A stretch of 64,000 bases of DNA, taken from assembly GCA_945949045.1 (NCBI GenBank), contig CAMFDG010000006.1:1-64000 (forward strand), given 5' to 3'. The translations under genes and the position numbers were made by a program. The stretch's first letter is position 1, and every line of letters begins with the position of its first letter. This document shows positions 1 to 64,000 of this stretch, in pieces. Source of the DNA: an uncultured Lachnospiraceae bacterium. Lineage in GTDB: Bacteria > Bacillota > Clostridia > Lachnospirales > Lachnospiraceae. The notes under the pieces were generated by a model that was given only the letters and a program-made list of their open reading frames with translations, searched no databases and was not told the origin of the DNA.

Positions 1-131
1 CCATCAAGGGGCCGGAGGGAAACATTGAATATCTGGTATTGCTGGAAAAGACTGAAGAACCGGGGCTGGAGGACGGTGTCGATATTCATGCTGTTGTGGA
101 AGCTGCACACGGGGAGTTGGACAAATCATGA
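1..131 (+). CDS. tlyA: TlyA-family rRNA methyltransferase / hemolysin-like protein, C-terminal fragment (5' truncated by window)
   Basis: Open frame from window start reads IKGPEGNIEYLVLLEKTEEPGLEDGVDIHAVVEAAHGELDKS*; stop overlaps nadK start (atga); position before nadK-argR-recN is typical for tlyA. Confidence 0.7.
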   Translation, partial: IKGPEGNIEYLVLLEKTEEPGLEDGVDIHAVVEAAHGELDKS

Positions 132-982
132 AGCATTTTATGTTGATCACAAATGTTTATAAGGATACGGGGCTTCGCCTGTCCCACAGAATCGTCTCCT
201 ATATTGAGGACCGGGGCGGATGGGCCGGTATTTGCATTAGCAATGTGGAGCACGTGGTGGAAAAGGATTTTGATCTTTCGGACATACCGGAGGATACGGA
301 GTGTATCCTGGTGCTGGGAGGAGACGGTACGTTGATACGCGCGGCCACCAAGGTGGAATCTTTACATATTCCGCTGATCGGGGTTAATATGGGAACGCTG
401 GGCTATCTCTGTGAGCTGGAGGAATCTACGGTGTTTTCGGCAATTGACTGTCTGATGCAGGATCAGTACACTCTGGAGGAGCGCATCATGCTTTCCGGCC
501 GGCAGGTGCCGGGGGAAAAGGAACACCTGGCGTTAAATGATGTGGTGATACATTGGGCAGGGGATCTGTCTATGTTGCAGCTTTTGGTTTATGTCAATGG
601 GGAATTCCTGACAACTTATCACGCTGACGGAATCATTGTTGCCACACCTACGGGTTCCACCGGCTACAGTATGTCTGCCGGTGGCCCTATCGTGGATCCG
701 AAGGCCCAGATGCTTCTTCTTACCCCCATCAACGCCCATGACCTGAACTCCCAGAGCATCGTGCTGGGGGCGGAGGATGTGGTGGAAATCGAGGTGGGAA
801 GCCGCAGCTTCCGACGGGATGAGAGAGCCAGCGTCAGCTTTGACGGAGATACGATATGGCATCTGAAGGTGGAGGAGCGGGTCCGTATTGCGCAGGCGTC
901 CACACGGATCCGGATCTGCAGGCTCAGTAATCAGAGTTTCCTGGAGATCCTTCGCAAGAAGATGCAGCAGATAGGGGGATAG
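128..982 (+). CDS. nadK: NAD kinase
   Basis: 284 aa; LVLGGDGTLIRAA (GGDGT motif), NDVVIH, TPTGSTGYSMSAGGPIVDP. Confidence 0.95.
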   Translation: MKHFMLITNVYKDTGLRLSHRIVSYIEDRGGWAGICISNVEHVVEKDFDLSDIPEDTECILVLGGDGTLIRAATKVESLHIPLIGVNMGTLGYLCELEESTVFSAIDCLMQDQYTLEERIMLSGRQVPGEKEHLALNDVVIHWAGDLSMLQLLVYVNGEFLTTYHADGIIVATPTGSTGYSMSAGGPIVDPKAQMLLLTPINAHDLNSQSIVLGAEDVVEIEVGSRSFRRDERASVSFDGDTIWHLKVEERVRIAQASTRIRICRLSNQSFLEILRKKMQQIGG

Positions 983-989
983 GGGAGCT

Positions 990-1439
990 ATGAAGGAAAA
1001 ACGACAGGCAAAAATACTGGAACTGATCCGGAAAAGGGATGTGGAGACACAGGAGGAGCTGTCTGCGTATTTGGAGCAGGAAGGCTTTGTGGTTACGCAG
1101 GCTACGGTTTCCAGGGATATCCGGGAGCTGAAGCTGACAAAGATTGCTACAGAGAATGGGAGACAGAAGTACGCGGTTCTTACGGATGCAGATACCAGTC
1201 TGATGGATAAATATGTCCGGGTCCTGCAGGAGGGCCTTGTCTCTATCGACATTGCGGAGAATATCCTTGTGATCCATACGGTATCCGGCATGGCATCTGC
1301 CGTGGGAGCTGCTGTGGATGCCATGAAGCTGCCGGAGCTTTTGGGATCAATTGCGGGAGATGATACCATTATCTGTGTGATTCGATTCGGAGAAGCTGCA
1401 GAGAAAATCAAAAAGATCCTGCTGTCTTTGGGAAAGTAG
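990..1439 (+). CDS. argR: Arginine repressor
   Basis: 149 aa; KRQAKILELIRKRDVETQEELSAYL...TQATVSRDIRELKL winged HTH; C-terminal GSIAGDDTIICVIR. Confidence 0.95.
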   Translation: MKEKRQAKILELIRKRDVETQEELSAYLEQEGFVVTQATVSRDIRELKLTKIATENGRQKYAVLTDADTSLMDKYVRVLQEGLVSIDIAENILVIHTVSGMASAVGAAVDAMKLPELLGSIAGDDTIICVIRFGEAAEKIKKILLSLGK

Positions 1440-1451
1440 TAAGGAGAAAGT

Positions 1452-3122
1452 ATGTTACAAAGTCTACATGTAAAGAATCTGGCTCTGATTGACGAGACAG
1501 AGGTGGAATTTAAACCGGGACTTAATATTTTGTCCGGCGAGACCGGAGCGGGTAAGTCCATTATTATTGGATCAATCAGTCTGGCACTGGGGGAGAAAGC
1601 ACCGAAGGAGCTTTTGCGGGACAATGATGCCTCGGCCTTGGTGGAGCTGGTGTTTGTGGTGGAGGATGAATTTACCAGGAGGGCCTTGTCGGAACTGTCG
1701 GTGGAGGCAGAAGACGATGTGGTGGTTTTGAGTCGCAAGATTACAGCGGGCCGGGCGGTGGCAAGAATCAATGGCGAGGCAGTGTCTGTGGCAAAACTGA
1801 AGGCGGTGGCCGCGCTGCTGATTGATATCCACGGCCAGCATGAGCATCAGTCCCTGATGTCCAAAAAGAAACAATTGGAGATCCTGGATTCTTTTGCAAA
1901 GCATGAACTGGGAGATCGGAAGGAGAGACTTTCTGTCTGCTACAGGGAATACCGAAAACTTTCCGAAGAATGGGAGCAGGCGAACATGGATATCTCGGAG
2001 CGAAAAAAGGAACTATCCTTTCTGGAGTACGAGGTCAGGGAAATCCGGGAAGCGGATCTTAAGCCGGGGGAGGACGAATTGCTGGAGGAGACCTATCGCA
2101 GATTTGCCAACGGACGCAAGATCATAGACGCGGCATCGGCTGCCGCTGCCCTAACCGGAGGAGATGGGGAAAATGCTTCGGAGCTGGTGGGACGGGCCCT
2201 CCGGGAGATCAGCGGGGTCACGCAGTATGACAGTCGGCTTTCACAGCTGGAGCAGCAGCTGACGGATATTGACAGTCTGCTCAGTGATTTTCACCATGAA
2301 ATCACCTCCTATCTGGATACGGAGGACTTTGATGAGGAAACCTATTATGAGACAGAACGGCGGCTGGATCTGATCAACCATTTAAAGTCCAAGTATGGAA
2401 ACACCGTGGAGGAAATTCTTTCCTATTGCGAGGAAAAAGAAAAAAGGATTGCTGTTCTGAATGATTATGACGAATATTTAAATCAACTTTTAACTTCTTT
2501 GAAAAAGAAGAAGGCGGAATTGGAGGAGCTGTGCAGTCAGGTGTCGGATATTCGCAGGACACAGGCCAAGCTGCTCACCAAGGCCATCCGGGAAGCGCTC
2601 TCTGATCTCAATTTCCTGGATGTGAAATTTACGATGGATTTTCAGAAAACGGAGGATTATACGGCATCCGGAACAGATGATGCCTGTTTTATGATTTCTA
2701 CCAATCCGGGAGAACCTTTAAAGCCTCTGGCGGCGGTGGCTTCCGGAGGAGAACTTTCCAGAATTGCCCTGGCGGTGAAAACGGTCATGGCGGAGAGCGA
2801 CCGGATTGCGACGCTGATCTTTGACGAGATCGACAGTGGAATCAGTGGACGAACGGCCCAGATGGTATCTGAAAAAATGCATCTTTTAGCCGGCAGTCAT
2901 CAGATTATTTGCATTACGCATCTGCCACAGATTGCAGCTATGGCAGATGCCCACTTCCTGATTGAAAAATCCGTTGAGCATGATGCGACGGTTTCCAGGA
3001 TCCATCTTTTAAATGAAGAGGAAAGCGTGAATGAGCTGGCCCGGATGCTGGGAGGTGCGCAGATCACGGATACGGTTCTCATGAATGCAAGAGAAATGAA
3101 AACAATGGCACACATGAAATAA
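1452..3122 (+). CDS. recN: DNA repair protein RecN
   Basis: 556 aa; LSGETGAGKSIIIGSISLALG Walker A, DIHGQHEHQSL, SGGELSRIALAVK, IFDEIDSGISGRTA. Confidence 0.95.
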   Translation: MLQSLHVKNLALIDETEVEFKPGLNILSGETGAGKSIIIGSISLALGEKAPKELLRDNDASALVELVFVVEDEFTRRALSELSVEAEDDVVVLSRKITAGRAVARINGEAVSVAKLKAVAALLIDIHGQHEHQSLMSKKKQLEILDSFAKHELGDRKERLSVCYREYRKLSEEWEQANMDISERKKELSFLEYEVREIREADLKPGEDELLEETYRRFANGRKIIDAASAAAALTGGDGENASELVGRALREISGVTQYDSRLSQLEQQLTDIDSLLSDFHHEITSYLDTEDFDEETYYETERRLDLINHLKSKYGNTVEEILSYCEEKEKRIAVLNDYDEYLNQLLTSLKKKKAELEELCSQVSDIRRTQAKLLTKAIREALSDLNFLDVKFTMDFQKTEDYTASGTDDACFMISTNPGEPLKPLAAVASGGELSRIALAVKTVMAESDRIATLIFDEIDSGISGRTAQMVSEKMHLLAGSHQIICITHLPQIAAMADAHFLIEKSVEHDATVSRIHLLNEEESVNELARMLGGAQITDTVLMNAREMKTMAHMK

Positions 3123-3208
3123 CAAAATTGCCGCATACTATCATCGGTAGTGCTGGGCGCGCCCGGGAATAAAAAGGGCAGCGCTTCAGCTTCTGTAGAC
3201 CGGAGGAA

Positions 3209-4483
3209 ATGATTGGTATGCGGCATTTTTTGAAATGTGCTTTTGAAAATTTAATCTGGATTTATCTATGTGTCCTTCTATGCTTCTCTTATGCAACCAT
3301 GATGGATGCGATTCCGGACCGGGTGTATCTGGAGGAGGGGCAGAAGCTGGCTCTGGATCAGAAGCTTCCGGTGGTGCTGTCGGAGACCACCGGTGAGAAG
3401 ACGGTGATGGCAGATACCGGGGCCAGTACTTTCGCGTCACTTCAGGAGCGCAAATCTGCGGGCAGCTGTGACAGCCTGAAGGAGGGGCTGCACAAGGTTA
3501 CCTGCTATCTTTTCGGGCTTTTTCCTGTGAAGGAGGTGGAGGTCTCTGTTGTCCCGCAGAAAAGCGTTTACGCCGGGGGACAGGTTGTGGGAATTTATGG
3601 TGCAACCCAGGGAATTCTGGTTCTTGGAAGCAGCCAGATAGAGAAACCGGACGGGGGTTTTGCTGAGCCGGCCGAGCACATTCTCCGGGCGGGGGATTAC
3701 ATTACGTCTGTGAATGGTCTGGAAATAGAAAAGAAGGAGGAATTGGTCCGCTGTGTGCAGGACTGTCAGGGAGAACGGCTGGTTTTGACCCTCTGGAGGG
3801 GAAATGAGCAGATTTCCGTTTCGGTGACACCGGTGATGGCGAAGAACGGTTCCTATATGCTGGGAATCTGGGTAAAGGACGACATGGCGGGAATCGGCAC
3901 TTTGACCTATTTTGAACAGGATCTGGATTTTGGCGCCCTCGGTCATGGAATTGGTGACGGACAGTCCGGAGAACTTCTTCGGCTTTCGAACGGACGACTT
4001 TACCGGGCGGAGGTTTTTGGCATCCAGAAGGGAGAACGGGGAACTCCCGGTGAGCTGGAGGGTATGCTTTATTACGGTGCAAAAAACCAGATCGGACAGG
4101 TGTCCAGCAACTCTGACCTGGGAATCTATGGAAAGTTGAAAAAGGATTATTATACACAGCTTCTCACTGAGGATTCCCTTTACCCTGTGGGGTATAAACA
4201 GGAGGTGAGCACAGGATCGGCAGTGATTTTGTCGGACGCTTCCGGCGAGCCTGCCATGTATCACATTGTGATTGACTCTCTGGATTATACACCCGCCGAC
4301 AGTAACAAGGGCATTCATTTTCACGTGGATGATGAGAATCTGATTGCGCTGACAGGGGGAATCGTGCAGGGACTTTCCGGTTCGCCCATTATCCAGAATG
4401 GCCGGATTGTCGGGGCAGTTACACATGTGCTGGTCAGTGATCCCACCAGGGGTTATGGGATATTTATAGAGAATATGCTGTAG
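3209..4483 (+). CDS. spoIVB: SpoIVB peptidase (S55 family)
   Basis: N-terminal TM, PDZ-like region, GALGHGI and catalytic QGLSGSPIIQNGRIVGAVTHVLVSDPTRGYGIFIENML. Confidence 0.92.
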   Translation: MIGMRHFLKCAFENLIWIYLCVLLCFSYATMMDAIPDRVYLEEGQKLALDQKLPVVLSETTGEKTVMADTGASTFASLQERKSAGSCDSLKEGLHKVTCYLFGLFPVKEVEVSVVPQKSVYAGGQVVGIYGATQGILVLGSSQIEKPDGGFAEPAEHILRAGDYITSVNGLEIEKKEELVRCVQDCQGERLVLTLWRGNEQISVSVTPVMAKNGSYMLGIWVKDDMAGIGTLTYFEQDLDFGALGHGIGDGQSGELLRLSNGRLYRAEVFGIQKGERGTPGELEGMLYYGAKNQIGQVSSNSDLGIYGKLKKDYYTQLLTEDSLYPVGYKQEVSTGSAVILSDASGEPAMYHIVIDSLDYTPADSNKGIHFHVDDENLIALTGGIVQGLSGSPIIQNGRIVGAVTHVLVSDPTRGYGIFIENML

Positions 4484-4506
4484 AAGGAGAAATCATTGGT
4501 GTTCCC

Positions 4507-4535
4507 TTGCGAAAAGAAGGAATTTGGTATATAAT
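4507..4535 (+). promoter_or_regulatory. SigA-like promoter for gltX
   Basis: TTGCGA (4507-4512), 17-nt spacer, TATAAT (4530-4535), upstream of gltX start at 4585. Confidence 0.65.
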
Positions 4536-4584
4536 GGGCGGTACGGCAGTCCCTGCCGATGTTAAATAACGAGGAGAAAGTGAA

Positions 4585-6045
4585 ATGAGCAGGAAAATCA
4601 GAACCAGATTTGCACCGAGTCCCACAGGAAGAATGCATGTAGGAAATCTCCGTACGGCGTTGTATGCCTACCTCATTACGAAGCATGAGGGCGGAGATTT
4701 TATTTTGAGAATAGAGGATACCGATCAGGAGCGAGAAGTAGAGGGGGCGGTGGACATCATCTACCGTACGCTGGAAAAGACAGGCCTCATCCATGATGAG
4801 GGACCGGATAAGGACGGTGGCTGTGGTCCGTACATCCAGAGCGAGCGTCAGGCTCAGGGCATTTATCTGAAATATGCGAAGGAACTCATTGACAAGGGAG
4901 AGGCATATTACTGCTTTTGTGATAAAGAACGTCTGGAGGGATTGAAGCAGACGGTTGGCGGCAAGGAAATTCATGTCTATGACAAGCACTGCCTGCATCT
5001 TTCCAAAGAAGAGGTGGAGGAGAAGTTAAAGGCAGGTGTGCCCTACGTCATCCGTCAGAACAATCCGACGGAAGGAACTACCACCTTTCAGGATGAAATC
5101 TATGGGGATATCTCAGTGGATAATGCGGAACTTGATGATATGATTCTGATCAAGTCTGACGGATTTCCCACCTACAATTTTGCCAACGTAGTGGACGATC
5201 ATCTCATGGGAATCACCCACGTAGTAAGGGGAAATGAGTACCTGTCCTCCTCCCCGAAATATAACAGACTGTATGAGGCTTTCGGATGGGAGGTGCCGGT
5301 GTATGTGCACTGCCCGTTGATTACGGATGAGAATCACCAGAAGCTTTCCAAGCGCTGTGGCCATTCCTCCTTTGAGGATCTGGTGGAGCAGGGCTTTGTG
5401 ACAGAGGCTATTGTTAATTTCGTTGCTCTGCTGGGCTGGAGTCCGGCGGACAATCAGGAAATCATGTCCATGCAGGAGATGATCGAGAAATTTGACTATC
5501 ATCATATGAGCAAATCACCGGCGGTATTTGATTTTACCAAGCTCAAGTGGATGAACGGCGAGTACATTAAGAAAATGGATTTTGAGGACTTTTATGAGAA
5601 AGCCCTGCCCTATATCAGGGAGGTTGTCACGAAGGATTATGACCTGAAAAAGATCGCGAAGATGGTACAGTCCAGAATTGAAATCTTCCCGGATATCAAG
5701 GATCATATTGATTTCTTCGAGGAACTTCCGGAGTATGATGTGTCCATGTACACCCATAAGAAGATGAAGACCAACGCACAGACTTCACTTGAGGTGCTGA
5801 AAGAGGTTCTGCCTCTTCTCGAGAAGCAGGAGGATTACAGCAATGATGCTCTCTACGCGATGCTTCAGGATTATGTGGCAGAGAAGGGGGTTAAGACAGG
5901 GTATGTGATGTGGCCGATCCGAACCGCCGTCTCCGGTAAACAGATGACACCGGGCGGTGCCACAGAACTGATGGAGGTTCTGGGCAGGGAGGAGTCCATC
6001 CGCAGGATCCGGAAGGGAATCGAGCTTCTTTTGAATGTACAGTAA
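4585..6045 (+). CDS. gltX: Glutamyl-tRNA synthetase
   Basis: 486 aa; [21 protein letters not shown] (HIGH region), KLSKRCG (KMSKS equivalent). Confidence 0.95.
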
Positions 6046-6054
6046 ATGTAAGGA

Positions 6055-7887
6055 ATGTTTATGAATTATAACCAGTCTCAGCAGGAGGCCATCCGTCATC
6101 AGGATGGCCCGATGCTTGTCCTGGCGGGTCCCGGCTCCGGGAAGACCGCTGTTATTACCCAAAGAACGGTCAATTTAATAGAAAATGGCATTGAACCCTC
6201 CCATATTCTGGTGATTACCTTTACCAGGGCGGCAGCCATGCATATGAAAAGCCGTTTCCTTCAGGCTGTGGGACAGGAGCGCTGCCCGGTCACTTTCGGG
6301 ACCTTTCATGCGGTCTTTTTCCAGGTGTTGAAGCTGGCGTATCACTATGACAGAAGTAATATTATTTCTGAGGAGACCAGGTACAGGCTGATGCGGGAAA
6401 TTCTTTCTTACCAGCATCTGGAGTATGAGGACGAAAAGGAATTGATCGCAGATCTGCTGGGGGAAATCAGCAGAGTGAAAAACGAACAGATTCCGTTGGA
6501 ACACTTTTATTCCAGCCATTGCGGGGAGGAGGTCTTTCGGAGCATTTACCGGGAATATGAAAGAAAACTGCGGGAAAACCGCCTTTTAGATTTCGATGAT
6601 ATGCTGGTCTATACCTATGAGCTGTTTTCTCAGAGACCGGATATTCTGTCGGCATGGCAGAAGAAGTACCGTTACATTCTGATCGATGAGTTTCAGGATA
6701 TCAATGGCTTACAGTGGGAAATTATGAAAATGATGGCGGCACCGTTGGACAATCTGTTTGCCGTAGGAGATGACGATCAGTCCATATACCGATTCCGCGG
6801 ATCGAAACCAGAAATTATGCTTGGATTTAACAAGGCCTACCCTCATGCAAAAATCCTCCGCCTGAATGTCAATTACCGCTGTGCTTCCTCCATCGTGACG
6901 GCGGCCGGAAAACTGATTTCCGGCAATGAGGAACGATTTGCAAAGGATATGAAAGCTGATTTTATCAAAGAGGATGCAGTGGAGTTCAGGCTCTTTGAGG
7001 ACGAGAAACAGGAGAATGCTTTTGTGACGCAGGAAATCATACAATCCCATGAAAAAGGGGTGCCCTACCGGGAGATGGCCGTGCTTTTTCGAACCAATCT
7101 GCAGCCGGGGCCTTTGATGGAGCAGCTCCTTTCCCGCAATCTGCCCTTTCGGGCGAAGGATAAGATTCCGAATATCTATGAACACTGGATTGCAAGAGAT
7201 CTTTTTACCTATATCCGTATTGCTCGGGGAAGTAATCGAAGAGAAGATTTCCTTAGCATTATGAATAAGCCGAAGCGCTATATCGGAAGGGACAGCCTCT
7301 GTGAAGGGACGGTGTCCTTTGAGGAGTGGATACGGATGTATGATGAGCAGCCCTGGATTGCCGAGAGAATCGAAAAGCTCTGGTGTGACATAAAGCTGAT
7401 TGCAGGCATGAGTCCTTATGCGGCTGTCAATTACATCAGGAGGGGCATCGGCTACGATGACTATATTGCGGAATACGCGGATTACCGGGGAATAAAGAAA
7501 GAGGAACTGTACGAGGCAGCAGATGAGATTCAGGCCGGTGCCAGAGGCTTTCGGACCTTTGAGGAGTGGTTTTTGCATATCCAACAGTACACGAAACAGC
7601 TCAGTCAGATGGTGCGGCAGGAACCTGCAGCCGGGGATTCCGTGGTGCTTTCCACCCTGCACAGCGCAAAAGGGCTGGAGTTTCGCCAGGTATTTCTGAT
7701 TGATGTCAACGAGGGAATGATGCCTTATAAGAAGGCGGTCTTAAAAGAGGAAATCGAAGAGGAGAGACGTCTGTTCTACGTGGGAATGACGCGGGCCAGG
7801 GAAAGACTTGTGCTTTGTTCGGTAAAGAAGCTTCGCGGGAAGGAAGCAGAACCTTCCCGTTTCATCCGCGAAGCCGGTACATACTGA
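6055..7887 (+). CDS. UvrD/PcrA-like ATP-dependent DNA helicase (superfamily 1)
   Basis: 610 aa; LAGPGSGKTAVITQRTVNLI, LIDEFQDINGLQWEI, VGDDDQSIYRFRGS, STLHSAKGLEFRQVF, VGMTRARERL. Confidence 0.9.
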   Translation: MFMNYNQSQQEAIRHQDGPMLVLAGPGSGKTAVITQRTVNLIENGIEPSHILVITFTRAAAMHMKSRFLQAVGQERCPVTFGTFHAVFFQVLKLAYHYDRSNIISEETRYRLMREILSYQHLEYEDEKELIADLLGEISRVKNEQIPLEHFYSSHCGEEVFRSIYREYERKLRENRLLDFDDMLVYTYELFSQRPDILSAWQKKYRYILIDEFQDINGLQWEIMKMMAAPLDNLFAVGDDDQSIYRFRGSKPEIMLGFNKAYPHAKILRLNVNYRCASSIVTAAGKLISGNEERFAKDMKADFIKEDAVEFRLFEDEKQENAFVTQEIIQSHEKGVPYREMAVLFRTNLQPGPLMEQLLSRNLPFRAKDKIPNIYEHWIARDLFTYIRIARGSNRREDFLSIMNKPKRYIGRDSLCEGTVSFEEWIRMYDEQPWIAERIEKLWCDIKLIAGMSPYAAVNYIRRGIGYDDYIAEYADYRGIKKEELYEAADEIQAGARGFRTFEEWFLHIQQYTKQLSQMVRQEPAAGDSVVLSTLHSAKGLEFRQVFLIDVNEGMMPYKKAVLKEEIEEERRLFYVGMTRARERLVLCSVKKLRGKEAEPSRFIREAGTY

Positions 7888-7897
7888 GTGGTTATAT

Positions 7898-8233
7898 AAA
7901 CTTCCCGCACTGACTTCCGCAGCGGCGCCCCTCTATGACAAACGCTCGATTTATTCCGAACCGTGTGTGAGTTAATGCCTTCATCCACTGATTGAACATC
8001 GGCCCATGCAAAATTTGCCTTCGGCAAATGGGCCGACGCTGCATGACAGGTTTTCCATGAAAACCTGTCACATTTAAAGTGGGCACGGGAAATACACGTT
8101 CAAGCGTAGCGCGTTTGTATTTCCCGTGCCTGATAAACTCTGTGGATGGAGGCATTTACTCGCACTAGGTGCAGGAATCATGAGAGCGTCTGTCATAGAG
8201 GGGCGCCGCTGCGGAAGTCAGTGCGGGAAGTTT
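7898..8233. repeat. 336-bp branched inverted-repeat element (long outer stem enclosing three hairpins)
   Basis: 7898-7947 is the reverse complement of 8184-8233 (49/50). Further partial pairing includes atgccttcatcca (7975-7987) with tggatggaggcat (8143-8155). Inner hairpins at 8000-8035, 8044-8070 and 8082-8130. Confidence 0.9.
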
Positions 8234-8255
8234 TCGCCGGTTACACGAAAAAACA

Positions 8256-8573
8256 TTACATTTCGTCAAACATTTCTTCATCTAACAGCTCATCGAAACG
8301 GTCTGCAGCAATTTCGTATTCTTCCTCGTCCTCAATGAAGCCGATCTGGGGCAGACCCTCCTCATCCTCTGCATAGCGGTAGAGATAGACCTCTCCATCT
8401 TCGTTGTCGTTGCCCTCGCTGTCCAACGGCATAAGGGCGATGTAATCCTGCTCACCTGCCTCAAAGATTGTGAGAATACGGCATTCGACCTCACCGTTGT
8501 CCAGCTCCAGGCTGACACGGATATCCTCGATCTCATCCGGGGTCACAGGGGTTGCTTTTTCTTGTTCAGACAT
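8256..8573 (-). CDS. DUF1292 domain-containing acidic protein (YrzB-like)
   Basis: 105 aa; VECRILTIFEAGEQDYIALMPLDSEGNDNEDGEVYLYRYAEDEEGLPQIGFIEDEEEYEIAADRFDELLDEE typical of DUF1292. Confidence 0.88.
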   Translation of the reverse strand: MSEQEKATPVTPDEIEDIRVSLELDNGEVECRILTIFEAGEQDYIALMPLDSEGNDNEDGEVYLYRYAEDEEGLPQIGFIEDEEEYEIAADRFDELLDEEMFDEM

Positions 8574-8613
8574 ACCGTTACCTCTTCCTTTCTGGGTTGT
8601 AGTTTATTGCTTC

Positions 8614-8642
8614 ATTATAATTAATTTATATCGGTTTTGCAA
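8614..8642 (-). promoter_or_regulatory. SigA-like promoter for the DUF1292 gene
   Basis: On - strand: TTGCAA (8642-8637), 17-nt spacer, TATAAT (8619-8614). Confidence 0.6.
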
Positions 8643-8730
8643 ACCCATATAAAAAAATCTATACAAGGAGAAAAAAAACAAGTATAATTGAAATGTTAAT
8701 TATTGGCTTGCAAAGTATGGACGGTATACA

Positions 8731-10638
8731 ATGAAAAGAATCGTGAAAGAAGGAAATTTTGAAAAGCCCGGCGTAGCGGTGCAGGGAGATTGGACCACCT
8801 TTACCTTTGGCGGTGAGAGGGAGGATTCCTGTGCGGTTATTCTTGTCCGTATCCGGGATGGAAATAAAGAAAAAATTGAGGTTCCGAGAGAATACTGTCT
8901 GGGCTCGGTGCACTCTGTTGCGGTGCGGGATCTGGATGTATCGGAATATGTATATTACTTTGAGATCAATGGCAAAAAGGTGCTGGATCCTTTTGCCCAC
9001 GGCATTTTGGGCCGTCAGGTATGGAATGATATGTCCAGAGAAAAGGCGCATTTTGAAATCTTTGACGCTTTTGCCTCGGACAGCTTTGACTGGGGATCGG
9101 ATATGCAGCCGGAGGTCCCGCTGGAAGAGATGTTTATGTATAAGCTTCATGTGCGGGGCTTTACGATGGATTCCGGAATGAAGAGTGCACCGGGGACTTT
9201 TCGGGCTCTGATGAACCGGATTCCTTATCTGAAAAAGCTGGGGGTTACTACCATCGAACTGATGCCTGTCTATGAATTCGAGGAGATGTCTCTTCCGAAG
9301 GAAAAGAAGCTGCCGGATTATCCCAAGTGGGAGACCCAGGCAGAGGATATGATTGTTCCTGAGACGGTGGAGGAAAGAAGTGGGAAAGTCAATTACTGGG
9401 GCTATGGACCGGGCAATTATTTTGCTGTGAAGGCCTCCTATGCTTCCCGGCCGGCTCATGCTTCAGAGGAGTATAAGACACTGATCAAAAAACTGCATGC
9501 GAATGGGATGGAGTGTGTGATGGAAATGTATTTTCCGGATGATACGAACCATAATCTCATTCTCTGTGCTCTTCACTATTGGGTGAGAGAATTTCATGTG
9601 GACGGGTTCCACCTTCTGGGGAAGAGACTTCCCATGGCGACCGTGGTGCAGGATTCTCTTTTGAGCAGAACAAAGATTTTTTATACGGACTATGCGGAAA
9701 ATGATTTTAAAGCCCATAAATACCGCAATCTGTTTGTCTATCGTGAAGAATATCTTTATCCTGCCAGAAAGATTTTAAATCATCAGAATGCGGATATGCG
9801 GGAATTTTTGAACCAGCAGCGCAAGCAGGGGCAGCAGCTGGGGTTCGTTAATTTCATAGCGGGAAATAATGGTTTTACGCTGGCAGATCTGTTTATGTAC
9901 AATGACAAGCACAATGAGGCGAACGGAGAGAACAATCTGGATGGCAGTGACTGGAACTTCAGCAGTAACTGCGGCGTGGAGGGACCGACCCGTAAGACAT
10001 ACGTGAACCGCGAGAGACGCCAGCGGTTCAGGAACAGTATCATGATGCTGTTTCTGGCCCAGGGGGTACCTCTCTTGTGGTCGGGGGATGAGATGGGAAA
10101 TTCCCAGAACGGTAATAATAACGCCTACTGTCAGGATAACCCCACCGGCTGGCTTAATTGGAAAAATGAGAAATCCCACCATAGGGAAATCCAATTTGTA
10201 CAGCAGATGGCTGCTTTCCGAAGAGAGCATCCGATTATTTCCAATCCTGTACCGTTCCATTTTGCGGACGAACGGCGGATTGGCTGTCCGGATATCTCTT
10301 TCCATGGAGAAAATGCCTGGCTGGTGGAACCGGACACAGGAAGTCTCTGTGTGGGCGTCATGTACTGTGGCGCATATTCTCCGGATCAGGAGAAGACGGA
10401 TGATATCTATGTGGCATATAATTTCCAGTCTGCGGTTTCTTCTCTTGCACTTCCCAAGCTGCCAAAGGACAGGGGCTGGTATCTGGCTGCAGACACCAGT
10501 GATGATGCGATGCCCTGTCAGCAGGAGCCGAGGCTGTGCGAGAACCAGAGGAATATTCTTCTGAATCCACAGTCAATCTGTATTCTGGTGGGACAGGAAC
10601 TGCCACAGAAAAATAAATTAACGAAAAAAAAAGGATAA
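8731..10638 (+). CDS. Isoamylase/GlgX-like GH13 protein with CBM48-like N-terminus; catalytic motifs degenerate (probable pseudoenzyme)
   Basis: 635 aa intact ORF; overall GH13 debranching-enzyme fold (KASYASRPAHASEEYKTLIKKLHANGMECVMEM, HNEANGENNLDGSDWNFSSNCGVEGPT, LLWSGDEMG) but catalytic residues replaced (see findings). Confidence 0.85.
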   Translation: MKRIVKEGNFEKPGVAVQGDWTTFTFGGEREDSCAVILVRIRDGNKEKIEVPREYCLGSVHSVAVRDLDVSEYVYYFEINGKKVLDPFAHGILGRQVWNDMSREKAHFEIFDAFASDSFDWGSDMQPEVPLEEMFMYKLHVRGFTMDSGMKSAPGTFRALMNRIPYLKKLGVTTIELMPVYEFEEMSLPKEKKLPDYPKWETQAEDMIVPETVEERSGKVNYWGYGPGNYFAVKASYASRPAHASEEYKTLIKKLHANGMECVMEMYFPDDTNHNLILCALHYWVREFHVDGFHLLGKRLPMATVVQDSLLSRTKIFYTDYAENDFKAHKYRNLFVYREEYLYPARKILNHQNADMREFLNQQRKQGQQLGFVNFIAGNNGFTLADLFMYNDKHNEANGENNLDGSDWNFSSNCGVEGPTRKTYVNRERRQRFRNSIMMLFLAQGVPLLWSGDEMGNSQNGNNNAYCQDNPTGWLNWKNEKSHHREIQFVQQMAAFRREHPIISNPVPFHFADERRIGCPDISFHGENAWLVEPDTGSLCVGVMYCGAYSPDQEKTDDIYVAYNFQSAVSSLALPKLPKDRGWYLAADTSDDAMPCQQEPRLCENQRNILLNPQSICILVGQELPQKNKLTKKKG

Positions 10639-10646
10639 ACTGCAAA

Positions 10647-11243
10647 ATGGGTAAGGCGTGGAAACATTTCTGTACAATTACAAGACACAAAAATCTGGTT
10701 ATGGCAGGCTGCTTTAAGGTGGGGTTGTACCGGCAGGGGCTGTTACATGACCTTTCCAAATATTCCCCTTCCGAGTTTCTGGTAGGGTGTAAATATTTCC
10801 AGGGCAATATGAGTCCTAATAATGCGGAGCGGGAGGAAAAGGGATATTCCTCTGCCTGGCTGCACCATAAGGGCCGCAACAAGCACCATCTGGAATACTG
10901 GATCGACTATGATATTTCCAGGGCGAAGGATAAAGAGCACGGTGGCATGGGCGGCATGAAGATGCCGGTCCGCTATGTTGTGGAGATGTTTATTGACCGG
11001 GTGAGCGCCTCCAAGAACTACCAGAGGGATAAATATACGGATCAGAGCCCTCTCGCTTATTTTGTGAAGGGACATGACCACTATATGATCCATAAGGATA
11101 CGGAGGCTCTGCTTTGTTATCTTCTGACAATGCTGGCAAAGCGTGGAGAGAAGGAGACACTGGCCTTTATCAGGCATGAGGTGTTAAAGGGGAAAGTTCC
11201 CTACGAAAAGGAGGAGCTGGACAAAAGAACTGCGGCGCTGTAA
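10647..11243 (+). CDS. DUF5662 family protein
   Basis: 198 aa; HFCTITRHKNLVMAGCFKVGLYRQGLLHDLSKYSPSEF...AWLHHKGRNKHHLEYW. Confidence 0.75.
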   Translation: MGKAWKHFCTITRHKNLVMAGCFKVGLYRQGLLHDLSKYSPSEFLVGCKYFQGNMSPNNAEREEKGYSSAWLHHKGRNKHHLEYWIDYDISRAKDKEHGGMGGMKMPVRYVVEMFIDRVSASKNYQRDKYTDQSPLAYFVKGHDHYMIHKDTEALLCYLLTMLAKRGEKETLAFIRHEVLKGKVPYEKEELDKRTAAL

Positions 11244-11265
11244 ACAAAGCACGCAGTTCTTTTTT
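11223..11265 (+). terminator. Intrinsic terminator overlapping the 3' end of the DUF5662 gene
   Basis: aaaagaactgcg (11223-11234) / cgcagttctttt (11252-11263), 12-bp perfect stem plus T run. Confidence 0.8.
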
Positions 11266-11331
11266 GGGGAAAAGCACGAAAGCGCAAAGCTTCACATAGA
11301 ATAATAGAAAGTGAATGCAAAAAGGTGCTGA

Positions 11332-11955
11332 GTGAAAACATTTTTGGTTCCGCTGTCACCGGAGGAGGAAAAAGACTGTCTGGCCCGGCTGGAGAATGGG
11401 GAGCGTGAGGCGAGGGAGGACCTGATTTTGCACAACATGCGCCTTGTCGCCCATGTGGCGAAAAAATATGCAGGCTCTAAGGAGGATCCGGAGGATCTGA
11501 TCTCCATCGGGACCATCGGTCTTTTGAAAGCGGTGGGAAGCTTTCGGGCGGATTATGGAAGTCGCTTTGCCACCTATGCAATCCGGTGCATTGATAATGA
11601 ACTGCTCATGTATTTCAGGAGCAGGAAAAAGCTTAGAAGCGAGGTGTCTCTGTTTGAACCGATCGGAACAGACAAGGAAGGAAATCAGATCGAGCTTGTG
11701 GATGTGCTGGAATATCAGGGAAAGAATGTTGCGGAGGAGCTTTACCGGCAGGAGCAGATCAGACGGATTCGTGAAAATATCGGGAATATTCTGGATGAGA
11801 GAGAGGCCTTTATCATCCAAAGGAGATATGGACTCGGCGGCAGAGAGGAGTGGACGCAGAGACGGATTGCAGCTGCGCTGGGGATTTCCCGCTCCTATGT
11901 TTCCCGCATAGAAAAGCGGGCACTTGAGAAATTAAAAAAAATAATTGCGGAATAG
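11332..11955 (+). CDS. sigK: RNA polymerase sporulation sigma factor SigK
   Basis: 207 aa, GTG start; FLVPLSPEEEKDCLARLENGEREAREDLILHNMRLVAHVAKKYAGSKEDPEDLISIGTIGLLKAVGSF; C-terminal region 4 HTH. Confidence 0.88.
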   Translation: MKTFLVPLSPEEEKDCLARLENGEREAREDLILHNMRLVAHVAKKYAGSKEDPEDLISIGTIGLLKAVGSFRADYGSRFATYAIRCIDNELLMYFRSRKKLRSEVSLFEPIGTDKEGNQIELVDVLEYQGKNVAEELYRQEQIRRIRENIGNILDEREAFIIQRRYGLGGREEWTQRRIAAALGISRSYVSRIEKRALEKLKKIIAE

Positions 11956-11956
11956 T

Positions 11957-11985
11957 TTGTAAAAAGATGAATTTTGTGCTATGCT
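11957..11985 (+). promoter_or_regulatory. SigA-like promoter for yifB overlapping the sigK terminator
   Basis: TTGTAA (11957-11962), 17-nt spacer, TATGCT (11980-11985); the -10 lies in the loop of the terminator hairpin. Confidence 0.55.
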
Positions 11986-12000
11986 GAATTCATCTTTTTT
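11962..12000 (+). terminator. Intrinsic terminator after sigK
   Basis: aaaagatgaatt (11962-11973) / aattcatctttt (11987-11998), perfect 12-bp stem ending in a T run. Confidence 0.85.
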
Positions 12001-12041
12001 CATGCATAAATCTATGCCGGATTTCCCCTGTTGGAATTGAG

Positions 12042-13577
12042 GTGAATATGTACAGTACAGTGATGACCTCCATGATCGATGGGATTCGCGCAGTCCCGGT
12101 GCGTGTGGAGGTGGATATCAGTACCGGCATGCCGGTATTTGATATGGTGGGCTATCTCTCGCCGGAGGTGCGGGAGGCGAAGGAGCGGGTGAGGACTGCC
12201 CTGCACAACTGCGGGATTCTTCTGCCTGCCAGACGCATTACCGTGAATCTATCCCCGGGAGACCGGAAAAAGAGCGGAACCTGTTTTGATCTTGCCATTG
12301 CGGCTGCGATTCTTGCGGCTCTGGAGCTGGTACCACAGGATTGCTTTCGCGATGCTGTTCTGATCGGGGAGCTGAATTTAAGCGGGCAGCTTATGCCGGT
12401 GAAGGGCGTTCTGCCTATGGTCTCAGACGGGCTTTCCCAGGGACGGAAGCGGTTTCTTGTGCCGGCAGGCAATTTCAAGGAGGGATGTCTCATTCGAAAG
12501 GCACAGATCTATGGCTTCGAATCCCTGCCCCAGGTGATCGAGTTCCTGAGAAATGGAACATATGAAGAACCGGTTCTGGAGGAAAAGCGCCAGGCGAAAC
12601 AAAAGACAGCCTGCGATTTCTCCGAAGTCAACGGCCAGAAATTCTTAAAAAGGGCTGCTGAGGTGGCGGCATCCGGTATGCACAATATGCTGATGGTAGG
12701 ACCGCCGGGGGCCGGTAAAACCATGATTTCCGAGAGGATGGCTTCGATCCTGCCGCCGCTGACGGAGCAGGAAAGGCTGGAGCTGTCCCGCATCTACAGT
12801 GTCTGTGGGCTTCTGACGGGCCGGGAGGGTCTGCTTACCCAAAGGCCCTTCCGCAGTCCCCACCACACCATCAGCACCGCAGGGCTGGCCGGAGGCGGGA
12901 TGGTGCCAAGACCGGGGGAGATTTCCCTGGCCCATAACGGCGTCCTCTATCTGGATGAACTGACGGAATTTTCCAAATCTACATTGGAGGTGCTGAGGCA
13001 GCCGCTGGAGGAACACAGGATCCATCTGTCCCGGGCTTCCGGGAGCGTGGACTATCCAGCCAATTTTCTTCTTCTGGCCTCCATGAATCCCTGCAGCTGC
13101 GGCTATTATCCGGACAGGAACCGCTGCCGCTGTTCCCAGCCGGCACTGCGGCGTTATTTCGATAAAATATCCCAGCCTCTTCTGGACCGGATGGATATCT
13201 GTATACAGGCACCCACGGTCAGCTATCGGGAACTGGTGGAGAGTTCTGAAAACGAGACATCAAAGGATATCCGTGCCCGAGTGATCCAGTGCCATGAGAT
13301 TCAGAGAAAGCGTTACGAAAAGGAGGATTTTCATTTCAACAGTCGGATTCCGGCTGCCAGGATACGGGATTTCTGCAGACTGGGGGAGAAGGAAGGACAC
13401 TATATGGAGAGCATGTTTCACAAGATGGAACTGACAGCACGCACCTATCATAAGATTCTCAGGGTAGCAAGGACCATCGCAGACATGGAACATTCTGCCG
13501 ATATCCATCTGGCACATCTGAATGAGGCGGTCTGCTATCGAAGCATGGATGAACGGTTCTGGGGAGGTCAGCTATGA
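12042..13577 (+). CDS. YifB/ComM family Mg-chelatase-like AAA ATPase
   Basis: 511 aa; DIVGYLSPEVREAKERVR-like N-terminus, GPPGAGKTMISERMASILPP, FRSPHHTISTAGLAGGG, NPCSCGYY. Confidence 0.93.
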   Translation: MNMYSTVMTSMIDGIRAVPVRVEVDISTGMPVFDMVGYLSPEVREAKERVRTALHNCGILLPARRITVNLSPGDRKKSGTCFDLAIAAAILAALELVPQDCFRDAVLIGELNLSGQLMPVKGVLPMVSDGLSQGRKRFLVPAGNFKEGCLIRKAQIYGFESLPQVIEFLRNGTYEEPVLEEKRQAKQKTACDFSEVNGQKFLKRAAEVAASGMHNMLMVGPPGAGKTMISERMASILPPLTEQERLELSRIYSVCGLLTGREGLLTQRPFRSPHHTISTAGLAGGGMVPRPGEISLAHNGVLYLDELTEFSKSTLEVLRQPLEEHRIHLSRASGSVDYPANFLLLASMNPCSCGYYPDRNRCRCSQPALRRYFDKISQPLLDRMDICIQAPTVSYRELVESSENETSKDIRARVIQCHEIQRKRYEKEDFHFNSRIPAARIRDFCRLGEKEGHYMESMFHKMELTARTYHKILRVARTIADMEHSADIHLAHLNEAVCYRSMDERFWGGQL

Positions 13578-14656
13578 GTGAATACAGCTATTGGCTTGCA
13601 AATGTCCCCAAAATGACACCGGTGAAGATCCGGCATATTCTGGGTGTCTGTGAGAGCGCCGAGGAATTGTATGGCCTGTCGGGACCGGCCCTTAGAAGCA
13701 TCAAAGGTTTAAGGGAGGAAGATGCTTCTGCCATTGAGGAGAGCAGAAAAACATGGAATCTTACGGAGCGGTGGATGGAACTAACGGAGCGCGGCATTGG
13801 GTTTGTATCTCTGGAGGATGAGGGCTACCCCAGGAAACTTTCCTATATTGTGAATGCACCTTACGGCCTGTATTATCTGGGCCGTCTTCCGGAGGAATCT
13901 TCAAAGAGCGTTGCCATCGTAGGCTCCAGGGTCCGGAGCGCTTACGGAGGTCAGATTGCGTCAAAACTGGCGGCGCTGCTGGTTCAACAGGGTGTGGAGG
14001 TGATCAGCGGCATGGCGCTGGGAATCGATACGGACGGACAGCAGGGAGCCCTGGAGGCCGGCGGAAGGAGTTTTGCCGTATTGGGCTGTGGCGTGGATGT
14101 CTGCTATCCGAGATCCAATGCGTGGCTCTATGAGCGGCTGAAGGAGCAGGGAGGAATCCTGTCAGAATATCCGCCGGGGACAAAGCCGCTGTCTGCCTAT
14201 TTTCCCCAGCGGAACCGGATCATTTCGGGGCTGTCGGATTACACGGTGGTGATCGAGGCGCGGCTGAAGAGTGGATCTCTCATCACTGCGGACTTTGCCA
14301 TGGAGCAGGGGCGGGAGGTTTATGCGCTTCCGGGGAGGATCACGGATGAGCTCAGCCAGGGCTGCAACCGGCTCATTCAGCAGGGGGCAGGCATCATTAC
14401 AGATCCGGCGGACTTCCTTAAGGAAGTGTGTCTTAAGGTGTCCGGGACGGCCCTTCAAACAGACTTTCGCAAAAATCTTCTTGAAAAAGATGAGACGTTG
14501 GTGTATAGTTTATTCGATTTTTATCCCATTGGACTGGGAGAGATGGTGGAGAAAAGTCCCTATGGACTTTCGGAGCTTCTGGATATCTTAGAGAGGCTGC
14601 AGCAGAAGGGATTTGTCAAGGAAACCGTCCCGAATTTCTATATAAAAACAATCTGA
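13574..14656 (+). CDS. dprA: DNA processing protein DprA (Smf)
   Basis: 360 aa; VAIVGSRVRSAYGGQIA, SGMALGIDTDGQQGALEAGG, FPQRNRIISGLSDYTVVIEA. Confidence 0.95.
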   Translation: MSEYSYWLANVPKMTPVKIRHILGVCESAEELYGLSGPALRSIKGLREEDASAIEESRKTWNLTERWMELTERGIGFVSLEDEGYPRKLSYIVNAPYGLYYLGRLPEESSKSVAIVGSRVRSAYGGQIASKLAALLVQQGVEVISGMALGIDTDGQQGALEAGGRSFAVLGCGVDVCYPRSNAWLYERLKEQGGILSEYPPGTKPLSAYFPQRNRIISGLSDYTVVIEARLKSGSLITADFAMEQGREVYALPGRITDELSQGCNRLIQQGAGIITDPADFLKEVCLKVSGTALQTDFRKNLLEKDETLVYSLFDFYPIGLGEMVEKSPYGLSELLDILERLQQKGFVKETVPNFYIKTI

Positions 14657-14680
14657 GCTGACATAAAGGAGTGGACCCGC

Positions 14681-16750
14681 ATGGCAAAGTATCTGGTAAT
14701 CGTGGAGTCACCTGCAAAGGTAAAAACAATTAAAAAATTCTTGGGAAAGAACTATGAGGTCATGGCGTCCAACGGCCATGTACGTGATCTGCCTAAGAGT
14801 CAGTTAGGCTTTTCCCCGGAAAATGATTTTGAACCGAAATATATAACCATTCGCGGCAAGGGAGAGATCCTTGCAAAGCTGCGGAAGGAAGTCAAGAAGG
14901 CTGACAAGATCTATCTCGCAACCGACCCGGACCGGGAGGGAGAAGCCATTTCCTGGCATCTGACCAAGGCACTTAAGCTGGAGGACAAGGATGTGAGTCG
15001 TATCAGCTTTAACGAGATCACCAAGAGTGCGGTGAAAGCATCCCTGAAGAACCCCAGGGAGATCGACATGGATCTGGTGGATGCCCAGCAGGCCAGAAGA
15101 ATGCTGGATCGTATGGTAGGATATCGGATCAGTCCTCTTCTGTGGGCGAAGGTGAAGCGTGGCCTGAGTGCCGGCCGTGTCCAATCGGTTGCTCTTCGCA
15201 TCGTCTGCGACAGAGAGGAAGAAATAAATGCATTTATCCCGGAGGAATACTGGTCCCTGGAGGCGGATCTGCTGCCGGAGGGAGAGAAAAAGCCCATCAC
15301 TGCAAAGCTTGCAGAATATCGGGGGAAAAAGGTAGAGATTCACTCCAGAGAAGAGATGGATCGTATTCTGGAAGAAATCGGCAAGGAGAGCTGCAAGGTA
15401 CGGGATATCAAAAAGGGAGAGCGGACGAAAAAGGCTCCTTTGCCCTTTACCACCAGCACCCTCCAGCAGGAGGCCTCCAAGGCTTTAAATTTCCCGATTT
15501 CCAAGACCATGCGGATCGCTCAGCAGCTCTATGAAGGTGTTGACATCAAGGGGCAGGGAACTGTGGGTGTCATCACCTATCTGCGTACGGATTCCGTCCG
15601 TATTTCAGAGGAAGCGGATGCTTCTGCCAGAGCGTTTATTGAGGAAACCTACGGCAGCCAGTACCTTTCCGCAGGAGAGGGCAGCAAAAAGTCTTCCGTG
15701 AAGATCCAGGATGCCCACGAGGCCATCCGTCCGACGGATATCAACCGGACGCCGTCACAGATCAAGGATTCCCTGAGCAGAGATCAGTTCCGGTTATATC
15801 AGCTGATCTGGAAGCGGTTTGCGGCCAGCCGCATGGCCAATGCTGTCTACGAGACTACGGTGGTGAATATCGGTATGGGTGATTATGCTTTCCGGGTATC
15901 CACCTCCAAGGTTGCCTTTGACGGATTTATGACGGTGTATACGGAGGCCGATGACGAGAAACAGGAAAAACAGGTTGTGCTGAAATCCATCGATGAGAAC
16001 ACGCATCTAACCCCGGTCTCCTTTGATCCGAAGCAGCATTTTACCCAGCCACCGGCCCATTACACCGAGGCTTCTCTGGTAAAAACTCTGGAGGAACTGG
16101 GAATCGGACGGCCAAGTACCTATTCGCCGACCATTACTACGATCATCGCCAGAAGGTATATTACGAAGGAAAACAAGAATCTCTATGTGACAGAGATCGG
16201 CGAGGTTGTGAATTCTATTATGAAGGAATCCTTTCCTACCATTGTGGATGAACATTTCACGGCCAATATGGAATCCCTTCTGGATGGCGTCGCAGAGGGA
16301 AAAGTGGGGTGGAAGAGCGTTGTGAGCAATTTCTATCCGGATCTGGAGGAGGCTGTGCAGGCGGCAGAGAAGGATCTTGAGAAGGTGACCATCGAGGATG
16401 AAGTCACGGATGAAATCTGTGAGGTCTGCGGCCGCAACATGGTGATCAAATACGGACCCCATGGCAAGTTCCTGGCATGTCCGGGCTTTCCGGAATGCCG
16501 TAACACGAAGCCTTATTTTGAAAAGATCGGCGTGGCCTGTCCGAAGTGCGGCAGGGATCTGGTTATTAAGATGACCAAGAAGGGAAGACGCTATTACGGC
16601 TGTATCGGCTATCCGGAATGTGATTTCATGAGCTGGGGCCGTCCCGTAGAGGAAAAATGCCCGCGCTGCGGCGGATATATGGTGGTGAAGGGGAATAAAC
16701 TTGCCTGTGCGGATGAACATTGCGGCTTTACAAAAAACAAAGAAAAATAA
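14681..16750 (+). CDS. topA: Type I DNA topoisomerase
   Basis: 689 aa; YLVIVESPAKVKTIKKFLG, ATDPDREGEAISWHL, VGVITYLRTDSVRIS, C-terminal C4 zinc ribbons. Confidence 0.96.
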   Translation: MAKYLVIVESPAKVKTIKKFLGKNYEVMASNGHVRDLPKSQLGFSPENDFEPKYITIRGKGEILAKLRKEVKKADKIYLATDPDREGEAISWHLTKALKLEDKDVSRISFNEITKSAVKASLKNPREIDMDLVDAQQARRMLDRMVGYRISPLLWAKVKRGLSAGRVQSVALRIVCDREEEINAFIPEEYWSLEADLLPEGEKKPITAKLAEYRGKKVEIHSREEMDRILEEIGKESCKVRDIKKGERTKKAPLPFTTSTLQQEASKALNFPISKTMRIAQQLYEGVDIKGQGTVGVITYLRTDSVRISEEADASARAFIEETYGSQYLSAGEGSKKSSVKIQDAHEAIRPTDINRTPSQIKDSLSRDQFRLYQLIWKRFAASRMANAVYETTVVNIGMGDYAFRVSTSKVAFDGFMTVYTEADDEKQEKQVVLKSIDENTHLTPVSFDPKQHFTQPPAHYTEASLVKTLEELGIGRPSTYSPTITTIIARRYITKENKNLYVTEIGEVVNSIMKESFPTIVDEHFTANMESLLDGVAEGKVGWKSVVSNFYPDLEEAVQAAEKDLEKVTIEDEVTDEICEVCGRNMVIKYGPHGKFLACPGFPECRNTKPYFEKIGVACPKCGRDLVIKMTKKGRRYYGCIGYPECDFMSWGRPVEEKCPRCGGYMVVKGNKLACADEHCGFTKNKEK

Positions 16751-16769
16751 ATTTATTTTGTAAAAAATA

Positions 16770-16798
16770 TTGAATTGTCAGAAAAATAGTGCTACACT
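16770..16798 (+). promoter_or_regulatory. SigA-like promoter for codY
   Basis: TTGAAT (16770-16775), 17-nt spacer, TACACT (16793-16798). Confidence 0.55.
16773..16787. promoter_or_regulatory. CodY box overlapping the codY promoter
   Basis: AATTGTCAGAAAAAT matches consensus AATTTTCWGAAAATT at 13 of 15 positions. Confidence 0.65.
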
Positions 16799-16851
16799 CA
16801 TGCTAAGTTAGGAATTCTGGAAGCAGATCTTGAAAGGGCAGGAGGGAACAA

Positions 16852-17631
16852 ATGAGCGTTCAGCTTTTGGACAAGACCCGGAAAATTAATAAGCTGCTGC
16901 ATAACAACAATTCGTCAAAGGTTGTGTTTAATGATATTTGCGGCGTTCTTACAGGAATTCTGGATTCGAATATTCTTGTGATCAGCAAGAAGGGCAAAGT
17001 GCTGGGGTCCAGTGTCTGCAACGGTGTCGATGAACTGAAGGAGCTGATCGTTGACGAGGTTGGAGGCTTCATTGACCAGGATTTGAACGAGCGTCTTCTC
17101 GGAATCCTGTCAACGAAGGAGAATGTCAATCTGGAAACCCTGGGTTTTGGCGAGGAGTCCCGCAGATACCGCGCGATTATTACCCCTATTGATATTGCGG
17201 GCGAGCGTCTCGGTACTCTCTTTGAGTATCGAAGCGAGCGGGAATACGATATTGATGACATCATTCTTACAGAATACGGGACTACGGTAGTGGGACTTGA
17301 GATGATGCGCTCCGTCAACGAGGAGAGCGCAGAGGAGGCAAGGAAGGTTGCCATCGTCAAGTCGGCAATCTCTACATTGTCCTTTTCAGAGCTTAAGGCA
17401 ATCATCCATATTTTTGATGAGCTGAAGGGCAATGAGGGAATTCTGGTGGCCAGCAAAATTGCAGATCGTGTGGGTATAACCAGATCCGTGATCGTCAATG
17501 CCCTCCGCAAGTTTGAGAGTGCAGGAGTCATCGAATCCAGATCTTCCGGCATGAAAGGCACCTATATCAAGGTCATCAACGACGTGGTCTTTGATGAATT
17601 GGAAGAAATCAAGAGAAAGAATCTTGGATAA
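16852..17631 (+). CDS. codY: GTP-sensing pleiotropic transcriptional regulator CodY
   Basis: 259 aa; LLDKTRKINKLLHNN N-terminus, C-terminal VASKIADRVGITRSVIVNALRKFESAGVIESRSSGMKGTYIKV. Confidence 0.96.
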   Translation: MSVQLLDKTRKINKLLHNNNSSKVVFNDICGVLTGILDSNILVISKKGKVLGSSVCNGVDELKELIVDEVGGFIDQDLNERLLGILSTKENVNLETLGFGEESRRYRAIITPIDIAGERLGTLFEYRSEREYDIDDIILTEYGTTVVGLEMMRSVNEESAEEARKVAIVKSAISTLSFSELKAIIHIFDELKGNEGILVASKIADRVGITRSVIVNALRKFESAGVIESRSSGMKGTYIKVINDVVFDELEEIKRKNLG

Positions 17632-17661
17632 ATGAATAGGGATCAATGGAATGAAGAAATT

Positions 17662-17697
17662 AAAGGGACTTATGGAAGATAAGTCCCTTTTTGTTTT
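17662..17697 (+). terminator. Intrinsic terminator after codY
   Basis: aaagggactta (17662-17672) / taagtcccttt (17680-17690) followed by ttgttttt. Confidence 0.85.
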
Positions 17698-17716
17698 TCA
17701 TTTTCGTAAAAAGCAC

Positions 17717-17744
17717 TTGTAATTTAGAGGAAGTATACTATAAT
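17717..17744 (+). promoter_or_regulatory. SigA-like promoter for the fla/che cluster
   Basis: TTGTAA (17717-17722), 16-nt spacer, TATAAT (17739-17744), 44 nt upstream of flgB ATG; -10 embedded in atacta-taat-tagtat inverted repeat. Confidence 0.55.
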
Positions 17745-17787
17745 TAGTATGATAGCATAATTAGGTATACCAGATGAGGAGGTTTCT

Positions 17788-18177
17788 ATGCTCAGTACAG
17801 ACGCTTTTAATTATGTGAATGTGTTGAACAAGGCTGCAGACGCAAGCTGGAAGCGGGAGAATGTTCTCGCTAACAATATCGCCAATGTCAATACCCCGGG
17901 CTATAAGCGGCGTGATCTCAACTTTGAGAGCGCCTTAAGGGAAGAACTGGGCCGTTGTAAGCACGAATCCCTGGATGCAAAAATCAACCAGACCGATCTT
18001 GACAAACTGAATCCGTCTGTCTATACCGACCTGACGAATTATTCCTACCGTCTGGACAAGAGCAATGTGGATATTGATTCCGAGGAAGTAGAGTTTGCTT
18101 CCGAGCAGATTCGCTACCAGGGAATTACCGCTGCTTTAAACAATGAGTTTAACCGTATGAAGTCCGTATTAAAATAA
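17788..18177 (+). CDS. flgB: Flagellar basal-body rod protein FlgB
   Basis: 129 aa; NVLANNIANVNTPGYKRRDLNFESAL. Confidence 0.95.
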   Translation: MLSTDAFNYVNVLNKAADASWKRENVLANNIANVNTPGYKRRDLNFESALREELGRCKHESLDAKINQTDLDKLNPSVYTDLTNYSYRLDKSNVDIDSEEVEFASEQIRYQGITAALNNEFNRMKSVLK

Positions 18178-18189
18178 AAAACTATCGTA

Positions 18190-18230
18190 ACTATTCAGAA
18201 CCCCATATATGAGGAGGGGTTCTGAATAGT
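18190..18230. repeat. 15-bp perfect intercistronic inverted repeat between flgB and flgC
   Basis: actattcagaacccc (18190-18204) / ggggttctgaatagt (18216-18230), 11-nt loop, no downstream T run. Confidence 0.85.
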
Positions 18231-18267
18231 AACAAACGATTGATAAAAAAAGAAGGAGGAATCCCAT

Positions 18268-18708
18268 ATGGCAATGTTTCAGTCATTTAACATCAGCGCA
18301 TCCGGCATGACCGCCGAGCGTTTCCGCACCGATATCATTGCGGAGAATATTGCGAATGTAAATACGACATCGACAGAGAGCGGCGGTCCCTACCGACGCA
18401 AGATCGTCACCTTCCAGGCGAGAGAGGTCACACCCTTTTCCCAGATTTATTCTGCCTCCAAGAATGCGGCAGTGGGCAACGGTGTCAAGGTGACTTCTGT
18501 GAGGGAGGATACGGAGACGGATTTTATCAAGGAGTATGACCCCTCCAATCCCGATGCGGACGAGAATGGTTATGTTTCTTATCCCAATGTGAACACCGTG
18601 ACGGAAATGACGAATCTCATCGATTCTACAAGAGCCTATGAGGCTAATGCCACGGCTTTTGAGGCCTCCAAGAGCATGGCCCAGACCGGGCTGTCCATCG
18701 GCCAGTAG
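18268..18708 (+). CDS. flgC: Flagellar basal-body rod protein FlgC
   Basis: 146 aa; FNISASGMTAERFRTDIIAENIANVNTT; C-terminal EMTNLIDSTRAYEANATAFEASK. Confidence 0.95.
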   Translation: MAMFQSFNISASGMTAERFRTDIIAENIANVNTTSTESGGPYRRKIVTFQAREVTPFSQIYSASKNAAVGNGVKVTSVREDTETDFIKEYDPSNPDADENGYVSYPNVNTVTEMTNLIDSTRAYEANATAFEASKSMAQTGLSIGQ

Positions 18709-18754
18709 AGGGATATGCAGCAGATAGATTGTACATAGGATAGGGGAACTTATA

Positions 18755-19066
18755 ATGGATATTACACAGTTGTCGAATGTCTCGTCAGATTATCTGAATA
18801 CCTTTGCCAAAAACCGATCGCTGGTTGAGAATGAGGATGACAGTTTTGCTTCTGTTTTTTCTGCGGCCATGCAGTCCGTGGGAGAGACCAACGATCTGCA
18901 GAACAAGGCAGAGTCTGAGGAAGTGCGTTTTGCCCTGGGTGAAGCGGAAAATACCCATGATCTTCTGGTGGCGGAGACCAAGGCGAATATTGCCCTTCAA
19001 TATACCGTGGCGGTCAGGGACAAGCTGATCGACGGGTATAAGGAACTGATGCAGATGTCAATTTGA
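18755..19066 (+). CDS. fliE: Flagellar hook-basal body complex protein FliE
   Basis: 103 aa; FALGEAENTHDLLVAETKANIALQYTVAVRDKLIDGYKELMQMSI. Confidence 0.93.
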   Translation: MDITQLSNVSSDYLNTFAKNRSLVENEDDSFASVFSAAMQSVGETNDLQNKAESEEVRFALGEAENTHDLLVAETKANIALQYTVAVRDKLIDGYKELMQMSI

Positions 19067-19098
19067 CGTTCATTTAATCTTAACAGAGGACGAAAGAA

Positions 19099-20724
19099 AT
19101 GCCGGAGCAGGTAAAGAAAATACTTGACCGTGTGGTTGAGTGGTGGAAAAAATTCAATACAAAACAGAAGGCACTTTTGATCAGTATTACTTCAGCGGTG
19201 ATTCTGGCGTTGGTGATTCTTGCCGTTGTAGTTTCCCGGCCGACCTATACCACGCTGATTGACTGTGAGAATACCAAGCAGGCCAGTCAGGTCAAGGAAC
19301 TTTTGGATGGGGACGGAACCATTGACTATAAGGTCAGCAACTCCACCCATTTTGAGGTCAATACCAGGGACGAGAGTGCAGCCAATATGCTGCTTGGCTC
19401 CAATGATATTGCAACCGCAGGCTATGATCTGGAAAAAGCGGATATCAGCAGCGTTGTGGATGGCAGCTTTTCCCGGACAGAGGCGGATAAGCAGAAACTG
19501 AACAAGAAATATTTAGAGACCAAGATGGCGGAGGATCTTGCTGCCAATGACCTGATTGCATCGGCGAAGGTCTCTTTGGATATTCCGAAGGATGACGGGA
19601 CACTCATTGCCCAGGTGAAGGAGAGCTCTGCCAGTGTTTCCTTAGAACTGACAGGTGATATGAGTGATGAGCAGGCCTATTCCATCGCAAGGTTTATTGC
19701 CACTTCTCTGGGAAACGCTTCCACGGAGAAGGTGACGATTCTGGATCAGAAGACCTCGAAAATCCTTTATTCCGGTGCTGATCAGGATTCTGAGACCGGA
19801 ATGCTTTCCTCGAAGCTGGATGCCAAGCAGAAGACCCAGAGCATGATCAAGAAGGAGGTCAAGGATGTGCTGGTGCAGTCCGGCCTCTATTCCGATGTGC
19901 AGGTGGGACTGAATCTTGATATGAACTTTGATAAGGTGGAAATTGCCGAGCACGACTATTCCCACAATGATGGACAGGACCAGGGAGAACTGCTGAGCAA
20001 GTCGGAGTACTATTCGGAGGCAACAGGCGGTCAGGCCGCAGTCCCGGGTACAGATACCAATGATGATACGCCTACCTACCTGACGCAGGATGGAGAACCG
20101 GCCTCCTCATCGGTATCTGATGTGGACACCAGTTATGCACCAAACGAGAAAGTTACGAAGACCACAAAGGATGGCGGAGAGATCAATTATGACAACAGCT
20201 CCATTGCCGTTACAGCTACCAGGTGGATCGTCTATAACGAGGATGAATTAAAGAAGACCGGACAGCTGAAGGGAACCACCTTTGCGGAATTTAAAGCAGC
20301 TCACAGTGACCCGGTGCAGGTGCAGGTGACAGACGAGGACCTGAACCTGATTGCACAGGCTACCGGCTTTAGTACAGACAAGATCTCTTTTGTCTGCTAT
20401 GAGAGACCGCAGTTTGTGGAATCAAGCGGCAAGGGATTTGGTGTGACGGATATTTTACAGATTCTTCTGGCTGTACTCATTTTTGCGCTGCTGGGCTATG
20501 TGGTTTTCCGCAGTACCAGAAAGCAGAAGGAAGAGGAGCCGGAGCCGGAGCTTTCCGTGGAATCCCTTCTGGAATCTACGGCTGCCAAGGATGCTGAAAA
20601 TCTGGAGGATATCGGGTATACGGAGAAGTCCGAGACCCGTGTAATGATAGAGAAATTTGTTGATGAAAATCCAGGCGCGGCAGCGCTTCTGCTCCGCAAC
20701 TGGCTGAATGAGGATTGGGAGTAA
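19099..20724 (+). CDS. fliF: Flagellar M-ring protein FliF
   Basis: 541 aa; TM near N-terminus, YTTLIDCENTKQASQVKELLD, C-terminal FVDENPGAAALLLRNWLNEDWE. Confidence 0.95.
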   Translation: MPEQVKKILDRVVEWWKKFNTKQKALLISITSAVILALVILAVVVSRPTYTTLIDCENTKQASQVKELLDGDGTIDYKVSNSTHFEVNTRDESAANMLLGSNDIATAGYDLEKADISSVVDGSFSRTEADKQKLNKKYLETKMAEDLAANDLIASAKVSLDIPKDDGTLIAQVKESSASVSLELTGDMSDEQAYSIARFIATSLGNASTEKVTILDQKTSKILYSGADQDSETGMLSSKLDAKQKTQSMIKKEVKDVLVQSGLYSDVQVGLNLDMNFDKVEIAEHDYSHNDGQDQGELLSKSEYYSEATGGQAAVPGTDTNDDTPTYLTQDGEPASSSVSDVDTSYAPNEKVTKTTKDGGEINYDNSSIAVTATRWIVYNEDELKKTGQLKGTTFAEFKAAHSDPVQVQVTDEDLNLIAQATGFSTDKISFVCYERPQFVESSGKGFGVTDILQILLAVLIFALLGYVVFRSTRKQKEEEPEPELSVESLLESTAAKDAENLEDIGYTEKSETRVMIEKFVDENPGAAALLLRNWLNEDWE

Positions 20725-20727
20725 GGT

Positions 20728-21732
20728 ATGAATGACTCTTACACAGGCGTGCAGAAGGCGGCAATTCTTCTGATCACATTGGGACCGGAGAAGGCTGCAT
20801 CTATTTTTAAGCACCTGAAGGAAGATGAAATTGAAGAGCTGACCCTTGAGATCGCCAATACGCGAAGTGTTTCTCCCCAGACAAAGGAAGAGGTGCTGGA
20901 CGAATTTTATCAGGTGTGTCTGGCGCAGCAGTATATTGCAGAGGGTGGTATCGGATATGCCAAGGAGCTTTTGGAGAAGGCGCTGGGTGTGGAGAAAGCA
21001 CAGGGTGTTATTGCAAAGCTGACGGCATCCCTGCAGGTACGGCCTTTCGAGTTTGTGCGTAAGACAGAGCCGGCCCAGCTTCTGAACTTTATTCAGGACG
21101 AGCATCCTCAGACCATTGCCATGATTTTATCTTACCTGTCACCGACACAGGCTTCCCAGGTCTTGAGTGCACTGCCCCAGGAAAAGCAGGCAGATGTGGC
21201 AAGACGTATTGCAACCATGGACCGGACATCCCCGGATGTGATCAAGGAGGTGGAGAGTGTGCTGGAGCGAAAGCTTGCCTCTCTTGTCAATCAGGATTAC
21301 ACCGTCGTTGGCGGTATCGATGCCATCGTTGGCATTTTGAACAATGTAGACCGTGGAACAGAAAAGCACATTATGGAGTCACTGGAGATCGAGGAGCCGG
21401 AGCTGGCAGACGAGATTCGCAAGAAGATGTTCGTGTTCGAGGATATTCTCCTTCTGGACGACCGTTCCATCCAGCGCGTGCTGCGTGATGTGGAGAACAA
21501 TGATCTGGAGCTCGCACTGAAGAATACCTCTGAGGAGGTACAGAATGTGATCTACAAGAACCTGTCCAAGCGTCTTGCTGCCATGATCAAGGAGGACATG
21601 GACTATATGGGTCCGGTGCGTATGAAGGATGTTGAGGAGGCTCAGCAGAAGATCGTCAATATCATACGTAAGCTGGAGGATGCCGGTGATATTGTAATAT
21701 CCCGTGGCGGAGGTGACGATATTGTTGTCTAA
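20728..21732 (+). CDS. fliG: Flagellar motor switch protein FliG
   Basis: 334 aa; GVQKAAILLITLGPEKAASIFKHL, EHPQTIAMILSYL, MFVFEDILLLDDRSIQRVLRDV. Confidence 0.96.
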   Translation: MNDSYTGVQKAAILLITLGPEKAASIFKHLKEDEIEELTLEIANTRSVSPQTKEEVLDEFYQVCLAQQYIAEGGIGYAKELLEKALGVEKAQGVIAKLTASLQVRPFEFVRKTEPAQLLNFIQDEHPQTIAMILSYLSPTQASQVLSALPQEKQADVARRIATMDRTSPDVIKEVESVLERKLASLVNQDYTVVGGIDAIVGILNNVDRGTEKHIMESLEIEEPELADEIRKKMFVFEDILLLDDRSIQRVLRDVENNDLELALKNTSEEVQNVIYKNLSKRLAAMIKEDMDYMGPVRMKDVEEAQQKIVNIIRKLEDAGDIVISRGGGDDIVV

Positions 21733-22516
21733 TTTATTAAAACAATGCAATGTCGTGGATTCCTCCCAGGGCATGCGGATCATTAATTCAAATATTCGAA
21801 TGGATGAGCGGCTCAGAGAACTGGGAACACCTGTCCATGTGCCGGAGGAGGAAAGTGTGGAGCTCCCTCCGGTGGAGCAGGTACAGGAGCCTCAGATCGA
21901 TGTGGAACAGATCAGGAGTGAGGCTTTGGAGGCGGCAAGACAGGAGGCACAGCAGATTACAGCTGCTGCGGAAGCAGAAGCGGAGAACATCCTTGCCCGG
22001 GCGAGAGAGACGGCAGATGTGCTTTTTGAGGAGCAGAAGCGCATGGGCTATGAAGAGGGCGCACGCCAGAAGGAGGCAGAGCTGGAGGAGAAAAACGCAG
22101 CCATGGAGGCCTCCTGCCGGGAAAGACAAAAGGAACTGGAGGATGCCTACCGGGAGAAACTCTCCCATATGGAGGCGGATATTGTCGATGCCGTGATTGC
22201 AGTGTTTGACAAGGTGTTTCGGATTCATTTTGAGGATCAGAGGCAGATTCTTGTTGCATTGGTAATGAATACGCTGATGGACGTGGATCCGGGCGATAAG
22301 ATCAGAATCCGTACCAATGATGGGGATCGGGCTGTGCTTGAGCAGCATCTGGAGGAACTTCAGGAGCTGACGGGGCAGGGGGTATCCATCGAATTTGTAC
22401 ATGATAATAAGCTTTCGGACGGACAGTGTCAGATTGAGACAGCTTTTGGAGTTTTTGACTGCAGTGTGGATACGGAGCTTTCCAATCTGATGAAGGATAT
22501 CCGTTCTCTTGTTTAA
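21725..22516 (+). CDS. fliH: Flagellar assembly protein FliH (likely TTG start overlapping fliG stop; ORF track opens at 21704)
   Basis: Position between fliG and fliI; Ala/Glu-rich coiled coil and C-terminal FDCSVDTELSNLMKDIRSLV. Confidence 0.85.
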   Translation: MSNLLKQCNVVDSSQGMRIINSNIRMDERLRELGTPVHVPEEESVELPPVEQVQEPQIDVEQIRSEALEAARQEAQQITAAAEAEAENILARARETADVLFEEQKRMGYEEGARQKEAELEEKNAAMEASCRERQKELEDAYREKLSHMEADIVDAVIAVFDKVFRIHFEDQRQILVALVMNTLMDVDPGDKIRIRTNDGDRAVLEQHLEELQELTGQGVSIEFVHDNKLSDGQCQIETAFGVFDCSVDTELSNLMKDIRSLV

Positions 22517-22533
22517 AACGGAGTTAACAGTTT

Positions 22534-23844
22534 GTGGTAAAAGAGGCAGAAAAATACTTACAGCTTTTGGATCGTACCTATTACAAAAGCTACGGAAAAG
22601 TTGTCAAGGTGGTAGGGCTTACCATAGAATCGGTGGGGCCCAAGGCCCGCCTTGGAGATTTGTGTAAAATATATCCGGATGAGGAAAAAACGGAGCACGT
22701 GATTGCCGAAGTGGTGGGCTTTCATGATTCCCAGCTGATCCTGATGCCGGTAGACAGTGTGGAGGGAGTTGGCGTTGGATGTATCGTAGAAAATACGGGA
22801 CATCCATTATCTGTTTTGGTGGGGGATGAGCTCTTGGGACATACCCTGGATGGCATTGGCCGGGTGACGGACAGCGATGTGGAAATCCATGGGGAGTATT
22901 ATCCCTTAGAGCAGAACCCGCCGGATCCCATGGAACGAAAGATTATCAGTGAGGTACTCCCCCTTGGGGTGAAGGCGGTTGACGGTCTGATCACCGTGGG
23001 AAAGGGGCAGCGTATCGGGGTGTTTGCAGGCTCCGGTGTAGGAAAGAGTACTCTGCTTGGTATGTTTGCGAGAAACACCAAAGCGGATATCAACGTGATC
23101 GCCCTGATCGGAGAGCGCGGCAGGGAGGTCCGGGAATTTATTGAGAGGGATCTGGGCCCCGAAGGCATGAAGCGGTCTGTGGTAGTGGTGGCCACCTCGG
23201 ACAAACCGGCCCTGATTCGAAATAAATGTGCTAAGACAGCTACAGCGGTTGCTGAATATTTCCGGGATCAGGGGAAGGATGTTCTCCTCATGATGGACTC
23301 CATGACCCGTTTTTCCCAGGCACAGAGAGAAATCGGTCTGGCCTCGGGAGAGCCTCCTGTGACGAGAGGTTATCCGCCCAGCGTATATTCGGAGATGCCT
23401 AAGCTGCTGGAACGGGCAGGGACCAATGATAAGGGAACCATTACCGGCCTTTATACGGTGCTGGTGGATGGAGATGATTTTAATGAGCCAATCACCGATA
23501 CCGCTCGTGGAATTCTGGACGGACATATTATGCTGGACCGGAAGCTGGGGCACAAAAACCATTATCCGGCCATTGATATTTTGCAGAGTATTTCCCGTGT
23601 CATGAGCTCTATTACCACGAAGGAACATAAGGCTCTGGCGGGTAAATTAAAAAACGTGCTGGCTACCTACAATGAGGCGGAAGATCTCATCAATATCGGT
23701 GCCTACAAGAGCGGCTCCAACCCGGAGATCGACTATGCGATCCGTAAGATCAGGGATGTCAATACCTTTTTGTGTCAGGGGACCGATGAGAAATTTACCT
23801 TTGACGAGGAACTGGAGCTTCTGGCGGGGGTTTTTGAGGATTAA
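22534..23844 (+). CDS. fliI: Flagellum-specific ATP synthase FliI
   Basis: 436 aa; GVFAGSGVGKSTLLGMFARNT, ALIGERGREVREFIERDLG, DSMTRFSQAQREIGLA. Confidence 0.95.
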   Translation: MVKEAEKYLQLLDRTYYKSYGKVVKVVGLTIESVGPKARLGDLCKIYPDEEKTEHVIAEVVGFHDSQLILMPVDSVEGVGVGCIVENTGHPLSVLVGDELLGHTLDGIGRVTDSDVEIHGEYYPLEQNPPDPMERKIISEVLPLGVKAVDGLITVGKGQRIGVFAGSGVGKSTLLGMFARNTKADINVIALIGERGREVREFIERDLGPEGMKRSVVVVATSDKPALIRNKCAKTATAVAEYFRDQGKDVLLMMDSMTRFSQAQREIGLASGEPPVTRGYPPSVYSEMPKLLERAGTNDKGTITGLYTVLVDGDDFNEPITDTARGILDGHIMLDRKLGHKNHYPAIDILQSISRVMSSITTKEHKALAGKLKNVLATYNEAEDLINIGAYKSGSNPEIDYAIRKIRDVNTFLCQGTDEKFTFDEELELLAGVFED

Positions 23845-23849
23845 GGATT

Positions 23850-24290
23850 ATGGCAAAGTTTGTCTATCGTATGCAGAATGTGCTCAATATCAAAATGAAG
23901 CTGGAGACGCAGGCGAAGCTGGTCTACAGCACTGCAAACCAGCATTACCTGGAAGAACAGCAGAAGCTGCAGGAAATGGTGGTCCGAAGGATGAACTATG
24001 AGAAGAAGCTGAGGGAGACCCTGCAGGGAAACCTGGATGTCCGTCAGGTGGCCCAGGCCCGGGCGGATGTGGACAATATGAAGACTCTGGTGAGACGACA
24101 GATGCTGAATGTTCATAAGGCTGAAAAGGAACTGGAGGAGGCCAGAGACAAATTAAATGCTGTCATGCAGGAGAGAAAGGTACAGGAGAAGCTTCGGGAA
24201 AAGGCCTTTGAGGAATTTAAGAAGGAGCTGGCAGCGGCGGAGACTAAGGAGATTGACGAGCTGGTGAGCTACACCTACAACAAGGAATAG
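23850..24290 (+). CDS. fliJ: Flagellar export chaperone FliJ
   Basis: 146 aa coiled-coil; FVYRMQNVLNIKMKLETQAK; position after fliI. Confidence 0.85.
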   Translation: MAKFVYRMQNVLNIKMKLETQAKLVYSTANQHYLEEQQKLQEMVVRRMNYEKKLRETLQGNLDVRQVAQARADVDNMKTLVRRQMLNVHKAEKELEEARDKLNAVMQERKVQEKLREKAFEEFKKELAAAETKEIDELVSYTYNKE

Positions 24291-24312
24291 ATGATTTGGA
24301 TGGGAAAGAGCA

Positions 24313-25173
24313 ATGGCAGATGAAAAAGACCTTTTAGAGGAAGAAGAACGGGAAGAAAACGGCGGTGGCAGAGCGAATAAGAAAGAGAAAAAGCGCCGGA
24401 AAAAAGAAAAGACCAAAAAGGACAGAAAAAGCGGAGCAGATGACGAGGAAGAGGAGGAAAAGGCCGGAGGAAAGCTGGTCCTTTTTCTGGTCACCCTGCT
24501 CATTATTGCTATCTGGCTGGGAATTATCGCAATCCTGATCAAAAGCGATGTGGGGGGCTTTGGCTCCTCGGTCCTTTATCCCCTGCTTAAGGATGTTCCG
24601 TATGTGAACAAGATCCTGCCGGTTCCGGAGGGGGAGGCACTGCTGCCGGAGGATACCCAGTATGCGTTCCGTTCCCTGGATGAAGCTGTGGACAGGATCA
24701 AGGAACTGGAGGGGCAGCTGGAGGAGTCCGACACCACGAACCAGAAATACAAAAAGAAGATTAAGAAACTGAGGGAACAAGTGGAGGAGCTTTCCACCTA
24801 CAAGGAGGAGGAAGCCGCCTTTGAAAAAGAAAAACAAAAGTTTTATGAAGAGGTTGTCTTTTCTGATGAAGCACCCGATATAAATGAATATAAGACTTAT
24901 TATGAGAGCATTGATCCGAAAAATGCCGAGGTCTTATATAAACAGGTTGTTGAACAGACCACCTACGATGACAAGGTTGCGGATTACGTCAAGACCTATT
25001 CCCAGATGAAGCCCAAGGAGGCTGCCGCTGTCTTTGACACGATGACAGATGATCTCGGACTGGTAGCGGATATTCTGATGAATATGGGAGCGACACAGCG
25101 GGCAGCCATCTTAGGCAAGATGAATGCGGAAACTGCGGCGAAGCTGACGAAAATCATGGAACCTGAAAAGTAG
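24313..25173 (+). CDS. MotE-like / MgtE intracellular N-domain membrane protein of the flagellar cluster
   Basis: 286 aa; charged N-terminus, one TM, coiled coil, C-terminal YVKTYSQMKPKEAAAVFDTMTDDLGLVADILMNMGATQRAAILGKMNAETAAKLTKIMEP. Confidence 0.8.
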   Translation: MADEKDLLEEEEREENGGGRANKKEKKRRKKEKTKKDRKSGADDEEEEEKAGGKLVLFLVTLLIIAIWLGIIAILIKSDVGGFGSSVLYPLLKDVPYVNKILPVPEGEALLPEDTQYAFRSLDEAVDRIKELEGQLEESDTTNQKYKKKIKKLREQVEELSTYKEEEAAFEKEKQKFYEEVVFSDEAPDINEYKTYYESIDPKNAEVLYKQVVEQTTYDDKVADYVKTYSQMKPKEAAAVFDTMTDDLGLVADILMNMGATQRAAILGKMNAETAAKLTKIMEPEK

Positions 25174-25199
25174 GGAATATTAAGAAAGGAGGGTATGGT

Positions 25200-26660
25200 T
25201 TGACAAGCGCAAATGTATTGCAGACCCAGGCAGGAACGGGACAGATCTTAAATGCAAATGCGAAAAACCTTAAAATCCCGGGAATTGCCGGAGTGGATGG
25301 GACAGCTTCCTTTTCTTCGTTTATCCAGGGAACGGTGTCGCAGAACACGGATAACGGGGATCCCGGCAGAGAACTCTCTGGGGCAGGACCCGTGAAAAAC
25401 GGCTCCTATTCCAAACGGGACATCGCTCCTGCAGAGACAAAAACGGCGGCTCAGAAGGTGGAGGATGCACCGGACACTGTGGCAGAAACAAAGGAAGTTC
25501 TTGTAGATACGGTTGCAGATAAGCTAAAGCTGGATGAGAATGAGCTTACCGATGCCATGGCTGCTCTTGGCATGACGGCCTTTGACTTGTTGGATCCCCA
25601 GAAGCTGGCACAGCTTTTTATGCAGGTTTCAGGAGAAACGTCTCAGGCAGAGCTTCTTGTTGATCCCCAATTTGTGGACCTGATGCAGGCTGTTTCGGAT
25701 ATTGGAAACGACCTGATGGGGCAGCTTGGTGTGACGGCTGATGAGATGGATGAGGTGATCGCGCAGATGGATCTTTTGGAACAGCCTGCAGCAGTGGAAA
25801 TACTTAAGGAGCAAAATACAGTCAGCTTGACCGAAGAAATGCCGGATATGCCTGTGGCCACGGGACAGACGGCCGGACAGAGGGACACATTGACAGATGA
25901 GATTCCACAGGAACAGGATAATGCCGGGCAGGATGTGGAACCTGTGACGAAGGAGGAATTATCTTCCAATCCGGTTTCCCGCAGCGGGCAGGAGGACAGC
26001 AGCGGAGATGAGACCTCAAAGGATCCGGGAGCACAGGCGGGAAATGATGCCGGAGCCCAGGTTCACAGGAATGTGACACGTCCGGTACAGACCGAACTGA
26101 CAGGCAGCTCCCAGAACGTGACAGTTTTTACGGAGACTCTGGAGGCACAGCTTTCGATGGAGACTCCGGTTTCGGAGAGCACGTTTTCTTCCCTGAATCC
26201 ACTGGATCTGATTGAACAGATCGCACAGAACGTGAAGGTCAGCCTTTCCCAGGAAAGCTCTTCCATGGAGATGCAGCTGAATCCGGAAAATCTTGGTAAG
26301 ATCTATCTGCAGGTTTCCGCCAGAGAGGGGTCCGTTCATGCGACGATTGCCGCTCAGAATGAGGCAGTCAAGGCAGCACTGGAATCTCAGGTGGCAGAAC
26401 TTAAGGAGAGTTTGAACCAGTCGGGAGTGAAGGTGGATGCCGTAGAAGTAACCGTCGCGTCCCATGAATTTGAGAAGAATCTCGAGCAGAATGAACAAAG
26501 ACAGAAGGAAGAGGGAGAGCGGCAGCAGGAGCAGGTTTCCCGCAGGCGCAATCTGAATCTGACAATGCCACAGGAGCTGGAAGGGGAACTTTCCCAGGAG
26601 GAAGCACTTGCGGCGCAGATTATGCAGGACAACGGAAATTCCGTTGATCTGACCGCGTAG
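25200..26660 (+). CDS. fliK: Flagellar hook-length control protein FliK (TTG start)
   Basis: 486 aa; C-terminal MQLNPENLGKIYLQVSAREGSVHATIAAQNEAVKAALESQVAELKESLNQSGVKVDAVEVTV. Confidence 0.9.
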   Translation: MTSANVLQTQAGTGQILNANAKNLKIPGIAGVDGTASFSSFIQGTVSQNTDNGDPGRELSGAGPVKNGSYSKRDIAPAETKTAAQKVEDAPDTVAETKEVLVDTVADKLKLDENELTDAMAALGMTAFDLLDPQKLAQLFMQVSGETSQAELLVDPQFVDLMQAVSDIGNDLMGQLGVTADEMDEVIAQMDLLEQPAAVEILKEQNTVSLTEEMPDMPVATGQTAGQRDTLTDEIPQEQDNAGQDVEPVTKEELSSNPVSRSGQEDSSGDETSKDPGAQAGNDAGAQVHRNVTRPVQTELTGSSQNVTVFTETLEAQLSMETPVSESTFSSLNPLDLIEQIAQNVKVSLSQESSSMEMQLNPENLGKIYLQVSAREGSVHATIAAQNEAVKAALESQVAELKESLNQSGVKVDAVEVTVASHEFEKNLEQNEQRQKEEGERQQEQVSRRRNLNLTMPQELEGELSQEEALAAQIMQDNGNSVDLTA

Positions 26661-26672
26661 AAAGGAGTAGAA

Positions 26673-27392
26673 ATGGCATCAACAGGAAATGTTACCGGTG
26701 CAGTAGATGCAAACCTTCTGGATAAGTATGGAAAACAGAAGGATACGAAAAAGACAGAGGCCCAGGGATCGGCCCTTGGCTATGATCAGTTTCTGACACT
26801 TCTGTGTGCAGAAATGCAGTATCAGGATCCACTGGAGCCTACCAGCAATACGGAGTATGTGGCACAGCTTGCAACCTTTTCGCAGCTGGAGGCAACCTTA
26901 TCCATGCAGAGCACCCAGCAGAATACCATGGCGAATGATCTGGTGGGCAAGTATGTGATCCTTAAGCCGACGGATGAGGCGACCGGCAGAACCAGCTATG
27001 TGGACGGTGTGGTTGACTATGTTAGATATCAGGATGATGGAAAGGTTATGCTCAGCGTGAATGACGGACTGTATTCCATTGACGACCTGGATACGGTGGC
27101 AGACGAGAAATATTATGAGGCCATCGGTATGGCGAATATTTTTGACAGTATGATCGGACAGCTTCCGGATCTGGAAAATATCAATTCCTCTTATGAGCAG
27201 GCTGTGAAGCAGATTCGCGAGATGTATGACGGGCTGACCTCCTATGAACAGCAGTTTATCGATAAGGATTCTCTGACAAAGCTGGAGAATTACGAGAAGA
27301 AGATTGCAGAGCTTTCGCCGGCTGAGGAAGAAGAACAGACAGAGAGTGCCACAGAAAATGTGGAGGAAACGGATGCGGAGGAAGCTGTATGA
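26673..27392 (+). CDS. flgD: Flagellar hook capping protein FlgD
   Basis: 239 aa; LGYDQFLTLLCAEMQYQDPLEPTSNTEYVAQLATFSQLEATLSM. Confidence 0.93.
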   Translation: MASTGNVTGAVDANLLDKYGKQKDTKKTEAQGSALGYDQFLTLLCAEMQYQDPLEPTSNTEYVAQLATFSQLEATLSMQSTQQNTMANDLVGKYVILKPTDEATGRTSYVDGVVDYVRYQDDGKVMLSVNDGLYSIDDLDTVADEKYYEAIGMANIFDSMIGQLPDLENINSSYEQAVKQIREMYDGLTSYEQQFIDKDSLTKLENYEKKIAELSPAEEEEQTESATENVEETDAEEAV

Positions 27393-27793
27393 ACGTGATG
27401 GCAAAGCAGTTTTCGTCCATCGAGCAGGTAACCGATCAATATTTTCCGCAGAAAAATGTTAACAATTCGGCAAAGACATCCGATATATCCTTTAAAGATG
27501 TTCTATTGCAACAGCAGAACAAGGCGCTTGGCATTGACAGCAGCCTTAAATTTTCCAAGCATGCAGCCGCAAGGCTTTCCAGCAGAAATATCAGTCTTTC
27601 CAGTGAACAGAGCAAAAGACTGGAAAACGGTGTGCAGCAGGCAAAGGAAAAGGGCATCAATGAATCCCTGGTACTGGTGGATTCCCTTGCTTTTATTGTC
27701 AATGTTCCCAACCAGACGGTGGTTACTGCAATGGATCAGACGGAAACAAAATCAAATGTATTTACGAACATAGACGGCGCAGTGATCATGTAG
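27389..27793 (+). CDS. TIGR02530-type flagellar operon protein
   Basis: 134 aa; LKFSKHAAARLSSRNISLSSEQSKRLENGVQQAKEKGINESLVLVDSLAFIVNVPNQTVVTAMD; between flgD and flgE. Confidence 0.85.
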   Translation: MNVMAKQFSSIEQVTDQYFPQKNVNNSAKTSDISFKDVLLQQQNKALGIDSSLKFSKHAAARLSSRNISLSSEQSKRLENGVQQAKEKGINESLVLVDSLAFIVNVPNQTVVTAMDQTETKSNVFTNIDGAVIM

Positions 27794-27885
27794 CTGGACC
27801 TTTCAAGGAAGCTATGGCTTCGGACTGACAGAAGAAGCCGATGAGAAGACGCCCTCTATGCAGGAATGATGGAGGACAGTGTATT

Positions 27886-29322
27886 ATGATGAGATCAATG
27901 TACTCTGCTGTGTCCGGCCTTAAGACACATCAGACGAGAATGGATGTCATTGGTAACAATATCGCCAATGTCAATACGGAAGCATTTAAGGCATCCAGCG
28001 TTCGCTTCAGCGAGCTTATGTACCAGACCCTTTCTACGGCATCCGGCGGAAACGGAGCCCAGGGTACCGGCGGTGTCAATGCCAAACAGGTAGGACTTGG
28101 CGTCAATACCGCATCCACCACGATCAATATTACGGGTGCAGGTTCTTCGGAGACCACGGGACGTGCCTTCGACCTGAAACTTTCCGACAGCAAGACGACC
28201 AATTTCTTTATCGTGAGTGACGGAACCAGCAAGTATTTTACCCGTGCAGGATCCTTTTATGTAGACGGCAACGGTTATCTGTGCATGAGTTCTACCGGAT
28301 ATACGGTGCAGGGCTGGCAGGTGGACAGAACTACCGGAGAGATCCGCAAGGATCTGGTATCTCCGCTGCAGGTGATGTCTCCGGCGAACCAGAACTCCAA
28401 TCCGGAGGCTACCACAAAGGCCTGCGTCAGCGGTGTCCTGGACAAGGAGGATACCAATGTAACCAGTAAGGACGGCTACGTAATGTCTCTTGGTCTCTTT
28501 GACGATCTGGGATATTCCTACAATGCGAAATTTGCGGTGAAGCCGGTAGAAAATGCTCAGGCCAGTCAGGGTATGCAGTATCAGATCACCCTGACGGATA
28601 TTCTGGATTCCGACGGAAAAAGCATTCTTCCTACAGATGAGACCCAGAAGAACCAGCAGCTTGCTTCCATCTGGGGCGAGAATGGCAAGAACGGCTATAC
28701 CATGACCTATGATTCAAACGAGGGACAGTTCGTCTCGATTGGTAACGCGACTACGGGCACGGATAAGCCCACCAGCCAGCTCCTTAAGATGTCCGCCCTT
28801 TCCACAGGTTATACCACAACGGAGAACGGCGTAGACAGAAAGAGTAATTTCCGGGATATCGAGGTGGATTTTTCCCTCTCCCAGAATACCAGTAAGAAAG
28901 GAAAATCCTCCCTTAAGATTGAAAACGGAGACGTGCGGGGCGACGGAACAGGAAAGAAGCTTGGAGCCATGATCGGCCTTTCTGTTGATCTGGAGGGAAA
29001 AATATACGGAAGCTATGACAATGGTAATACCGAGCTCTTAGGACAGCTGGCAGTGGCACAGTTTTCCAATGCCTCCGGTCTGGAGAAGGTAGGAAACAAC
29101 TGCTACCAGACAACCTTGAACTCCGGCGATTTCGACGGCATTGGCGTGGAGGTCAACGCAGACGGAAGTACCATCAATTCCGGTGAGCTGGAGATGTCCA
29201 ATGTAGATCTTTCCGGACAGTTCACGGATATGATTGTTACCCAGAGAGGTTTTCAGGCAAACTCGAGAGTTATTACGGTATCGGATACTCTGCTGGAGGA
29301 ACTGATCAATCTGAAGAGATAA
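27886..29322 (+). CDS. flgE: Flagellar hook protein FlgE (likely start 27886; ORF track opens at 27841)
   Basis: MMRSMYSAVSGLKTHQTRMDVIGNNIANVNTEAFKASSVRF; C-terminal SGQFTDMIVTQRGFQANSRVITVSDTLLEELINLKR. Confidence 0.95.
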   Translation: MMRSMYSAVSGLKTHQTRMDVIGNNIANVNTEAFKASSVRFSELMYQTLSTASGGNGAQGTGGVNAKQVGLGVNTASTTINITGAGSSETTGRAFDLKLSDSKTTNFFIVSDGTSKYFTRAGSFYVDGNGYLCMSSTGYTVQGWQVDRTTGEIRKDLVSPLQVMSPANQNSNPEATTKACVSGVLDKEDTNVTSKDGYVMSLGLFDDLGYSYNAKFAVKPVENAQASQGMQYQITLTDILDSDGKSILPTDETQKNQQLASIWGENGKNGYTMTYDSNEGQFVSIGNATTGTDKPTSQLLKMSALSTGYTTTENGVDRKSNFRDIEVDFSLSQNTSKKGKSSLKIENGDVRGDGTGKKLGAMIGLSVDLEGKIYGSYDNGNTELLGQLAVAQFSNASGLEKVGNNCYQTTLNSGDFDGIGVEVNADGSTINSGELEMSNVDLSGQFTDMIVTQRGFQANSRVITVSDTLLEELINLKR

Positions 29323-29357
29323 AACCGGTTAAATCCGGCAAATAACGGCAAATAAGG

Positions 29358-29397
29358 GATGGGAAGTAGTAATTTTGCTATTTCCCATCATTTTTTT
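29358..29397 (+). terminator. Intrinsic terminator between flgE and motA
   Basis: gatgggaagtag (29358-29369) / ctatttcccatc (29378-29389), 12 bp with one G-U, then T7. Confidence 0.85.
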
Positions 29398-29419
29398 ACT
29401 TTTTTCCACAAAAAGAAAG

Positions 29420-29448
29420 TAGACAAGAAGTCAAAAGTTTAGTAAAAT
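29420..29448 (+). promoter_or_regulatory. SigA-like promoter upstream of motA
   Basis: TAGACA (29420-29425), 17-nt spacer, TAAAAT (29443-29448). Confidence 0.5.
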
Positions 29449-29504
29449 CATATAAAGGGTGTTTTGGGCCCGGAAGTAAAGAAAGTAGAAGGTGTAGATA
29501 GAAT

Positions 29505-30299
29505 ATGGACATAGCATCTCTTGCCGGCATTGTACTTGGCATGGTCCTTGTGGTATACGGAATTATCAACAGTGGTGGCATTTCCGCCTTTGGTACCTTT
29601 ATTGATTTTGCCTCTGTAATTATTACCATCGGTGGCTCCATTACAAGTACCTTAGGCAGTTTCAAACTCAAGGATTTCCTGACGGGACTCAAATCCATTT
29701 CCCTTCCCTTTAAGGATAATACGAAGGATCCGGCGGAGATCATCAAAACGATCATCGACCTGTCGAATGTGGGACGTAAGGAAGGTCTTCTCGCTCTGGA
29801 GGAGGCAACTAATGGAATTGAGGACGAATTTTTGAAAAAGGGCATTATGCTGGTGGTTGACGGAACGGATCCGGAGCTGGTCCGTGGAATACTTGAAACA
29901 GATCTCATGTGTCTGGAGGACCGGCATAAGAATGTCATCGCTTTCTGGGAAAAATGGGGAGAGATGGGCCCGGCCTGGGGTATGATCGGTACTCTGATCG
30001 GTCTTGTCAACATGTTAAATAAGCTGGATGATCCGTCGGCGATCGGACCGCAGATGGCGGTGGCCCTGATCACCACGTTATATGGTTCATTGATTGCAAA
30101 CTGGCTTTGTGCGCCCATCGCGGCCAAGCTCAAGGTCAACAACAGTTTAGAGGTGGTCAATCGGCAGATTGCCATTGAGGGACTTCTGTCAATCCAGGCG
30201 GGAGAGAATCCCAGAGTGATTGAGGAAAAGTTGAAATCCTTCCTGTCACCGGCCTCCAGAGAGGCAATGGGAGGCGAACAGGCCGGAGGTGAGGAATAG
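29505..30299 (+). CDS. motA: Flagellar motor stator protein MotA
   Basis: 264 aa; GGTFIDFASVIITIGGS region, FWEKWGEMGPAWGMIGTLIGLVNMLNKL, MAVALITTLYGSLIANWLCAPIAAKL. Confidence 0.95.
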   Translation: MDIASLAGIVLGMVLVVYGIINSGGISAFGTFIDFASVIITIGGSITSTLGSFKLKDFLTGLKSISLPFKDNTKDPAEIIKTIIDLSNVGRKEGLLALEEATNGIEDEFLKKGIMLVVDGTDPELVRGILETDLMCLEDRHKNVIAFWEKWGEMGPAWGMIGTLIGLVNMLNKLDDPSAIGPQMAVALITTLYGSLIANWLCAPIAAKLKVNNSLEVVNRQIAIEGLLSIQAGENPRVIEEKLKSFLSPASREAMGGEQAGGEE

Positions 30300-31120
30300 T
30301 GGCGAAGAAGAGACCAGAGGACCCGCCAAAGGGCTCGCCGGCGTGGATGTCCACCTTCTCCGATCTGATGAATCTGCTTTTGTGTTTCTTCGTGCTTCTG
30401 TTTTCCATGTCTACGGTGGATGCGGATAAGCTGCAGCAGGTTGTGGCATCCATGCAGAGCAAGATCAGCATTCTTCCGGCGGGAGGCTCCAGCATTGGAG
30501 ACGGTGAGATGATTTCCGCCGGTGTAAGACAGCTGGAATTTTTGGACTCCTATTATAACGAGATGGCAAATTCCGCTGCAGAGGACAGCGATGAGCAGAC
30601 TGAGGGCAAGAACTCCGTTCAGGAGGAATACAAGAAGCAGGAGCTGTCTGAGTCTGAGAAGATGGCAGAGCAGATTGAGAAGGATGTGAAGGCTGCCGGC
30701 CTTTCGGATCAGATTGATGTGGATTTCAATGCGGAATATGTGCAGCTCAACTTGAACGGTGCGATTCTCTTTGATTCCGGCAAGGCAGACCTGGTAGAGG
30801 ATGCAAAGCCCATTGTGGACAAGATCGGCAGGATCCTGCAGAAATATGACAAGCACATTATAGAGGTGGAGGGACATACAGACAATGTGCCCATCAACTC
30901 CTCCAAATATGAGAGCAATGAGGTGCTTTCCGTGTACCGGGCATTAGCTGTGACGAAACGTCTCAGGAAGAATGAGAAGCTGGATCCCAAATATATCAAG
31001 TTTGCCGGGCGGGGGGACTATGTTCCGGTGGCGGATAATGCAACGCCGGAGGGACGGGCCCGTAACCGGCGCGTGGAGATTAAGGTGTATAATTCCTATA
31101 ATTCGGATGTTAAAGAATAG
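30299..31120 (+). CDS. motB: Flagellar motor protein MotB (OmpA-like domain)
   Basis: 273 aa, GTG start; PAWMSTFSDLMNLLLCFFVLLFSMS; OmpA domain VEGHTDNVPINSSKYESNEVLSVYRALAV, GRARNRRVEIKV. Confidence 0.95.
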   Translation: MAKKRPEDPPKGSPAWMSTFSDLMNLLLCFFVLLFSMSTVDADKLQQVVASMQSKISILPAGGSSIGDGEMISAGVRQLEFLDSYYNEMANSAAEDSDEQTEGKNSVQEEYKKQELSESEKMAEQIEKDVKAAGLSDQIDVDFNAEYVQLNLNGAILFDSGKADLVEDAKPIVDKIGRILQKYDKHIIEVEGHTDNVPINSSKYESNEVLSVYRALAVTKRLRKNEKLDPKYIKFAGRGDYVPVADNATPEGRARNRRVEIKVYNSYNSDVKE

Positions 31121-31131
31121 AGGGCAGGAAA

Positions 31132-31653
31132 ATGAAAAAGAATCTGATTTCAGTTTTAATACTTGCACTGGTCTTTGCCAACTTTGTTTTGACGGCGATC
31201 CTGATGTTCTCGGTTTTGCCGGAGACAAAGAAGGCGAATACGCTGATCGAGAAGGTATGCTCAGCCATTGACCTGGATTTAAACAGCGGCGCAGCCAACG
31301 GAACCACCAGTGTTCCAATTGATGAGCAGGAAATCTACAAGGTAAACGGCGGTGAGAAAATCATGACCAGCCTCTCCCAGGGAAAGGATGGAAAAGCCCA
31401 TTATGCGGTGCTTACCGTATCCCTGGTCCTGAACAAAAAGAGTGATAACTACAAGACTTATACGCAGGAGTTTCTGACCAATCAGGATGAGACCATCAAG
31501 AATGATATCATTAAGGTGATTGGCTCCTATACGTATGACGATTTTGAGGCAAAGACGGAGGAAATCCGTGAGACGATTCTATCCGATATGCAGGAGCTTT
31601 TCGGAAGGGACTATGTGATCGGGGTGAATATTTCCGAGTCAACATCCGAATAA
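31132..31653 (+). CDS. fliL: Flagellar basal body-associated protein FliL
   Basis: 173 aa; N-terminal TM, between motB and fliM. Confidence 0.85.
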   Translation: MKKNLISVLILALVFANFVLTAILMFSVLPETKKANTLIEKVCSAIDLDLNSGAANGTTSVPIDEQEIYKVNGGEKIMTSLSQGKDGKAHYAVLTVSLVLNKKSDNYKTYTQEFLTNQDETIKNDIIKVIGSYTYDDFEAKTEEIRETILSDMQELFGRDYVIGVNISESTSE

Positions 31654-31693
31654 GGATGGGAATGAGCAGTAGTTTACAGGTGGTGAAGGACTG

Positions 31694-32674
31694 ATGGGTG
31701 ACGTATTATCTCAAAATGAGATAGACAGCTTGCTTGCGGCACTGAGCACAGGTGAGCTTGATGTAGATGACATAAAAGATAATAATGAACAACAGGTGAA
31801 GAATTATGATTTCGCCCGCCCTTCCAAGTTTTCCAAGGAGCATTTGAGGACCCTCGAGATTATTTTTGAGCACTACGGAAGACTACTTTCGACGAACCTT
31901 CCTGTATACCTCCGAAAAAATGTGCAGGTGGAGGTAATGAATTCGGAGGCGGTCACCTATTCCGAGTTTTCCAATGCACTTTCCAATCCGGTGCTTCTTG
32001 GCATCGTGAATTTTGCCCCGCTTCAGGGCAATATCATTATTGAAATGGCATCCAACCTTGGGTATACCATTGTGGACCGGATGCTGGGAGGAAGAGGGGA
32101 GCCCATGGACAAGGTCCGGGAGTTCTCAGAAATCGAACTTTTGATCATTGAGCGGATTATGATTGTCTGCGTCAATCTTCTTAAGGAACCATGGGAAAAT
32201 GTGGTGGATATTCATCCGCGTCTGGAGCGGATTGAGACCAATTCCCAGTATGCCCAGATTATTTCCCCCAGCGAGATGATTGCAATCGTCACGATCAATC
32301 TGAAGATCGGGGATGTGGAGGGACTCATGAACATCTGCCTTCCGTTCCTTACGCTGGAGGATGTGATTGATAAGCTGAATACCAAGTACTGGTATTCCAA
32401 TATGCAGGAGCAGGATGACAGAGATTATACAGAGGCAATTGAGTCTCTGATCCAGAGAGCAAAGCTTCCGGTGAAGGCGGTGCTCGGTAACAGCAGGATC
32501 TCCGTCAGTGATTTCGCAACGCTGCAGCGGGGAGATATCATCCGCCTGGACCGCGGGGTGGAGGATGAACTGGATGTCTATGTGGGAAATATTCGTAAGT
32601 TTACAGCATTGCCTGGATCTTCAGGTGACAATTATGCGGTCAGGATCACTTCGGTGATCAGAGAGGAGCAATAA
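31694..32674 (+). CDS. fliM: Flagellar motor switch protein FliM
   Basis: 326 aa; MGDVLSQNEIDSLLAAL, YDFARPSKFSKEHLRTLEIIFEHYGRLLSTNL. Confidence 0.96.
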   Translation: MGDVLSQNEIDSLLAALSTGELDVDDIKDNNEQQVKNYDFARPSKFSKEHLRTLEIIFEHYGRLLSTNLPVYLRKNVQVEVMNSEAVTYSEFSNALSNPVLLGIVNFAPLQGNIIIEMASNLGYTIVDRMLGGRGEPMDKVREFSEIELLIIERIMIVCVNLLKEPWENVVDIHPRLERIETNSQYAQIISPSEMIAIVTINLKIGDVEGLMNICLPFLTLEDVIDKLNTKYWYSNMQEQDDRDYTEAIESLIQRAKLPVKAVLGNSRISVSDFATLQRGDIIRLDRGVEDELDVYVGNIRKFTALPGSSGDNYAVRITSVIREEQ

Positions 32675-32678
32675 CAGT

Positions 32679-33869
32679 ATGGATGGAGTATTATCGCAGG
32701 AGGAAATCAACGCACTGCTGAATGACCCGGGCACGGGGACGGCGGCAGTGGCTGACAGTGAGCTTTCCGATGCGGAAAAGGACGCGATCGGGGAGATTGC
32801 CAATATCAGTATGGGTACAGCCGCGACCACGCTTTTTTCACTGGTGAACCGCAGAGTTGAGATTTCTACTCCGGTTGTATCCTATGCGACTTGGGATGAT
32901 ATCGTAGCCCAATATGAGAAGCCCTGTGTTTTTATCCGGATCGCCTATACGGTGGGATTGGATGGAAGCAATATTCTGGTGCTTCGGGAAAAGGATGTCA
33001 AGATCATCACGGACCTGATGATGGGCGGAGACGGAACCAATACGGACGGGGAACTGGGAGAGCTGCACCTGAGCGCCATCAGCGAGGCCATGAACCAGAT
33101 GATGGGATCCGCGGCCACATCCCTTTCGTCTATGCTGAATCGTAAGATTGATATCAGCCCGCCAAAGTCGGATCTGGTGGATCTGGCAGAGAATGTGGAT
33201 GAAACGAAAATTGATGCGTTTCTCTCCGGACGTTTTGTTAAGATCTCTTTCCACATGGAGATCGGGGATCTTGTGGACAGCGAGATCATGCAGCTTTATC
33301 CGATTTCCTTTGCGCGGGAAATGTGTGCCGGCGTGACTGAGACGATGGAAATGGATACCAAGAACGTCACAGAGGAGGCGGCACCTGCACCGACCCCGGC
33401 ACCTGCACCGCAGCCGAGTCAGCCCCAGATGAGCCAGCCCCAGATGAGCCAGCCGATGATGGGTGCACCACAGATGGGGCAGCCAATGATGGGCCAGCCG
33501 ATGATGGGGCAGCCCATGAGCCAGCCAATGATGGGGCAGGCTATGAGTCAGCCGGTAAATGTCCAGCCGGCACAGTTTACCGCATTTTCCAGTGGAAATA
33601 CAGGAGGCTATCAGCCGGAGAACATTGATCTCATTATGGATGTACCGCTGGAGGTAACCGTGGAATTGGGACGTACTACAAAATCTATCTCCGATATCCT
33701 TGATTTCGGTCCGGGAAAAATCATCGAGCTGAACCGGATCGCCGGAGAACCAATCGATGTGCTGGTCAATGGCAAATATGTGGCCAAGGGCGAGGTTGTG
33801 GTCATCGAGGAGAGCTTTGGCGTGCGTATCACAGAAATTGTCAATGCAACGAAAAAGGAACAGCAGTAG
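32679..33869 (+). CDS. fliY: Flagellar motor switch phosphatase FliY (CheC-like N-domain plus C-terminal FliN/SpoA domain)
   Basis: 396 aa; MDGVLSQEEINALLND, DAIGEIANISMGTAATTL, LHLSAISEAMNQMMGSAATSL, C-terminal DVPLEVTVELGRTTKSISDILDFGPGKIIELNRIAGEPIDVLVNGK. Confidence 0.95.
   Translation: MDGVLSQEEINALLNDPGTGTAAVADSELSDAEKDAIGEIANISMGTAATTLFSLVNRRVEISTPVVSYATWDDIVAQYEKPCVFIRIAYTVGLDGSNILVLREKDVKIITDLMMGGDGTNTDGELGELHLSAISEAMNQMMGSAATSLSSMLNRKIDISPPKSDLVDLAENVDETKIDAFLSGRFVKISFHMEIGDLVDSEIMQLYPISFAREMCAGVTETMEMDTKNVTEEAAPAPTPAPAPQPSQPQMSQPQMSQPMMGAPQMGQPMMGQPMMGQPMSQPMMGQAMSQPVNVQPAQFTAFSSGNTGGYQPENIDLIMDVPLEVTVELGRTTKSISDILDFGPGKIIELNRIAGEPIDVLVNGKYVAKGEVVVIEESFGVRITEIVNATKKEQQ
33420..33556 (+). 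repeat. Degenerate tandem repeat in fliY encoding Q-P-M-[MS]-[GQ] units
   Basis: Repeated cagccgatgatgggg / cagatgagccagcc units; protein QPQMSQPQMSQPMMGAPQMGQPMMGQPMMGQPMSQPMMGQAMSQP. Confidence 0.85.
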
Positions 33870-33878
33870 GCGGCAGCT

Positions 33879-34256
33879 ATGAATATATTATTGTCAGGTG
33901 CTCTGGAAAGCTTTCTACAGCTTATTGGAGCTTTGATCATATTTGCTTTTGTCCTGCTTTTGGTCTACCTTGTTACAAGATGGATGGGGTCGATCCAGAA
34001 GGGACAGGGCCATCACAAAAATCTGCATATTGTGGAAACCATCGGGGTCGGGAACAATAAGATGATCAGCATCGTCGAGGCGGGAACGCAGTATCTGGTG
34101 GTTGCCATCGGCAAGGATGAGATTCATCTTCTGGCGAAGCTTTCCAGGGAGGAACTTAAGGATTTTTCCTTTGAGGAAGAAGCAAAAAGTTCACAGGAGA
34201 GTTTTTCGGATGTGATGAAAAAGCTGAAGGAAAAGTTACCAAAGAAGCAGGATTAG
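33879..34256 (+). CDS. fliO: Flagellar biosynthetic protein FliO/FliZ
   Basis: 125 aa; N-terminal TM, LHIVETIGVGNNKMISIVEAGTQYLVVAIGKDEIHLLAKL. Confidence 0.88.
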   Translation: MNILLSGALESFLQLIGALIIFAFVLLLVYLVTRWMGSIQKGQGHHKNLHIVETIGVGNNKMISIVEAGTQYLVVAIGKDEIHLLAKLSREELKDFSFEEEAKSSQESFSDVMKKLKEKLPKKQD

Positions 34257-34257
34257 T

Positions 34258-35112
34258 ATGAACAGATTGAAAAAGATTTACTGCAGTGCAAGTTTTATTT
34301 TTGCCTGTGTGGTGTTAATTTCAACAATATTATGTATGGCGGCTCCGGCGAAGGCCTTTGGAGCTTCCATGGATCCCGACAGCATTACGGATCTGACGCC
34401 GAAGGATACACAAGCGGCAGACCATAATGACAATACGGATGGTCTGTCTATTACATACAACAATGATAATGGCTCGATATCGACGCCGGTTAAGATGTTT
34501 CTGGTGCTGACAGTGCTTTCACTGGCACCGGCCATCCTGATCATGCTGACTTCCTTTACGAGAATTATCATTGTTCTTCATTTTGTCCGAACGGCGATCG
34601 GAACACAGACGGCGCCACCAAACCAGATTCTGATTGGCTTGGCGCTGTTTTTGACGTTTTTTATTATGTGGCCAACCTTCCAGCAGATCAATCAGGAGGC
34701 GATTCAGCCTCTGGACCGGGGGGAGATTACCCAGGAGGAGTTTGTGAAGGCGGCGGAGAAGCCAATCCGGGAATTTATGATAGAGGATGCGAAGGTGCAG
34801 ACCAAGGATGTGGATCTGTTCGTTCAGATCTCAGGGGAGACCTACACCGACAAAGAGGAATTGACGGATGTACCTTTTACCACGCTGGTTCCGGCCTTTA
34901 TTTTAAGCGAACTGCGCAAGGCTTTTATCATGGGATTTTTAATCTATATTCCGTTTATTGTGATCGATATGGTGGTATCCTCGGTACTCATGTCCATGGG
35001 TATGATGATGCTTCCGCCCACGACGATCTCGCTGCCCTTTAAGATACTTTTGTTTATTCTGGCAGACGGATGGAATCTGGTGATTGGTTCCCTCGTCAAG
35101 ACCTTTTACTAG
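34258..35112 (+). CDS. fliP: Flagellar type III secretion protein FliP
   Basis: 284 aa; LAPAILIMLTSFTRIIIVLHFVRTAIGTQTAPPNQILIGLALFLTFFIMWP. Confidence 0.96.
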   Translation: MNRLKKIYCSASFIFACVVLISTILCMAAPAKAFGASMDPDSITDLTPKDTQAADHNDNTDGLSITYNNDNGSISTPVKMFLVLTVLSLAPAILIMLTSFTRIIIVLHFVRTAIGTQTAPPNQILIGLALFLTFFIMWPTFQQINQEAIQPLDRGEITQEEFVKAAEKPIREFMIEDAKVQTKDVDLFVQISGETYTDKEELTDVPFTTLVPAFILSELRKAFIMGFLIYIPFIVIDMVVSSVLMSMGMMMLPPTTISLPFKILLFILADGWNLVIGSLVKTFY

Positions 35113-35123
35113 GAGGTGTTCAT

Positions 35124-35402
35124 ATGATTACACAGGAAGCGGTACTGGATATCGCAAGAGATGCCATTTATACGATTATCATTACCTCGGCTCCGCTGCT
35201 TATTGTTTCACTGGTCATCGGACTGATCGTCAGTATCTTCCAGACAGTAACCTCCATTCAGGAGCAGACGCTGACTTTTGTACCGAAGATTCTCGGAGTG
35301 TTTGTTACACTTATGATCTGTGGCTCCTGGATGATGAATAATATGAGCGGTTTGATCGAGCGGCTTTGGTCGGATTTCAGCTATTATCTGAGTCTGGGAT
35401 AG
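35124..35402 (+). CDS. fliQ: Flagellar biosynthesis protein FliQ (start 35124; ORF track opens at 35070)
   Basis: MITQEAVLDIARDAIYTIIITSAPLLIVSLVIGLIVSIFQTVTSIQEQTLTFVPKI, SD aggaggt. Confidence 0.95.
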   Translation: MITQEAVLDIARDAIYTIIITSAPLLIVSLVIGLIVSIFQTVTSIQEQTLTFVPKILGVFVTLMICGSWMMNNMSGLIERLWSDFSYYLSLG

Positions 35403-35405
35403 CGT

Positions 35406-36185
35406 ATGTTGAACTTTACGTTTACACTGGATAATTTTGAATACTTTCTCCTGATTATGGTTCGAATTTCCTGCTTTGTGTTTGTGGCCCCCTTTTTGGG
35501 ACAGAGAGGAATCCCCAATCAGGTGAAAATCGGCCTTTCGGCGATTCTTTCGCTGATGCTCTTCAATGTGGTGGAAAGGCCCGAGCTCACCTATGCCAGT
35601 GTGGTCGGCTACGCAGTGGTAATCGTGAAGGAGGCCATGACGGGGCTTTTGATCGGCCTTGCGGCCAACATCTGCAGTTCGATTGTGCTGTTTGCCGGCA
35701 ATATCATTGATATGGATATCGGCCTTTCCATGGCCACGGAATTCAATGCCGACATGGGGACGGAGACCACACTGACCGGAAATCTATACTATTACCTGGT
35801 CTTGCTGCTTTTGGTCTGTACGGACCTGCATTCTTACCTGATTCGGGCTATTTCGGATTCCTTTTCCGTCATACCGATCGCCCATCAGAAATTTGCCTGG
35901 GATCATCTGTTAAATGCGATGACCCGGTATATGGGAGATTTGTTTGTGATCGGATTTCGCATATTTCTGCCGTTTTTTGCCTGCATCATGATCTTAAACT
36001 GCGTGCTGGGCGTGATGGCAAAGGTGGCACCGCAGATGAATATGTTTTCCGTTGGTATGCAGCTTAAGATTCTGGTAGGCTTTGTGGTACTTTTATTCAC
36101 TGTTTATTTTCTGCCCAGCATTGCAGATTTTATTTTTACTGAGATTAAGACTATGGTGAGGCTCATTGGAGAAGGCATGTACTGA
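35406..36185 (+). CDS. fliR: Flagellar biosynthetic protein FliR
   Basis: 259 aa; FVFVAPFLGQRGIPNQVKIGLSAILSLMLF; polytopic; between fliQ and flhB. Confidence 0.95.
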   Translation: MLNFTFTLDNFEYFLLIMVRISCFVFVAPFLGQRGIPNQVKIGLSAILSLMLFNVVERPELTYASVVGYAVVIVKEAMTGLLIGLAANICSSIVLFAGNIIDMDIGLSMATEFNADMGTETTLTGNLYYYLVLLLLVCTDLHSYLIRAISDSFSVIPIAHQKFAWDHLLNAMTRYMGDLFVIGFRIFLPFFACIMILNCVLGVMAKVAPQMNMFSVGMQLKILVGFVVLLFTVYFLPSIADFIFTEIKTMVRLIGEGMY

Positions 36186-37314
36186 AAGATATCTGAATAA
36201 AGGAATACTGGCTTATAACCTCCAGTGGTTCGCAAAGGACGGAGAGGGCGGTGAGAAGACCGAACCGGCAACCCAGAAGAAATTAACGGATGCCAGAAAA
36301 GAGGGTAAGGTCGCAAGAAGCAAGGAATTAAGCTCCGCCTTTGGTCTTATTGTTCTGTTTTTGTGCCTGAAGGTTTTTGTCTCCTATGTAGGGGAGAAGT
36401 TTTTAGGCATGTTCGATCTGATCTATGGGAATATGCCTGATTTTGTGAAGATTAACGAGGGCAGTATGTCCGCTGCGGCAGCCTCCTCCCTGATCTATCA
36501 GGTGCTCATACAGATGCTTTTGACAATGCTTCCGTTTCTTATATTCGGCTTTGCCGTGGCCCTTCTGGTCAGTATCATTCAGGTAGGATGGACGGTGTCC
36601 GCTAAGCCAATGAAGCCGGAACTGTCCAAGTTTAACCCCATCAATGGGTTTAAGCGGATGTTTTCCAAGGATTCCCTGTTTGAGCTGGTGAAATCCATTT
36701 TTAAGGTAGGGATCATTGTCTATATCGCATACACTGCCATTCGGGATAATGAGAGCAAGCTTTTTGTACTCTATGATATTTCTCTTAAGCAGGCAGTTGG
36801 GCTTGTGGGAAACTTTGTGATCGATGTGGGTCTGAAAATCAGCCTGGTTTATCTGGTCATCGGCATTGCAGATTTCGCTTACCAGAAGTTCAAATTCAAG
36901 GATGATATGAAGATGACCAAGCAGGAGGTCAAGGACGAATATAAAAATACCGAGGGAGATCCGCAGATTAAGGGACGTCAGCGCCGGAAGATGCAGGAGG
37001 TTTCCCAGAAACGTATGATGCAGGACGTACCGAAAGCGGATGTGGTCATCACAAACCCGACCCATCTTGCGGTCGCTGTCCAATACGATGCCGACGCCAG
37101 TCCCGCACCCATCGTCATCGCTAAGGGTGCCGATTTCGTCGCCCAGAAGATCAAGGAGGTCGCAAAAGACAACCAGATAGAAATCGTAGAAAACAAGCCT
37201 CTGGCCCGGATGCTCTATGCAAATGTAGACATCGGTGCCCAGATCCCGCCGGAACTGTATCAGGCGGTGGCGGAAGTTCTTGTATTCGTATATAAGGCTC
37301 AGAACAGGGTTTAA
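36166..37314 (+). CDS. flhB: Flagellar biosynthesis protein FlhB
   Basis: KTEPATQKKLTDARKEGKVARSKEL; autocleavage motif NPTH in VVITNPTHLAVAVQYD. Confidence 0.95.
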   Translation: MEKACTERYLNKGILAYNLQWFAKDGEGGEKTEPATQKKLTDARKEGKVARSKELSSAFGLIVLFLCLKVFVSYVGEKFLGMFDLIYGNMPDFVKINEGSMSAAAASSLIYQVLIQMLLTMLPFLIFGFAVALLVSIIQVGWTVSAKPMKPELSKFNPINGFKRMFSKDSLFELVKSIFKVGIIVYIAYTAIRDNESKLFVLYDISLKQAVGLVGNFVIDVGLKISLVYLVIGIADFAYQKFKFKDDMKMTKQEVKDEYKNTEGDPQIKGRQRRKMQEVSQKRMMQDVPKADVVITNPTHLAVAVQYDADASPAPIVIAKGADFVAQKIKEVAKDNQIEIVENKPLARMLYANVDIGAQIPPELYQAVAEVLVFVYKAQNRV

Positions 37315-37357
37315 GGAGCTAAAAGGGGAAAAGATTCCAGAAAGGAGGTAGTGCAGC

Positions 37358-39394
37358 ATGTTAAAGAAAGCGGATATCGGCGTAGGTTTGTATTTGCTCT
37401 GCGCCATTATATTTTTTATTGTTCCGATTCCGTCTATTCTGTTGGATGTCATGCTGGCACTGAATATCTCCATCGCACTGATCATATTGTTTAATGTGCT
37501 GTTCGTGCAGGAGGTTCTGGATATGTCCTTTTTCCCGACCCTGCTTTTGTTTACAACCATCTTTCGTATTTCCTTAAATGTATCCTCGACCCGTCTGATT
37601 CTCCTCACCGGAGATCCGGGTAACGTGGTAAAGACTTTCGGAAGCTTTGTGGGCGGCGGAGATATGGTGGTTGGTACCATCGTATTTATCGTACTGGTAT
37701 TGATCCAGTTCATCGTCATCAACAAAGGTTCCGAGCGTGTATCCGAGGTAACGGCACGATTCACATTGGATGCTATGCCCGGTAAACAGATGGCTATCGA
37801 CGCAGACTTAAACACCGGGGCTATCACCGATGAGGAGGCGAAGCACCGCCGGGAAAAGATCCAGAAGGAATCTTCCTTCTTCGGTGCCATGGATGGTGCC
37901 ACCAAGTATGTGAAGGGAGATGCCACCGCGGGTCTCATCATTACCTTTATCAATCTCATCGGCGGAACCATCATGGGTGTTATGAACCAGGGACTGGAAT
38001 TTGCAGATGCCATCAAGCAGTTTGGTCTTCTGACCATCGGTGACGGTCTGGTATCCCAGATCCCTTCCCTGCTGATTTCCCTGGCTACCGGTATCCTGAT
38101 CACCAAGGGCTCCAATGAGGCTGATTTTTCCGGCATTCTGGTCAAGCAGCTGTTTGGAATCCCCAAAGTACTTTACATTGTCGGTACAGTCATTATTTTC
38201 CTGGGAATTGCTACGCCGCTGAATCCGGTGCTTTTTATCGCCCTGGGTGTGGCTTTTCTGATTGCGGGAAAGAGCATCAGCAGGGATATCGGGGAGGAAT
38301 CCATCGAGGAGGAGGTCCAGCAGGCGGAAACCGAGGCCGAGGAGATCCGAAAGCCGGAAAATGTGGTCTCTCTATTGCAGGTCGATCCCATCGAGCTGGA
38401 ATTCGGATATGGCATCATTCCTCTTGCGGATGTGAACCAGGGAGGGGACCTTCTGGACCGCGTCGTGATGATTCGCAGACAGATTGCATTGGAACTGGGA
38501 ACTGTGGTTCCGATTATTCGTCTGAGGGATAACATTCAGTTGAATCCGAACCAGTATATCATTAAGATCAAGGGCGTTCAGATCACCGAGGGAGAAATTC
38601 TCTTTGACCATTATATGGCCATGAATCCGGGATATGTGGAGGAGGAGATCACCGGTATCCCGACTTTCGAGCCTTCCTTCCATCTGCCGGCTATCTGGAT
38701 CACGGAGGCTCAGAGAGAGCGGGCAGAAAGTCTTGGCTATACGGTAGTGGATGCGCCTTCCATCATCGCGACCCATCTGACAGAGGTGATCCGAAGTCAT
38801 ATTGCAGAGCTGCTCACCAGACAGGATGTCCAGAATCTGATCAACAACCTGAAAGAATCCAATCCGGTACTGGTGGATGAGCTGACACCAAAGCTTCTGG
38901 GACTGGGAGAAATCCAGAAGGTTCTGCAGAATCTTCTGGAGGAGGGTATCTCCATCCGGGATCTCCTCACCATCTGCGAGTCGCTGGCGGATCACGCCCA
39001 GACTACAAGGGATACAGATGTCCTCACGGAGTATGTAAGGCAGAGCTTAAAGCCGGCCATCTCCGGCAAGTATTTTCCGGCGAATGAGACCACATCGGTC
39101 ATCACGCTGGATCCGAAAGTGGAGCAGGAGATCATGTCCTCGGTGAAGCAGACGGAGCAGGGGGCGTATCTTACGCTGGATCCGGAGAAGACAAGGGCAA
39201 TCATGGACTCCGTGGGCACAGAGACCCAGAAGCTGGAGAGCCTGGGGAAGAGCCCGATTATTGTGACTTCGCCCATCGTGCGGATGTACTTTAAAAAACT
39301 GACGGAGGACTATTTCAAGGATTTGATTGTGGTATCCTACAATGAGGTGGAATCTGATGTGGAGCTGCAGTCAGTAGGGATGGTGACAGCATAA
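37358..39394 (+). CDS. flhA: Flagellar biosynthesis protein FlhA
   Basis: 678 aa; polytopic N-half, SEVTARFTLDAMPGKQMAIDADLNTGAITDEEAKHRR. Confidence 0.96.
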   Translation: MLKKADIGVGLYLLCAIIFFIVPIPSILLDVMLALNISIALIILFNVLFVQEVLDMSFFPTLLLFTTIFRISLNVSSTRLILLTGDPGNVVKTFGSFVGGGDMVVGTIVFIVLVLIQFIVINKGSERVSEVTARFTLDAMPGKQMAIDADLNTGAITDEEAKHRREKIQKESSFFGAMDGATKYVKGDATAGLIITFINLIGGTIMGVMNQGLEFADAIKQFGLLTIGDGLVSQIPSLLISLATGILITKGSNEADFSGILVKQLFGIPKVLYIVGTVIIFLGIATPLNPVLFIALGVAFLIAGKSISRDIGEESIEEEVQQAETEAEEIRKPENVVSLLQVDPIELEFGYGIIPLADVNQGGDLLDRVVMIRRQIALELGTVVPIIRLRDNIQLNPNQYIIKIKGVQITEGEILFDHYMAMNPGYVEEEITGIPTFEPSFHLPAIWITEAQRERAESLGYTVVDAPSIIATHLTEVIRSHIAELLTRQDVQNLINNLKESNPVLVDELTPKLLGLGEIQKVLQNLLEEGISIRDLLTICESLADHAQTTRDTDVLTEYVRQSLKPAISGKYFPANETTSVITLDPKVEQEIMSSVKQTEQGAYLTLDPEKTRAIMDSVGTETQKLESLGKSPIIVTSPIVRMYFKKLTEDYFKDLIVVSYNEVESDVELQSVGMVTA

Positions 39395-40642
39395 ATGACG
39401 ATTAATAAATTTCAGGGAAAAACAAAGGAAGAGGCTATTGAGAAGGCACGAAATGAATTTGGTTCCGGCGCGGTAATTATGAACGTGAAGGAAATCAAAC
39501 CCAAGGGATTGTTCCGGGCTTTTAAAAGCTCGACCTATGAGGTGACTGCGGCCATGGAGGAGAGAGAGTCTTTTGCCTCACAGCTTCACAACATGCCAAG
39601 AAAGACCACGGAAGGTCATGAGGCGATTAATCTGGCGGCAGATGAAAAGATCGAGATTCCCAGGCAGGAGAAAAAACCGGCCTTTGTACCTTCTGGCCGT
39701 CCGAAAACCAATTCGGAAAAAGAAGTGCCGGAGGAGAGTAAGCTCGAGCAGCGTCTGGAGGATCTGTCTGACCGGCTGGAAAAAACCCTGGGCACGGCGA
39801 AGAAAGAGGACAAGAGGGATAAGGCTCTTTCTGAGCCATCCTCAGAGGAACTGAATTTTGTACGGATTCTCTATAATACGCTGATTAAAAATGAAGTGAA
39901 TGAGAAATATGTCAATCAGATCCTGGATGAGATCGAGAAATTCATGCGGCCGGGAAGCAGCGTAGATACCATCCTCTCCAATGTATACCAGAAGCTCATT
40001 CTTCGCTTTGGACAGCCGAGGACGATCGAGCTTTCCGGGGAGCGGCCGGATGTGATTTTCTTCATCGGTCCCACCGGAGTCGGAAAGACAACGACAATTG
40101 CCAAGATCGCCTCCAAATACAAGGTGGAATATGAGAGAAGGGTGGCCTTTATCACGGCGGATACTTACCGGATCGCAGCAACGGAGCAGCTGGCCGTATA
40201 TGCCAATATTCTGGATGCACCTATGGAAATTGTGTATTCCAGAGAGGATCTGAATGCTGCCATTGCAAAATTTGAGGATTATGATCTGGTGTTTGTGGAC
40301 ACAGCCGGATTTTCCCATAAAAATGAGTCCCAGAGAGAGGATATCAGACAGCTTTTGGAGGGCGTGGACCCGAAATACCGGACAGAAACCTATCTGGTGC
40401 TGTCTGCGACTACGAAATACCGGGATCTTTTGGAAATCGTGGATATTTACCATGAGATCGCCGATTATAAGCTGATTTTTACCAAACTGGATGAGACCAC
40501 TGCGTATGGAAATCTGCTGAATGTGAAGCTGTATTCCGGCGCAGACCTGTCCTATGCCACCAACGGACAGAATGTACCCGACGACATTGAGGTATTTGAT
40601 ACCCAAAAGATTGTAAAGCAGTTACTAGGAGGCAATTCTTAA
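39395..40642 (+). CDS. flhF: Flagellar biosynthesis GTPase FlhF
   Basis: 415 aa; FFIGPTGVGKTTTIAKIASKYKVEYERRVAFITADTYRIAATEQL, VDTAGFSHKN. Confidence 0.95.
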   Translation: MTINKFQGKTKEEAIEKARNEFGSGAVIMNVKEIKPKGLFRAFKSSTYEVTAAMEERESFASQLHNMPRKTTEGHEAINLAADEKIEIPRQEKKPAFVPSGRPKTNSEKEVPEESKLEQRLEDLSDRLEKTLGTAKKEDKRDKALSEPSSEELNFVRILYNTLIKNEVNEKYVNQILDEIEKFMRPGSSVDTILSNVYQKLILRFGQPRTIELSGERPDVIFFIGPTGVGKTTTIAKIASKYKVEYERRVAFITADTYRIAATEQLAVYANILDAPMEIVYSREDLNAAIAKFEDYDLVFVDTAGFSHKNESQREDIRQLLEGVDPKYRTETYLVLSATTKYRDLLEIVDIYHEIADYKLIFTKLDETTAYGNLLNVKLYSGADLSYATNGQNVPDDIEVFDTQKIVKQLLGGNS

Positions 40643-41520
40643 TGGATCAGGCACAGCAGCTACGAAATGTGATAAAAATGCATAATGCCGAGCAGAAAAG
40701 CAGTGCGAGAGTGGTTACGGTGACCAGCGGTAAGGGCGGCGTGGGCAAATCCAACCTGTCGGTCAATCTGGCGGTGCAGCTTCGGAGACAGGGAAAAAGA
40801 GTGCTGATCTTCGATGCTGATTTTGGTCTTGCCAATGTGGAAGTCATGTTCGGAGCCATTCCCCGCTTCAATCTTTCGGATTTTATCTACCGGGGAAAGA
40901 GCATCAGAGAGGTAATCACGCCGGGACCTATGGAAATCGGGTTTATTTCCGGCGGTTCAGGGATCATGGGACTTAACAATCTGGACCGGGACCAGATTAT
41001 GTATCTTGTAAAGGCAATTGAGGAGTTGAATGATCTGGCAGATTTTATTATTATAGATACTGGAGCAGGAATATCCGATCAGGTGCTGGAATTTGTGCTG
41101 GCCAGCCCGGAGGTGCTTCTTGTTTCCACACCGGAGCCCAGCTCACTGACGGATTCCTACTCGCTTCTTAAGACACTGTATAGGAATCCGGGCTTTCAGG
41201 GAGAGGGAACCTCGATTCACATTGTTTCCAACCGGGTGGCCTCCGCGGAAGAGGGGCAGGCGGTATACGATAAGCTGAATTCCGTGGTTTCCAAGTTCCT
41301 TCACGGAAGTTTAAATTATCTGGGCATGATTCCCCAGGATTCGGTTCTGGAGAAGGCTGTACGCCAGCAGAAACCGGTATCTATGCTGGATCCGGAGGCA
41401 AAGTCCTCCAGAGCCTTTGAGGTACTGACAGGGAATCTCTTAAACGGTACACACAATCAGATAAGACCGCGCTGGGGGATCGGACAACTGTTTTCCAGTT
41501 TACTTCAGGGCAGAAAATAG
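40642..41520 (+). CDS. flhG: MinD/ParA-like ATPase FlhG (YlxH)
   Basis: 292 aa; VVTVTSGKGGVGKSNLSVNLAVQLRRQGKRVLIFDADFGLANVEVMFG. Confidence 0.95.
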   Translation: MDQAQQLRNVIKMHNAEQKSSARVVTVTSGKGGVGKSNLSVNLAVQLRRQGKRVLIFDADFGLANVEVMFGAIPRFNLSDFIYRGKSIREVITPGPMEIGFISGGSGIMGLNNLDRDQIMYLVKAIEELNDLADFIIIDTGAGISDQVLEFVLASPEVLLVSTPEPSSLTDSYSLLKTLYRNPGFQGEGTSIHIVSNRVASAEEGQAVYDKLNSVVSKFLHGSLNYLGMIPQDSVLEKAVRQQKPVSMLDPEAKSSRAFEVLTGNLLNGTHNQIRPRWGIGQLFSSLLQGRK

Positions 41521-41530
41521 GAGAAAATTT

Positions 41531-42274
41531 ATGAAGCTATCAAATGTGATTCGACCGGGAGATAAAATCGATATCAAGCTCATTCATCAGATGAATCGAG
41601 AGGGAAACGGTGGGGAACAGGCGGCATTGTATCAGAGCAGAGTCTGTGATCAGACCTCCGAGACCGATCTGGAGATTGAGATGCCCTTCAGCGGAGGGAA
41701 AATGATTCTTTTTCCGATGGGGGCGGAATGCCATTTTGTCTTCTATACGAAGGGGGGTATGTACCAGTGTGACGGAAGGGTGCAGAAGCGGTATAAGGAG
41801 GGAAATCTTTATTTCCTTTCGGTGCGGATAACAACGGCGCCGGAGAAGTTTCAGAGAAGAGAGTTCTTCCGGATCGATTATGTGGTTCCGCTTCAGTATT
41901 ATGAGATCACAGAGGAGATGGCAAAACTGGAAACTACGGAGGAGATTATTGCAGCCCTTGGCGGGGTTGAGGAGGAGCAGAAGCCTTATAAGGGCATGAT
42001 TCAGGATATCAGTGGAGGGGGCGTCCGCTTTTCCGCAGAACGTCTGCCCCAGAGGGGGGATTATCTTCTCTTGTCGTTTCATCTGAAAAATGAGAGACTG
42101 GATGAGGTGTTTTACCTGGTGAGTCAGGTAGTTGCGGTCCAGGAGCATCCCACAGTCAGGAATATGTATATTCAGCGTGTGAAGTTCATTTTCCGGGATC
42201 TCAAGATTCGTGAAAGGATTGTGCGTTTCGTTTTTGAGGAAGAAAGAAAGCTTCGCAGGAAAGAAGTAGGGTAG
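41531..42274 (+). CDS. PilZ-domain flagellar brake protein (YcgR-like)
   Basis: 247 aa; FQRREFFRIDYVVPLQYY (RxxxR) and QDISGGGVRFSAE (DxSxxG) c-di-GMP-binding motifs. Confidence 0.88.
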   Translation: MKLSNVIRPGDKIDIKLIHQMNREGNGGEQAALYQSRVCDQTSETDLEIEMPFSGGKMILFPMGAECHFVFYTKGGMYQCDGRVQKRYKEGNLYFLSVRITTAPEKFQRREFFRIDYVVPLQYYEITEEMAKLETTEEIIAALGGVEEEQKPYKGMIQDISGGGVRFSAERLPQRGDYLLLSFHLKNERLDEVFYLVSQVVAVQEHPTVRNMYIQRVKFIFRDLKIRERIVRFVFEEERKLRRKEVG

Positions 42275-42277
42275 AGA

Positions 42278-43339
42278 ATGAAAAAAAACATTTTAGTAGT
42301 TGATGATTCTGCACTCATGAGAAGAATCATGTGTGATATAATCAATACAGATTCTGATTATCAAGCAACGGATTACTGCAGAGATGGTCTGGAGGCCTAC
42401 GAGAGGCTGAAGACAAGAAGCTATGACGGGGTTGTTCTGGATATCAATATGCCGCGTATGGATGGGCTGCAGCTACTGGAGCGTCTCCAGAGGGAGCACA
42501 TTCAGGCAAATGTGGTGGTGGTCAGCACTCTGAATTCGGCGGATGTTACCATTCTGGCCATGGAGCGCGGTGCCATTGACTTTATCCAGAAGCCGACCAA
42601 TGTCATCGAGGCCAAGGGTGAGGAGTTCAAAAAGAACCTTCTTTCGGTTCTGAATACGGTATTTGACGCCGGAACTGTAAGAATACCCCTGAGAAGTCCC
42701 AGAAGGGCTTCTGCTGCAATAAAGCCGGCCGTCAGGGCACATAAGCAGTCCATAGCGGGAAACAAGCTGGTTGCCCTGGCCTGCTCGACAGGAGGACCAA
42801 AGGCACTTCAGAGTGTGATTCCGTATCTTCCCAAGAATCTGGATGCACCGATGGTTCTGGTTCAGCATATGCCGGCGGGATTTACCAAATCCATGGCGGA
42901 TCGGCTGAACGAACTGAGCGATATCACGGTGACGGAGGCAGTGGACCAGGAACCCCTGGAAAAGGGCCACGTTTACATTGCACCGGGAGGCCGGCATCTG
43001 GAGGTCGTCCGGGGAAACGATGGAGTTCATCGGATTGCACTTAGCGACATGCCGCCCATTGGAGGCCTGCGGCCCTGTGCCAATGTGATGTATGACTCTC
43101 TTTCCAGGACGGGCTATGATGAAATTGTCTGTGTTGTCCTGACGGGCATGGGGGCTGATGGTACGAATGGGATTCTTTCTCTTTCGAAAAGCAAGCAGGT
43201 GCATGTGATCGCACAGGATGAGGCCTCCTGTGTGGTTTACGGGATGCCGAGGATGATCGCGGAAGCGGGTGCCGTGGATGAGGTGGTAACTCTGACAGAC
43301 GTTGCGAAAACAATCACAAAAAATGTGGGGGTAAAATAG
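42278..43339 (+). CDS. cheB: Chemotaxis-specific protein-glutamate methylesterase CheB
   Basis: 353 aa; receiver domain ILVVDDSALMRRIM plus methylesterase ACSTGGPKALQSVIPYLP, HMPAGFTKSMADRL, LTGMGADGTNG. Confidence 0.96.
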   Translation: MKKNILVVDDSALMRRIMCDIINTDSDYQATDYCRDGLEAYERLKTRSYDGVVLDINMPRMDGLQLLERLQREHIQANVVVVSTLNSADVTILAMERGAIDFIQKPTNVIEAKGEEFKKNLLSVLNTVFDAGTVRIPLRSPRRASAAIKPAVRAHKQSIAGNKLVALACSTGGPKALQSVIPYLPKNLDAPMVLVQHMPAGFTKSMADRLNELSDITVTEAVDQEPLEKGHVYIAPGGRHLEVVRGNDGVHRIALSDMPPIGGLRPCANVMYDSLSRTGYDEIVCVVLTGMGADGTNGILSLSKSKQVHVIAQDEASCVVYGMPRMIAEAGAVDEVVTLTDVAKTITKNVGVK

Positions 43340-43340
43340 C

Positions 43341-45434
43341 ATGGATGTAAGCCAGTATCTAGAGATTTTTATTGATGAAAGCGGAGAGCATTTGCAGACA
43401 CTCAGCGACTGCATTATGGAGCTTGAGAAGGAGCCGGATAATAAGGATACCATTAATGAGATTTTCCGGGCGGCCCATTCTCTAAAAGGAATGGCCGGCA
43501 CCATGGGCTTTAAGAGAATGCAGCACCTGACCCATGATATGGAGAATGTTTTCCAGGAGGTACGCAACGATACCATCAAAGTGGACAGCCAGATGATCGA
43601 TCTTCTCTTTAAGTGTCTGGATGCCATTGACGGATATCTTGAGAATATCAAGGCAAGCTCTGACGAGGGTGAAGAGGATAACGAGGTCATCATCAGGGAA
43701 CTGAACAATTTCCTGGCGAAGGCAGAGGGAAAGGAGCCGGCACCGCAGGAGACACCGCAGGAAGCCCCCAGGGAAGAGGCTGCTGCCGATGACGCGGATA
43801 ACAGGAAATACAGAAAGATTGACCTGACGGACAGCGAGCGGGATGCGGTCATGACGGCCAAGGACAGCGGATTACATATTTACGGAATCACGGTGATCAT
43901 CCGAAAAGACTGTCTTCTGAAGGCAGCCCGTGCGTTTCTGGTGTTCCGTGCTGTTGAGGAGATCGGTGAAATTCTTGTTTATCGTCCCAGCTCACAGGAT
44001 ATCGAGGATGAGAAATTTGAGTTTGATTTCAGCCTTTATGTGGGATCACCGGAGGAATTGGACAAGGTGATTTTTGCCGCAAAGAACGTATCTGAGATTG
44101 AGGATGTGGTGGGCGAAGAACTGACGGATTTCTCCGCGAAGGATGAAGAGAAGGGGCAGACAAAGCCCGCAGCCGTGGCTGCAGAGACAAAGCCGGAGAT
44201 AAAGAAACCGGAAGTGAAGAAGCCGGAGGCAAAGTCACAGGCTCCTGCAAAGAAGCCGTCCGGCGGAAAGCCGGCCACGAGCCGGACGGTCCGTGTGGAT
44301 ATTGAAAAGCTGGATGCTCTGATGAATCAGGTATCCGAGCTGATCATTGCAAAGAACAGTCTGGTTTCCATCGGCTCCACGGAGGAGGGTGGCTTTAACA
44401 ACCAGGGATTCCATGAGCAGATTGAATACCTGGAGCGGATTACCACAAGCCTCCATGAGTCTGTGATGAAGGTACGAATGGTCCCGATTGAGAGCGTTGT
44501 CAACAAGTTCCCACGTATGATCCGTGACCTTTCCAGATCGCTGAACAAGAAGATGGAGCTGATTATGACCGGTGAGGATACCGAGCTGGATCGTACGGTT
44601 GTGGATCAGATCGGAGATCCGCTGCAGCATTTGCTCCGCAATTCCGCAGATCATGGACTTGAGGATACCGCAGTCCGTGTGCAGAGAGGAAAGCCTGAGG
44701 TTGGAAGCATTTTCTTAAATGCCTACCAGGAAGGCAATAATGTCATTATCCAGGTGGGAGATGATGGTAACGGTATCGACACGGAAGCAGTTAAGGGTAA
44801 GGCAATCGAGCGTGGTATCGTGACGCAGGAGCAGGCAGATGCCATGTCCCAGAAGGAGATTATTGATCTTTTATTTATGCCGAGCTTTTCTATGGCAAAG
44901 AAGATTACCGATATATCCGGACGAGGTGTCGGACTTGACGTTGTGAAGTCCAACATCGAGCAGCTGGGCGGCGATGTAGAGGTTCGTACCAAGCTGGGGG
45001 TTGGAACCACATTTACGGTTCGGCTTCCATTGACACTTGCTATTATTCAGGCCCTGATGGTAGTTGTCCGGGATGAGAAATATGCCATTGCCCTGGCATC
45101 CATTGCCAATATTGAGAGTGTTCCGGTTACGGATATCAAGTATGTGGAGGCGAAGGAAGTCATCCATCTCAGAGGCTGTGTGATCCCGCTGATTCGTCTG
45201 GACAGGCTGCTGGATATTGAGCCCCGGGAGAAGGATCCTGAGAACCTTACGGTTGTCATTGTGAAACGCGGAGACAGCCAGGTGGGACTTGTTGTGGATG
45301 ACCTTATGGGACAGCAGGAAATCGTTATCAAGTCTCTTGGCAAATACATTAACGGCAACAAGCTGATCAGTGGCGCAACCATTCTGGGAGACGGTGAGGT
45401 TGCACTGATTCTTGACGTCAATACATTGATGTAA
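43341..45434 (+). CDS. cheA: Chemotaxis histidine kinase CheA
   Basis: 697 aa; HPt AAHSLKGMAGTMGF, HATPase DHGLED, DDGNGID, SGRGVGLDVVKSNIEQLGG, C-terminal CheW-like domain. Confidence 0.96.
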   Translation: MDVSQYLEIFIDESGEHLQTLSDCIMELEKEPDNKDTINEIFRAAHSLKGMAGTMGFKRMQHLTHDMENVFQEVRNDTIKVDSQMIDLLFKCLDAIDGYLENIKASSDEGEEDNEVIIRELNNFLAKAEGKEPAPQETPQEAPREEAAADDADNRKYRKIDLTDSERDAVMTAKDSGLHIYGITVIIRKDCLLKAARAFLVFRAVEEIGEILVYRPSSQDIEDEKFEFDFSLYVGSPEELDKVIFAAKNVSEIEDVVGEELTDFSAKDEEKGQTKPAAVAAETKPEIKKPEVKKPEAKSQAPAKKPSGGKPATSRTVRVDIEKLDALMNQVSELIIAKNSLVSIGSTEEGGFNNQGFHEQIEYLERITTSLHESVMKVRMVPIESVVNKFPRMIRDLSRSLNKKMELIMTGEDTELDRTVVDQIGDPLQHLLRNSADHGLEDTAVRVQRGKPEVGSIFLNAYQEGNNVIIQVGDDGNGIDTEAVKGKAIERGIVTQEQADAMSQKEIIDLLFMPSFSMAKKITDISGRGVGLDVVKSNIEQLGGDVEVRTKLGVGTTFTVRLPLTLAIIQALMVVVRDEKYAIALASIANIESVPVTDIKYVEAKEVIHLRGCVIPLIRLDRLLDIEPREKDPENLTVVIVKRGDSQVGLVVDDLMGQQEIVIKSLGKYINGNKLISGATILGDGEVALILDVNTLM

Positions 45435-45447
45435 CGGGGGTAAGGAT

Positions 45448-45924
45448 ATGGCATCAAATCAAACAGAGGCAATTGAAAGCAGAGATAAGCAGGTAAAGCA
45501 GTATATTGTTGTTCAGATTGGCAGTGAGAAGTACGGAATCGATATCAGCTATGTTGATAATATTGTCCGCATGCAGAAAATCACGCGGGTGCCTAAGGCA
45601 CAGCCGTATTTTAAAGGAATCATCAATCTGCGCGGTGAGATCGTGCCGGTGATGAGCATCCGAAAAAAGATGGGGCTGGAGGACGATGTGATTACAGGGG
45701 CCTCCAGGATCATCATCCTCAAAATTGAGGACAAGGGATCTCTCGGCGTGATGGTGGACGCAGTGAACGAGGTGGTCAATCTCACGGAAGACCAGATTGA
45801 GACTAACAATATCAGTTCAAGCCATGCAAAGGATACATTTATCAACGGAATCGGAAAGAATGGGGATCAGTTAATTTCCCTGTTTGAAATCAATGCAATT
45901 ATTGATGAAAAGGATAATGTATAA
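45448..45924 (+). CDS. cheW: Chemotaxis coupling protein CheW
   Basis: 158 aa; YIVVQIGSEKYGIDISYVDNIVR, ITRVPKAQPYFKGIINLRGEIVPVMSIRKKMGL. Confidence 0.95.
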   Translation: MASNQTEAIESRDKQVKQYIVVQIGSEKYGIDISYVDNIVRMQKITRVPKAQPYFKGIINLRGEIVPVMSIRKKMGLEDDVITGASRIIILKIEDKGSLGVMVDAVNEVVNLTEDQIETNNISSSHAKDTFINGIGKNGDQLISLFEINAIIDEKDNV

Positions 45925-45937
45925 TTTATGATGGAAA

Positions 45938-45981
45938 TATAGTGAGGCAGCAGTCAGGTTCACAGGTGCTGCCTCACTATA
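45938..45981. repeat. 15-bp perfect intercistronic inverted repeat between cheW and cheC
   Basis: tatagtgaggcagca (45938-45952) / tgctgcctcactata (45967-45981), 14-nt loop, no T run. Confidence 0.85.
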
Positions 45982-46001
45982 AATGGTTATTGGAGGAAAG
46001 T

Positions 46002-46622
46002 ATGGAAAATTTTACATTGGACCATGTCAATGAGATGTACATGGATGTGCTGCGGGAAATCGGCAATATCGGAGCAGGAAATGCTATGACATCACTGGCC
46101 AGCATGATCAATGAAAAGGTAGATATGCATGTCCCGAAGGTGGAGCTGATGGAGGCCTCCAAGCTTGGCTCTGCAATCTGCCCGGAGGATGAGATCATCG
46201 TCGGTATTTTTCTTGAGGTGACTCATGATATATCGGGCAGTATGATGTTCCTGATGCGGATGGATTCTGCTCATTATCTGGTGGACCGTCTGATGGGAAC
46301 CGCAACGGGGAAGGATGACCCCTTCAATGAGATGGAGCTTTCCGCCTTGAAGGAGATTGGCAATATCATTGCGGCATCATATCTGTCCGCGCTTTCCAGC
46401 ATGACGAATATGACGATTGCACCATCGGTTCCTTATATCGCAGTGGATATGGCGGCGGCGATCTTAAGTGTACCGGCAATCCAGTTTGGACAGTATGGAA
46501 ACAATGCGCTGCTGATTGAGACAGAGTTTGGGGATGAACAGATGATTAACGGTTATTTTATTTTGATGCCGGAGGAGAATTCCTACGCAAAAATTCTGTC
46601 TTCCCTTGGTATTACACTATAG
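46002..46622 (+). CDS. cheC: Chemotaxis phosphatase CheC (likely start 46002; ORF track opens at 45942)
   Basis: DVLREIGNIGAGNAMTSLASMINEKVDM and LSALKEIGNIIAASYLSALSSMTNM (two E-x2-N phosphatase motifs). Confidence 0.95.
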   Translation: MENFTLDHVNEMYMDVLREIGNIGAGNAMTSLASMINEKVDMHVPKVELMEASKLGSAICPEDEIIVGIFLEVTHDISGSMMFLMRMDSAHYLVDRLMGTATGKDDPFNEMELSALKEIGNIIAASYLSALSSMTNMTIAPSVPYIAVDMAAAILSVPAIQFGQYGNNALLIETEFGDEQMINGYFILMPEENSYAKILSSLGITL

Positions 46623-46634
46623 GAGACAGAGAAG

Positions 46635-47120
46635 ATGGGAGAGATCATTAAGGTCGGTATGGCAGACTTAAAGATCGGACGGGCTCCGGATACTCTTACA
46701 ACATTGGGTCTTGGCTCCTGTATCGGATTGACACTGTATGATCCGGCTGCGAAGATTGGCGGACTTGTCCATTATATGCTGCCTGACAGTACAAAACTGA
46801 AAAATAATACGAATATTGCCAAATTTGGAGATACGGGCATCCGGGAGCTTCTCCGCCTGATTCTGGAGGCGGGGGCCACGAAGCGCAAGCTGGTTGCCAA
46901 AATTGCAGGGGGAGCCAGCATGTTTGAGATGAGCGGGCTGTCCTCCATTGGCAGCGTCGGCGAGAGGAATGCTGAGGCTGCAAAACAGCTTTTAAAGGAG
47001 CTTCAGATTCCTCTGATCGCAGAGGATACCGGTTTGAATTATGGACGAACGGTGGAGCTGAACTGTGAAAACGGAGATTTCCTGATCAAATCGGTAGGCA
47101 GGGGATCAAAGGTCATATAG
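46635..47120 (+). CDS. cheD: Chemoreceptor glutamine deamidase CheD
   Basis: 161 aa; LTTLGLGSCIGLTLYDPAAKIGGLVHYMLPDS, KIAGGASMF. Confidence 0.95.
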   Translation: MGEIIKVGMADLKIGRAPDTLTTLGLGSCIGLTLYDPAAKIGGLVHYMLPDSTKLKNNTNIAKFGDTGIRELLRLILEAGATKRKLVAKIAGGASMFEMSGLSSIGSVGERNAEAAKQLLKELQIPLIAEDTGLNYGRTVELNCENGDFLIKSVGRGSKVI

Positions 47121-47129
47121 GAGAAAACA

Positions 47130-47432
47130 ATGAAAACAAAAGCAGTGCCGGCGATGATTATGCTGACCGCAGGACTGATTGACTGTATCTTTTCCATTTA
47201 CTGTCATCTGCCTCTCCTTCGGTTCACCTGGCAGCTTCTGGTGGTGCTTCTCATATTTTATGTTCTGGGCTGTGTGGTACAGCTGGTTCTGGACAAGAAT
47301 TTTGCTGAAATGGAGCAGACGGATGAGAATCAGGAAGAGAGTAAAGAGGCTGACGGGGAAGAACAGCAGGAGGCAGAGGACGGACAGGAAGCATCGCAGG
47401 AGAATCCGAAGCAGGATGATGCCGGTGTGTAA
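47130..47432 (+). CDS. Small membrane protein of unknown function between cheD and sigD
   Basis: 100 aa; two hydrophobic segments and an acidic Glu/Gln-rich tail; start preceded by aggagaaaac. Confidence 0.6.
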   Translation: MKTKAVPAMIMLTAGLIDCIFSIYCHLPLLRFTWQLLVVLLIFYVLGCVVQLVLDKNFAEMEQTDENQEESKEADGEEQQEAEDGQEASQENPKQDDAGV

Positions 47433-47455
47433 ACAAATCACTTGGAGCGGGTTAG

Positions 47456-48220
47456 ATGAAGGCTGTTGATAAAGAAAAACTGTGGGATGAATACCGAAAA
47501 AAACCGACCCAGGAGCTGAGAGAGCGGTTGATTATTGAATACTCCCAGCTTGTCCGGCTGGTAGCCGGCAGACTCAGTATGTATCTGGGCAATAATGTAG
47601 AATACGAGGATCTGGTCAGCTATGGTATTTTTGGACTGATTGATGCCATTGATAAGTTCGACCTGACAAAGAACGTGAAATTCGAAACCTATGCCAGCCT
47701 TCGGATCCGTGGGGCAATTCTGGACCAGATCCGCAAGATGGACTGGATTCCAAGGACGGTGCGCAAGCGCCAGCGTCAGTTGGATGAGGCGGTCAAAGCG
47801 GTGGAGATGAGAACCGGCAAAACGGCTACTGATGAGGAGCTTGCGGAAGAGCTTGGGCTGTCCGGGGAGGAATTGTGCGACTGGCAGTCCCAGCTCAAGG
47901 TGACGAATGTGGTTTCCCTGAATGAGTTCGAGGAAAACGGACCGGAGCCTTCCTTTGAGCCGGGGAGCAACGAACGGTTCAGAGGACCGGAGGACGTGGT
48001 GGAGGCGGCAGAGCTTAAGACCATGCTTGCCGAATCCCTGGAGCTTCTCACGGAAAAGGAGAGGCGGGTTATTGAGCTTTACTATTATGAGGATATGACG
48101 CTGAAGGAAATCAGCAAGATTCTCTCCGTGTCAGAATCAAGGGTGTCACAGCTTCATACCAAGGCCCTTTTAAAAATGCGGAAAAAGATGGGACCGTATA
48201 TGAATATTTTAACAGATTAG
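47456..48220 (+). CDS. sigD: RNA polymerase sigma factor for flagellar genes (SigD/FliA/WhiG)
   Basis: 254 aa; RLIIEYSQLVRLVAGRLSMYLGNNVEYEDLVSYGIFGLIDAIDKFD, RIRGAILDQIRKMDWIPRTVRKRQRQL. Confidence 0.95.
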   Translation: MKAVDKEKLWDEYRKKPTQELRERLIIEYSQLVRLVAGRLSMYLGNNVEYEDLVSYGIFGLIDAIDKFDLTKNVKFETYASLRIRGAILDQIRKMDWIPRTVRKRQRQLDEAVKAVEMRTGKTATDEELAEELGLSGEELCDWQSQLKVTNVVSLNEFEENGPEPSFEPGSNERFRGPEDVVEAAELKTMLAESLELLTEKERRVIELYYYEDMTLKEISKILSVSESRVSQLHTKALLKMRKKMGPYMNILTD

Positions 48221-48229
48221 GAGTAGCCT

Positions 48230-48544
48230 ATGGCAATCGGACCGATTGATTATGCAATGATACAGCGAACCGGAGATGTGGAAAATATCCGGCGCATGGA
48301 GGATGCCAGACCTCTTGCAGACCAGCAGAATATCCAGAAACAGGTGGATCAGAGAGAGGATACTTTAAGGCATCAGGTGACGGATTCGAAAGGCAGTGAC
48401 CGGGCACATAACGATGCAGATGCGAAGGATGAGGGGAAGGGAAGCTACAGTTCTCAGGGGAATGTGAGAAAGAAAGAAAAAAAGAAGCCGGATGCCGGAC
48501 GGATCGTCCGTAAGGAGAGCAGAGGCTTTGATATTAAAATTTGA
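48230..48544 (+). CDS. Hypothetical protein between sigD and swrB-like gene
   Basis: 104 aa; starts 9 nt after sigD stop; SD aggag; strongly charged. Confidence 0.6.
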   Translation: MAIGPIDYAMIQRTGDVENIRRMEDARPLADQQNIQKQVDQREDTLRHQVTDSKGSDRAHNDADAKDEGKGSYSSQGNVRKKEKKKPDAGRIVRKESRGFDIKI

Positions 48545-48553
48545 GGTTAGGAT

Positions 48554-49234
48554 ATGACTGGTATAGAAATCACACTGATTCTTGTGGGAATCGTCCTTAT
48601 CTTCGGCAGTTTTTTTATTCAGGAGAAGCTGTCTAATAAGGAGATGGAACAGATTGCCGGACTCAGTGAAATACAATTGAACATGATCGTGGACAGGCTG
48701 CTGTCAGATGCAGATACAAAAATTGAGGATTCCATTGACGAACTTGCAGACGATACCCTTGAAATTGCAAAGAGGGCTTTGGAAAAGGAATCCAACGAGA
48801 AGATTATGGCGGTGAGTGAGTATTCAAACACGGTTATTGAAGCTATGAATAAGACCCACAACGAGATCCTTTTCCTCTATAATATGCTGGAGGACAAGCA
48901 CAAAGAACTGACAGAGCTGGCTGCCAGCCTTCAACAGTTCTCGGATACTATGAAAACGACGGAACATGATGTGCTCCAGAATCTGGTGGATGCGGCAAGG
49001 GATATCGAGCAGAAGACAGACCCCCAGGGGAGGGAAGAACAGCAGGAGAAGCCTTTGGATGATGAGGAACTGTCAGCGGATGAGGATGAGGCCGGCAATC
49101 ACAATGACCGCATCTTAGAGCTCTGCAGGCAGGGTATGACAGATGTTGATATTGCAAGGCAGCTGGGGCTGGGACTTGGCGAGGTGCGGCTGGTAATCGG
49201 ATTATATAAAGGGGAACAGACAGGTGAAGCTTAA
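48554..49234 (+). CDS. SwrB-like membrane-anchored coiled-coil protein (DUF6115-like C-terminus)
   Basis: 226 aa; N-terminal TM, central coiled coil, C-terminal ILELCRQGMTDVDIARQLGLGLGEVRLVIGLYKG; same position as swrB after sigD in B. subtilis. Confidence 0.65.
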   Translation: MTGIEITLILVGIVLIFGSFFIQEKLSNKEMEQIAGLSEIQLNMIVDRLLSDADTKIEDSIDELADDTLEIAKRALEKESNEKIMAVSEYSNTVIEAMNKTHNEILFLYNMLEDKHKELTELAASLQQFSDTMKTTEHDVLQNLVDAARDIEQKTDPQGREEQQEKPLDDEELSADEDEAGNHNDRILELCRQGMTDVDIARQLGLGLGEVRLVIGLYKGEQTGEA

Positions 49235-49796
49235 ATATTATCTCAGAGGATGCGGTGTGGGCATTCTTGTGACGGTGATTATTCTTATGATCGCGCTGAA
49301 GGCAAAGGGCGGAGTCATGACAGATCAAAGGGTTATGGAGCGGGCATCGGAGCTTGGCATGGTTATGCAGCAGGACACGAAAGAGCAATCGGATACGCAG
49401 AAAGCTTCAGAAACGCAGAAAGCTTCAGAAACGCAGGAGGCTTCGGATACGCAGGAGGCTTCGGATACGCAGAAAGCTTCAGAAACGCAGGAGGATTCAG
49501 AACAGAAGCAAACAGATAATTCCGGGAAATCCACACAGGCAGAGGAACACAAACAGCTGCAGGAAGAAAAACAGGAAGCTTCGGAGGACGGGATTGCGAT
49601 CAACGTGAAGAACGGAGAGGTCTGCAGAGATGTTGCCGCAAAGCTTTTTGACAAGGGTCTGGTGGAGGATGCGGAAGAGTTCCGAATTTATATGGGGGAT
49701 CATGGATACGCGAAAAAACTTCGTGTGGGAAGCTTTTTCATCAAAAAGGGAATGTCCTACGAAGAGATTGCAAAAATTTTGACGGAAAAATCATAA
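49224..49796 (+). CDS. Membrane protein with MltG/YceG N-terminal LysM-like subdomain, no transglycosylase domain
   Basis: 190 aa; N-terminal TM, hexapeptide repeat, then [63 protein letters not shown]. Confidence 0.65.
49383..49508 (+). repeat. 18-bp tandem repeat, about 7 units, in frame
   Basis: Units aaagcttcagaaacgcag and gaggcttcggatacgcag, flanked by degenerate end units; encodes ([12 protein letters not shown])n. Confidence 0.92.
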
Positions 49797-49803
49797 AATA
49801 TTC

Positions 49804-49832
49804 TTGCAAGGAAGCCTTTGGTATGATATAAT
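49804..49832 (+). promoter_or_regulatory. SigA-like promoter for rpsB-tsf, -10 inside upstream terminator loop
   Basis: TTGCAA (49804-49809), 17-nt spacer, TATAAT (49827-49832). Confidence 0.65.
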
Positions 49833-49850
49833 TCCAAAGGCTTTTAGTTT
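49812..49850 (+). terminator. Intrinsic terminator after the fla/che cluster tail
   Basis: aagcctttgg (49812-49821) / ccaaaggctt (49834-49843), 10-bp perfect stem, then ttagttt. Confidence 0.75.
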
Positions 49851-49859
49851 AATTAATCA

Positions 49860-49923
49860 CATGTACGGAGGTGGCCGGTGCCGGATATACGCTTCCCGGT
49901 GGCTTACTAATCGGAAGTACATG
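49860..49923 (+). promoter_or_regulatory. Candidate structured 5' leader of rpsB
   Basis: catgtac (49860-49866) / gtacatg (49917-49923) closing stem enclosing a G/C-rich region that can form a gccgg/ccggt hairpin, upstream of the rpsB SD. Confidence 0.4.
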
Positions 49924-49953
49924 GAAGAAAACAACCAAATGGAGGTAAGAAAA

Positions 49954-50694
49954 ATGAGCGTAATTTCAATGAAGCAGTTGCTGGAGGCAGGTGTTCATTT
50001 TGGACACCAGACAAGAAGATGGAACCCTAAGATGGCTCCGTACATCTACACAGAGCGTAACGGAATCTACATCATCGACTTACAGAAGTCGGTAGGCAAG
50101 GTGGATGAGGCTTATGATGCAGTTTCTGATATTGCTGCACAGGGCGGCACCATTCTTTTCGTAGGAACCAAGAAGCAGGCACAGGATGCCATCAAGACTG
50201 AGGCAGAGCGCTGCGGAATGTTCTATGTAAACGAGAGATGGTTAGGCGGTATGCTGACCAACTTCAAGACCATCCAGAGCCGTATCAAGAGATTAAAAGA
50301 TATCGAGCGCATGGAGGAGGATGGCACATTTGACGTACTTCCCAAGAAAGAAGTTATCGCGCTGAAAAAAGAGTTAGAGAAGCTTCAGAAGAACCTTGGT
50401 GGTATCAAGGAGATGAAGAAGATTCCGGATGCAATCTTTATCGTAGATCCCAAGAAGGAGCGTATCTGTGTACAGGAGGCTCATACATTAGGTATTCCTC
50501 TCATCGGTATCGCTGATACGAACTGCGATCCTGAGGAGTTAGATTATGTGATCCCCGGTAACGACGATGCAATTCGTGCCGTTAAGCTCATTGTTTCTAA
50601 GATGGCAGATGCTGTCATAGAGGCAAATCAGGGCGCAGCAGAGGATGCTGTTTACGAAGGCGAGGATGTCGCTGAGGAAGCAGTAGAGGCATAA
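49954..50694 (+). CDS. rpsB: 30S ribosomal protein S2 (start 49954; ORF track opens at 49804)
   Basis: [48 protein letters not shown] ggagg. Confidence 0.96.
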
Positions 50695-50731
50695 TTTCAT
50701 TTATCGACGATAGATTTGGAGGAAAAAATCG

Positions 50732-51670
50732 ATGGCTATTACAGCAGCAATGGTAAAAGAACTGCGTGAGATGACCGGCGCAGGTATGATGGATTGTAAG
50801 AAAGCATTAAATGAGACCAATGGAAATATGGACGAGGCTGTTGAGTTCTTAAGAAAGAACGGACAGGCTAAGGCTGAGAAGAAGGCAAACCGTATTGCTG
50901 CAGAGGGTCTTTGCTCTGTTCTGGTATCTGAGGATGGAAAGACTGCTGCTGTTGTAGAAGTAAACTCTGAGACTGACTTTGTTGCAAAGAATGATAAGTT
51001 TAAAACCTTCGTTAACGCTGTTGCAAAGCAGGCATTAGCTACAGGCGCTGCTGATATCGATGCATTCATGGCTGAGCCGTGGAATGAGGACAACTCTAAG
51101 ACGGTCAACGATGCTCTGGTTGAGCAGGTTGCAGTAATCGGAGAGAACCTGAAGATCCGTCGGTTCGAGAAGGTTTCTGCAGAGAACGGGTGCGTGGTAT
51201 CTTATGTACACGGTGGTGGTAGAATCGGTGTTATTGTTGAGGCTGAGACTGACACGGTCAATGATGCTGTGAAGGAAGCACTGACCAATATCGCAATGCA
51301 GATTGCAGCCCTGAATCCGAAGTATGTGACCGAGGCTGAAATCAGTGATGAGTACAAGCAGCATGAGGAGGAAATTCTTCGTGCTCAGATCGCAAATGAT
51401 CCGAAGGAATCCCAGAAACCGGCTAAGGTGATCGATGGCATGATCAAGGGACGTCTGAACAAGGAATTCAAGGAGATCTGTCTGGTAGATCAGGTATACG
51501 TAAAGGCTGAGGATGGAAAGCAGAGTGTTGCTAAGTATCTTGAGCAGGTATCCAAGGAAGTTGGAACCAAGGTTTCCGTGAAGAGATTTGTTCGTTTTGA
51601 GACCGGTGAGGGCCTTGAGAAGAAGAACGAGGATTTTGCAGCAGAAGTTGCCGCACAGATGAACGCATAA
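50732..51670 (+). CDS. tsf: Translation elongation factor Ts
   Basis: 312 aa; MAITAAMVKELREMTGAGMMDCKKALNETNGNMDEAVEFLRKNG, VNSETDFVAKND. Confidence 0.97.
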   Translation: MAITAAMVKELREMTGAGMMDCKKALNETNGNMDEAVEFLRKNGQAKAEKKANRIAAEGLCSVLVSEDGKTAAVVEVNSETDFVAKNDKFKTFVNAVAKQALATGAADIDAFMAEPWNEDNSKTVNDALVEQVAVIGENLKIRRFEKVSAENGCVVSYVHGGGRIGVIVEAETDTVNDAVKEALTNIAMQIAALNPKYVTEAEISDEYKQHEEEILRAQIANDPKESQKPAKVIDGMIKGRLNKEFKEICLVDQVYVKAEDGKQSVAKYLEQVSKEVGTKVSVKRFVRFETGEGLEKKNEDFAAEVAAQMNA

Positions 51671-51700
51671 TCGGATTGTGCGAAGATAAAGAATTGATAT

Positions 51701-51738
51701 CCCCTGCAGTGCAGCTTTTGTATTGCAGGGGCTTTTGC
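51701..51738 (+). terminator. Intrinsic terminator after tsf
   Basis: cccctgcagt (51701-51710) / attgcagggg (51722-51731), then cttttgctttt. Confidence 0.85.
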
Positions 51739-51770
51739 TTTTACTTTTTCTTTTTGATTTCGTAAATACC

Positions 51771-51798
51771 TTTACAAGAATCAAAAATATGTTAAAAT
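51771..51798 (+). promoter_or_regulatory. SigA-like promoter for the NodB-like/bactofilin/pyrH/frr unit
   Basis: TTTACA (51771-51776), 16-nt spacer, TAAAAT (51793-51798). Confidence 0.5.
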
Positions 51799-51829
51799 AG
51801 ATAGAGATATATCCTGACGGAGGAATAGT

Positions 51830-52777
51830 ATGGATACAAATGAAGATCAGGAGCTTTGGCAGCAGCGCCGGAGACGCAACCGGATCAACCGCATGAAAAC
51901 AGGAATCATTCTTTCGATTATTATCTGGATGATCATATCAATGGCTGCTATTGTGATCCTGTCCGTTCAGGTCGTATATCTTCGTCACGAAGTGGACAGA
52001 CTTTCCGGGCAGTCCCATGTTGCGGACACGAAGGTGCTTCAGACAGAAACAGTGCAGCCTCCTGCCACGGAGGTACAGCAGGCATCAGAGATCACAGGAT
52101 CCGGAATCAATTCAGCGGATAATCTGGCCGGCAGTTCGGATAAGCATAAGGTATATCTTACCTTTGATGGGAGCCCTAATGCCAATACAGGCAAAATCCT
52201 GGATGTCTTGAAGAAATATGGTGTGAAGGCTTCTTTTTTTGTCTCCGGTGATTCCTCGAAGGAGATGAAGCCGGTGTACAGGCGGATCGTTCAGGAGGGG
52301 CACACGCTGGGAATGCACTCCTATTCCAATCGGTACAGTGAGGTGTATGCCTCAGAGGAGGCTTTTGAGGAGGATTTTGTTAAGCTTTCGGACTATCTGG
52401 AGCAGGTGACCGGAGAACAAAGCCGGTTTTATCGTTTTCCGGGAGGAAGCTGCAATCGGACAAGCAATGTGCCGATGGAGGATTTTGTTCGTGTACTGAA
52501 TGAGCGGGACATTACCTATTTTGACTGGAATGTTTCGGCGGGGGATACGGGAAGCCGCTATACGGCTGAAGAAGTCATAGATAATGTGACGTCCGGCGTA
52601 TCCCGTTATAAAACTTCTGTCGTGCTCCTGCATGACGGAGAGGATAAGTCAACAACGGTGGAGGCTCTTGGACCGCTTATTGAGTCGCTTCAGAGAATGG
52701 GGGCCGAAATTCTGCCGATTGATGAGCATACAAAGGTGATTCAATATATCAATGCTGATAGTGTTGAAGAAAAATAA
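51830..52777 (+). CDS. NodB-homology polysaccharide deacetylase-like protein with degenerate metal-binding motifs
   Basis: 315 aa; TM, VYLTFDGSPNANTGKILDVLKKYGVKASFFVSGD, MHSYSNRYS, RFPGGSCN, DWNVSAGD, VVLLHD. Confidence 0.88.
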   Translation: MDTNEDQELWQQRRRRNRINRMKTGIILSIIIWMIISMAAIVILSVQVVYLRHEVDRLSGQSHVADTKVLQTETVQPPATEVQQASEITGSGINSADNLAGSSDKHKVYLTFDGSPNANTGKILDVLKKYGVKASFFVSGDSSKEMKPVYRRIVQEGHTLGMHSYSNRYSEVYASEEAFEEDFVKLSDYLEQVTGEQSRFYRFPGGSCNRTSNVPMEDFVRVLNERDITYFDWNVSAGDTGSRYTAEEVIDNVTSGVSRYKTSVVLLHDGEDKSTTVEALGPLIESLQRMGAEILPIDEHTKVIQYINADSVEEK

Positions 52778-52792
52778 CATGGAGGAAGCACG

Positions 52793-53593
52793 ATGGGTTT
52801 ATTTAAGGATTTTAAAGAGGATTTTTCCCAGGCAGCAAAGGAAATGATGCCGGGAACGGATGCACCAAAGAGCAAGAGAGCGGACAAGCCGGAGAAGATG
52901 GCAGAAAATCCGGCTGTTAACTCTTTGGGAAATAACGTTGACATGAAGTCTGAGCTGTCTAAGCTGGATGGGCTTTTGGATCAGGTGAAGCATGAGGATG
53001 CACCGGCACAAAAGACGCTTGAAGCAGAGCTTCCGCCTATGAGCCGCGCGGCAGAAAAGCCGCAGAGTGCACCGGCACCAATGATGAATGAGGAGAAAAA
53101 AACAATGGATACAACGATGAATACGATTCACTCAGGAGCTGTTGCAGATGAGACATCTGTGATTACAGCCGGAACGGTTTTGACCGGAGATCTGGCTTCC
53201 GATGGTTCCTTCAACATCCAGGGTACGATCAATGGTAATGTAACCTGTAACGGAAAACTTGTGGTTACAGGCAACATCAATGGTAACAGCGCTGCGTCAG
53301 AGTTTTTTGCAGATGTGGCTAAGATCGAGGGAGAAATTGTCAGCTCCGGTACCGTGAAGATCGGTGCAGGCTCTGTGATCATCGGAAATATTTCTGCGGC
53401 ATCTGCTGTTATTGCCGGTGCTATCAAGGGAGATATTGATGTGCAGGGACCGGTGGTTGTAGATACTTCCGCAGTGATCATGGGCAATATCAAGTCCCGT
53501 TCCGTACAGATCAACAATGGTGCTGTGATTGAGGGATTCTGCTCCCAGTGCTATGCTGAGGTGGATGTCCAGGGACTTTTTGATGGCAAATAG
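52793..53593 (+). CDS. Bactofilin family polymer-forming protein
   Basis: 266 aa; VITAGTVLTGDLASDGSFNIQGTINGNVTCNGKLVVTGNINGN... beta-helical DUF583/bactofilin repeat. Confidence 0.9.
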   Translation: MGLFKDFKEDFSQAAKEMMPGTDAPKSKRADKPEKMAENPAVNSLGNNVDMKSELSKLDGLLDQVKHEDAPAQKTLEAELPPMSRAAEKPQSAPAPMMNEEKKTMDTTMNTIHSGAVADETSVITAGTVLTGDLASDGSFNIQGTINGNVTCNGKLVVTGNINGNSAASEFFADVAKIEGEIVSSGTVKIGAGSVIIGNISAASAVIAGAIKGDIDVQGPVVVDTSAVIMGNIKSRSVQINNGAVIEGFCSQCYAEVDVQGLFDGK

Positions 53594-53614
53594 AATAACA
53601 GGAGAGGGATTAGC

Positions 53615-54310
53615 ATGAAGCGAATTTTATTGAAGCTCAGCGGGGAGGCTCTTGCCGGTGACAAGCATACCGGTTTTGACGAGCCGACAGTTACGGTGGT
53701 TGCCAATCAGGTCAAGAAACTGGTGGATTCCGGTGTGCAGGTGGGAATCGTCATCGGTGGCGGGAATTTCTGGCGTGGACGCACCAGTGAGACCATAGAC
53801 CGCACAAAGGCCGATCAGATCGGCATGCTGGCCACGGTTATGAACTGTATTTACGTTTCCGAGATTTTCCGTTCCGTAGGTATGATGACTGCGGTGCTGA
53901 CACCCTTTGAGTGTGGTTCCATGACCAAGCTTTTTTCAAAGGATCGTGCAAATAAATATTTTGCGCATAATATGGTGGTATTCTTTGCCGGTGGTACAGG
54001 ACACCCGTATTTTTCAACGGATACGGCTACGGTGCTTCGTGCCATCGAGATCGAGGCAGAGGGCATTTATCTGGCTAAGGCTGTGGACGGGGTATACGAC
54101 TGCGATCCGAAGACCCATCCCGAGGCAAAGAAATATGATGAGGTTTCCATTCAGGAGGTCATTGATCAGAAGCTTGCTGTGGTGGATCTGACAGCTTCTG
54201 TCATGTGTATGGAAAACAAAATCCCGATGTATGTATTTGGGCTGAATGAAACAGACAGTATCGTGAATGCGGTGAATGGCAGGTTCCACGGCACGAAGGT
54301 CACTGTTTAG
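53615..54310 (+). CDS. pyrH: UMP kinase
   Basis: 231 aa; RILLKLSGEALAG, IVIGGGNFWRG, ADQIGMLATVMNC. Confidence 0.96.
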   Translation: MKRILLKLSGEALAGDKHTGFDEPTVTVVANQVKKLVDSGVQVGIVIGGGNFWRGRTSETIDRTKADQIGMLATVMNCIYVSEIFRSVGMMTAVLTPFECGSMTKLFSKDRANKYFAHNMVVFFAGGTGHPYFSTDTATVLRAIEIEAEGIYLAKAVDGVYDCDPKTHPEAKKYDEVSIQEVIDQKLAVVDLTASVMCMENKIPMYVFGLNETDSIVNAVNGRFHGTKVTV

Positions 54311-54338
54311 GATGTGTCAAAATCAGGAGGAGAAAAAG

Positions 54339-54893
54339 ATGGATGAGAGATTAGGAGTTTTTGAAGATAAGATGGCGAAATCCCTCGCCAATCTGCAGGA
54401 AGAATACGCAGGCATCCGCGCAGGACGTGCCAATCCCCATGTATTGGACAAGCTTCGTGTAGACTATTACGGCACACCGTCTCCGATTCAGAGTGTTGCC
54501 AATGTCAGTGTTCCGGAGCCGCGTATGATTCAGATTCAGCCATGGGAAGCATCCATGGTGAAGGAAATTGAGAAGGCAATTCTTAGTTCGGATCTTGGAA
54601 TTAACCCAACCAATGATGGAAAAACGATCCGTCTGGTATTTCCGGAGCTTACGGAGGAACGGCGTAAGGAACTGGCAAAGGACATTAAGAAAAAGGGCGA
54701 AGGCGCGAAGGTGGCTGTACGCAACATTCGAAGAGATGCGATGGATCACTTTAAGAAGATCGGAAAGGCAGAGGATATTTCCGAGGATGAGATCAAGGAT
54801 CTGGAGGATGGAATTCAGAAGCTGACGGATTCCTACGTAGCGAAGATTGACAAGGCAGTGGATGCCAAGTCAGAGGAGATTCTTACTGTATAA
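54339..54893 (+). CDS. frr: Ribosome recycling factor (start 54339; ORF track opens at 54276)
   Basis: MDERLGVFEDKMAKSLANLQEEYAGIRAGRANPHVLDKLRVDYYGTPSPI. Confidence 0.96.
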   Translation: MDERLGVFEDKMAKSLANLQEEYAGIRAGRANPHVLDKLRVDYYGTPSPIQSVANVSVPEPRMIQIQPWEASMVKEIEKAILSSDLGINPTNDGKTIRLVFPELTEERRKELAKDIKKKGEGAKVAVRNIRRDAMDHFKKIGKAEDISEDEIKDLEDGIQKLTDSYVAKIDKAVDAKSEEILTV

Positions 54894-54900
54894 TGTTTGC

Positions 54901-54934
54901 AAGGGACATTGCCGCTGGCAGATGTCCCTTTTTT
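54901..54934 (+). terminator. Intrinsic terminator/attenuator between frr and uppS
   Basis: aagggacat (54901-54909) / atgtccctt (54922-54930), T6. Confidence 0.8.
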
Positions 54935-54961
54935 GGCAGGATAAAAGGTTTGAGGTGTACT

Positions 54962-55669
54962 ATGAATATTCCGAAGCATGTTGCAATTATTCTGGACGGT
55001 AACGGAAGATGGGCTAAGAGCAAGGGGATGCCACGCAATTACGGGCATACCATTGGTGCAAAAAATGTGGAGACGGTATGTCAGGCAGCGGATGAGCTTG
55101 GGATCAAGTATCTGACGCTCTACGCGTTTTCCACGGAGAACTGGAACCGTCCGGAGAGCGAAGTGGAAGCACTGATGAAGCTTTTGGAGAGCTATCTGAA
55201 AAACTGTGTCAGGACCGCAGATAAAAATAATATGAGGGTCCGGGTCATCGGAGAGCTCCATCGTCTTTCGGAAAAATTCCAGACCAGGATCAGCGAGCTG
55301 GAGAAGGCCTCTGCTTCCAATACAGGTCTGAATCTGACGATTGCAATCAATTATGGCAGCCGGGATGAAATGCTTCGTGCCATGCGTCATATGATCGGGG
55401 ATGTGAAGGCGGGGCGTCTTTCGGAAAATGCTATTGATGAGCAGGTTTTTTCCTCCTATCTCGATACGAGGGATCTGCCGGATCCGGATCTTCTGATCCG
55501 AACCAGTGGGGAACAGCGGCTTTCCAATTATCTGCTGTGGCAGCTTGCCTATACGGAATTTTATTTTACAGATGTGCCCTGGCCGGATTTTCACAAAAAG
55601 GAATTGGAAGAGGCCATCAGAGCGTATAATAATCGTGACCGCAGGTTTGGCGGCCTCACGGAGGAATAA
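54962..55669 (+). CDS. uppS: Undecaprenyl diphosphate synthase (start 54962; ORF track opens at 54893)
   Basis: MNIPKHVAIILDGNGRWAKSKGMPRNYGH; PDPDLLIRTSGEQRLSNYLLWQLAYTEFYFTDVPWPDF. Confidence 0.95.
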   Translation: MNIPKHVAIILDGNGRWAKSKGMPRNYGHTIGAKNVETVCQAADELGIKYLTLYAFSTENWNRPESEVEALMKLLESYLKNCVRTADKNNMRVRVIGELHRLSEKFQTRISELEKASASNTGLNLTIAINYGSRDEMLRAMRHMIGDVKAGRLSENAIDEQVFSSYLDTRDLPDPDLLIRTSGEQRLSNYLLWQLAYTEFYFTDVPWPDFHKKELEEAIRAYNNRDRRFGGLTEE

Positions 55670-55680
55670 GGAGCAGAAAT

Positions 55681-56481
55681 ATGTTTAAAACCAGACTTTT
55701 AAGCGGAATCGTGCTAGTGATTCTTGCAATCCTTCTGATCGTTTCCGGGGGAGAGGTGCTGCTTTTCTCGACACTGGTAGTATCCTGTATCGGGATGTTT
55801 GAATTGTACCGGGTGTTTCAGGTGGAAAAATCTCTTCTTGCGCTAGCGGGATATCTTGCGGCGGTTGTATTCTACTGTAATTTGGAGTGGACGTTTCTGC
55901 CGGATATCCTGATGCTGTTTATGGGATTTATGATTCTATTGATGTTTATTTATGTATTTTCCTATCCGAAGTACAAGGCTGATCAGGTGATGGCTGTCTT
56001 TTTCGGCGTGTTTTACGTGGCGGTGATGCTGTCCTATGTGTATCAGATCCGGATGCTGGAAAATGGGCTGTATCTGGCGTTTCTGGTGTTTTTCTGTTCC
56101 TGGGGATGCGACACCTGTGCCTACTGTGTGGGGATGCTGATCGGAAAGCATAAGATGTCACCGAAGTTAAGCCCGAAAAAGTCCATCGAGGGAGCGGTAG
56201 GCGGCGTCCTGGGATCGGCACTGCTCACCGCGCTGTACTGTTTTATTTTCCGGGGCCCCATGGCACTGACCGGGGCAGAAATCGGAATTCTTGCGCTGAT
56301 TGCGGCAATTGCCGGGCTTATTTCTATGGTGGGAGACCTGACGGCATCGGCCATCAAGAGAAATTATGATATCAAGGATTACGGTCATCTGATTCCGGGA
56401 CACGGCGGCATTCTGGACCGTTTTGACAGTATGATTATCACAGCACCGATCATTTACTTTTTGGCGCTTCATATGTTGTAA
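55681..56481 (+). CDS. cdsA: Phosphatidate cytidylyltransferase
   Basis: 266 aa polytopic; SPKKSIEGAVGGVLGS and GDLTASAIKRNYDIKDYGHLIPGHGGILDRFDSMI. Confidence 0.95.
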   Translation: MFKTRLLSGIVLVILAILLIVSGGEVLLFSTLVVSCIGMFELYRVFQVEKSLLALAGYLAAVVFYCNLEWTFLPDILMLFMGFMILLMFIYVFSYPKYKADQVMAVFFGVFYVAVMLSYVYQIRMLENGLYLAFLVFFCSWGCDTCAYCVGMLIGKHKMSPKLSPKKSIEGAVGGVLGSALLTALYCFIFRGPMALTGAEIGILALIAAIAGLISMVGDLTASAIKRNYDIKDYGHLIPGHGGILDRFDSMIITAPIIYFLALHML

Positions 56482-56509
56482 AACAGGAGAGACAAAAGTG
56501 GAGGAAATT

Positions 56510-57652
56510 ATGAGAAAGATTGCAGTTCTGGGATCGACAGGCTCCATCGGGACGCAGACCTTGTCCGTAGTGGAGGAGCATAAGGATCTGGAGGTTGCCG
56601 CTCTTGCCTGCGGGGGCAATATTGTGCTTCTGGAGGAGCAGATGCGCAAATTCCATCCGAGCCTGGTGGCTGTCTGGGAGGAAGAAAAGGCAAAAGATCT
56701 ACGCATCTGCACCGCAGATCTCGCTATTCCGGTACGCTCCGGGATGGAGGGACTTATCGAAGTGGCAACGCTGGAGGGGGTAGAGCTTCTGGTGACAGCC
56801 ATTGTGGGGATGCTGGGCATCCGGCCGACGATGGCGGCTATTGAGGCAGGAAAGACGATTGCACTTGCCAACAAGGAAACCCTGGTGACCGCAGGACATC
56901 TGATTATGCCGCTGGCAAAGAAGCATGGTGTGGATATCCTTCCGGTGGACAGTGAGCACAGCGCGATATTTCAGTCCCTGCAGGGCAATGAAAACAATTC
57001 GGTTCACCGGATTCTTTTGACGGCTTCCGGAGGTCCCTTTCGCGGGAAAACAAAAAAGGAGCTTGCGAGTGTCCGACCGGAAGAGGCCCTTAAGCACCCC
57101 AATTGGTCTATGGGGAAAAAGGTGACGATTGATTCCTCCACCATGGTCAACAAGGGACTGGAGGTCATGGAGGCAAAATGGCTGTTTCATGTGAATCCGG
57201 ATCAGATCACGGTAATGGTGCACCCTCAGAGCATTGTCCACTCGGCTGTGGAGTACGAGGATGGAGCGGTGATGGCACAGCTTGGTACACCGGATATGCG
57301 GCTGCCGATTCAGTATGCACTTTATTATCCCAGAAGGAGAACCCTGTCAGGGAAAAAGCTGGATCTGTTTGAAATTGCTTCGCTGACCTTTGAAAAGCCG
57401 GATCTGGATACGTTCCGTGGTCTGGCACTGGCTTACGAGGCAATTGACAGAGGGGGCAATGTGCCCACCATGTATAATGCGGCCAACGAGCGGGCCGTTG
57501 CGCTGTTTCTGGAGCATAAGATCAACTATCCGGAGATTCCGGAGATCATTGCCTACGCAATGGAGCAGTGTGAATTTAAAGAGCATCCGAATCTGGATGA
57601 AATTTTGGAAACTGAGAAAGAAGCCTATGAATGGATAGGAAGCAGGTGGTAA
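56510..57652 (+). CDS. dxr: 1-deoxy-D-xylulose-5-phosphate reductoisomerase (ORF track opens at GTG 56498)
   Basis: KIAVLGSTGSIGTQTLSVVEEH, LANKETLVTAGHLIMP, PVDSEHSAIFQSLQG, LTASGGPFRG. Confidence 0.96.
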   Translation: MRKIAVLGSTGSIGTQTLSVVEEHKDLEVAALACGGNIVLLEEQMRKFHPSLVAVWEEEKAKDLRICTADLAIPVRSGMEGLIEVATLEGVELLVTAIVGMLGIRPTMAAIEAGKTIALANKETLVTAGHLIMPLAKKHGVDILPVDSEHSAIFQSLQGNENNSVHRILLTASGGPFRGKTKKELASVRPEEALKHPNWSMGKKVTIDSSTMVNKGLEVMEAKWLFHVNPDQITVMVHPQSIVHSAVEYEDGAVMAQLGTPDMRLPIQYALYYPRRRTLSGKKLDLFEIASLTFEKPDLDTFRGLALAYEAIDRGGNVPTMYNAANERAVALFLEHKINYPEIPEIIAYAMEQCEFKEHPNLDEILETEKEAYEWIGSRW

Positions 57653-57653
57653 T

Positions 57654-58706
57654 TTGGCTGGACGAATTTTATCTTTTGTTGTTGCGTTTTTCATTTTTAG
57701 TATTGTGATTCTTTTCCACGAGCTGGGACATTTTCTGCTGGCGAAAGCAAACGGGGTGAAGGTCAATGAATTTTGTTTGGGACTGGGACCTACGATTTGC
57801 GGGATCCGGAGAGGAGAGACCAAGTATTCCATTAAGCTTTTCCCTTTTGGAGGAGCCTGTATGATGGAGGGTGAGGATGAGGAGTCTCCGGATGAACGGG
57901 CTTTCGGCAGAAAATCCGTATGGGCCCGGATGAGTGTTGTCTTTGCAGGGCCGTTTTTTAATTTTATTCTGGCCTTTGTCTTTGCCTTTATTCTCATGAG
58001 CTGTATCGGCTATGATAAGCCGGTTCTGACCGGAGTGACAGATGGTTTTCCGGCGCAGGAGGCAGGACTGAAAGAGGGGGATGAGATCGTAAAAATCAAT
58101 CATCTTTCCATTCATTTTGCAAGGGAGATCAGCTATTATTCTACCTTCCATGCGGGAGAGACGGTGGAGATCACCTATCTCCGTGACGGAAAGAAATACG
58201 AGACCACCTTCACACCAAAGCTGGATCAGGAATCCGGCCGGTATCTCTACGGAATCAACTACAACGTCAATATCCGGGAAAAGGGAAACATTCTCATAAA
58301 TCTGAAAAACAGTTTTTATGAGCTGCGGTACTGGATTTATTCTACCATTCAGAGCCTTCGTATGCTGATCACCGGCAAGGTATCTGCCAATGAACTGATG
58401 GGTCCTGTTGGTATTGTCAAGAACGTGGGGGATGTGTTCCAGGAATCTGTCCAGACAGACGGTTACTATTGGGCCTTCCTAAATATGCTGAACTGGGCGA
58501 TTCTTCTGTCTGCAAATCTCGGCGTGATGAATCTGCTGCCGATTCCGGCACTGGATGGCGGACGTCTGGTGTTTTTGATCGTGGAGGCAATCCGCAGAAA
58601 GCGTATCGACCCCAACAAGGAGGGCATGGTGAACCTTGTGGGGCTGGTGATCTTATTCGGCCTTATGTTTGTGGTGCTGTTCAATGATATCAGGAAGCTT
58701 TTCTAG
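57654..58706 (+). CDS. rseP: RIP metalloprotease RseP/RasP (site-2 protease family, TTG start)
   Basis: 350 aa; ILFHELGHFLLAKANGVKV (HExxH), one PDZ, NLLPIPALDGGRLVFLIVE. Confidence 0.93.
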   Translation: MAGRILSFVVAFFIFSIVILFHELGHFLLAKANGVKVNEFCLGLGPTICGIRRGETKYSIKLFPFGGACMMEGEDEESPDERAFGRKSVWARMSVVFAGPFFNFILAFVFAFILMSCIGYDKPVLTGVTDGFPAQEAGLKEGDEIVKINHLSIHFAREISYYSTFHAGETVEITYLRDGKKYETTFTPKLDQESGRYLYGINYNVNIREKGNILINLKNSFYELRYWIYSTIQSLRMLITGKVSANELMGPVGIVKNVGDVFQESVQTDGYYWAFLNMLNWAILLSANLGVMNLLPIPALDGGRLVFLIVEAIRRKRIDPNKEGMVNLVGLVILFGLMFVVLFNDIRKLF

Positions 58707-58762
58707 GCGGCTTTCTTTGAGTACCTTACAAAACGATATGAAAAAAAGAGATTGAGGGAAGT

Positions 58763-59818
58763 ATGAATAGAAATCAGACAAGAGAAGTGAAAATCGGAGA
58801 ACACATCATCGGCGGAGGCCATCCCATCGCCATCCAGTCTATGACCAATACCAGGACAGAGGATGTGGCAGCTACGGTGGAGCAGATTCACAGGCTCACC
58901 AGGGCCGGCTGTGAAATCATTCGCTGTGCAGTGCCCACCATGGAGGCTGCGGAGGCTCTGACGGAGATAAAAAGGCAGATCACGATTCCGCTGGTGGCGG
59001 ATATCCATTTTGACTATAAGCTGGCTATTGCGGCCATCCGGCACGGAGCGGACAAAATCAGGATCAATCCGGGCAATATCGGAAGCACAGAGCGGGTCCG
59101 GGCAGTGGTGGACGCGGCAAGAGAGCGTAATATTCCCATTCGTGTGGGTGTGAACAGTGGTTCTCTGGAGAAGGAACTGGTGGAGAAATACCACGGCGTC
59201 ACGGCAGAGGGCATTGTTGAGAGCGCACTGGATAAGGTGAAGCTGATTGAGGATATGGGCTATGATAATCTGGTAATCAGTATTAAATCCTCGGATGTGA
59301 TGATGTGCGTGAAGGCCCACGAGCTGATTGCGGAAAAGACGAATCATCCCCTGCATGTGGGAATCACGGAAGCCGGAACCATTATCAGTGGCAATATTAA
59401 ATCCGCGATTGGCCTGGGACTGATTCTAAATCAGGGAATTGGGGATACCATACGGGTTTCCCTGACCGGAGATCCCCTGGAGGAGATCAAATCTGCCAAA
59501 CTGATTTTACGGACTCTGGGGCTCAGGAAGGGTGGCATCGAGGTGGTGTCCTGTCCGACCTGTGGAAGAACCAAGATCAATTTGATTGAACTGGCAAATC
59601 AGGTGGAAACCATGGTTTCGGAATTTCCGCTGGATATCAAGGTGGCAGTGATGGGCTGTGTTGTGAACGGACCGGGCGAGGCAAAGGAAGCGGATATCGG
59701 AATCGCCGGTGGTATCGGTGAGGGTCTCATTATCAAGCATGGGGAGGTTTACAAGAAGGTTCCGGAGGACAGGCTGCTGTCTGAGCTTCGTCATGAGTTG
59801 GAGAACTGGGAGGAATAA
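58763..59818 (+). CDS. ispG: 4-hydroxy-3-methylbut-2-enyl-diphosphate synthase
   Basis: 351 aa; HPIAIQSMTNTRTEDVAATVEQI, VADIHFDYKLAIAA, SCPTCGRTKINL, MGCVVNGPGEAKEADIGIAGG. Confidence 0.96.
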   Translation: MNRNQTREVKIGEHIIGGGHPIAIQSMTNTRTEDVAATVEQIHRLTRAGCEIIRCAVPTMEAAEALTEIKRQITIPLVADIHFDYKLAIAAIRHGADKIRINPGNIGSTERVRAVVDAARERNIPIRVGVNSGSLEKELVEKYHGVTAEGIVESALDKVKLIEDMGYDNLVISIKSSDVMMCVKAHELIAEKTNHPLHVGITEAGTIISGNIKSAIGLGLILNQGIGDTIRVSLTGDPLEEIKSAKLILRTLGLRKGGIEVVSCPTCGRTKINLIELANQVETMVSEFPLDIKVAVMGCVVNGPGEAKEADIGIAGGIGEGLIIKHGEVYKKVPEDRLLSELRHELENWEE

Positions 59819-59820
59819 GA

Positions 59821-62800
59821 ATGGCAAAGGCTTTCAAGGAGGCTTTTCCGACCCTGCAGCTTTCTGAAGAGCTGCAGGGTCTTTTAGAAACGGCAGAGGT
59901 GACAAAGATCAGTGCGAATCGTGAATATACACACATTCGCATTTATTTGCGTGCCAGGAGACTGATCTTTAAAAAGAATATCTGGCAGCTGGAGAAGGAG
60001 ATTGCTTCCCAGATTTTCAAAAATAAGGAGATCTGGGTCACTGTGATTGAGTCTTTTGAATTGTCAGAACAGTATACACCCCAGTCACTAATGGAAATTT
60101 ACAGAGACAGTATTCTGGATGAGCTGGAATCCTACAGCATCCTGGAATACAATGCCCTTCGGACCGCCCAGATGGAATTCGATTCGCCGAAGCATATGAA
60201 ACTAATTCTGGATGATACCATCATTGCCAGGGAGCGCAGTGATGAAATTCTGGAATTTCTGGAAAAGGTGGTCTGTGAGCGCTGCGGGATGGATTTTATT
60301 ATCACGCCGGTGCTCCGGGAGCACCAGGAGAGCAAGTACCGGAAAAATTCTGAAATACAGATTGAGCAGGAGGTTGCCGAGATCTCAAGACGTGTTCGTT
60401 CGGTACTTCAGTCTCAGGGTGCTGAGGCAGGTATGGAACCGGCGGGAAACCAGGAGCCTGTGATCTCCGGGAAAGATGGGGGATTCGAGAAAAAGGCCGA
60501 CGCCGGCGGACAGCCGGTGGATAAGTCCGGGCAGACAGCGAAGTCAGAAGCTGGAAAAAGAACGACTGCCTATACGAAAAAGGGTGAATTCCGCCGAAAG
60601 TTTGAGCGGGATCATCAAAATAAATCCATGAACCCGGATGTGCTGTACGGCAGAGATTTTGAGGAGGAACCAACCCCAATCGAAAAGATTGACGGCCCTA
60701 TCGGCGAGGTGGTCATCCGCGGAGAGGTTCTGTCCGTAGATACGAGAGAGATTCGAAATGAGAAAACCATCATTATTTTTTCCATGACGGATTTTACGGA
60801 TACCATTGTGCTGAAGGTGTTTGCGAAAAATGAGGATGTTCCGGAGCTGCTGAAGGGAATCTCAACAGGAAAATTCATTAAGGTCAAGGGCGTTGCCACT
60901 ATTGATAAATTTGACAGTGATCTGACCATCGGTTCTATCGTCGGAATTAAGAAGACGGCCGATTTCAGGACGGTGCGTGTGGACAACAGTGCCCAAAAGA
61001 GGGTGGAGCTTCACTGTCACACCAAGATGAGTGATATGGACGGAGTCTCGGATGTCAAGGATATTGTAAAGCGGGCCATGAAATGGGGACATAAGGCCAT
61101 TGCGATTACGGACCACGGCGACGTGCAGGCCTTTCCGGATGCCAATCATACGGTCGAGGGAAATGAGGACTTTAAGGTCATTTACGGCGTGGAAGCATAC
61201 CTGGTGGATGATTTAAAGGATATTGTGACGGACAGCGGGAACCAGTCTTTAGACGGGGATTATGTGGTGTTTGACCTGGAGACCACGGGCTTTAGTCCGG
61301 AGAGCAACCGAATCATCGAGATCGGAGCAGTGAAGGTACAGGAGGGGAAAATTACAGATCGATTTTCTACCTTTGTCAACCCGAAAGTTCCAATTCCCTT
61401 CCGTATCGAGCAGCTTACTTCCATTAATGATTCCATGGTGATCGATGCGCCAGCCATCGAGCAGGTGCTGCCGGAGTTTATGGAATTCTGCAAGGGCTGT
61501 GTAATGGTGGCCCACAACGCAGATTTCGATATGAGTTTTATCAAGAAAAACTGCTTGAGGCAGGGGATGGAATGCCGGCCGACGATCGTGGACACCGTTG
61601 GTCTCGCCCGGATTCTTCTGCCAAATCTGAACCGGTTTAAGCTGGATACGGTGGCCAAGGCCCTGGGCGTGTCCCTGGATAATCACCATCGGGCGGTGGA
61701 TGATGCGGGCTGTACTGCGGAGATTTTCGTTAAATTTATTGAGATGCTTAAGGCGCGTGGTATCACCGCATTGGATGAGGTAAACCGCCTGGGAAGCTCC
61801 TCTGTGGAAAATGTGCAGAAACTTCCTACCTATCATGCAATCATTCTGGCCACCTGTGATCAGGGACGTACGAATCTCTACCGGCTGGTATCCTTAGCTC
61901 ATATCAAGTATTACAATCGAAGGCCAAGGATCCCCAAGAGTGAGTTCTTAAAATACAGGGACGGACTGCTCATCGGATCTGCCTGTGAGGCGGGAGAACT
62001 TTACCGGGCGATCTTAAATGCAAGACCTCAGGAGGAGATCGCCCGGCTGGTGGAATTCTATGATTATTTAGAAATCCAGCCTCTGGGAAACAATGCCTTT
62101 CTGGTGAGGGATGAGGATTCCCCGGTGGCCTCCGAGGAGGATCTGATAGAAATCAATAAAAAAATTGTAAAGCTGGGTGAGGAGTTTCATAAGCCGGTGG
62201 TGGCTACCTGTGATGTGCATTTCCTGGATCCGGAGGACGAGATCTACCGGCGCATCATCATGTGCGGCCAGGGCTTTAAGGATGCGGACGAACAGGCGCC
62301 CCTTTATCTTCGCACCACAGAGGAGATGCTGAAGGAATTTGAGTATCTGGGAAGCGAAAAGGCAGAGGAGGTGGTTATTACAAACCCGAACCGGATCGCG
62401 GATATGTGCGAGCGCATTTCTCCGGTTCGTCCTGACAAGTGCCCGCCGGTCATTGAAAATTCGGATCAGATGCTCCGGGATATCTGCTACAATAAGGCCC
62501 ACAAGATGTACGGGGATCCTCTGCCTGAGATCGTGCAGGAGCGTCTGGAGCGTGAACTGAATTCCATCATCAGCAATGGCTATGCCGTGATGTATATTAT
62601 CGCCCAGAAGCTGGTGTGGAAATCCAATGAGGACGGCTATCTGGTGGGATCCCGTGGTTCTGTCGGAAGCTCCTTTGTGGCCACCATGGCCGGAATTACG
62701 GAGGTGAATCCGCTGCATGCCCACTATCTTTGCAAGCATTGTAAATACAGCGATTTCGATTCCGAGCTGGTACAGTCCTATTCGGGGCGGGGCGGCTGCG

Positions 62801-64000
62801 ATATGCCGGATAAGCTTTGTCCACGTTGCGGAAAGCCACTTTCCAAGGAAGGATTTGACATACCCTTTGAGACCTTCTTAGGTTTCAAGGGCAATAAGGA
62901 GCCGGATATCGATCTGAATTTCTCGGGAGAGTATCAGAGTAAGGCTCACAAATATACGGAGGTAATCTTCGGGGAAGGCCAGACCTTCAAAGCCGGCACC
63001 ATCGGTACGCTGGCAGACAAGACCGCTTTCGGTTATGTGAAAAATTATTATGAGGAGAGGGGCGTACATAAAAGAAATTGTGAGATTGACCGCATCGTGC
63101 AGGGCTGTGTGGGAGTCAGAAGAACCACCGGACAGCATCCGGGCGGCATTGTGGTGCTGCCCATGGGTGAGCAGATCTATACCTTTACACCGATCCAGCA
63201 TCCGGCGAATGATATGACGGTGGATATTACCACCACCCATTTTGATTATCACAGTATTGACCATAATCTGCTCAAGCTGGATATTCTCGGACACGACGAT
63301 CCCACCATGATCCGTATGCTGCAGGATCTCACCGGCGTGGATCCGACACAGATTCCACTGGATGATCCGGCGGTAATGTCACTGTTTCAGAATACGTCTG
63401 CTCTGGGGGTTACTCCGGAGGAACTGGACGGCTGCCAGCTGGGAGCTCTGGGAATTCCGGAATTTGGTACGGATTTTGCCATGGGCATGCTGATCGATAC
63501 CCAGCCCAGGGAGTTTTCGGATCTGATCCGGATCGCGGGCCTTTCCCACGGTACGGATGTATGGCTGGGCAATGCCCAGACCCTGATCCAGGAGAAAAAG
63601 GCAACGATTTCCACCGCCATCTGTACCCGTGACGATATTATGATTTATCTGATCAGCATGGGGCTGGATTCAGAGGAATCCTTTAAAATCATGGAGGCGG
63701 TCCGCAAAGGAATGGTGGCAAAGGGAAAATGCGACAAGTGGCCGGAGTGGAAGCAGGATATGATCGATCACGGAGTTCCGGACTGGTATATATGGTCCTG
63801 TGAGAAGATCAAATACATGTTTCCGAAGGCCCATGCCGCTGCCTACGTTATGATGGCGTGGCGGATCGCCTACTGCAAGGTGTTTTATCCCCTGGCCTAC
63901 TATGCTGCGTATTTTTCCATTCGCGCCACAGGCTTTTCCTATGAACTCATGTGTCAGGGAAAGGAGAAGCTGGAGGTCTATATGAAGGACTTTCAGCGGA
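59821..64000 (+). CDS. polC: DNA polymerase III subunit alpha, PolC type (3' truncated by window end)
   Basis: Open frame from ATG 59821 to window end (not in ORF track); PHP domain VELHCHTKMSDMDGVSDVKD, DEDD exonuclease VVFDLETTGFSPESNRIIEIGAVKV, C-terminal family-C polymerase motifs (LVGSRGSVGSSF, KPDIDLNFSGEYQ-like). Confidence 0.95.
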   Translation, partial: MAKAFKEAFPTLQLSEELQGLLETAEVTKISANREYTHIRIYLRARRLIFKKNIWQLEKEIASQIFKNKEIWVTVIESFELSEQYTPQSLMEIYRDSILDELESYSILEYNALRTAQMEFDSPKHMKLILDDTIIARERSDEILEFLEKVVCERCGMDFIITPVLREHQESKYRKNSEIQIEQEVAEISRRVRSVLQSQGAEAGMEPAGNQEPVISGKDGGFEKKADAGGQPVDKSGQTAKSEAGKRTTAYTKKGEFRRKFERDHQNKSMNPDVLYGRDFEEEPTPIEKIDGPIGEVVIRGEVLSVDTREIRNEKTIIIFSMTDFTDTIVLKVFAKNEDVPELLKGISTGKFIKVKGVATIDKFDSDLTIGSIVGIKKTADFRTVRVDNSAQKRVELHCHTKMSDMDGVSDVKDIVKRAMKWGHKAIAITDHGDVQAFPDANHTVEGNEDFKVIYGVEAYLVDDLKDIVTDSGNQSLDGDYVVFDLETTGFSPESNRIIEIGAVKVQEGKITDRFSTFVNPKVPIPFRIEQLTSINDSMVIDAPAIEQVLPEFMEFCKGCVMVAHNADFDMSFIKKNCLRQGMECRPTIVDTVGLARILLPNLNRFKLDTVAKALGVSLDNHHRAVDDAGCTAEIFVKFIEMLKARGITALDEVNRLGSSSVENVQKLPTYHAIILATCDQGRTNLYRLVSLAHIKYYNRRPRIPKSEFLKYRDGLLIGSACEAGELYRAILNARPQEEIARLVEFYDYLEIQPLGNNAFLVRDEDSPVASEEDLIEINKKIVKLGEEFHKPVVATCDVHFLDPEDEIYRRIIMCGQGFKDADEQAPLYLRTTEEMLKEFEYLGSEKAEEVVITNPNRIADMCERISPVRPDKCPPVIENSDQMLRDICYNKAHKMYGDPLPEIVQERLERELNSIISNGYAVMYIIAQKLVWKSNEDGYLVGSRGSVGSSFVATMAGITEVNPLHAHYLCKHCKYSDFDSELVQSYSGRGGCDMPDKLCPRCGKPLSKEGFDIPFETFLGFKGNKEPDIDLNFSGEYQSKAHKYTEVIFGEGQTFKAGTIGTLADKTAFGYVKNYYEERGVHKRNCEIDRIVQGCVGVRRTTGQHPGGIVVLPMGEQIYTFTPIQHPANDMTVDITTTHFDYHSIDHNLLKLDILGHDDPTMIRMLQDLTGVDPTQIPLDDPAVMSLFQNTSALGVTPEELDGCQLGALGIPEFGTDFAMGMLIDTQPREFSDLIRIAGLSHGTDVWLGNAQTLIQEKKATISTAICTRDDIMIYLISMGLDSEESFKIMEAVRKGMVAKGKCDKWPEWKQDMIDHGVPDWYIWSCEKIKYMFPKAHAAAYVMMAWRIAYCKVFYPLAYYAAYFSIRATGFSYELMCQGKEKLEVYMKDFQR
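59850..59881. repeat. 12-bp perfect inverted repeat inside the 5' end of polC
   Basis: gaccctgcagct (59850-59861) / agctgcagggtc (59870-59881), 8-nt loop, followed by tttt. Confidence 0.85.

Follow-up and report, generated by a model that had tools for sequence, protein, structure and literature searches.

Bacterial MITEs, among them RUP, Correia/NEMIS and Nezha, are non-coding elements with terminal inverted repeats, dispersed intergenic copies, target duplication and a transposase presumably acting in trans (PMC3049150, PMC2229807). BOX elements of streptococci range from 67 to 637 bp, are built of modules, some of them optional and self-folding, and are structured if transcribed (PMC3049150). 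ERIC/IRU sequences of enterobacteria are imperfect palindromes in transcribed intergenic DNA with a reported effect on mRNA stability (PMC2229807). REP/REPIN units associated with RAYT are extragenic, hairpin-forming repeats that spread within a genome (PMC3116915).

Here we describe a 336-bp palindrome from an uncultured Lachnospiraceae bacterium, located in a 64,000-nucleotide stretch of DNA (the window), that resembles each of these systems in part. We consider it likely that the palindrome is a non-autonomous, MITE-like mobile giant hairpin of gut and rumen Lachnospiraceae, termed family A. No description of this element family was found in the open-access literature searched, and it is apparently undescribed. 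With bacterial MITEs it shares non-coding sequence, terminal inverted repeats, dispersed intergenic copies and, probably, a target duplication and a transposase supplied in trans. Unlike those elements, its arms run nearly to the center to give a hairpin of up to ~500 bp, its core covaries across genera, and a partner IS was not found. RUP is reported to target TA (PMC2229807), whereas the element described here probably duplicates 8-10 bp. The comparison with BOX covers the modular layout; in BOX the optional boxB module is tandem and proper to BOX, whereas the inner module here, B, is an independent family nested in A. In contrast to ERIC/IRU, which measure ~127 bp, the host belongs to the Lachnospiraceae, and a search of 5,426 E. 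coli genomes gave no match.

Architecture of the palindrome

Between the outer arms of the element (7898-7947 and 8184-8233), 49 of 50 positions are reverse-complementary, a figure reported by a first-pass annotation of the window and reproduced when recomputed. The three inner hairpins noted at that time are also present, at 8000-8035, 8044-8054/8060-8070 and 8082-8096/8116-8130. As originally described, the element nearly fills an intergenic gap and has no real ORF: the stop codons of a helicase gene and a DUF1292 gene are 368 bp apart, of which the element takes up 336, and no plausible gene was found inside it. The MFE of the palindrome was -229 kcal/mol on the plus strand (z -23.0) and -223 kcal/mol on the minus strand (z -23.4), and none of 100 shuffled sequences folded as well. 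The whole window holds 36 inverted 14-mer seeds spaced at most 450 bp apart, versus a mean of 0.15 in shuffled windows, and 32 of the 36 fall in the element. A chance palindrome is ruled out by this excess and by folding z-scores of about -23. The sole other sites in the window with such seeds, at 18190 and 45938, are possibly ordinary terminators. Features of the locus are listed in Table 1. Judging from the offset of flanking repeats, 2-3 extra bases on either side of 7898-8233 probably belong to the element as well.

Table 1. Features of the family-A element and its flanking genes, in window coordinates.
Feature	Position	Strand	Basis
UvrD-type helicase gene	6055..7887	+	Pfam PF00580, PF13361; stop codon 10 bp ahead of element
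Family-A element, whole	7898..8233	+ (orientation set by core)	Copies, end motif, near-empty gap in relatives, flanking-repeat offset
Left terminal repeat, AAACTTCCCGCACTGA	7898..7913	+	42 genome sites vs 0 in control; AAACTTCCC end in G066, G092, G152
Rest of left arm, differs among copies	7914..7942	+	Arm comparison; lengths of L004 vs window copy
Conserved A core, left half (CGCTCGATTTATTCC...ATGCCTTCATCCACT)	7943..7991	+	Core alignment, covariation
Nested repeat B, double hairpin (8000-8035 + 8044-8070)	7992..8075	+	About thirty separate or tandem copies in host genome; missing from A copies on C21, C4, C1, C59
Conserved A core, right half, with apical hairpin and TTTACTCGCACTAGGTGCAGGAATCATGAGAG	8076..8189	+	Core alignment, covariation
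Apical hairpin of A, invariant loop motifs CGTTCAAGC, GCGCGTTT	8082..8130	+	Invariant or covarying in 39 cores
Rest of right arm, complements left arm, equal loss	8190..8217	+	Arm comparison
Right terminal repeat, left one inverted	8218..8233	-	End-motif scan, size series of copies
DUF1292 gene, convergent	8256..8573	-	Pfam PF06949; stop codon 22 bp beyond element

The inner hairpins had been read as limbs of a closed multi-arm junction, a design thought to exceed what a terminator needs. The hairpins are real, but branching is not the native architecture: the junction arises because a second repeat, B, nests in an internal loop of A, and with this the argument from complexity is lost. Repeat B accounts for two of the three inner hairpins of the window copy. 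Family A itself consists of the outer palindrome and the apical hairpin and, when free of B, folds as an unbranched rod. Copies of A lacking B lie on host contigs C21, C4, C1 and C59, and B occupies an identical position in the copies on C6 (the window), C11 and C8. The A+B composite recurs at two other loci, which indicates spread or conversion once B had nested in A; gene conversion could also account for its presence at the three loci.

In its own right, repeat B is a family of 80-87 bp double hairpins, single or in tandem arrays with as many as three units, present in at least the host genome (G000), G005, G009 and G010. Stems of B vary among loci with complementarity kept (L175, L177, L178, L031, L036). 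In the relatives G005 and G010, variants of B (L043, L044, L050) have an additional short hairpin (GTGATACATCGAAGATGTACCAC or a similar sequence) separating the usual two.

Dispersed copies and insertion

A sequence search of the host genome yielded 64 pieces belonging to the two repeat families. The end motif of A, AAACTTCCC(A/G)CACTGATTTTCG, occurs at 42 sites in this genome versus none for a reversed control, and a looser form at 68 sites in the relative G066 versus 3 in the control. The AAACTTCCC end also closes elements of G092 and is found in G066 and G152. In G152, a member of another genus, a 210-bp hairpin (L293, C69:5739-5948; also L294) has AAACTTCCC ends and a different interior. 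Hairpins with these ends and a different interior suggest a superfamily defined by its ends. Insertion of A into the loop of an older terminator was considered and dropped, as dozens of sites show AAACTTCCC to be the terminus of the element itself.

Complete host-genome copies have common ends and measure 34, 55, 72, 105, 129, 203, 262, 336, 363, 370, 388, 507 and 509 bp, the last two being the longest. In other species, the core measures 163-198 bp and is enclosed by arms of ~160-190 bp, with bulges specific to the left or right side being conserved. The window copy minus B is 252 bp long and thus, by length, ~128 bp short per arm relative to the copy on C21; the junction of this loss is identical on left and right. 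Host contigs C1, C15, C18, C32, C33, C39, C43, C49 and C78 start or stop within element copies. The true copy number therefore exceeds the number counted, and the element fragments the assembly, with at least nine contigs affected. The first-pass annotation had named a single genomic copy, or hairpins without covariation, as what would reduce the palindrome to an accident or a simple terminator. The 64 pieces found here, relatives in other Lachnospiraceae genera and the strong core covariation described below leave the element standing.

The helicase/DUF1292 arrangement is kept across the genus. Of 28 relatives measured, 21 have a gap of no more than 53 bp between these genes, with only 12 and 24 bp in the nearest, G066 and G005, versus 368 bp in the window; the element at this locus is therefore an insertion. 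For a second copy (C14:40265-40526), the empty site is preserved cleanly in G005, where 19 bp separate a stop codon from the next start codon, and insertion of this copy between the tandem genes left the ribosome-binding site intact. The search for empty sites proposed at the outset was thus successful at both loci. Direct repeats of 10, 8 and 7 bp flank 3 of 16 complete copies at a distance of 2-3 bases from the ends, and a permutation test of 8-9 bp repeats at an offset of 2-3 gave p < 0.001, with length and offset picked after inspection. Candidates for the target-site duplications anticipated earlier are thus clear at these three copies only; the window copy is flanked by GGTTA on both sides and nothing longer, a weak candidate. 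We regard a target duplication of 8-10 bp as probable, and flanking repeats of about this length suggest a DDE-type transposase.

Candidates for an autonomous partner were sought in the host genome, which is 80% complete. None was found around ten end-motif sites, nor were end-motif pairs 0.7-4 kb apart with a transposase; these sites and the wider pairs are surrounded only by ordinary genes, 34-bp mini-hairpins and other hairpins. The element is nonetheless short, non-coding and dispersed in many copies, has terminal inverted repeats common to those copies, and is demonstrably inserted where empty sites exist. Together with the probable 8-10 bp duplications, these properties support the MITE form of the non-autonomous mobile palindrome originally proposed.

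The covarying core and its distribution

Across 24 aligned cores, 95.4% of cells are paired, versus 84.9% in shuffled data and 28-50% with partners slid. Covariation, a check called for in the first pass, is evident in 27 of 47 core pairs, which have changed on both sides. Invariant columns number 51, many of them unpaired. This conserved, covarying core goes beyond MITE requirements. In core stems, G.U outnumbers A.C by 26 to 11 (p 0.02, from sequences that are not independent), which hints that RNA made from the core strand is functional. The arms, by contrast, contain equal classes (G.T 88, A.C 86), and therefore nothing there points to one RNA strand. The structured ncRNA suggested earlier may thus apply to the core, with the arms adding no RNA-strand signature.

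A core-motif scan of GTDB genomes found 28 loci, confined to Lachnospiraceae, Eubacterium-labelled strains and unnamed Clostridiales/Eubacteriales/Bacillota MAGs. A trimmed covariance model of the core was used for searches of the family and order. Of 397 family genomes sampled, from 334 genera, 5 contained the core, representing 5 genera; in a sample of the order, it was detected within Lachnospiraceae only. Relatives of ~500-600 bp are spread over several Lachnospiraceae genera, with Lachnospira eligens among the carriers. Named carriers are L. eligens ATCC 27750, with the hairpin around NC_012780.1:317601-317957, L. eligens FDAARGOS_1570 and, for the core, Agathobacter rectalis DFI.5.28. 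A patchy range combined with many copies in each carrier is in keeping with a mobile element. A copy in G016 (L033) is nearly the same as that of A. rectalis DFI.5.28 (L236). A phage origin was rejected, there being no match in 50,697 phage records. A known RNA family was likewise ruled out, as Rfam 15 gave no relevant match at or above the gathering threshold for the window and 12 further loci. Residence of an Rfam-absent covarying core in culturable gut bacteria (L. eligens and A. rectalis) makes transcription, mobility and effects on neighbor genes testable.

Matched arms, gene ends and mechanism

Over the first 34 arm positions, compared without gaps, the two arms of one copy agree at 96% (G000) and 97% (G066), versus 60% and 69%, respectively, for the same arm across copies. 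Entire arm blocks vary among copies, yet the two arms of any one copy correspond and have symmetric losses, as expected if one arm were copied from the other during replication. Template switching, a mechanism proposed for RNA hairpins, can generate compensatory multi-base changes and perfect stems in one event (PMC8794818), and may keep the arms matched in the same manner. It was described for the stems of RNA genes, whereas here its substrate would be a dispersed element whose arms reach ~185 bp. The family provides a natural series in which template-switch repair and the symmetric deletion of palindromes can be studied. In bacteria, long palindromes generally lack stability, as known from work in E. 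coli; despite this instability, hairpins of up to ~500 bp persist here in many copies.

Most host-genome copies begin 0-35 bp past a stop codon. By neighboring genes, 11 are in tandem, 4 in convergent and none in divergent settings. In other species the median gap is 6 bp at the gene 3' side versus 72 bp at the 5' side, with ORFs called mechanically. Either gene ends are targeted or only such insertions survive. The element could plausibly act as a transcript-end hairpin.

Other readings of the core are conceivable. It is possible, though unlikely, that its invariant bulges and loops are read by a non-Y1 protein or act as RNA, the folded nucleic acid being the working form and the arms varying freely because only pairing matters. 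If true, this would make the family a new kind of mobile structured element and not an ordinary MITE. We are more doubtful still that the core is a functional RNA under selection, whether within a 3' UTR or as a small RNA of its own, with dispersal being secondary. Strong covariation, the many unpaired invariant columns, the excess of G.U over A.C and a location in probably transcribed 3' regions all favor such an RNA. They are countered by the core's restriction to so few sampled genera, by arms free of strand bias, by many host-genome copies that are entirely core-less, and by neighbors that are fixed neither in identity nor in orientation (5 on the same strand, 7 on the opposite one).

Position at gene ends also bears on the proposal, which we judge very improbable, that the family comprises unusually large bidirectional terminators, spread by recombination and retained for ending transcription. 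Copies lying few bases past stop codons include terminator-like hairpins of 34-72 bp, and element ends read AAAACTT...AAGTTTT. However, although a G+C-rich stem is present, a T-run of just TTTT casts doubt on a classic terminator, and a terminator scan returned weak sites only, none convincing at the ends. Flanking direct repeats and empty sites indicate insertion, the C14 copy sits between tandem genes with the downstream ribosome-binding site spared, and the conserved core is left unexplained. The bidirectional terminator of the first-pass annotation may describe an effect of copies that abut stop codons. Least credible is a REP/BIME or IS200-like element moved as a single strand by a Y1 transposase: the element is indeed palindromic, extragenic and repeated, with a hairpin bearing conserved bulges, but it is far larger than REP units, its probable target duplication is unexpected for a Y1 mechanism, and Y1_Tnp (RAYT) was missing from six of seven carrier genomes searched (G000, G066, G016, G048, G014 and G260) and present once, in G092, which disfavors the REP form of the palindrome first envisaged.

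For the MITE-like mobile hairpin that we prefer, comparison of copies suggests the following course. A complete family-A element is one giant, near-unbranched hairpin of ~500-600 bp with ends of approximately TAAAACTTCCC, its arms variable yet self-complementary and its core composed of conserved bulged stems. A transposase acting in trans, probably of DDE type given that insertion seems to duplicate 8-10 bp, would place the element a few bases past a stop codon, where it would be tolerated and probably give transcripts a 3'-terminal hairpin. Replication slippage may then shorten the element symmetrically, while arm-to-arm template switching would hold its arms matched as they drift from other copies. 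The window copy has lost ~128 bp per arm and carries the independent double hairpin B within an internal loop. In a separate 203-bp copy (L172, G000:C7:53450-53880), the interior contains three ~33-bp direct repeats (GGCAGGGTTCTCTGAGAATGGACCGTGAAGGCC), an asymmetric expansion inside the palindrome.
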